This document shows positions 1-64,000 of a stretch of 64,000 nt of DNA, one piece after another (the stretch's first letter is position 1; each line of letters begins with the position of its first letter). The DNA is taken from assembly GCF_037975245.1 (NCBI RefSeq), contig NC_092561.1, positions 15,037,001 through 15,101,000 of the forward strand, read 5' to 3'. The position numbers and the translations under genes are program-made. The stretch is from Apostichopus japonicus (taxonomy: Eukaryota > Echinodermata > Holothuroidea > Aspidochirotida > Stichopodidae). Below the pieces are notes generated by a model that saw only the letters and a program-made list of their open reading frames with translations, was not told where the DNA came from and did no database searches.

Positions 1-130
1 CATCTGTCTCTCTTACCCCCCTCCCCTCCCCCTCCCCTCCCCCCAGACCATTTTGACAAACTTTCAAAATGTAGGCTTTCGATTAAATTTGTTGATGTAA
101 AACATCACCTTTTTCTTTCTCTCTTCTCAG

Positions 131-21932
<21,802 letters not shown>

Positions 21933-22195
21933 TTGGCCAAAGATGTGATTGCTGAATATGCATGAGAACATATGCAGAACGTGAATACTGCTAGTTGGCC
22001 AGGAGAGAGAAGTGCAATGTTTATGCATGGGGCATGGAGGAAAGTGGATTAACACAGCATGCTATAGCTTCGTTAGCTGAGGGGATTAGGAAGATGATGC
22101 ATATGCATGAGGTGGTAGCAAGGAAACCGAATTATTCACATCCCATCTCACAAATATCCACAGGAATAGTCTAGATTGTGTAGGAGACATGGACG

Positions 22196-22320
22196 GAGAT
22201 GCATTTTCTTTTGTTCATGGAAATGCATTCTCTTTTGCTACTGGAAATGCATTTCCCTTTGTTCATGGAAATGCATTTACCTTTGTTCATGGAAATGCAG
22301 TTTCTTTTGTTCATAAGTTT
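22196..22320. repeat. About 20-24-bp degenerate minisatellite
   Basis: Five copies around GGAAATGCATT and CTTTTGTTCAT, fading into TTTTGTTC repeats up to about 22380. Confidence 0.8.
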
Positions 22321-22702
22321 GTTCTTTGTTCATAAGTTTGCAGTTTCTTTTGTTTTCTTTTGTTCAGTTTCTTTTGTTCTGTTGTTCAACTGTGATAAAC
22401 AGGTTCAAGGGAAGCATGAAATTTAGGGAATGTTGATATGAAACATATTTTTAATTAGAATGTGAGGTAAAGTGATAGTAAATAATAAGATACAAAAAGT
22501 AGGTTAAACTACAAATATAAAGAAACTTCCCTAACTGTATTGATTTCCCACATTTAACATAGTTTAATTTATATTAATAATGCAAATATACTGAACACGT
22601 ATATCATAGATTAAACATATTAATGCTACAGATATATTCAGGGCTTACAGTAAGTGTTATTTTCAGACAAACAGCTTCTTTTTTATACATATCTTACCTA
22701 GG

Positions 22703-23022
22703 AAGTACTGTCATAGCTGTACAGTATACATCAGTACTGTCATAGCTGTACAGTATACATCAGTACTGTCATAGCTGTACAGTATACATCAGTACTGTCC
22801 TAGCTGTACAGTACACATCAGTACTGTCCTAGCTGTACAGTATACATCAGTACTGTCATAGCTGTACAGTATACATCAGTACTGTCATAGCTGTACAGTA
22901 TACATCAGTACTGTCATAGCTGTACAGTATACATCAGTACTGTCATAGCTGTACAGTATACATCAGTACTGTCATAGCTGTACAGTATACATCAGTACTG
23001 TCATAGCTGTACAGTATACATC
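22703..23022. repeat. 29-bp minisatellite with internal dyad
   Basis: Eleven nearly identical copies of a 29-bp unit containing CAGTACTGTCATAGCTGTAC and AGTATACAT. Two adjacent copies have CCTAGC instead of CATAGC. Each unit carries overlapping inverted repeats (CAGTACTG, GTATAC). Confidence 0.95.
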
Positions 23023-26000
23023 AGCTGTCTCATACAGCACTGGGTGGACAAGAAAGCCATTAAGCAATTGTAAGTGAATTTATCTGGAAAAATGATGCCT
23101 TTCAAAGGTCGTTATCAACGTTGATATTAGTTCCGAGCTTAATAGCTGCAGTTCGTTAAGCCAGAAATATAGTTTTAGGACATGTCTGTTAAGCATTTAG
23201 GCCTGATCTGACATTGTCAGTGCCAATACCAGTAAAATGGCTTATTCACATTGGCTATTGTTGTATGTCTACTTTACAATAACCAGTGGGGGGGGGGTGG
23301 GGGAATGGGTAGTTACAAATTGAGTGCAAAAAAAAAAAAACAATAGGATGAAATTTACACACGCCCCACTTTCCCCACAACCATTTTTAATGTTTAAAAA
23401 ATGGAACGTCTCCATAAATAATTAGTAGCTTCACTGGTACCCTCCAGCTGAGAAGTATTTCTCTTCTAGAAAATAGTTTGAACTTGAAGGGTGTCGGTAC
23501 AGTTTCACCTCTATCTTCATGTCCATCTATCTAAAGTTATCATCAGTGTACTGATGACAAGATTATTGTCATCATCATTGGGTAACACTCAATGTCGTAT
23601 GCATAATGTTCCAATTACCTGTAGTTTCCTCAACAAGCTGGTGTCATTATTTAGGGACATTTTTCTTTCTAACTTGTTTTTTTGTTTGTTTCTCAGCCTT
23701 TGCTATCACAATATATTAAGTGCAGTTTCATCAACACCCTCTTATAATATATTACATCTGAAATCTTCATTTAAAGAAAATATTTTCTCACCCAACATTT
23801 TTAAATGTTGATCTCTGTGCATTATTTTTGTTTCCCGCTTTTTCTTCGTTTATCCTCTTAAATGTGTAGAAAACATGCCAAATTTGTTGTTCTTCAAATG
23901 TAAAAACCATAACGTTGGAGTGATGTAAATTTGTAGGGGAAAATTGCTTTGATTTTGTAGAAAAAAGGAGGTAATTTGAGCACCAAGTCTGACATATCTT
24001 AAATAAGGTCTGAATATTCAGTGTAAAGAATTGCTCAGATCTCATCACATCTCAGTTATTTTGTGGGATGCCGAACGGCATGGCATATTAGACCAACATT
24101 GTAGACCATAAACTTTATCCTCTGATTGATAATATACACACAAAATGCACCACAATTATAGCAGCTAGACAACAACTTCTTAATCTCAATAAATGGTGGG
24201 GAAGGGGGAGTAGGGGGTGATGATTTTGAATCCCGTTTTAGCCATAAAGTTCTTTGCCATTTTCCATTACTACTCTGCCTGTTAAAATATTTCAGATACA
24301 AACATTACAGTTAAACGTCATTTACATTTATAGCAAGAGGATAACAGATCTGTTATTGACAGAAAGAGAAGACCATATTAAGATCTGGACCCTTTTTTTG
24401 TGTATTTGGAATGTGTCTCATTAAACTGAACTTTACTATTTGAAAGTAACATTCATGAAACAGACTCATGTGAGTATTATAATTAAAGTACTAAAGACAG
24501 AAAGGTATAAATGACTTAATAATTTATCAGAGCAATCTATTATGTCAAATTATGTGCATATTGGTGAGGGAGTAATATCTTCTGTATTGAGGCTAATTGC
24601 TTCCGATACATTTTCATCCCAAACAAACGATGAAACGAAGGAGACAGTTTCATGTTACTGGTGAGCAGATGGCCATTTTGTTGTTGAATACTTCAATTTT
24701 ATAAGGAAAAAGAAAAATTAGTCAAGTTTTATAGCAGCTTAATTGAAATTGGTTTTGACATGATACTATCAAGTGGGTGACAAAGGTGATTAGATTATCA
24801 GGTTCCAAACTATGGTCATGGATCTATTATGAGAGCAGATGAATGGCCAAATGTCCTATATGAAAGTTAATAAAGATTATAAAAAAAAAACAATTTATGC
24901 AGTGAAATGCAGATGGATACTAGTTCAAAGAAAGCCTTGAGAAAAGCTTTGATTTTGATATTTGATAAAAATGATCATTCATATTTAATGTCACTGTTTT
25001 ATGGAGCCAAAAATAGAATATCTATTATCCCCGAAAGGTCACTTTTCTGTACGATCCTTGCATTCCAAAAATTGTAATCAGAGAATTGTTCTTACACTTA
25101 ATATCCATAGCCTGACGTCGTCATCACATATTGTGCAAAAAACTGTCAAAACACGACTTGTTAATAATGTGAATGAATTGTTCCAGATAAAATATATAAA
25201 CAAATATATTTATATATAAACAAGACAGGACGGATGCAATTCTGTTTTGAGATAATCGGCTTGAAAGATATCTAATACCATTGGCATTGAATTGTGGGTG
25301 ACTAGATAACAGTTTTGTACTACATACATTTATGTTCAAACCTTTAGCAAAGACTGAGATGTTCTTACATTTTTTCATCTGTCATCAATCAAAGATGACA
25401 ACAGTCAGTTTGTAGATGTCGAAAGCTGAATTTAAGATTTTGGTCAAAGTGTTACCTCACTTGATCTCAGCAAACCTAGTCTGTTGCCTGAGTGTGAAGA
25501 AGATCTAAAGTTCAAGGTATCAGGACAGATATAGTGGGACCTCTGGTTATCTTACTCAGGGATCTGTGTTTGTATGACCAATTGAGCTGTCCTTATTAGT
25601 GCGTTATACTCAAAGGGGAAGGAGGGGGAGGGGGCTGCAGGCCCCTCAACAAGATATTTCTGTGAAAATTTGGGCAATATGCTGATATTGTCTCGGGCAC
25701 TACAAAAATAATAAACTTCAATAATCTTGTTTGATGAGAGTCAGTAGTTCTGTATAATACCTCATCCTCAGGTAATTGGACTAACGTTCTAAGCTTGCCC
25801 GACTATAGTCTGACATTGATGTTGTGGAGTTTTGACACAGTCGGCACTCCATGCTTTCCTTCTCTGTCCAAGACGATGTTACAATATGTATTACTGTTGG
25901 CATTTTTTGTAACAAATAGAATTTCAAATCTGCACTAGCAATCCAGCATATACCTACTTATTTCATATTGCAAGTGTGAAATGTTACAAATACAATATTT

Positions 26001-28559
26001 TATGATTATGATTGGTGGTGGCGGCATGCCAGATGGGTCTCCTGGGGCGTTACATCGGAGTAAAGTTAAATCATATTTATTTCAGATAGCCTATCAAGTT
26101 TGTTTGGTTCAGTGATTTGTTCACGTTGCAAAACGCTTTAGAACACTGATTAGAGAGCTATTTAAATTTGGTATTCAAATTATTATCATGATTACGGAAC
26201 AATCGTCAATAAATTTGCAAGATTAATTAATTTAACATTAGGCTATAAGATCATTTTACATTATTATTTATAGAAGTGACAGTGGAGTGTGCAGAGGGGT
26301 CACGGCATTTGCACATGGCTCCCTCCCCTTCCTGACGCCAAACTGGTGGAAATATTATACAGAAATATTGGTGGACTAACTTAAAAAGTGAAAATTCTTG
26401 GATATAAATTTACTTCCAATGGTAGCACCATGTTGCATCTTAATAACCTTCATTTGGTAAAAATTTCAGAAATTTAGAGAGGGAGATCTCACCAGCATCT
26501 GGTCCTTCCAGATTGGTTACATTTTTCGTGCAAATTGTTACAGCGCCCCCCCCCCCCCATTCCTAAATCAAATTGGGCTCCTACGCCTATAGTTAGTCAC
26601 ATAGTATACTCACTAATTCTAATACTGAAACAGTTTTGTGTTACACAAATTTCCTGCGAAATAAAATTACTTAGGATTGAGAGAGACAGGAATGATGTTA
26701 TGTTGAGATGTACCTTGGTTAGATATTTCTGTAGTTTTTAGCAAAAAACATGATTTTGTCTAGTCTTTGCAACAGCTAGAAACTACTGGAATGTCAAAAC
26801 ATCTCCAATACCTTACTCTCTATTATGTGTTTGCTCAAGGCCCTTAATTGATCCCCTGGTCCCCTAATTTACTGCAGAAGTGAAAAAGACTGTTCCACCC
26901 AACACCCCCCCCCCCCCCTCTCATCAGAACTGCATTGATCCCTGCTATTAACACCCAAGCATTTCCCCATTCCAAAGTATAACTAATGTGCTATATTGGA
27001 AGTTATTGTTACTGTAGGTCATTATCACTGACAATTTATTTCAGCAGCTGGTCTAATTACTTAGCATGATCATTTCTATTTGTAATTACTATTAATTGAT
27101 AGATACCAAAGATAATTTGTGATTTAGTTTTGACTTTTGTTTCAATGAAACATTTTCCATTGTTCCTGGTTGTAGCTTTTTTTTCACCTTGTTATTTCTT
27201 TTTTTGTTTTCCTTCTAGTTCAATCTTTAACATTTATTAAAAAGGACAAAATTCTGTATATGATCTCCTTGACCTAATATATCGGTGATATAAATTAGAA
27301 TTTGTATTATGATTTCCTTTTAAAATTTTAGACACAGACCTTGGACATTTTGTTTGCCATTCATCTCCTAAAATGTAAATGAATTCAACATTTTAAAGTG
27401 TGCAATGAACTATTAAAGTTAAATCGTAGTATCTAACCAGCTTCATATAAAAATCTACTTCTGAAAGGTTTGATTTACCAGCCAACAATGCAAAAAGGGA
27501 AATATTTTAATCAAGTGCTCCTGGAGGAAGTTGGGCAGTTTGGGAGACATTCCTTATCAACTAATAGATATGCTCTCTCACAAGATATAACATTAATTAC
27601 AAAATCATCCACTCACCCCCCCCCCCCCCCCAACTGTCCAAATAAGTTTGCCTTGAATTTCATTCATAATAGAGGGGAGTATTTGCTTTTTCAGATTTAT
27701 GAAAAGTTTGGGACAAAGACAGTTGAAGTATATCAAGAACATATGTAGTGTTTCTCCCAAAATAATCAAAAAACTGTCATCCCGGTTATTACTAACTTGG
27801 TGTTTGTGATGGTTTCGTGATTCTTGGTATTTTAAGTTTTGCAAGATTCTTTTGTTTTAAAGTATTGGGAAATATATTTACCTTTATTTTTCTGTCAAAC
27901 GTTTTGGAACTATAATGTACATTCCTTCTCCTTTCACATATATGTTTGTATTATTGATGGTGTACTGTATCATTAATAACTCTTTACTGGTCACAACTGC
28001 TGGAAGTACGAAAATAATAATAATACATGGAAAACAAATTAATATCCTTGGTCAATGAAAGGCAAGAAACATATAGGAATAATATATATGTAGCCATTTC
28101 TAAAGTGCTCCCTTGAGTTCTCTCAAATCACATGAATTCATAGATTCAGTACTTTTGCTCTAGTCAAGATTAGTCAATTAAACAGTTTTCCTTGTCAGCC
28201 AGTTATTTTGCTTTCCTCCTTTTTCTAAAAAGAACTAATTTTTTAGTTCCTATATTTATGATCCATGATTTGGAGACTGTTTTTTTTTTTTCTTCTTGTA
28301 ATCCTGTCCATCTTTTCATCATTTTGGATTATGTTTTGATTACATTTTCAAGGGTAGGTTAAATTTGCTTGTGGTTCAGCAAATTGTATATTTCATTTCA
28401 TTCGTGAGTGTGTTATGTTTCTATTTGTTCCTTTGGGAGTTAGTGCAATGTATAGTTTGATTAATGATAACAAATGAAGCCAGTAGCCTATACACAATGG
28501 AAATACTTAAAAGGTTTTAAGTAATGGCCTGAACTTTAAGTACTGCTAAAAATTTGCCC

Positions 28560-29240
28560 AAAGTTTTGACAAGTACCTTTCTTGTGGCGTGTCTGAATGA
28601 CCAAATTATTTCCAACCATTGAGGAGTTTTAAATTAGACAATTAAATGTCTCGGTGTGGAAAAATAATATGATACTGGTAAAACAAATGCATGTAGATTA
28701 GAGCATGAACTTTGACCTCCAAATTTAGCATGCTCAAATTTCTTAAACATTTTAGAAGAATACCTTTCTTATATTTCTGAATCATAAAAATGATTTCCCA
28801 GCATTGAGAAGTGTTAAATTAGACAATGTCTCCATGTGGAAAACTAATTTTGATGGTAGTAAGTAAAATTCATGTAGATTAGAGCATGAACTTTGACCTC
28901 CAAATTTAGTATGCTAAAAATTGTTAAGCATTTTGAAGAATACATTCTTATATTTCTGAATCACAAAAATGATTTCCAAGCATTCAGGAGTGTTAAACTA
29001 GACAATGTCTCCATGTGGAAAACTAATGTTGATGGTAGTAAGTAAAATTCATGTAGATTAGAGCATGAACTTTCACCTCCAAATTTAATATGCTAAAAAT
29101 TGTTAAGCATTTTGAAGAATTTCCTTTCTTATTGTGTTTCTGAATTACCAAATTATTTCCAAACATTGAGGAGTGTTAAATAGGAGGGTTAAATGTCTCA
29201 GTGTGGGAAGCTAATTTGATGGTGGTGGAAAGTAAAATGC
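28560..29240. repeat. About 180-bp tandem repeat
   Basis: About 3.75 copies. The anchor ATGTAGATTAGAGCATGAAC occurs at 28691, 28872 and 29051, so the period is 179-181 bases. The outer copies are more diverged. Confidence 0.88.
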
Positions 29241-31569
29241 CTTTTGCCGTGGGAACATGAATGACCTTTATCTGACCTGAGATAATATTGGCTAATAATG
29301 AGTTTTGGGCTTCAAGTCTGCAAATATTTGCCATCCAGTTGTAATCAGCAGTTAATTACATTTCTAGGTGTAAACAGTCATCATTTCCGAATACGATGAT
29401 ATTACCCATGTAGGTGCAACACGTGTACTGTACACTATAGATATTGCACACTAAATAGTACTTAGGTCTTACATAATATTTAAGTATAATTGCTAATCAC
29501 CTCTATATAATGCTTTAACATTCATTTAATAATTAATGCAGGCTGTCCATCATTCCTACTTTCCATATTTCTTCTTCAATTTTTTGGTCTATAACTCTTC
29601 TACTTTTCCATAAAGAAATATTATCTACGGTTCCCTTCATTTCCCTACATTTCTTGGTTTGACTTTGCTCGGTAACATGATATTTCAAAATCCAGCGAAT
29701 TGATGTAAAATTCAGCACATTACATTTGTGGTTACGAATCTCAAGGTGCACAAGAAACTTTTGCATTTCTGGCATCTCAAAAGTATGTTCTCGGTAAAAT
29801 ACCCCTTTCGTATTTCACATAGTTCTTCATTTAGCCAGTAGTATGTGCCTGAATAAGTTTCATCATGTCTGTTCAAGTTCATTTTGGGGGGGGGGGAGCG
29901 GGGGGTCTTACCATTTTCCTGCAATGTTGACAGTGTTGATGCACTTTCTCTACATGTGCATTCCTCCCTTTGTTATAAATTTCTTGCAAGGGTTTGCTGG
30001 ACAGCCTGTTAATTATTAACGAATTTACAATTTTTTTTTGTGCATGCTACAACAGTTATGTCAGTTTGACACCTTTGTTTTATCTGGTTTCTTTTGTCTG
30101 CGTGGTAGACATTAACAAGCTTAAAGAGCTTCTATATCTTCTTGATATCTTCTTTGAAATGCCAATAAATACCTCGTTGGTCTAAATATATTAATGACTG
30201 CCTTGTGTGATTGAATACCACTGGGCAAAAAACTTACGTGTACAGCAATAATTAAGCCATAGGCTACCCATGCCTGTATGTTATGTTGGTCTTTCTTCGG
30301 TCAGAATGGTTTGCTTAAGTGTAAGTGTAATGTAAGAAATTTTGCTATATTATTTACATTCCACAAAATCTTTTGTTTTTTTAGAGTTTCTTAGAAATCT
30401 GCTATTATCTAATGAAATGGCAACAGTAGCAGTTTCTCCAAGGTTTTCGATCATTTCTTGCAATTTTCATATTGAAAGAAAATTAAAGGGTGCATGACAA
30501 AATTAATGGTTGTAGAATGTTAAAGTGTCTATTATCAACTCCTGGTAGTATTTCGACCCATTTTAATTATTAAGAAGTGTCCGAGGATCATCATTTAATT
30601 GACTGGACAACATATTCACACATACAACTGGGACAGCCTACCCCCCTCCTCCCTCCGTCCCCCGCAGATTAGAAAATGAAAAATCAATACAACAGGAAAA
30701 CAAGATTATATGAAAAGTCGTTTCTTGAACAAGATAGTACAGTTTTTGAGAGTGTTGTACTGTTTCAATGCAGTGTGGTTTATATCTAAACATGATCTGT
30801 TTTAATTCTATGCCACCACAGTAAAACCTGCCATTTTATTTTAGTTATTTGTGTCAGTTTCGTATTATTATGGTTTTCCTCACGTTGTAGCAGTTTTGTT
30901 CCCTATATGTTTCTAGGGGGGTGATACACTAGCTGCAGTGAATCTACTGTATATAGTAGGTTATAGATTGTTACTCAGTCGTCTCCACTGCCACTATGCT
31001 GTTTACGTATCCATGGTGTTTTGGAGGGATTCGTGAAAAGGATCATTCTTTTGACAGTTGTTACGAAGACATGGTGAATATTTTACAGTATGTAGCCGTA
31101 ATGTCTTCCAGTTAATAGTTTATATCGGTTTAATGAATGATATGCATGTGTTAATGTAAATACAGAGGAAAATAAACATAGGTGATAGTTCTACATTAAA
31201 TTGTCTTGAAAGTCATTTCTTAATTTTTAAACGATGACAAACCATTTTACTAGTGGCTGAAGTTGATTGCTTACTAGAAGAATAAATAACAAAATTTGAA
31301 CCATTTCTGAAACTTTAGACGAAAAATACCTACTCATAGCATTTTGTATTGCGAAGATATGAAGATGTGATATATTCTTAATGCATCTCGCAGCAGCTTT
31401 AGCAGCAGAATGGACAATTCATTTGAAAATGTCTTTTTTTTTTTTCTTTTTTTTCATTGTTGTTCTGCAAACTGATACTTAGTGACATTAAGCACAAAGA
31501 ACTTTGGCAGCGAACTAACCATTCCCAATGTATCAGTTCTAGGACCAATCAACAAGATGTTAATAGCCA

Positions 31570-31598
31570 TGTATGTATGTATGTATGTATGTATGGGT
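31570..31598. repeat. (ATGT)n microsatellite
   Basis: Seven ATGT repeats. Confidence 0.9.
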
Positions 31599-31954
31599 GT
31601 CCGCAAAGAAGAGTGAATGGAAATTCAATGTATATTAAAGAACACCAATTAAATTAAGTTCCTCTCTGAAATGTATTCGCTGCTTTAAAATCACTGTCAA
31701 AAGTTTTTCAAATTCATATTTTCATACAGGATTAGCCTAGATCCACGTTATATAGGCTAGCCTATGTTTGACCAAACAGAACAGCCTAGGCTCTAAAGCT
31801 CTAACTGTTATGTCAGTAACCCTAGGTCTTATATTACCTTGAAAGTAAAGTTAGACCTAAGTTAGGTAAGCCCTCAACTTAACGAGCTGTTGATCTTATA
31901 ATGCAACTACGCTTTGGTGTTCAGGCCCATTGGTTTACTCTCCTGATTACTTTG

Positions 31955-34255
31955 CAGGGGTGTTGGAAGCTATTTAGGATTGGTACGGCAGATCAGAGTG
32001 TGGCCATCTGTCATAATTATCGGGGGACGTTTGGTTGGTCAAATTACACTACGCGCCATCATGGTTGGCGAGTAGCGTAATGGAGAAAATTTTGAAAAAT
32101 GCCTCCAAGATTGCAGGAAATGGCACTTCCCGAGCTTGAAAACAAAACCCTTGCCATGCCAGAGTAGTCACATTTAGCCTACTTGCTTGTTTCATTTTGG
32201 TTCTTTATTTTTTGCCATTTTTTTTTATCTCAATACATTACATGTATAGAGATATTGTAACAGTAAGTGGGACTCTCTCTTCTCTTAAAAATTTTTCAGC
32301 GTCTTCATACAAAGCTATTTTTCTCTGGAATTTCCAGAGCAAGAATATATCATATAGATCAACAAAAGTTACTATTTTTTATTCGAGAATTTTATCTCAT
32401 TCTATGACTTTTTCACCGATTTATGTCCAAATCGGACCGAAAAACGATTGAATCAGACCGTTTTTGCACACGCTCCGAAACTTGTTTGTAGGGAACTTTT
32501 GCCCACGTTTTCCTGCTTATTTGTTAATTATTATTCGATGTCTATGATTTATTATGGGCACGTGACATATTACTTCTCAGCGATTGGTTTGCTATCTGCA
32601 GTTCTATGTTTTATGAAAGAGAATAGAATAAGATTGTCTTTTAACAGTGGTATCGTCTAAGATAGGGTCCTATTTATTATATTTTTTATTAACATTTTAA
32701 ACTTCCATTTGTTTTTACAGGTAGGTATGAATAAAAATTTTACTAGCGGTAAATGACATTTTATGGCTTTTATTTGCTTAATTTGATGTTTAAATGATAT
32801 TTCTTTCTTAAAACAACACTGAGCTGCCGCCCCTACTTTTAGTAAAAAGGTCCGTTTTTGATGATTAAGCCCCGCCTCCAAGTCTGGTTTATAGCAGATT
32901 GGCTATGACTCATGGACAGCTACATGTTAGATATACGAAAATGGCTACACTCGCGACCAATTTTCTGTACTGTAGTTAGGTACGCAAGGTGTTGTGTATT
33001 GCATGCTAAATGCATATACACATTGTGCACTTTTGAATTTTGCGTAGTGCATTTAATTAATATTAGGCCTTCGTTTTTGTAACATACATTTAAGGATTGT
33101 ACTGGGGTTCAGGTAGCTTTTCAGAGCAAGGGCCATGATAAGTTTGTTTGATTGCCCTTCATGTATTTTTGTATAATTACGTTTACACATCGTTGTACTT
33201 CTGAAGGCTACTTAGGCCTAATGCATTTAATAAAATATAGGCATAGCCTAGGCCTATTACTATTATTAGGCTTTCAGTGATAGCCACATTAGCATTGTAC
33301 TGTGTTCAGACAGCTTTTCCTAGGAAGGACCAGGGAAAGTTTGTTTGATGGGTACGTATAAAAGAGGAGCCGGCCATAGCATCACAACTTTTATAAGACT
33401 ATAAAAATTGTATACGGTTATGTTTTATTTTTAAGAATATAATATGTATAAGGTTATAAGAAGTATGTTTAGCTTTCTTTTGAACCTGTGATGTTTGACA
33501 TAAAATGTACAAAGAATTAAAGTAAAATAACAAAATGGAGAGGAACTGAGGTGGCTATTACGGGAGGAGGAGGCCACCCATCACTTTCAAATAAAAACTT
33601 GTAATCTTCTTTTACATTATTTTTTCCAAGTCATAAATCCATGAAATCTTCATGTCAGAAAAATTGAGATGGAAAAACGTGGGTTGTTTTGATACTTGGA
33701 AGTGGACACAGTTTTGATGGTAGTCACCACTACAGTCTACAGTAACATACAGTAGGTCAATAGGCCTAGCTCTCAAGGCGGGCGTCAAGAATATGGTCGA
33801 GTTCGCCTCTTCTAATTTGGCCGTTGTCAATGACATCGAACTATATGACCAAAAAGTCCAACAGAGTTTGACCCAAGATGAAGGATACCACATAAAAAAC
33901 AAGTTCTTAGGTATTCTATGACATTACTAAACCTTGCAACGTCGTTCTTTCGACAAACAGGCAATGAGCGCTAAAGGGCAACACTAGCAGGATAAAGTGT
34001 AACCTGCAGAGACTATTCGTGGCAAAGTAGCTTAAATGCAAGTTATATATATTTGTTGTACCATGATTGATATTGATAATTGTAGAGACAGAGCAAAGAT
34101 TTGAAATTAGGAATCAAAATTAAAACTTCCAGTATTGAGTTACTGCGTCATTGATGCTCTTGTTCTTTCTTAGTTCTACTTTCTATTTATTTTTTTTGGC
34201 ACCGTGAATATTGGTCCGGCCAATTGGACCTGCCGTACCGGCTCCGACGCCCCTG
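31955..34255. mobile_element. 2.3 kb terminal-inverted-repeat element (non-autonomous)
   Basis: The left end CAGGGGTGTTGGAAGC matches the inverted right end CAGGGGCGTCGGAGCC. After a small offset both ends also share GGTACGGCAG. The 5-base repeat CTTTG flanks it (31950-31954 and 34256-34260). About 85 bases inside the left end, at 32041-32140, the minus strand carries the module found in the 14445-17736 elements (GAAGTGCCATTTCCTGC, then CGCCAACCATGATGGCGCGT). The interior has an approximate duplication (about 33085-33180 against 33270-33350, sharing TTGTACTG and AAGTTTGTTTGAT). No transposase is recognisable. Probably a hAT-like element with a 5-bp duplication. Confidence 0.7.
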
Positions 34256-34260
34256 CTTTG

Positions 34261-34866
34261 GGCTCAATGGAGTGGGCTAGCAGCTACAAGAGCTTACTAA
34301 AGTTCTGAGAGCACTGTGTATCTGTCAACACCCTTGTAATGTAGAACTGAAATAATATTTGGAATACTTCAATTCATGATATAAACGGTATTAAGACAAA
34401 TGTACGTTAAATGCAATTTTACCGACCATGAACGTACAAGATGGATGTTCCTGTATGCAAAAATGAGTGGTTGAAAAAGGTAACTGCTGTATGCTCTTTG
34501 CCTTCTAGACATGGTTGTAAATTCTGTATTCACACACATGACCATAGGCATTTAGGGATGTAACTACTTAATATATGTTTGCTTTGCTTATCAATAAGGC
34601 ATGATGAATGCGGTTACAGTTGGCATAAAAGCAAACCTGCCTTGAAACTAACAGTTGTGCTCATAACAGAACTACATACCACTCACATCTTGATACTATA
34701 TATCTGTACTCACTCTTAAATCTGTATGAGTTGGTTCAACACCACTTCCATTGTTTGTGCTCTCACTGTCGTGGTAATTGTTATCTTGTTCCTGTGAACA
34801 TTGGAAGGAGTTACCATTTTAGTACGTCTATCTGAATATGCTTATTCCAAAATATGTGATTATCTA
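34261..34866. other. Non-coding spacer
   Basis: About 600 bases between the 2.3 kb element and the satellite; nothing recognisable. Confidence 0.5.
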
Positions 34867-37800
34867 AAATGGGTCCATTGAATTAAAGCAATGAATTCAA
34901 CGGTTCCTTTAAAATGCAATCAAATTTCTCATGATTATTTAATGGCCATTAAAAGAGCCGTTGCATTGTTTGCCTGTTGGACGAAGACAAAACTTATAAA
35001 AACAAATCTTTCTTAAAAGCAATAAATTCAACGGTTTCTTTAAAATGCAATCAAATTTGGCATGATTATTTGATGGCCCTTAAAAAGAGCCGTTGGATTG
35101 TTTGCTTGTTGAACGAAGACAAAACTTATGAAAACAAATCTTTTTGATATTGGATGGCACTAAAAAAGGATCCGTCCTTTTAAAGGCCGTCAAAATTTCT
35201 CTTGATTATTTGAAGGCCTTTAAGAAGGGCCGTCAAATTTCTGTACATTAATTGATGGCCCTTAAAAAGAGCCGCTAAATTTCTCTTGATTATTTGATGT
35301 CCCTTAAAAAGAGCAGTCAAGTTTATGTAGATTATTTGATGGCCCGTAAAAAAGGCTGTTGAATTTGTTTTTTGTCTGACTAAGACAAAACCTAAAAAGG
35401 GTCTATTGAATTAAAGCAATGAATTCAACGGTTCCTTTAAAGGCCGTCAAAATTCCTCTTGATTATTTGATCGCCCTTAAAAAGAGCCTTCAAATTTCTC
35501 TTGATTATTTGATGGCCCTTAGAAAGAGCCGTCAAGTTTCTGTAGGTTATTTGATGGCCCTTAAAATGAGCCGTTGAATTCGTTGTTTGTCGGACGAAGA
35601 CAACACCTAAAAAAGGGTCCATTGAAATAAAGCAACGAATTCAACGGTTCCTATTAAGGGCAATAAATTTTCTCTAGATTATTAAAAAGCCTTAATAGAG
35701 TGCCGTTGAATTCGTTGCATGCAAGACGAAGACAAAACATATATACAAATCCTTCTGGTATTGGATGGCATTAAAAAGGGTCCATCGAATTAAAGCAACG
35801 AATTAACGGTGCCTTTTAAAGGCCGTCAAAATTTCTCTTGACTATTTGATGGCTCCTAAAAAGAGCCGTCAAATTTCTATAGATTATTTGATGGCCCGTA
35901 AAAAGAGCCGTCAAATTTCTGATTTTTAGGGGACATGAAATAATCTACAGAAATTTGACGGCTCTTTTTAAGGGTCATGAAATAATCTACAGAAATTTGA
36001 CGGCTCTTTCCAAGGGCTATCAAATACTCTTTAGAAAATTGACGGCTTTTTTAAAGGTCATCAAAAAATCTACAGAAATTTGACGGCTCTTTCTAAGGGC
36101 CATCAAATAATCTACAGAAATTTGACGGCCTTTTTAAGGGTCATCAAATATGCTACAGAAATTCTTGATTATTTGATGGCCCTTAAAAAGAGCTGTTTAA
36201 TTCGTTATTTGTTGGACGAAGACAAAACCTATAAATAAATCTTTCTTGTTATAGGATGGCACTAAAAAGGGTCCATTGAAATAAAGCAACGAATTCAACG
36301 GTTCCTATTAAGGGCAATAAATTTTCTCTAGATTATTAAATAGCCCTAATAGAGTGCCGTTGAATTCGTTGCATGCAAGACGAAGACAAAACTTATATAC
36401 AAATCTTTCTGGTATTGAATGGCACTAAAAAGGGTCCGTCCAATAAAAGCAACGAATTCAACGGTGTCTTTTAAAGGCCGTCAAAATTTCTATAGATTAA
36501 TTGATGGCCCTTAAAAAGAGCTGTCAAATTTCTATAGATTATTTGATGACCCTTAAAAAGAGCCGTCAAATTTCTGTATATTATTTGATGGCCCGTGAAA
36601 AGAGCCGTCAAATTTCTGTAGCATATTTGATGGCCCTTAAAAGAGCCATCAAATTTCTCTTGATTATTTGATGGCCCTTATAAAGAGCTGTTTAATTCGT
36701 TATTTGTTGGACGAAGACAAAACCTATAAAACAAATCTTTCTTGTTATAGGATGGCACTAAAAAGGGTCCATTGAAATAAAGCAACGAATTCAACGGTTC
36801 CTATTAAGGGTAATAAATTTTCTCTAGATTATTAAATAGCCCTAATAGAGTGCCGTTGAATTCGTTGCATGCAAGACGAAGACAAAACATATATACAAAT
36901 CCTTCTGGTATTGGATGGCACTAAAAAGGGTCCGTCCAATAAAAGCAACGAATTCAACGGTGTCTTTTAAAGGCCGTCAAAATTTCTATAGATTAATTGA
37001 TGGCCCTTAAAAAGAGCCCTCAAATTTCTATAGATTATTTGATGACCCTTAAAAAGAGCCGTCAAATTTCTGTATATTATTTGATGGACCTTAAAAGAGC
37101 CATCAAATTTCTCTTGATTATTTGATGGCCCTTAAAAAGAGCCGTCAAATTTCTGTCGATTATTTCATGGCCCCTTAAAAAAGCCGTCAAATTTCTGTAG
37201 ATTATTTGATGTCCCGTAAAAAAGTCCGTTGAATTATTTTTTTTCTTGCACGAAGGCGAAACATATCAAAACAAATCTTTCTTGTTTTGTTATTGAATGG
37301 CACTAAAAAGAGTCCGTCAAATTAAAGCAATGAATCCAACGGTGCCTTTTACAGGGCCATCAAAATTTCTTTTGATTATTTGATGGCCCCTTAAAAAAGC
37401 CGTCAAATTTCTCTTGATTATTTGATGGCCCTAAGAAAGAGCCGTCAAATTTCTGTAGATTAGTTGATGGCTCTTAAAAAGAGCCGTCAAATTTCTGTAG
37501 ATTATTTCATGGCTCTTAAAAAGAGCCGTCAAATTTCTGTAGATTATTTCATGGCCCCTTAAAAGAGCCGTCAAGTTTCTGTAGATTATTTGATGTCCCG
37601 TAAAAAAGTCCGTTGAATTATTATTAATTTTTTTGAAACATATAAAAACAAATCTTTCTTGTTATTGAATGGCACTAAAAAAAGGTCCGTCTAATTAAAG
37701 CAATGAATCCAACGGGGTGCCTTTTAGAGGGCCATCAAAATTTCTCTTGATTATTTGATGGCCCCTTAAAAAAGCCGTCAAATTTCTGTAGATTATTTGA

Positions 37801-38483
37801 TGGCCCTTAGAAAAGAGCCGTCAAATTTCTGTAGATTATTTCATGGCCCCTAAAAAGAGCCGACAAATTTCATGGCCCCTTAAAAGAGCCGTCAAGTTTC
37901 TGTAGATAATTTGATGTCCCGTAAAAAAGTCCGTTGAATTTTTTTTTTTTTTTGCACGAAGGCGAAACATATAAAAACAAATCTTTCTTGTTATTGAATG
38001 GCACTAAAAAGGGTCCGTCGAATTAAAGCAATGAATCCAACGGTGCCTTTTAAAGGGCCATCAATTCTCTTAAAAGAAAATGCCATCAAATTTCTCTTGA
38101 TTATTTGATGGCCCTTATTTTAAGTTTCTCTAGGTTATTTGATGTCCCGTAAAAAAGTCCGTTGAATTATTTTTTTTTGCACGAAGGCGAAACATATAAA
38201 AACAAATCTTTCTTGTTATTGAATGGCACTAAAAAGGGTCCGTCGAATTAAAGCAATGAATTTAACGGTGTTTTTTAGATCGCCATCAAAATTTCTCTTA
38301 CTTATTTGATGGCCCTTAAAAAGAGTGGTCAAATTTCTGTAGATTATTTTAAGGCCCTTGGAAAGAGCCGTCAAATTTCTGTAGATTATTTTATGGCCCC
38401 TAAAATGAGCCGTCAAATTTCTGTATATTATTTCATGGCCCGTAAAAAAGTCCGTTGAATTATTATTATTTTTTTCGAAGTGA
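34867..38483. repeat. Dyad satellite array, left block
   Basis: Mostly a 42-bp unit. An example in register at 37471-37554 contains GGCTCTTAAAAAGAGCC, a perfect inverted repeat around AAA, followed by GTCAAATTTCTGTAGATTAT. Groups of these alternate with a longer header carrying GAATTCGTTG, GGACGAAGACAAAAC, CAAATCTTTCTTGTTATTGG, ATGGCACTAAAAAGGGTCCG and AACGAATTCAACGG. Headers recur about every 0.5 kb (GTCCATTGAAATAAAGC at 35617, 36271 and 36767), giving a higher-order repeat. The segment 35920-36165 is in the opposite orientation. Confidence 0.92.
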
Positions 38484-40043
38484 TTATTCGCAGGGCAGCC
38501 CGGCGAATAACATACACAGACACTTTATTCGCAGGGCTGTGACGATTTCGAAAATAGGTTTATTATTGGCTTTCAATGACATCATTTTTGATGTGACGTC
38601 ATTCATTTGACCTCTGCACCTTAAAGGCGCGCAAACCCGAAGTTCTTTCATGTCTTGGTGAATGCCTGTCTTTCAGTTTCAGGCATTCAGAATCAGATTC
38701 ACCGTCTTTGCCGGGTTTTTTTATGTCATGAATTATTAGAAAAATATTGTTTTTGAACCGACTGACATAAGAAGAACTTAATTGCATTTGCACATTAAAT
38801 TTACGATTCAGCCCTAGGGGCCTAGGCCCTAAGTCTGTAAGTTCTAACGTAGGTAGCCTAGCCTAAAATACATGTCGTAAGCGCTACTGTTGGGCTAGGC
38901 TAAATCGACTAACCAATGGTAAGCCACTGCCTAGGCATGCTAACGTTAGGTGTAGGCAATGATTAAGAATATGAAATGATGGAACAGTTGGCCCCAAGAA
39001 ACTGGCTCATTAGGAATTTTCTCGGGTCCCCATACTGATATCAATTTCAAAATGTGTATGAGGCAAAAGCCAATTTCAGGGACATCAAATATCATATGTT
39101 AAGGGTCCCAGATTTATGAGATGCAAAAAGGGCTTCTGAAATGTCAATTTTGGGGTCCTTAATTATGCCAATCTTTATGGCCCCATAACGTCAAAGATAC
39201 AGTAGGTTCTACTTGAGGGGCTATTGAGGGGCTTGAAAGGCCGGTTTTGCTATTGATACCAGTCAGTTTAGGGGCCTTGAAAAAGCCAACCTTTTGGGCC
39301 CAAATAGTCTTAACCACTTCATCAGCTAATTTTTGGCACCCCAGCAGTTCAATTTTAAAAGCTTATTTTAAGGGAGCTTACCTTGGGATTCCCCAAAAGC
39401 TGACATTGCCTAAAAGCCAATATGGTCAAGGGTGTGACACTCCCCCCCCCCCCCACACCTTTACATGCAAATGAGCAGTCACTCTGCAAAAACATAGGTG
39501 AAAATGAGGGATGAAATTTTTTTATGTTGGCGGTACTAATGCTAGACTGGTTCAATCTTAAGGCCCTAGGCTCCCAAAACCAATCCTAGCAGCATTAAGA
39601 TAGGACTCACGAAGGCCAATAAATTCCCCAAAATATAGGGGCTCCCAATTAAGACTCTCCAAAAGCCAGCTGGTACCCAAAACGCAAACTCGAATAGCCC
39701 CAAAAGTTACTGAGCCTGTTAACCCAGTCGAAGGCTGCCCTGTGAATAAGGTGTATGTGTCTCGCTATTCGCAGGGCAGCCCTGCAAATAAGATGCTTAT
39801 GTCCGGCTATTCGCAGGGCTGCCCTGTGAATAAGGTGTATGTGTCTGGCTATTCGCAGGGCTGCCCTGCAAATAAGGTGTCTATGTTCGACTGTTTGCAG
39901 GGCTGCCCTGTGAATAAGATGCTTGTGTCCGGCTATTCGCAGGGCTGCCATGCGAATATGATGTTTGTGTCTGGCTATTCGCAGGGCTGCCCTGCGAATA
40001 AGATGTTTTTGTCTGGCTATTCGCAGGGCTGCCCTGCGAATAA
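38484..40043. mobile_element. Fold-back-like element inserted in the satellite
   Basis: The left end TTATTCGCAGGGCAGCCC is matched by the inverted right end (GGGCTGCCCTGCGAATAA). It splits the T-rich stretch that elsewhere joins CCGTTGAATTATT to TTTTGCACGAAGGCGAAAC. I see no clear target duplication. The interior (about 38550-39730) has repeated GGGGTCC, GGCCC and GCCAA motifs and no gene; the right end is expanded into a 42-bp array. Confidence 0.5.
39731..40043. repeat. 42-bp palindromic tandem array
   Basis: About 7.5 copies of a 42-bp unit with a near-perfect 25-base palindrome centred on GCAGGGC(A/T)GCCCTGC and flanked by TATTC/GAATA, then AAGATGNTTNTGTCTGGC. The period is a multiple of three and lacks stops on both strands, so long frames appear that are repeat artefacts. 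Confidence 0.93.
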
Positions 40044-41566
40044 GCCCCACCTATTTTTTTTTGCACGAAAGCGAAACATATAAAAACAAATCTTTCTTGT
40101 TATTGAATGGCACTAAAAAGGGTCCGTCGATTAAAGCAATGAATCTAACGGTGTTTTTTAGATGGCCATCAAAATTTCTCTTACTTATTTGATGGCCCTT
40201 AAAAAGAGCTGTTTAATTCGTTTTTTTTTTGGACGAAGGCGAAACATATATACAAATCTTTCTGGTATTGGATGGCACTAAAAAGGGTCCATTGAATTAA
40301 AACAACGAATTCAACGGTGCCTTATAAAGGCCGTCAAATTTCTCTTGATTATTTGATGGCCCCTTAGAAGAGCCGTCAAATTTCTGTAGAGTATTTGATG
40401 GCCCTTAAAAAGGGCCGTTGAATTCATTGCTTGTTTGACGAAAACAAATCTTCTGGAATATTTGATTGCACTAAAAGGGGTCCATTGTATTATATCAACG
40501 AATTCAATAGTTCCTTTTAAAGGCCATCAATTGTCTGTAGATTATATAAAAAATCTATAAAAACATTTTTTTCTGGTATTGGATGGCATTAAAGAGGGTC
40601 CGTCGAATTATAGCAACTAATTCAACGGTGCCTTTTAAAGGCCGTCAAAATTTCTCTTATTATTTGATGGTCTTTTAAAAGAGCCGTCAAATTTCTGTAC
40701 ATTATTTGATGGCCCTTAAAAAAGGGCCGTCAAATTTCTATAGATTATTCGATGGCCCGTGAAAAAAGCCGTCGAAATTCTGTAGAATATTTGATGGCCC
40801 TTAAAAAGAGCCGTCAAATTTCTGTAGATTATTTGTTGGCCCTTAAAAAGGGCCGTCAAATTTCTGTAGATTATTAAATGGCCCTAAAAAAGAGCCGTTA
40901 AATTCATTGATTGTTTGACGAAAACAAATCTTTCTGGAATATTTGATGGCATTAAATCAACGAATTCAACAGTTCCTTTTAAAGTCCATCAATTTACTGT
41001 AGATTATATAAAAACCTATAAAAACAAATCTTTCTGGTATTGGATGGCATTAAAAAGGGTCCGTCGAATAATAGCAACTAATTCAACGGTGCCTTTTAAA
41101 GGCCGTCAAAATTTCTCTTATTATTTGTTGGCCCTTAAAAAGAGCCGTTGAATTCGTTTTTTTTTTGGACGAAGGCGAAGCATATAAAAAAAAATCTTTC
41201 TGGTATTGGATGGCATTAAAAAGGGTCCGTCAAATTATAGCAACTAATTCAACTGTGCCTTTTAAAGGCCGTCAAAATTTCTCTTATTATTTGTTGGCCC
41301 TTAAAAAGAGCCGTTGAATTTGTTGTTTGTTGGACAAAGAATAAACATAAAAAACAAATCTTTCTGGATATCGGATTGTACTAAAAAGGGTCCGTCGAAT
41401 TAAAGCAAATAAAAACCCTTTGAAACAAACGAATTCAACGGTTCCTGTTAAGGGCCATCAAATTTCTCTAGATCATTTGATGGACTTAAAAGAGCCGTTG
41501 AATTCGTTGCGTGCCAGACGAAGACAAAACCTATAAAAACAAATCTTTCTTGTTATTGGATGGCAC
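40044..41566. repeat. Dyad satellite array, middle block
   Basis: Same 42-bp dyad units and header as the left block (TTTGATGGCCCTTAAAAAG, GAGCCGTCAAATTTCTGTAG, CTTTCTGGTATTGGATGGCA). A 240-base segment near 40565-40700 is repeated at about 41030-41160 and 41200-41310. Confidence 0.92.
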
Positions 41567-41570
41567 TAAA

Positions 41571-41966
41571 GGGTAGTAATAGTAAGTTGAGTCTCGTCTA
41601 TCCGACATGCTCAATGATTAACCTCCGCCACGTATCACGATCTTGCGCAAGGTTTATTGATCCCTCGAAATTGTTAATATTAATGTCCTTAAATTGCGAC
41701 TTTATTTTTCCAAGCAAGGTAGTCACGGGCCTTCCTACTGGTTTAGCAGTACGTCTTTGTGCTTCTCTTAAAGCAACCTTTGCTGGAGCGTCCTCCTGGA
41801 GTCTTGCTACATGACCGATAATACTCAATCTCCTATATTTGCGACCATGGATGACCAAGGTGTTTGGTTGGTTCGTTGTAGAGCTCTTCATTTGATAACC
41901 AATTGTTATTGATCCATCTAATGTTGAGCATATTTCGAAGTAGTCTCCTTTGAAAAGTGTCAATTC
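41571..41966 (-). pseudogene. Non-LTR retrotransposon 3' fragment with frameshift
   Basis: On the minus strand, one frame gives DTFQRRLLRNMLNIRW and NEELYNEPTKHL. After a frameshift another frame gives RRLSIIGHVARLQEDAPAKV, GRPVTTLLGKI and DRDTWRRLI. This is the typical C-terminal tail of a LINE-type reverse transcriptase (RRLLRxMLxIRW, then GHVxRL, then DRxxWR). CACTAAA is present on both sides (41564-41570 and 41967-41973). The sequence is 5'-truncated and broken, so inactive. Confidence 0.82.
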
Positions 41967-41970
41967 CACT

Positions 41971-42650
41971 AAAACGGGTCCGTGGAATTAAAGCAACGAA
42001 CTCAACGGTTCATTTTAAAGGGCCATCAAATCTCTCTAGATAATTTGATGGCCCTTAAATGGAGCCGTTGAATGCGTTGTTTGTTTCTTGTTATTGGATG
42101 GTACTTAAAAGGTTCCAAGGAATTTAAGCAACGAATTCAACGGTTCCTTTAAAGGGCCATTAATTTTCTCTAGATTATTTGTTGGCCCTTAAAAAGAGCC
42201 GTTGAATTTGTTGTTTGTTGGACGAAGACGAAACACTTAAAGAATTCTTTATTGTTATTGGATGGCACTAAAAAGGGTCCGTGGAATTAAAGCAACAAAT
42301 TCAACGGCCCTTTAATGGGCATAAAATATTCCAGAATAATTTACTTTTATATGTCTTCGTCCAACAAGCAACGAATTCAACGGCTCTTTCTTAGGTCCAT
42401 CAAAACCTTCGAAGGTGATATGATGGCCCTTCAAACGAGCCGATGAATTAAAGCAACGAATTCAACGGCTCCTTTTTAGGACCATCAAAACCCTCTGGAG
42501 TATTTGATGGCCTTAGAAAGGAGCTATTGAATTAAAGCAATGAATTCAAAAGCTCCTTTTTAGAGCAATCAAATTTCTCTAGATTATTTGATGGCCCTGA
42601 AAAGGTGCCGTTGAATTTGTTGCTTGTTGGAGGAGGACGATACATATAAA
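41971..42650. repeat. Dyad satellite array, right block
   Basis: Diverged units of the same satellite (AAGCAACGAATTCAACGG, ATTTGATGGCCCTT, GAGCCGTTGAATT, GTTGGACGAAGACG). It ends in an A-rich run near 42650. Confidence 0.9.
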
Positions 42651-42659
42651 AAAAAAAAA

Positions 42660-43372
42660 GGAGTTATTCAGTACTTTTCTCATTGACCTTTCCTAAATTT
42701 TGGGTTTAATGTTATAATGTTTATACTGAAATTAATATCTTGCACTGTTTGCAATTTTGTCCCAGTGGTTCATGATTGGCTTTTTCCATGGTTACTGCAT
42801 TATGGGTTTTAAAGATCTGCTTCAAGTTCGTCATACATCTGTAAATTATTTGCATTATTTAAAAAAGCCACAAGGACGACTGACTTTAAGATGGATTAGA
42901 AGGAAGGCACATTATCAAAGGGATGGTAGAAAGTCAGAAAGTGTTTCCAATTTAACAGAAGAGGTAAATGGTCTAGTAAAGTGTGTACTCTTTTTAGAAG
43001 ACATGTGGTTATGGACTTAATCTAAAAAGAAAGGTGTGTAGTGTATTAAGATATTGTCACTTGCGGAGATTACACAATAATTACGAATAGACACATTGTC
43101 ACGGTATCTTCATGTACTTTATAGGTACTCAATATGTTCAATCAATAAAGTTTAATCTGAAACACGCGACCGAAGAGTTCGGGTGTTTTCGTACGACCAG
43201 ACTCAAAACACGACACAATCCTTTCAAAACATTTAACTTTAACTTACTTTTAATATGATGTCTTACACTAGATACTCCGTATACGACCTAGCAAACCAAC
43301 ATGTTATTTTACCTTCACCGCGTTCCTTAAAGCAAGACCGGCCAGACGGTTACAAAAACATGTTTCAACTGA
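42660..43372. other. Non-coding spacer
   Basis: AT-rich. The + strand has an 87-codon open frame (42757-43020) and an AATAAAG at about 43144, but no family match I can recognise, so no gene is called. Confidence 0.45.
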
Positions 43373-44088
43373 TTAACCTGATAAACAAGGATAAAGAACA
43401 CCATTCGAATGTACCTTGCTGTATGAGTCTCCTGCAAAGCTATCCACTGGAAAAGACGAAAAGAATTTTAACTCTTGCAGAAAGTAACCTGTGGCATTTA
43501 CAAGAGTCATTTTAGCAGGACAATAATGTTCACGCGTGATCTTTGCCTGAGTACATACGTCACCTCCGAAGCGACGAATCTCGCATTGGTGTTCCTTCAG
43601 TACCTGACAGAAGCTAACGTTCCACTGTAAATTGTCACACTTCCAGAAGTCAAACGGCAGTGGATAGCTGGTCACATGAAACGTTTTGCCCACTACATCG
43701 CTCATTTTTTGGGCGATTATCTTTTCCATGTTCTTACTGCATTCCGCTTCTTGCTGAACTTGCAATGTCAGAACGTCATTACCTTTGTGGACTGTCACAT
43801 ATCCGTCTTCGCTCTCATCGATCCTGTCTACTTTTGTTATAACATCCTTGTTGGTAGGGTATGGGTGGAACACATCCGCAGGGGATTCATGAAAAGAATG
43901 ATAGATCAATACTCCCTTCTCGGACCCGGACACATACGGTACCTGGAAAGCGACTCCTCTGATCGTCGCTTGATTCTCTGAACCAGGAGACAGTTCGCGG
44001 TTAAGAGTGAAATCATCTATTTCAAAAACAGCAACTTGAACTTCTACCTCTGCTGGTTCGCAGGGAATCTGGTTCGATCCAGGCAACT
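43373..44088 (-). CDS. Exon 2 of the secreted protein gene
   Basis: About 238 open codons after the acceptor CAACTAG, ending at TAA (43375-43373). The long open frame has acidic N-terminal and cysteine-rich C-terminal halves. Confidence 0.62.
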
Positions 44089-45820
44089 CTAGTTGTACAT
44101 CTATATGTAAAGATATTCAATGTCAAGCAATGAATTGAAGGATATGTTTTTATATTTAAAACACGTGGCGTTATGATTTGCAGGAATCTTGTAGCGATGA
44201 CTGTTGAAAAACTCTTATAAAGATAAGCCTACATTCAGAGATGATGTAGCGTCAGACGGAGTTGTAAAAATGACATTTTAATTTCAAGAGTTTGAATATT
44301 GTGGCTCAAAATTATATGACATAGTAATAAATGATGATGTGGACAAAGTTTCATAGGTAGTCGTATTTTTGCTAATTTGAACCATAATATATCGTTCCAC
44401 AATATTATAATTTCACAATATTTGACCCAAAATAATTAATATTTGGTCGATTATCCTCTTTCCAGCAGTTTTTTGAAGATGATTGATTAGTGCCGAAATT
44501 GCTCCATTTTCGTCTTTTACCCATTGGTCAAGGAGGATGTTTGACATTCATTCAGATGAAAATAAAAGACCAGTCCTCCGGATACGCACGCCTCTTTTGA
44601 ACCTCATACAACGTTTTAAGAAAGCTAATTTATTGTATAAAAATTCCTCAAGATACACACCATTTGACGTCTACATTGCTCTTTTCTATGGAAGGAATGC
44701 CCAAACCACTTTCATGCAAGTCGGCTGAAACGACCATAGGGACACACCCTTTCATTGATAAAATCCTTCATTCCATGAAACACCAAAAAGGACCACAATT
44801 GATGATGGTAATGTGATATGGTATGATAATAGTATAAATTTATATGATAATATATAGCAGATACACTATATTATACTAAGTTTAATTTAAACGATTAGAA
44901 TAAGATTTTACACGATAATAATAATAAGAAATTACACGATCATAAAACAAGAATACGACTTTCTATTGAAACTGCTGACAATATAACACGTGCGTATGCA
45001 TTAGCATATAATTCATAGGGTGGACCTCACGACTCACATACTCAAAATAAGTGGTTCGCTTCATACTTATGCAAGGCCCCAGATTCCATGTTGGGCAGGA
45101 GGATATTTCTGGTCTTGGATTGTTATCCGAAGAGAGTAGAGCTAAATTCATTAGGTTAAACCACACACACTTAAATCTTTAACAATTGTAGTTTAAACGT
45201 AACAGAACCATTAAGTTGATTGTAAACATTGTATAAAATATTGTTTGGGAGAATTTGTGCTGTAGACCGAGATATATAGAGTTTTGTACGTGTATTGGTA
45301 GTTTAGGAAGTACGTTGCTCTTCATTAGTCATCGGTGTGTTGCAGAACGTGGTGCTGGCTCGGTAGGGAAGTTTTCACACTTTTCTTACAAAATCACACC
45401 AAACTTCAGTTTATGTCAAGAAAGAATGTATACCAAAGTAGACAGACTAGGTACGAATCAACTGACAACTGATTAGGAACTCACCATTATGCTGACAGAA
45501 ATTTAGAGAATTATATATTGTAAATAATACAATAATCTTAGGTAACATAAACACAAACATACATGCAGAGGGACACACAAGCACAAGCAAAAAGTCTTAC
45601 TGTTGCCGCAGAAAAAATCTTGTTCTTTTCGGCGCTGCAAATACTCAGCTACTGGACCCCTCGGTACCAAAAACCTGCCAAATTTTCCCTTTTCTGCGAA
45701 TTGCCTCAAATTTGGTAATACTGTCCTCTCCAGGCCGAGTCCATTCGTCCAAACATTCACGAAGAGGAGACAGAAATAGAAGTTGCAGATTGAATCCATC
45801 TTAGTAGAGATCACTTTCAC
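43373..45820 (-). CDS. Secreted cysteine-containing protein, unrecognised (2 exons)
   Basis: Exon 1 (45820-45601) and exon 2 (44088-43373) join in frame (donor ACA|GTAAGA, acceptor CAACTAG, phase 1) to about 311 codons. The N terminus has a hydrophobic core ending near NVWTNGLGLE, most likely a signal peptide; the second ATG (45799) places that core at the very start and may be the true start. The mature part has RFLVPRGPVAEYLQRR before the intron and in exon 2 about eight cysteines (FWKCDNLQWNVSFCQ, HQCEIRRFGGDVCTQ, EHYCPAKM, YPCLSG), which suggests a disulphide-bonded extracellular protein. I recognise no domain. A TATATAAA lies about 50 bases upstream of the first ATG. I am fairly sure it is a real gene, from the clean splice join and signal peptide; its function is unknown. 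Confidence 0.62.
44089..45600 (-). other. Intron of the secreted protein gene
   Basis: 1.5 kb, GTAAGA to CTAG. AT-rich with no recognisable insert; the open frames inside are short. Confidence 0.55.
45601..45820 (-). CDS. Exon 1 of the secreted protein gene (signal peptide)
   Basis: Starts at ATG 45820 or, more likely, 45799. It encodes the hydrophobic leader and a basic stretch (RRKEQDFFCGN) and ends at a GTAAGA donor in phase 1. Confidence 0.6.
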
Positions 45821-45867
45821 GAGTGATTAAACCAAAAGAAATAATGAGGAACAACCGAATATATATA

Positions 45868-45875
45868 TTTATATA
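45868..45875 (-). promoter_or_regulatory. Possible TATA box of the secreted protein gene
   Basis: TATATAAA on the minus strand, 48-55 bases upstream of the first ATG. It lies inside an AT-rich stretch, so it may be coincidental. Confidence 0.3.
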
Positions 45876-45899
45876 TGCATAACGTTTAGGCGACATCAC

Positions 45900-47440
45900 G
45901 CGTAAGTAACTTTTATAGCCAAGGCAAACGAAGCGTCTTCTTCTTCATGGTATCGATTACTTTATACGTAGCCTTTCTATCATCATTAATAAGTACGGGT
46001 ATATAATAAGCTGCATAACTTTATTATATATAGAAGTACAATTTATTAAATGTCAAGTAGCTCCACCATCTAGTTCGAATACAAAAAAAAGTACATAACT
46101 GTTTTTTCCATCATAGTAAGTACTTTGGAAAAATATGTCGGATGTCTTCGCAATTTTTTTATTATCTGGTATAAAATGTCGTTTATTCAACAATTCTTGG
46201 TTACCTAACGACAACATAACAATGGGGATGTATGAAAGTTTTTGACAGCGTTAGCGGTTTCGTGCATGTAACCTTATCATGTTGTGATTGGTTAGTTTCG
46301 TTGTGACCCATACGCTGGGTCACGTTACTAGTCTGGTGATAGCTTATTGCTTGGCACACACCCTCTTCGCTTCACAAACCTGGCTACTTCCATTTCCTCG
46401 CCATACCATGCACGTCTTCTCGCTACATGTGGAATTTGCTTCATGCCAGTTTTGGCTTCACAAATTTGCGATGCATCACACGATTGTCATGGTTGTCGCA
46501 ACGCTTCGAACCCATGTTAGTTTGTAGTTTATAACTATATACTACCAATTTGAAAATGATTAGTTACAGTAATGATACAATAATTCTCGTCTGAGCAACT
46601 TAGAAGCCTTAAAGTTATTGTCGCGTTATGATAGAACCTTTAATTTTTTTATTTTAATTTTTGTTTTCTTTCTTGAAGCTGACAGTGACATTTTTAAGAA
46701 CCCCTTTTGTGAAGTACTTGTGTTAAACAATTAACTTACTTCACTAGATTGTCTTTATTTACATCTATCAATTTCTAAATTCTTGTTGGTCAAGATTTTG
46801 TCAAGTCATTATCTATTTTTTTTCTTTAACTTCCATTTCGAATGATATTTCCAAACTGTCTCGATGATTTTAAAGAACACATTTTAGACAGTTAAGCCAC
46901 AATCTTATCACATTTATTCACGAACGGTGTAATTTATTCTTAGATTAACTTATTTGAATTAAATTATAATATTAAACTAGCCTTTCGTTGCAACCCTTTC
47001 ACTTAAGTAAGGAAATCGAAACTCTTACCAGCCTTATTGAAACACACTAAACTTATGAGCGGTTATGTATTTATTGTGTGTTTTGTTTGATGTATTTATG
47101 TATTTATTATGTATTTATTCACAACCGATACGATATATGTTATGATGATTCAATTAATGCTTTGTTATGATGGATTTAATGTAATGTCATAAAAACTATA
47201 ATTAATATAAAAGCATGTGTAAACTACTAAATATATACATATGAAAGAGAGAACGTTTCAGAGATACCACGATAATATTATTTTTTTAGTTGTTTTAAAC
47301 ATTTTCCTGTTAATGTATATAGTGACTCAACAACATTTCAACCAATCATTTTCAACTAAAGAAACATTTCATATTAAACTTTGGAAGGATCGAACTTAAC
47401 GAAACATTTTCTTTCATACGTTTCTAGTCCCTCATGTCAT
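45900..47440. other. Intergenic, no gene seen
   Basis: AT-rich. A perfect 8-bp hairpin (GTGACCCA and TGGGTCAC, 5-base loop) is at 46303-46323. Nothing else stands out. Confidence 0.5.
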
Positions 47441-47444
47441 CTTA

Positions 47445-47893
47445 ATATTATTTTATTATTTATTGAATTTGATATGGCGCAACCCCAACAAAGTTTTCGG
47501 TTGCGATGTACAACAAAATACAAAGAAAGAATAAACCATTCATAAGAAAATAAGATCTCAAATGGTGTAGAAAAATATACTTTATGAATGTACAAAAATA
47601 AACAATTGTTATGAAAATCAAAGAGGAAAATAGAAAATGCAAAATGTTATATAAAATCTAAAAGAAAATTCAAAAATATGAAATATAATGAATACAAATA
47701 TTGAAAATTTGAAAAATTGGGTATATAAGTGATTAGCCAGGAAAAAAAAATATGTTTTGAGTTTTCTTTTAAAAATTGCAAGATTCTCAGATTGTTTGAC
47801 ATGGTTAGGTAATTTATTCCATTGCTCGGCGCCAATATGTTTAAATAGCATTATCAAAACAACACACACTGTTGGAGTGACGTTAAAACGCAT
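47445..47893 (-). pseudogene. 3' end of a truncated non-LTR retrotransposon
   Basis: The minus strand encodes FKHIGAEQWNKLPNHVKQSE and FKRKLKTYFF, matching the WNxLPxxV...FKxxLKxxL tail of CR1/jockey-type reverse transcriptase proteins. An AT-rich 3' region ends in GCGCCATATCAAATTCAATA followed by AATAATAAA. Only the last tens of codons remain. Confidence 0.72.
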
Positions 47894-47895
47894 TA

Positions 47896-50400
47896 TAGGT
47901 GTTAGGGAAACATTTTCCTTACTTTCTGTTTAATAACTTTGAATACAATAATACCATTATACGATCTCGGTATCTTAAAATGTAATCGCGTTTTCTTCCA
48001 CACATATTAACTTCAGATTATAAATGATGGAATCGCTCAAATAACAAGTTTCAAAGTGGAACGTATTGTTATGCAATTTCATTGAAGATTACTTATAATG
48101 TAAATTTGAAGGAATTCTACTTTTCCAACAGATTGAACATTAAGCACATTTCCTGCTTAACCTTCTGTTTCATTGGACATACGGATACCGAGAGCTATAC
48201 AAGTTATTAATGTAATTAAAATTACGGCAGTTAACTTTGCAGAAATTGGAAACGGTTAATTTGTGGGATTACGTGCTGTGCTTAATAATTCTAGTCTACT
48301 TTCAAAGACCCAGATATTTAACTCAAGTGCAATGTTCATTTATTTCGTTATATATATTTAGGTATATATGCATGATAATTATATAACAACTTGATCTTAA
48401 AAGTCTAGCATTGTTGATTGTTTCCGCGTGCTAATGAGGAAATAACATTCTTACACTACGTATTATCATAACACCAAGTAAATATTGTAATATGGCTGTC
48501 ATTCCATGTAGTCAATGTTAACCCTAGTACGGGATTATCCAAAACACCTTATTACTGGAACGATCTGATCAGATTTATTGAGCTTTTCGCGAGTCTCATT
48601 TTTAAACACTACTTATCTACAGATAAGTAGAAACATGTTTCACAAGACTACGTTAAGAATCTTTGAAGACATAACGTCATATAGGTGAGGCGATTATGCG
48701 GATGAACACGTTAAGATGGCTGGAACAACCAAATGCTAAACACAAGTGTCAAGTACTTGCATAGTCCTCACCGGTCAGCCTTGGTCAGTATACGTTCGCG
48801 GATACGTTTGGTACATTTAGTCACATTTGATGGTAGAGAATGTCACATTTGATGGTAGCGTCTCTTTCCATTGAGACGGGTTTGCTATTATTCAGTTCAT
48901 ATTTACTGAAATCAAATATAACGAAGAAGCAGAAAAGGAAACGTTACGGATCGAATCGAATCGAATCGCAATATGCAATAAACATAGCAATGAACAATCT
49001 GATTATAACCATGTCGCTTATTTTTTTTTTTTAAATCGTGGCTTTCGAATGAACATCTGTACGATATTAGAGTTCAAGATAATTACCGCAAAGTTTGAAC
49101 TCGTTTAACCCGTCCTAATAACGCATACATGATCAATTTTGGTTAGATCTCAAATTATGAAACTGAATTTTGCGATAGTTAATATTCAAATAAGCAGTTT
49201 GTAGAATTTTTGTTGTGGACTCGGTTCAAAAAATGTACACTATGTATACGCTTAAAGAGAGAAAACAGGATTGCTAGAAAGCTAAATAAGTACTAGTGAG
49301 CACACTTTAAATTTATAGTGCAAAATCACTGCATTGACAAGTGCTTTTTCTCATAATTGGAAGCGTGAAATACTGTCTAGTTGCTCAGTTGGTTACTCTA
49401 AGTATCGGTTTGTTTTGTAAAATTAATTATTGTCTAATTGGCGAACCGCCTGCAGTATATTAATTTTAATGGCACAATTTTATATTAATAGCTGGTATAA
49501 ACAGATTTTTCATTTTAATTCAGCTCTCAGGAGCATGAGCAAAACTTCTTTTTGTTAAGACACTCTGTTTGATGAAAACTTAGTTATATTCTTCAACACC
49601 AACAAGGACAGTTTTCAAGGTTTATCTATAAATGAACCCAAAATTAGACAACTTTCATTCAAACCATAAATACTTGCAAGCGTAGACTCCTCAACATAAT
49701 TGGTCAATTGTCTTGGCAGATTGTTCTATCAGTAGTCTGGTTGTGTTATTTTGGCACGATTGAGACCCGCACTCAGATGTGAATAGTGTGTCGCGATATA
49801 TCGCACTGGCAAGGAGAAACACAAACAACGCTTCAATTAGAAAGACGAGAAACAGACGTTCATTCACACTTTGATTACTAGTATACCACATTGCCAAGTT
49901 GGACTAAATATCTAATAAAAATGTTACTTAAAATACGCCACTAAACCAAGGGATGAACACATCATTTAATGCTAGAAAGAAGGAACATCGAACTCAAATT
50001 TGTCATCTGGCTTCTGAAATATCGTCAATTTCTTTCCAATGTTCCGCCACAGAACATAAAACTTTCACCAAACTTTCTCCACAGCTAGCATTGCTTTTAT
50101 TGCCTTGTACGGGCATATACCAGTAGTAGCCTTGCCGGTGCCCGGTGGGGTTTCCCCTTCCCCCAACCCATGTATAAAACTGCGCCTTGCCCCTGTCTGT
50201 GGCACAACCAAGTGTCCCTCCTTAGATCTGTGGTGCTTCCCCAGCTCAAAATTCCTGGCTACATGCATGGCCTTAGTATCAAGAGATCTGGAACTGTATC
50301 GCAAGCTATGTAGATTGCCTGTATCAGTAAGAAACTTCATTAATTTTCACAGGTTGAATAACACCGTGAAATATTAGCAGTGAAGTTATTCAATCAAGAA
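47896..50400. other. Intergenic, no gene seen
   Basis: AT-rich unique sequence. A GC-richer patch at 50065-50340 is open on both strands but matches nothing I know. Confidence 0.45.
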
Positions 50401-50519
50401 TTACCCCCTCAATTTTTAACTGGAAACATTAACTACAAGAACGTCCCACTGATTAATAATCAGCAGTTAGTTTTACGACGCTTAAGCGACCACAAATGTG
50501 GGGGAGCTCGCAAGGGCTC

Positions 50520-50735
50520 ATATATACACGAAGGGTAGCTTCGAATTCAACATTTTAACTCAAATTTGGAATCTTTTCAATTTTAGAAAGTCTTTTCATA
50601 TGGGAAAACCGTAGATTGTTCTTGGATGAAAATCCCACCTTACCGGCCGGGTATTGAACCCGGAACCTCCCGATTGCTAAGCCTCATTGCTTCAAATGCC
50701 ACCGCCTTTATCCACTCGGCCTCAGCACCGGTTTG
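50520..50735 (-). mobile_element. tRNA-derived SINE (Leu/Ser-like head)
   Basis: On the minus strand the head reads GGTGCTGAGGCCGAGTGGAT and then AAGGCGGTGGC, with B box GGTTCAATACC followed by CGGCCGG. This is the leucine/serine tRNA plan with A and B boxes, but the acceptor stem does not pair properly and the sequence continues into an unrelated body (GGTGGGATTTTCATCCAAG, ACGGTTTTCCCATATGAAAA), as in a SINE. The 3' end of the body is uncertain. Confidence 0.68.
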
Positions 50736-50739
50736 AGTA

Positions 50740-53415
50740 ACAGCTGCCGTCCGTACGTGTTTGGTTATTACGAAGAGACATCACACCCTATTAGCTTTTC
50801 TATTAGCGTTGTTATTAGCGTTTTCATTATTTAAATGACAGTTTTGCTTTATAATTAAAAAGGTAGAATATAATCAGATATAATTGGACTTGCAGGTTTA
50901 TTCGATAGATGCATAATAATTAATAACTGAAATTATTTTGTGGCGTAAAAGTTCAAACGTAGAAAAAGGTAAAATATCATAGTTAGATTATATACCGTAA
51001 TAGAAATACAACAACACATAAAGCAGAAATATAAAGCAGAAATATAAAGCATTAGGAGACACTCGTAAAGGGTCACGGATTTTGAGTTTGCTGGAGTGAC
51101 GCCATTTAATTGCAAACGAATCTATTTATGGTTATTAATATACTTATATCAAAAATAAGACAACAATGAATTGTAATTGTCATGAAAAAAAAGGACACAC
51201 ATATAATGAAATCAATATCTGTTAAAGCTAAAATGTGCAAGAAACCCTTTCTAGACGACTTTGTCGATTGCCGTTAAATTCCTTCTGACACTACCTCGTG
51301 ATATGAACTTGTGATATAAGGACAAGTACAACGTTACCGGGCAGGGGTCAAATTTAAGGACAAAAAAATATAATATGCCATACCTCCAACGGAAAGCATT
51401 GCAATGAAAACATGCAAAGGTAAAATGTATAATGCACAATATTATCAGAAAATGTGGTTACCATTGTTACTGAAGTCATGAGGTCAACGTCCAAATGTAT
51501 AATATCAGTGCAAATGTCTTTCAAAAAACTAAATTGGTTTGCCGATTACTTTCAAACTTGGAAAGAAGAAGAAGAATGCAAAATATATACAGATATATGT
51601 AGTTTGGTGTTATGTTACCAATTGGATTTATGACAATCACCCTAGCATGAGTGCAAAATACAGATTGTCTATACCACCAGCTTATATATTGGAAGGAATA
51701 CATTGAGTAACAACATCATAGCAGTACTGAAATGTATACATCTACTGGGGAATTGCGCAATCGTAATCATTCGTTCAGCTAGATATGCCGGTTGAACAGC
51801 AAAATTCGTTATACCCGGCAGTTGGGTGAATCTAGTGCTAGATAGCTTCTTTCTCTTTCTCAAATAGTGACCAATGTGAGAAATTCATCCTGCGAACAAT
51901 CGGAAAACATTTCCGTTCTTGTATTGTGTATCTCAACAATAATCCGCTCTTCGGTTTACTTTGTTACAAATAATTTAATTATCATATTTACACCATCATT
52001 CTTCTTAATTTTTATGCTACTACACGCAGTTAGTATTATGAAAAGTAGTAGGAGGCACAATGGTTGGGAATTGTGCCATATGTTGATATGAATAGCGATA
52101 ATATTTTTTACAGTTGTGTTTCGTTCGACAGTGTACGTGCAGATAGATCGGACCCAGGGAACACATTGTCTAAACTTAACATTTGTGATCTTATAAGGTT
52201 AAACACTTTCAAGTTTAACATGGCTTAAGTTAATTGTCTATATTATTGTGCAATTGGATACCTCAGAAACTAAATTTCCATAACGTTTGTCTTATTCATA
52301 TTAATTATACATTCCATTGAAATGGTAGGCATTAATTATGTACTTAGACAATGTTGACATTGTCATGGTTGGGATAACAATATATTAAATTTCTTATATT
52401 ATTGTCTAAATTGAAGAGGTGGTTTTATTTAATATAAATTTGAAGACACGACATTAATTTAGTATGAAATTAATCATACAGTTTATACAGCGAGATATAG
52501 TTATTTAATTATCTTCCTCCTGGATTAATTTAGAAGCATATATTATTCATCACAGCGTCCATATTTCTACACAATGTGTAATACATTGACTTGATAGCTA
52601 AGGTTTGATGCATCTCGATCAAGAGATGAAATCCAGAATGATCTAAACTTTAAATGTAATCTTAGTCGTAAATCAAGATGGAATATGGATGTAGAATAAA
52701 GTGGGTACAATGTAAAACTAGACACAAAATATATAAATGATTGTTAATTGACAACAATAGTTCGATATTAGCTAAAATAATTGCACTTAACAGAGTAAGT
52801 ATAAATGTGATTCTCGATGATTACATTACAGATATTATCTGAAGTCAAATTGCTTTAATTTCTTACAATGAATCGGTTTTTATATCCTGTAAAGTCCAAC
52901 AGTTCACAAATAAATTCTGATACTGGAAAAGTAAACACGTCAAAAAGATAGCAGCTCTCATTGCCGAAAGTTAGATTTAAGATTATATTATTACATATAT
53001 TAACTTGAGAGAGAAGTCTTTGTAAGGTAACGCGTCCACGTGTAAAATCAATTAAATTTGATTGAGAGAAAAATACCCATATATGACTATGCTTATTTAG
53101 CAAAATCATATCGAAATGCTGCTAAAACGATGAACGGTAGTTACGTTTTGGGTGTGTATGAACATTGATATAACATGAAAATGTAACAGTCTTACTACTA
53201 CATACATACTATAAACATACCATGAACGTCGTGTTGGGTTATAAGTCAGAGATTCAAGACGTTTGATGTCGTATTAGTTTAGTCAAGTCAATTGTAGAAG
53301 AGAGTGCTTGTATAGACTGAAGTCGTATCACTAACACAACATGCTAACTCCATTTAACTTCACTCTTATGAAATGATCAACATGGATTGTAGCCCAGGTC
53401 TAGTCATACATTTCA
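50740..53415. other. Intergenic, no gene seen
   Basis: AT-rich with short open frames lacking recognisable domains. No repeats stand out. Confidence 0.45.
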
Positions 53416-53419
53416 GATG

Positions 53420-53590
53420 TAGTGCTCTATACTGAGTCGATACTACATAACTACACAATACGGTCCGCTTGCGGGTTTGTGTAATTTCCACTCTTGTTGT
53501 AAATAATATTCACCAAATTGAGAAGTGCTTTCGGGTTTCTTGCCTTTCGTAATCCTGTACATCTTTGAGTTTCTTGAACGGAGATGTAGT
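53420..53590 (-). pseudogene. Tandem duplicate of the end of the AIG1 gene's last exon
   Basis: About 170 bases aligned with 53590-53760: both share, on the + strand, TAGTGCTCTATACTGAGTCG and CACCAAATTGAGAAGTGCTT-type sequence. Relative to the gene copy there are two single-base losses and an 11-base insertion, so the homologous frame is broken. Another frame still ends in CVVM before a stop. There is no splice acceptor or start of its own, so a decayed copy is most likely. Confidence 0.78.
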
Positions 53591-53606
53591 GCTCTATACT
53601 GAGTCG

Positions 53607-53885
53607 ACACTACATAACTACACAAGACGATCCACTTGCAGGTGTGTACTTTTTGTCCATAATATTAACCAAATTGAGAAGTGCTTTCAGGGTTTCTTGC
53701 CTTTCGTATTCATGTACATCTAAGGGATTCTTGGAACGGATGCCAATCACTCTTTGACCAACTTGATTGCTGAGTTCTTTGAATTCTGCATGTTTGTCCA
53801 ACAGGTCTTGGATTGTGACATTGGGACCATCGCAGTGAGTAAAAGCAACAATCATGTGTTCGGTGATCCCTTCGAAGAGCTTTTT
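53607..53885 (-). CDS. Last AIG1 exon (G4 and CaaX box)
   Basis: Acceptor CTTACAG, 92 codons plus TAG. MIVAFTHCD is the AIG1 G4 region (usually FTHGD), then RVIGIRSKNPLD, a typical helix (QETLKALLNLVNIM) and the C-terminal CVVM. Partly duplicated just downstream. Confidence 0.85.
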
Positions 53886-56800
53886 CTGTAAGACGATCGT
53901 TATGTATGTTATACGAAACTCATCGATATCGAAAATTCACTTTTGGATTAAAAAACAAAATCGTATACGTATCAAGACCGACATAGATAGATATATAAAC
54001 AAATATATATAAATATTTTAGATCTATTACTATTAAATCTATATGTTCTATTGTAAATGACTTGATTTAGAGTGCAATGGCAATATGCGGAGCTGGTGTC
54101 AATCACTGTTCATTGAATTTCAAAGGGTCATCCAAAATAGTGTGTGATACTTTCATTATCTTATGTGAATCAGTTCATGCATGATTGAGGGCGTACTCAA
54201 GATAGCGTGACCAAGTTTAGAAAAACAAGTTATATGTTATTATTGGAACAATATATTCTATATCTTTTTAACAAGGAGACTACATTAACATAATTTTCCC
54301 AGCAAGAGTCACATCATATTTCAACCAAAATAACTATTCCATATAGATGTTGGGTAACTAAAAATGTTTGCAGGACAGAGAGTGTCTTTGCTCCTATGAT
54401 ATATCATGTCCTTGGCAAATGGGCAACTACAATAACATGTGATGTCAGAAATATTAAGGGAAGCAATGTTTTCAGTTTTTAGTATAGGAACTTTAATATT
54501 GCAGATGCTGGCTTTGAATATGTTGACTATTTTACTTCAAAGTTTAGACCTTTCCCCAAATTTCTACAACCATATTGGCGATTTTAAATTCTCCTTAAAA
54601 TGTCAAATGTTTTATGTCAAAATCATGTTTATGGACTGTAATCTTTTTGTTTCTCGAAATCTTCACATATTCATTGAACATTGTGCATAATTGGTTCTTT
54701 ATTAAAGAATTTACATATTTTGAAACATTTGTTTATCAGTTCTGAAAATTCCATAGCAATGCATTTGCCATAAAAACCGGTGTAGCACTTGTAAGCTACA
54801 GCACTCAACTGATCACAATATTTTCATTTCCATCTATATTACATGTCTAGGGATAACCCACCCTCCCCACCTCACACCTCAGTTACCTAGGTGTTGGTGC
54901 TGGTAGGAAAGAAATTGCTCACCTAAATTGTTAAAATGGATATAATGCAATAGAAGTTTATCTTTTGGAGGAGCATAGAATATCATGCTGATATAAAACA
55001 ATGCAATATATATATCAAACGCCTACATTTCAAAGCTAAAATTTCATACGAAGGTCGTAGGCCTACCTTTAATTTTGCTAGCACCTTCTCTACGTCATCA
55101 GGTAATTCGCTATTCAAAACCCAGACAAATGCATGGACACCAGTTGACCACTCGCTCTTTATTTCTTTTGTAGCTACTTTGCTTCGTTTTGTTCCATCGA
55201 GGAAACCCGGCGTATCATACACAATCATAGTTTCCTTCTTTTCACTCAAGACTGTGGAACGTCCCTCCTTTATTTTCTGTGTTGCTCCATCAGAACCACT
55301 GCTAACGTCGAAAAGATCTTGACCCGTTAGGTAATTACCAACTGAAGATTTCCCATGGCCAACTTTGCCAATAAGTAGAATAACTTTCTTTCCATCTTTA
55401 CCCGTAACTGTGTGTTTCTTCATGATGAGTCTACCAATAGCATCCTTTGCTTCTGAAAGAACCTGCAATAATTGACAAGTAAACTTTAAGTTATTAATTG
55501 ATAGACAGATAGATGGATCAAAGGATGGATGGATAGATTGCTGAGCGGATTGATGGATTGATAGATAAATTAATAGATAATAATCAGTACTCACTGCACA
55601 TGATTTCACCTCTCCAAGATACGCCTGGAGCGTTGATAGTTCCCCCACGTCTTTACCAACTTCTTTCGTATTTTTCAAGTCTTCCCTGAATTTTTTTAGT
55701 AGTAAGTTGTAATCTTCCACAGCCTTTATGGGACTTATTCCCACAAAGTCCTTCTTGACGTGGAATTGATTTTCTATTTTGGTAAATGCAGAACGTAAAG
55801 CCTGGATGCTACCTAGTTGCGACTGGAACATTCTTCTGAATTCCAAATCAAGACCTGCTGAACTCATTAATAAATCGATTGTCTTCTTTGCCCCTTCTAC
55901 GTCAAGTGATAACTGTTCAAATTCTCTTTGGCTAAACTCAAAATATGGTTTAAGCTTCACTCCAGGCAAAGGTTGGAAATGAAACTAAATCAGAAAACAG
56001 GGAGAACGAAAATACTGCAATGGTTATTGGAATAAGAGTGATTAAGTTGGTTCATTCCAAAAAATAAAAATAAAAATAGTATTCTTGTATATATTAACAA
56101 ATAGTCATCTTTTGGAGGATAAACGTTTGTTACCGAACTGCAAATATTACAATAAATTACCAAATTATTATTTCCCCTCGAAGACGGATATAGTCATTTG
56201 ATTTGAAGTTGGCCATTTTAGAGAATATGTTCTGTGAAACGTAGTGAGATGGCTTGTTAAAGTTTCGTGGTTAATAAAAAGTTAACAAAAGTCACGAACT
56301 CTTACCGAAATAGGAGTCAAATCAGTTTCCTCATTTTTGTATGTGGAAATAAAACTATTAACAATGTCCTTTTCCTCTGAGAAGACGTTTATGGGTATCG
56401 AGGAAATAATGTGATGACTTAGCTGACTTTCAGTTGATTTATAGTGGTTGTTCGTTGATGCACTTAATCCTGCTTTTCGACCCATGAAAGAAATGCCACT
56501 TTCTATAATATGTTTCGCCCTGAAGTAATTGAAAAATAACCAAAAACAAAATATGGGTTTAGTGACTTCTATCTCATCCGCACATTTATGCCTAAAACCA
56601 CACTTCTTGTAATACACGACCTATACTAACGAGCGGTTTCATCTTTTGATCATAACGTGTTTGTTGTCTTTGTTCATTTACCTATTCTTTTCATACAGGA
56701 AATACATTGCAAATGCATTGAACAGATTATGAAAATATTTAATTGTCATGAGCAGCTGCCAGTATATCAGTTGTCAGTAATACACAAGATAGACCACAAT

Positions 56801-57025
56801 GTATATATATATATACATACTTATTCTAAGTTACTATTAAGCATCGTACAGTTCAGTATGGAAGTATGTCAGTATACAAATATGGATACTTACTCAGTTT
56901 CATCAATGTCTATTTTGCTTGTGAGATGAACGAACATATATCCCCCATAAACAACACTGTCCACGTAATGAGTGCATGATTCCGTGGCGTTTCCAGTATC
57001 AGGAGTTGTGGTCAAGTATCGTCTT
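53607..57025 (-). CDS. Stonustoxin-like MACPF segment fused to AIG1/GIMAP GTPase, CaaX end (5' end not found)
   Basis: Five exons read right to left: about 57025-56894, 56519-56306, 55984-55595, 55462-55067 and 53885-53607, with in-frame GT/AG joins (phases 2, 0, 0, 0). The first two hold THYVDSVVYGGYMFVHLT and a short HIIESGISF segment, resembling the later part of the MACPF/CDC region of stonustoxin-type proteins. The third is helical (YFEFSQREFEQLSL, LLKKFREDLKN), like the following helical domain of that family. The fourth has a P-loop GKVGHGKSS, then DTPGFLD; the fifth has FTHCD, so together an AIG1 GTPase. The protein ends CVVM, a CaaX prenylation box, predicting membrane attachment inside the cell rather than secretion. 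N-terminal MACPF exons were not found upstream. GTPase assignment is firm; the MACPF relation is by motif recall. Such genes are often innate-immune-like, which is inference. Confidence 0.75.
53886..55066 (-). other. Intron between the two AIG1 exons
   Basis: 1.2 kb, GTAGGC to TTACAG. AT-rich; nothing recognised. Confidence 0.7.
55067..55462 (-). CDS. AIG1 GTPase exon (G1 and G3)
   Basis: 396 bases (132 codons), acceptor ATTGCAG, donor AAAG|GTAGGC. P-loop GKVGHGKSSVGN (G1), then DTPGFLD (G3) and FVWVLNSE. All the key nucleotide-binding residues of these two motifs are present. Confidence 0.88.
55463..55594 (-). other. Short intron read through as open frame
   Basis: 132 bases (44 codons, a multiple of three) between GTGAGT and TTGCAG, with no stop in frame. 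It translates as a low-complexity ATAG/GATGGAT repeat with no place in either domain, so I treat it as an intron, although retention would not break the protein. Confidence 0.75.
55595..55984 (-). CDS. Helical-domain exon
   Basis: 390 bases (130 codons), acceptor GATTTAG, donor GCA|GTGAGT, phase 0 at both ends. It is rich in charged and leucine heptad-like segments, fitting the helical domain that follows the MACPF part in stonustoxin-like proteins. Confidence 0.75.
56306..56519 (-). CDS. Second MACPF/SNTX-like exon
   Basis: Acceptor TTACTTCAG, donor TCG|GTAAGAG; 214 bases, phase 2 in and 0 out. It encodes an amphipathic region (HIIESGISFMGRKAGL) and VFSEEKDIVNSFISTYKNEE. Confidence 0.65.
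56894..57025 (-). CDS. Exon with MACPF/SNTX-like strand motif
   Basis: Open from about the purine-rich AG near 57025 to the donor GA|GTAAGT (56893-56888), phase 2. It contains CTHYVDSVVYGGYMFVHLT, resembling the T-H-x-V-x-x-I-x-Y-G motif of stonustoxin-type proteins. The acceptor has a weak pyrimidine tract, so the 5' edge is uncertain. Confidence 0.55.
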
Positions 57026-57029
57026 TCCT

Positions 57030-57810
57030 TTTGGTATAATGTACATAATGTGTAAGGTTAAGTTATGACAGTCCTTACATTATTATGTAGTTAATCTGCG
57101 AAAAAAAAGGGTCAACCTCAAAATAATGGCAACGGACAAATAAAATATGACAAACAATGGAAATGTACATTAATCGCTGTTGCAAACCGAGAAAAAGCTG
57201 ACGATTAATGGGCAGCTATTGTCTGTTCCACAGTGATAACGAACTGTTTCCATCAATTTTAAAGTGGTAAAAAACGTTGACTGGCATAAATAATGATAAA
57301 TTACATCATTTTGAGAACTGGTACTTCATATCCCATTATCATGTTACTATACTTACTATTTAGCGTATGAGCGTGTGCGTGACGTTCTCATGTTTTGTTT
57401 TCTTGTTATTTAGAATAATATAAACAACCAGACTACAGTTTTCAGTGGCTGTGCAAGTCAGTCAGTTCCACGTCTACAAATCGGTAGTCCCATTTCCTGC
57501 ATGTAGGCTTGAGTAGAGGGCCAGCTGCAGAGCTTAGTTCAATTACGGGGCCCAGAAAACATGGATAATGGATGAAACAAGGACAATGGAATAACATATA
57601 GTGTTTCCTCTATTTTCATAAGATATTTTTACATGAAACAGCAATAATGGGCCCGTTGGCTCCAGCTGGCTTTCGGTAAACCACTTGTGTATCAATTAAT
57701 AATGTGTCTGTGTTGTAACGAGTCGTTTGCCCTAGTTAATACTCTATGTGACGCGACTGACTTTTGAAAATGTTAACCATGTTAACCAATGTTAACCATT
57801 ATTAACATTA
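57030..57810. other. No feature identified
   Basis: AT-rich sequence where upstream exons of the MACPF/AIG1 gene would be expected. None could be supported. A short GTTAACCAT cluster is at 57770-57800. Confidence 0.4.
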
Positions 57811-57813
57811 TAA

Positions 57814-58738
57814 CCATCACTTAATCTTGATAACACCAACTACATTGTTTTCAATAAAAGTAAATCTTATCCTTGGATAAAAGACATTTTAATGGATGGT
57901 AAGCCTATCAAGCATATACATAGTATTAAGTTTCTCGGAGTATATATTGATATTAAACTTACTTGGTGTGAACATATAGCAAATATTGCAAACACTGTGG
58001 CGAAAAATGTTGGTATCATTTCTAAGTTGAAACACTACTTTCCTCAGAATATTCTTAGAATGCTTTACCAAACATTAGCTTCCCCCCATTTTTCATATTG
58101 CTCAATAATCTGGTCTGGCACCCATCATGTTTATCTTCACCCTCTTGAAATCTTACAAAAGAAAGTCATTCGTCATATAACTCATTCTGAATATCGTGAA
58201 CACACCAGCTTACTTTTCAAATTGCTCAACTTATTCAAATTTAGCGATATTGTTAGGCTGAATGTAGCCACATTCTTTTACAAGGCTTGGAATGACTTAC
58301 TTCCTGCAGCCTTTCATGACTTCTTTACTATTAAGTGCGCCATACATAGTCATCGCACTAGAAGTGCCGGTCAAGCACACCACAACTTATGTAATACAAC
58401 ATTCGGTACGTTAAATTTAAAGAATCGTGCTATGAGTACATGGAATTCTCTAACTGCTACTATAACATCTAAACCATCTAAAGTAACATTTAGAAAAACG
58501 CTAAAAAAGAAGTAATTTCTCAGAATTGATACATCGTTTATATTGTATGTGAATAATTATTCCTTATTATGACATTAATAATATTTTCATTTATGTATAT
58601 ATGTTTTTTTTTTCTTTCTTTCGTGGGAGTCCTTTACCTTGTTAATCCTGAATTGGCTTTTTAGAGGACTTCCCTCAACATGTATATATTTATTATCTGT
58701 GGAAATCAAATAAAATTATTCAATTGAATCCAGCCTCA
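57814..58738 (+). pseudogene. 5'-truncated non-LTR retrotransposon (CR1/jockey-like RT thumb and tail)
   Basis: An open frame of about 230 codons encodes YIVFNKSKSYPW, then KFLGVYIDIKLTWCEHI, a classic post-catalytic motif of LINE reverse transcriptases. It continues with SPHFSYCSIIWSG and LEILQKKVIRHIT and ends in a basic RKTLKKK. The 3' region has AATAAAATTATTCAATTGAA near its end (to about 58735), the short repeated tail of CR1/L2-type elements. The reverse-transcriptase core and endonuclease are missing, so it is a dead insertion despite the clean frame. Confidence 0.85.
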
Positions 58739-58739
58739 A

Positions 58740-60270
58740 ACCATGCCAATGACTTGAATCGAAATGAATGTCTAGGAACCTGTCAACACTTTTCCCCTTC
58801 CCTTCTGATCGTGGGCACAGCTTTGTAAGATTAACGGGCCAGTTGCTACAGAGAAAGACTTCCAAAGCGAATGTGTTATCTGTACGGTGTCAAAGTTACA
58901 TACTGTGAACCAACACAGTGAAAATGCTGTGGTAGAACGTAACTGCATAAGAATCTAATCATCACTCTGTCTGTCTCTCCATTTCTCTCACTCTCCCTCT
59001 CTGTCATTTAATTTAAATGTTCGCCAGCGATTCACATCCTATGTTAATGTTTGTACATTTTCTCTCGTATAAGGCCGGGATTGATGACCGCAATAATCCC
59101 CATTCCATGAAAGTGGTATACCTTGTCCATTAGGTGTGCTAACATAATGGTCAACATTCTTAGATACTAACCGGACAACACGAAGTCAAATCATTCATTC
59201 AAACCGGAAGAATTATATTTCGCCAACAAATTGAAGATTGACGAGACAAAAAACTGTCCCAAATCCAATTTACCACTCAAAAGTCCGGAGAGTGACACAT
59301 TCACAGTGACACAAAATGAGCAGGGCAATCAGACGTAGTATGGGAAGGAACAAACCATTCCTCCAGCATTTCTGCATACTTGATAATTGAAGATTTAATA
59401 ATGGTATATGTTCCTGATCATTTTCCTTCAATCATACAAATACAATTCAATAGAACCTGAAATGATTGTGAAAATATATACTTTACAAGAAACTGATGAA
59501 GATCCCCTATGATACAAGTCACAGGCAAATGACTATGCTCGAAATGGTATACACAAGGTTTCGTACATGTTTTGAGGTTGCCTTCATGTAGTAGAGTAAC
59601 GTCTATTTTGGGACACACTACCATATATATTCTGGCGACTGTAAGTTGTAGCCAACATTCTATACGACTTGAAATGGTCCGCAATGATGAGCCCCTGTTG
59701 TTCGCCAAACGGGACGTTAGGCATGTTACGATTGTGTGCTATATAACTGCATTAAGGTAAGGTTAGGCCAAGACCTATCCATTAGCGCCGTTGAACGATC
59801 CGATTATGAAACAACAATGCTCGACCACCTTGGTGACTAAATGTTCATACCTGACATCATGAGTTAATCAACTGTCTTGAAATCGCATCGTTAAAAACTT
59901 AGAACTATTCAAAAGATGGCTAATTCATTAGTCCGTTCGGAAATTTAGTCAGTCACATAGGCACATGGTTGCTACTTTAAAACAGTACAGGCCTAATGTT
60001 AGGCTATTAGTAAGGGGAACAAAGTACCACGCAATGGTAGCGTCGTTATGGGCAAGGCAGGTTTCTTTCACCTGTTCTACAACTTTGGAAACTTCAATTT
60101 ATTGACGTCTGCAGTTGAGTACGTTTAACTTTGGCAATCATGTTACACATGTCTACCGTAGCCGGAAATTGAATACGAAAGTGAAAACTTTTCAGCACAA
60201 ATTCACTATTTACGCACCATAGATTTATGTCGATATTTGGAATGCCAATTTACACGCTTTAACACACCAG
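58740..60270. other. Intergenic, no gene seen
   Basis: No recognisable domains on either strand. A 50-codon open stretch on the minus strand near 58880-58740 is not assignable. Confidence 0.45.
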
Positions 60271-60280
60271 TAGAATCACT

Positions 60281-60333
60281 GTGGTCGAGTGGTACGGACT
60301 TCGTGACACGAAGATCCGGGGTTCGATTCCTAC
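60281..60333 (+). mobile_element. tRNA-like head (A and B boxes) of a SINE/retrozyme-like element
   Basis: GTGGTCGAGTGGTAC gives an A-box-like D arm. An anticodon-arm-like hairpin follows (ACTTC, loop GTGACAC, GAAG), then GGTTCGATTCC, a strong B box. There is no proper acceptor stem, so it is not a working tRNA gene. It runs directly into the hammerhead motif, suggesting an RNA polymerase III promoter for that RNA. Confidence 0.7.
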
Positions 60334-60375
60334 CTTCGCCTGATGAGTCCCAAAAGGACGAAACCGGTCGTGAAG
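60334..60375 (+). ncRNA. Hammerhead ribozyme (type I, minimal helix III)
   Basis: All invariant core parts are present in order. Helix I 5' strand CUUCGC (60334-60339); CUGAUGA (60340-60346); helix II GUCC and GGAC with loop CAAAA (60347-60359); GAAA (60360-60363, its last A being the first base of helix III); helix III AC-CG-GU (60363-60368); cleavage base C at 60369; helix I 3' strand GUGAAG (60370-60375), which pairs with CUUCGC over six pairs including one G-U. Predicted cleavage is after 60369. Helix III is too short for a stable hairpin, but ACCGGU is self-complementary, so two molecules can form a continuous six-pair helix, as known for dimeric hammerheads. Location downstream of a tRNA-like promoter fits animal retrozymes. 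Activity is inferred. Confidence 0.88.
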
Positions 60376-60395
60376 TGGACTTTTTCTGGTGTGTT

Positions 60396-60401
<6 letters not shown>

Positions 60402-60461
<60 letters not shown>
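60402..60461. repeat. (TA)n microsatellite
   Basis: About 30 TA repeats between the hammerhead element and the 3' end of the Tx1/L1-like element. Confidence 0.95.
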
Positions 60462-60465
<4 letters not shown>

Positions 60466-60576
60466 AGTATATCTATTACATGGAACACTACTATTCGAGT
60501 ACATGTGCAAGTATATAGCAAAATAAAAAGGGTAAAGGAAACGGAATCGATAGGCTTAATTGAATAAATCAGGACA

Positions 60577-61861
60577 TTAGGAAAAGGCGTGCCATAACTC
60601 CACAAAAGTAACTTTATGTTTTCTAAAGCTGGAAGTTCTTAAATAGTTGAACCTTTCAATACTGATGATGAATTTGAATTTAAAGAAAAACTCATTGATT
60701 AATGGATTTCGTTCATTTCTTTTGCAATCATAAATATAGTATTTCATATGAAGTATCCGAAAGTTGTAGGGATCTCCCCTCCCGTTGTTATAACCAAAAA
60801 AGATATCCTGCTTTGAAAAAAATAGCTGCTTCTTAAGAAACATATTTTCAACATCTAAAATAAAATAGGCAGTTAACATTTCCAAAACAAGTGCTCAATA
60901 TTCTCAGTTTCAATTTTACAAAAGGTACAAAGATCTGAATCACTTTTACCCATCAATGAAAGAAGCCTATTCGTGGCAACAATTCTATGAATAAATTTGA
61001 ACTGGAAAAATTGGATTTTAGCTTCAGAGACAGTGTATTACGGCATATGAAAGAACGATGCCAGTCTTTGTAGGTTAAGTTGGTGAAGGTCGCATTCCAC
61101 TTTTCAATGGCGGTTGGTATGTCTGATAGACGACGCAAATGGCGCTTATAAACTAGTTGGGAGACTGATGAGGCTTTTAGAACTTCATTGAATGGAATTA
61201 TGTTGTCATTATCAATATTATTTCTAACGCAAGCAGCCCCTCTCCAACTTTTCGGGATACTATCAATTAAACCCCAATATAGGGTGAAAGGAAAACGCAT
61301 AATATGGAATTTGCGCTTGAAACAATCAAACGGGATAGGTCTCCCGTCATTATCAAACAAATCCCCAACATAATATACATTTTTCAAGAGTAAATTCTTA
61401 TACAAAATAATATCATTGTTAATACGTATGTGGGAATTGTTCCAGATAATTTGATTTCCAAAGTTGCTATTCGGGTTCATAAATGAAATTTCACACCACG
61501 CACTAACGATTTGGTAAATGAAAGGATTTGAAATATTAATGATATCCTTTCTTTGAGCAATTAGAATAAAAAATAAGTTCTTTTCCGTAAGATCTTAAGT
61601 AAATGTCCCAAAAAAAACTTTCCACAACCCATATAGGTCGCTGTTGTACCGCTTAATCCAGGTGCATTTAAGACTGTTTATCAAACTAGAAATATGAGTT
61701 ACCTTTAGCCCTCCCTCACCGACAGAATTAATCATGACTGAGCGTTTCACTTTATCAGGATTTCCCGCCCATATAAAATCAAAAATGATACTTTCTATCT
61801 CCTTAGTAAAGTGGGAAGGTGGATTTGGAAGGACCTGGAAGAGAAAAACAAGCTGCGACAA
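60577..61861 (-). pseudogene. C-terminal region of the Tx1/L1-like element
   Basis: FDFIWAGNPDKVKRSVMINS and VGEGGLKVTHI (near 61780-61690), then WRGAACVRNNIDNDN and TAIEKWNATF, then a Cys/His motif CTFCKIETENIEHLFWKC near 60935-60885 and a final block (YYIYDCKRNERNP) to the stop at 60577. This order is typical of Tx1-clade second ORFs. Frames shift between blocks. Confidence 0.8.
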
Positions 61862-61979
61862 AGCAAATGTTTTGAAAACAACATTACGACCGATCGGGGA
61901 TCAAATCCCTACATTTCCAAACACTTAAACACTTTTTTTAAGACGAGAAAGCTTAGGAACATAATTCAAACGGAAGAGA

Positions 61980-63556
61980 TCATTTCCATTGCAAGTAAAG
62001 AACACTGATACCTAATAACTTTACGGGCCCAAGAGTGAATCTGATGTTAAACTCCTGAATAAAGGTCGGACAATGGGAGGCAAGCCGACCTAGCGGGAAA
62101 AGACTCGATTTGGTTAAGTTAATTGTTAATCCGGAAGCTAGTCTCAGTTGATTAAGAATATTCAATGCCTCCTTTAAAGATGTTCTTCTATTATCGAGAA
62201 TAAGAGTTGTGTCATCTGCGTATTGCATGATCCTGACTTCCTTATTATTAATTTTGATCCCTCTTATAAAGTGGTTATTTTGAATTTTTAATGCACAAAC
62301 TCCCGCTGCAAGAATAAATAAATAAGGACTTAGCGGGCATCCCTGCCTTACTCCTCTCTCAAGCGAAAAAAAAAAGCCAGCGGAAAAACTGTTGTTACAT
62401 ACACAAGCAGTAGTATTTTTGTAAAAAACATTCACCCACTTTTTAAAACTGGTACGGTACCAAAATTGAAAAAGGATAGTGTATTATTTATAAAGTCCCA
62501 CTCAAGCTAATCGAAAGCTTTTTTTGAAATCTATCATGAATATAAAGCCAGGAATATCTCGCTCTGCCGGCGTAGTCTTTTAAATCTAAAACAAATCTTA
62601 TGTTTTCACCGATAAATCTGTCTTTTAAAAAAACAGTTTGATGAGGGCCAATAAGAGATTGAATTACAGTTTTCAGCCTGGTGGCAATAGCTTTAGCACC
62701 GATCTTATAGTCAGTGTTCAATAAAGTAATAGGGTGATAATTCTGCAGGGACATGGGGTCTTTCGTAGGTTTCAGGATGAGAGTGATAATAGCCCTCGAT
62801 TGCTCAGTGGAAAAACTACCATTATCAAATCCATGATTAACAGACTCTAAAAACTAATTCACCGATTGAATCCCAGAACTTGTTATAAAAAATTGGCCGT
62901 AAGACCATCGCTACCTGGCGCTTTGTCGTTTTTCAACGCTTCGAGGGCTTGGGTGCATTCATCTACAGAAAGCCTACCCTCACACGCCAATAAATTATCA
63001 ACATCTACTTTGGGATATGATAAGTCAGTAAAAAAAGGATATGGAATGCAACCATTTGAACTATAAAGGCTTTGGTAAAAGGTCCGAATCTCGCAAAGAA
63101 CTTCCTCCTTATTAGAAGTAACATCACCCTTCTTCGTCTTCGTCTTCGTTACCGGTGACACATCCGCAAAAAGGGACAATAACTCACCACACACACGTCA
63201 AGAGAGTAATTAGTTAGTTACATCTGACACACGTACTGATATGAGTGACAGGATTCAAAATCCTTCGAATTTTTAAGTTTGTAAATTGAATTTAAAGTCT
63301 TATTACTCTTCTCTAAATTTAAAACATATTGTGTGTTCTTTTCCCCCTCCTCAACCCATCTAGCACGTGACCTGATAATTGTACCCTGCAGTTTATAATT
63401 GTAACGGAGAAGAAGATCGTTTTGGGCTGCTTTAAGCTTTTTACGTAACTCAGCGCTATCATGTTGATACAAAACTTGCTCTAGCTTAGCAACCTTATTT
63501 ACCAGCTCAGACTCTTTACTACGACGCTCCCTTGCTATATCTTTTGAGTATTTCAT
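61980..63556 (-). pseudogene. Linker and reverse transcriptase of the Tx1/L1-like element
   Basis: In successive shifted frames: ARWVEEGEKNTQYVLNLEKS (63556-63218), LEALKNDKAPGSDGLTANFL (ending at 62883), LQNYHPITLLNTDYKIGAKA and PHQTVFLKDRFIGENI (62754-62488), and RGVRQGCPLSPYLFILAAG, then MQYADDTTLILD with the YADD catalytic pair (62435-61980). These are the standard ordered RT motifs. At least three frame changes separate them. Confidence 0.88.
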
Positions 63557-63584
63557 GCTTACCTTACGAATTCTAAATTTTAAC

Positions 63585-63930
63585 AGCTCCCAACGACAAG
63601 CTGGATAGTATGGGTATTGTGTAACAACTCATTACGAATAAGATTATTAATAAGAAAAATGTAGTTTGGGTCATTAAGAAGAGAATTATTTAACTCCCAG
63701 TAACCAGGACCACGTTGCGTTAAATTTGTTGAAAAGGATAACCAAATAAACGAATGATCTGACTGGATGCCTGGAAAAACTTTGACGTTAATAGCAGACT
63801 GTCTCAGGTGTCTAGAAACAAGAAAATAGTCGAGCCTACAATGAATGCCATGGGTAACATTTGAACTCCAAGTAAAATTATTTTGCAGAGGATTTCTTTC
63901 CCTCCAGATATCAATTTAGTCATGAGCGGC
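63585..63930 (-). pseudogene. Endonuclease C-terminal part of the Tx1/L1-like element
   Basis: IDIWRERNP, NFTWSSN, CRLDYFLVSRHLRQSAI, SDHSFIWLSF, then GPGYWELNNSLLNDPNY. The SDH is the catalytic tail motif of APE-type LINE endonucleases, and GPGYWxLNxSLL is the standard sequence after it. A stop lies just before IDIW. Confidence 0.85.
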
Positions 63931-64000
63931 CATGCCTTGAAATTTGTTCTGGGGTTACCCCCCTTTCTAATCTAAATCCAGATTAAAAACAAAATTTAAG

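Follow-up and report, generated by a model that had tools for sequence, protein, structure and literature searches.

A retrozyme-like hammerhead repeat of the sea cucumber Apostichopus japonicus and its likeness to Penelope-like elements

What kind of element places a complete hammerhead motif, with a helix III that pairs with itself, in the genome of a sea cucumber, and what would transcribe and move it? We analyzed a 64-kb stretch of Apostichopus japonicus DNA (hereafter, the window) in which an initial annotation, made from the letters, had proposed a complete hammerhead ribozyme, a retrozyme-like setting and action of the RNA as a dimer. Our reading, to which we give a probability of roughly 0.6, is that the repeat is a retrozyme-type SINE mobilised by Penelope-like elements (PLE), 5'-truncated in the window, with Pol III boxes, dimer cleavage and Penelope-like insertion at (TA)n. 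The repeat looks Penelope-mobilised because its box/ribozyme head goes together with fixed 3' ends at (TA)n and with matching ends in the PLEs of the same genome. The initial annotation had not noted that a box A/box B head is fused to the ribozyme, nor did it describe the inverted repeat, the target at (TA)n, the fixed 3' ends or the PLE likeness; the promoter-ribozyme overlap and the PLE-like insertion anatomy we infer from DNA.

Table 1. Features of the repeat copy in the window, and the hammerhead-like half of PLE loci. A1 is an alignment of 59 of the 61 loci passing a pattern of both inverted-repeat arms (L028 and L042 left out).
Feature	Position	Strand	Basis or remark
Repeat copy, 5'-truncated single partial unit, with (TA)n flank	60244..60476	+	similarity to family copies runs from about GCCAATTT to TTATTC
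5' arm TAACACACCAG of 11-bp perfect inverted repeat	60260..60270	+	pairs with 60386-60396 in RNA folds
Box A-like TGGTCGAGTGG	60282..60292	+	fits TRGYNNARNNG
Box B-like GGTTCGATTCC	60320..60330	+	its final six bases (60325-60330) form helix I's outer 5' strand
Type I hammerhead motif	60334..60375	+	RF00163; predicted cleavage after C60369
Helix I strands CTTCGC and GTGAAG	60334-60339 with 60370-60375	+	letter check
Core CTGATGA	60340-60346	+	letter check
Helix II, GTCC/GGAC, loop CAAAA		+	letter check
Core GAA	60360-60362	+	letter check
Helix III ACCGGT, self-complementary	60363-60368	+	letter check; two-copy cofold
Outer helix I 3' strand	60377..60382	+	most A1 rows read GGAATT, the window copy GGACTT with one pair lost
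TTTTT, candidate Pol III terminator	60381..60385	+	only T4+ run in 60260-60476
3' arm CTGGTGTGTTA of inverted repeat	60386..60396	+	letter check
(TA)n microsatellite at insertion 3' end	60400..60476	+	putative target and priming site
GGGTTTATACCCGAAACGTC in PLE loci	about 1909 in the locus; 2359 in L065	coding orientation	

The window also holds features of other kinds. On its minus strand lie a reverse transcriptase fragment (RVT_1; 61980-62435), probably a LINE remnant, and an AIG1/GIMAP-like GTPase frame (54983-55969), which matches a single protein at E <=1e-3, one of A. japonicus. Between 35182 and 42617 a 42-bp repeat (AAAGAGCCGTCAAATTTCT...GATGGCCC) forms long arrays, both direct and inverted.

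The hammerhead motif and its folding

Across the 64-kb window, Rfam gives a single match at gathering level, to RF00163, and it covers the motif from end to end (38.8 bits against a gathering score of 34; E 2.8e-6). This score, together with a letter check that found every core letter, bears out the claim of a complete hammerhead. Helices I and II are intact as had been described, with all positions paired, one of them (G60338-T60371) as a wobble, and ACCGGT is indeed its own complement. As C17 falls at 60369, cleavage is predicted after this base, the same site that had been named earlier, and RNA of the window copy is predicted, on sequence grounds, to cleave itself. A match above gathering, a conserved core and an open helix I place the motif in type I, and its 30-nt core occurs 0 times across 100 dinucleotide shuffles.

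In the family, helix I extends outward beyond an internal loop through GATTCC/GGAATT, as seen in an alignment to RF02275 and in the fold of the family copy L081. Both the loop and the outer helix are present in L081 by alignment and by fold; they are weakened in the window copy, where one outer pair is lost (C at 60380). RF02275 (Hammerhead_HH9) has its setting in an intron of human RECK, and L081 aligns to it over the extended helix I with 40 bits (E 4.5e-9), below the gathering score of 52. Because of this extended, RF02275-like helix I with its internal loop, the window family is not of the minimal PLE hammerhead type.

Can such a hammerhead fold by itself? In silico, single copies do not form it: the hammerhead is absent from the minimum-energy fold of 60255-60400 (window copy plus flanks), and in the best single-copy folds the active core is not formed and partly pairs with helix III letters. 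The minimum-energy fold of L081 contains the outer helix I (z -3.91), and there it is the core CUG that pairs with helix III letters. Forcing a one-pair helix III on a monomer costs 5.5 kcal/mol. Two copies, on the other hand, cofold as a double hammerhead through the shared 6-bp helix III, and this is the best two-copy structure both for the family sequence (-38.9 versus -34.8 for two monomers) and for the window copy (-33.7 versus -29.6). The earlier suggestion that the RNA acts as a dimer agrees with these models and appears plausible. Helix III reads ACCGGT in 40 of 56 hammerhead-selected copies (59 loci less 3 identical rows), is another palindrome in 2 (ACGCGT, ATCGAT) and is non-palindromic in 14; compensatory palindromes were dropped as evidence for helix III, 2 of 56 being too few. 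The dimer reading is not new, since such action is already known for short-helix-III hammerheads of the axolotl and of PLEs; small PLE-associated hammerheads reportedly cleave as dimers (Lunse et al. 2017). For axolotl hammerheads, a weak helix III and dimer action are described in the available text of PMC7229834.

A repeat family with box-like sequences beside the ribozyme

Searches of the A. japonicus genome covered 671,581,487 bases. RF00163 has at least 59 matches there at E <=1e-3, 50 of them over the cut-off (74 of 66,307 candidates scored), and all 59 loci were fetched; the covariance model, proposed in the initial annotation as a check over window and genome, finds the hammerhead in both. 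Nor does the core drop out of the genome-wide consensus, which would have spoken against a ribozyme: the 30-nt family hammerhead, with up to 3 mismatches, occurs at 567 places (277 forward and 290 reverse), and its reversed control at 0. A DNA search with window 60240-60400 (40 of 1,123 candidates scored) yields 39 long non-self matches that are 93-95% identical. The repeat was mobile recently, since the same 165-nt sequence stands unchanged in L081 (contig C23), L082 (C17) and L084 (C10). Most of the family loci were chosen by similarity or hammerhead score.

At tandem loci, successive hammerheads are 341 and 326 nt apart in L016, 341 nt in L084 and L105, and 349 nt in L092. The unit, counted from cleavage site to cleavage site, is 341 nt long with a GC of 0.416, and its longest Met frame has 73 codons. 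Non-coding tandem units in the range of about 150-450 bp, each with one type I hammerhead and a GC below 50 percent, characterize metazoan non-LTR retrozymes (PMC7229834), and the retrozyme-like reading of the initial annotation stands; in the window only part of a single unit is present, truncated at its 5' end.

How well is the catalytic core kept? All 12 core letters tested are preserved in 14 of 15 copies chosen by unit body with a complete hammerhead required upstream (15 of the 18 fetched run-through stretches; L234, L245 and L250 left out), and in 25 of 27 copies chosen by likeness to window 60240-60400, hammerhead included (L080, L087 and L088 left out). Core differences number 2/180 versus 36/901 elsewhere in the body-picked copies (one-sided p 0.034) and 2/324 versus 20/1808 in the similarity-picked ones (p 0.33), data that are compatible with constraint on the core but weak.

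Upstream of the ribozyme lie two box-like strings. We take TRGYNNARNNG to be the box A consensus, which TGGTCGAGTGG fits, and GGTTCGATTCC presumably fits the Pol III box B consensus. A box A match alone is unremarkable, as the window contains 42 such strings with 52 expected, and box B-like strings with up to 1 mismatch number 1 against 1.5 expected. The distance between the boxes is 38 nt in the window copy and 43 in L081, a tRNA-gene-like spacing, and the order of box A, box B and hammerhead, their spacing and their adjacency to the ribozyme recur in family copies, the A1 rows behind this recurrence being selected for both inverted-repeat arms. L004, L033 and L057 are cut short within the box region or behind it. 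Box A and box B at tRNA-like spacing, judged by these consensus sequences, are what is seen in tRNA-type SINEs. A true tRNA gene is ruled out by two negative results: ARAGORN reports 0 tRNA genes for the window and for each of the 5 family loci on which it was run, and L081 1450-1720 shows no tRNA fold by RF00005 up to E 10. With ARAGORN and the Rfam tRNA model both negative, the "tRNA-like" character of the head rests on the box letters and their spacing.

What appears to be new is that box A/B-like sequences abut the ribozyme and that the 3' half of box B is at the same time the outer strand of helix I. As GATTCC is this half, the same six bases would be promoter in DNA and ribozyme in RNA. 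TTTTT, the unit's only T4+ run, starts 12 nt past the cleavage site, and there is no T4+ run from box A to the ribozyme. Judging by the boxes, the repeat may be transcribed by Pol III. In the fold of L081, the inverted repeat closes a three-way junction around the box-region hairpin and the hammerhead arm.

Viral contigs were scanned for box B plus CTGANGAG, which gave at least 120 stretches; the helix II test was passed by 2 of 120 among the matches listed, and we suppose that many of the other viral stretches are tRNA genes. One viral contig, L128 (IMGVR_UViG_3300001605_000031), has 11 tRNA matches in 1.8 kb, with a hammerhead-like motif directly 3' of one tRNA (1359-1480, by descriptor) and a sub-threshold RF00163 match at 1634-1687 (26 bits versus gathering 34).

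Insertion ends of the repeat and of Penelope-like elements

Where do the insertions end? On a ruler given by the 341-nt unit, with position 0 as the first base after cleavage, we counted end points in 79 of 89 fetched family loci, leaving out as duplicates or parts of the same arrays L024 (the window, present again as L080), L006, L016, L017, L019, L034, L044, L055, L087 and L088. Among these 79 non-redundant loci the 3' end lies at position 49 in 41, within 44-54 in 48, within 72-90 in 20 and elsewhere in 11. The exact base is ambiguous by a few nucleotides, because the unit reads TATATAT there and then runs into (TA)n. The right flank is strongly TA in 56/79 loci; the window has only one other (TA)8+ tract. 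An inverted segment adjoins the repeat at 30/79 loci; the outer end of this segment falls within 44-57 in 8 loci, within 72-90 in 10 and elsewhere in 12. A further new feature is thus where most insertions end: about 49 or 75-86 nt from the cleavage site on its 3' side, as a rule at (TA)n and often head-to-head.

The 5' ends, by contrast with these fixed 3' ends, are scattered. Neither the mapped family segments nor the places found in a unit-body DNA search (40 scored of 1,159 first-look candidates) show a sharp 5'-end peak at the cleavage site. Among 116 mapped segments, 9 cross a second cleavage junction; ends at a distance of 3 nt or less from it number 0. In the body search, 28/40 places run past the upstream junction into the hammerhead, the 18 fetched ones by at least 11 nt and the other 10 as judged from loci fetched earlier. 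As for the remainder, L246 reaches about 7 nt into the hammerhead (by eye), the 5' ends of 9 are spread over +1 to +12 (L238 at +1) and L089 starts at +56; C16:44989328 is left out of the tally, and the places are partly dependent, L234 and L104 sharing a junction and several lying in one stretch of C1.

From the end positions, the inverted segments and the run-through, reverse transcription seems to begin at two internal sites, on either (TA)n strand, and to cross the cleavage junction. The run-through at the junction and the lack of a sharp 5'-end peak suggest a template that is uncleaved or recircularised, and because TTTTT precedes the insertion 3' end, the templates must be read-through RNA. 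Private variants are shared by tandem units within L039, L103 and L105, which is suggestive of a circular template, but units also differ from one another within L084, L039 and L018. A short insertion in L101, at about position 1867 (reoriented), begins no more than about 2 nt from the cleavage site and has a private base in common with its neighbour; no other locus is as clear a candidate for reverse transcription that ran off a cleaved end.

The genome also contains PLEs with which these ends can be compared. A GIY-YIG search gave 37 matches, of which the best 20 were fetched, and 14 of these 20 loci (L062, L065-L067, L069-L078) carry GGGTTTATACCCGAAACGTC or close variants. We take its GGG..CCC, GAAAC and GTC to be the 3' half of a PLE hammerhead motif; this reading as a hammerhead-like half is ours, and PLE end distances are counted from it. 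Rfam does not report the half, and CUGANGA is absent beside GGGTTTATACCCGAAACGTC in 14/14 loci. This absence suggests that the half may be kept for something other than cleavage. Pfam was run on three frames: that of L069 matches GIY-YIG over the cut-off (26.9 bits) and RVT_1 just below it (29.0 bits, cut-off 29.6, E 1.1e-6), that of L061 matches GIY-YIG only, and that of L073 has no match. A search for a PLE with a complete hammerhead returned none in the 20 GIY-YIG loci (Rfam E <=0.5; descriptor), and the full PLE-type pattern has 2 matches in the genome versus 1 in the control. These two (G000:C8:3433782-3433811 and 3474589-3474618, minus strand) are identical and possibly a duplicated locus of another PLE family.

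Measured from the corresponding cleavage position, 12 of the 14 half-bearing loci meet (TA)n, 8 at +45 to +59 and 4 at +81 to +83, the longer form having an extra tail of about 31 nt. It thus appears, again as a new feature, that GIY-YIG PLEs end 45-59 or 81-83 nt 3' of the hammerhead-like half, at (TA)n. In L067, L069, L070 and L071 an inverted 3' end beside (TA)n lies upstream in the same locus, L070 and L071 being possibly duplicates of one locus. The repeat (+49 and about +75-86) and the PLEs (+50 and +81) agree in their target, in having two end sites at comparable distances, in the optional tail and in the inverted products. Their match is architectural, as the sequences are not significantly alike: a shared 3' sequence was rejected when 117/1000 and 51/1000 shuffles scored as high. 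Nor is the repeat a PLE, though it behaves like one, since its unit has no long frame and so encodes none of the reverse transcriptase, canonically with GIY-YIG, that defines a PLE.

Comparable insertion has been described for the PLE protein PAc. In the available text of PMC11167929, PAc has two internal starts of reverse transcription that bound a 30-40-bp tail, cuts and extends both strands at AT-rich sites, and uses unprocessed RNA as its main substrate; reverse transcription starts 111-118 nt into the frame and the hammerhead cut is at 26, which by subtraction of these figures puts 85-92 nt between cut and start. The repeat has the same PLE-type anatomy of two 3' start sites about 30-40 nt apart, an AT-rich target and both strands. 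The RNA sites at which PAc starts have no homology to the cut DNA (PMC11167929, same part), which does not hold for the repeat, whose main start zone is TATATAT and whose target is (TA)n; simple annealing to (TA)n could explain the start at +43 to +49. Hammerhead mutants of PAc are reported there to insert normally in vitro.

A proposed life cycle, its rivals and its relatives

We propose that the window copy is a non-autonomous retroelement of A. japonicus, a retrozyme-type SINE of units of about 341 nt, cut to a partial unit. Its internal A/B boxes would recruit Pol III, and some transcripts would pass TTTTT into further units. The hammerhead, whose own helix III is too short, would cleave best when two copies, in neighbouring units or in two RNAs, are paired through ACCGGT, as the in-silico cofolds favour. 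RNA with an intact or religated cleavage junction would then, to go by the insertion anatomy, be taken up by a Penelope-like RT/GIY-YIG protein, which would open (TA)n DNA, often on both strands. Reverse transcription would begin 3' of the cleavage site, at one of the two internal sites that lie about 49 or 75-86 nt from it, and would leave variably 5'-truncated, sometimes tandem or head-to-head copies ending at (TA)n. More tentatively, and at somewhat less than even odds, we suggest that retrozymes of this kind are the SINEs of PLEs, that the hammerhead and its fixed spacer to two reverse transcription starts form the module that the PLE protein reads, that box B has merged with helix I, and that autonomous PLE copies, as seen in this genome, have no catalytic strand whereas the ribozyme of their parasite has stayed complete.

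Two rivals concern who moves the repeat and who transcribes it. A LINE that prefers (TA)n might move a SINE of this kind, in which case the PLE likeness would reflect that both prime UA-rich RNA on TA-rich DNA, and the inverted copies would come from L1-like twin priming. A reverse transcriptase fragment does lie nearby (61980-62435, minus strand), outer ends fall outside both start zones in 12/30 inverted segments, as twin priming would give, no significant 3' sequence is held in common with the PLEs, and the TATATAT start resembles the target, unlike that of PAc (PMC11167929, available text). However, both elements have two starts about 30-37 nt apart at matching distances, outer ends lie in the same zones in 18/30 inverted segments, and the PAc paper has both features for a PLE (PMC11167929, as above), and we regard a LINE as an unlikely mover. 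Somewhat easier to entertain, though still rather doubtful, is a promoterless retrozyme whose A/B boxes are incidental and which is transcribed by read-through from promoters in its neighbourhood. Retrozymes of plants and metazoans seem to have no promoters (PMC7761336, available text), the tRNA covariance model is negative, neither box is commoner than chance in the window, and insertions reach beyond TTTTT; yet the tRNA-gene-like spacing (38 nt here, 43 in L081), the way the boxes adjoin the ribozyme in family copies and the absence of a T4+ run between box A and ribozyme all favour a Pol III promoter.

The ribozyme itself might be a relic that has lost cleavage and is kept as a structural or recognition element, as the PLE hammerhead-like half may be. 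Such a relic would agree with the normal insertion of PAc hammerhead mutants in vitro (PMC11167929, available text), with PLE copies here that have no 5' core strand, with the missing 5'-end peak at the cleavage site and with single copies that do not fold into an active core. We nonetheless judge it improbable, as the core is intact in 39/42 copies not picked by hammerhead score, identical 165-nt copies on C23, C17 and C10 imply recent activity, and the double hammerhead is the best modelled cofold. The element might also be taken for a DNA-transposon-like MITE whose limits are the 11-bp inverted repeat and whose passenger is the hammerhead; in favour are the perfection of the inverted repeat (60260-60270/60386-60396) and its outermost bases, TA on both sides. 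We rule this reading out and give it next to no credence: family similarity extends beyond both arms, most insertion ends lie elsewhere, the units stand in tandem, and the inverted repeat is, in the models, the closing stem of an RNA fold.

The PLE-mobilised SINE-retrozyme that we prefer has relatives among described elements. Dimer-cleaving PLE hammerheads (Lunse et al. 2017, by title) reportedly share with it the very short helix III and the dimer mode. Metazoan non-LTR retrozymes of coral, mussel and axolotl, as described in the available text of PMC7229834, likewise have a type I hammerhead, no long frame, a GC below 50 percent and tandem units of a few hundred nucleotides, together with a weak helix III suited to dimers (axolotl) and coexistence with PLEs. 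They differ in that they seem promoterless (PMC7761336, available text), whereas the sea cucumber repeat has box A/B-like sequences in its ribozyme arm and seems tied to PLEs by the (TA)n target and fixed 3' ends. The union of SINE and hammerhead has a precedent in Sm-alpha of Schistosoma, a SINE that carries a hammerhead as well as a part resembling tRNA-Gln (PMC2770079, available text). Sm-alpha resembles the repeat as a SINE-like element with a tRNA-related region and a type I hammerhead (PMC2770079, PMC8490949, available text), but it belongs to another phylum and differs in sequence (as judged without alignment), Sm-alpha-like copies are predicted tRNA-Gln genes whereas the sea cucumber head is not recognised as tRNA, and in the sea cucumber box B and helix I share letters. 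PAc of Anolis offers the other half of the comparison, a hammerhead followed by two reverse transcription starts that bound an optional 30-40-nt tail, with AT-rich targets, both strands and tandem copies; PLEs encode RT and GIY-YIG, whereas the repeat encodes no such protein, and PAc starts are unlike the cut DNA, whereas the repeat's TATATAT is like its target (PMC11167929, available text). In the open-licence PMC literature, so far as its text was available, we found no description of this sea cucumber repeat family or of a retrozyme with an internal Pol III promoter.

Two questions about animal retrozymes have been left unsettled in the literature: which machinery mobilises them and what drives their transcription. 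According to the available text of a 2020 review, retrozymes show no motif that reveals an autonomous partner (PMC7761336), and a 2020 primary paper, in its available text, names PLEs as a strong candidate for moving them (PMC7229834). The PLE-like anatomy of the sea cucumber repeat supports this published conjecture, and the repeat offers both an element-partner pair in one genome and a candidate promoter. A single purified protein, one RNA and a (TA)n DNA target would now be enough to put both questions to the test.
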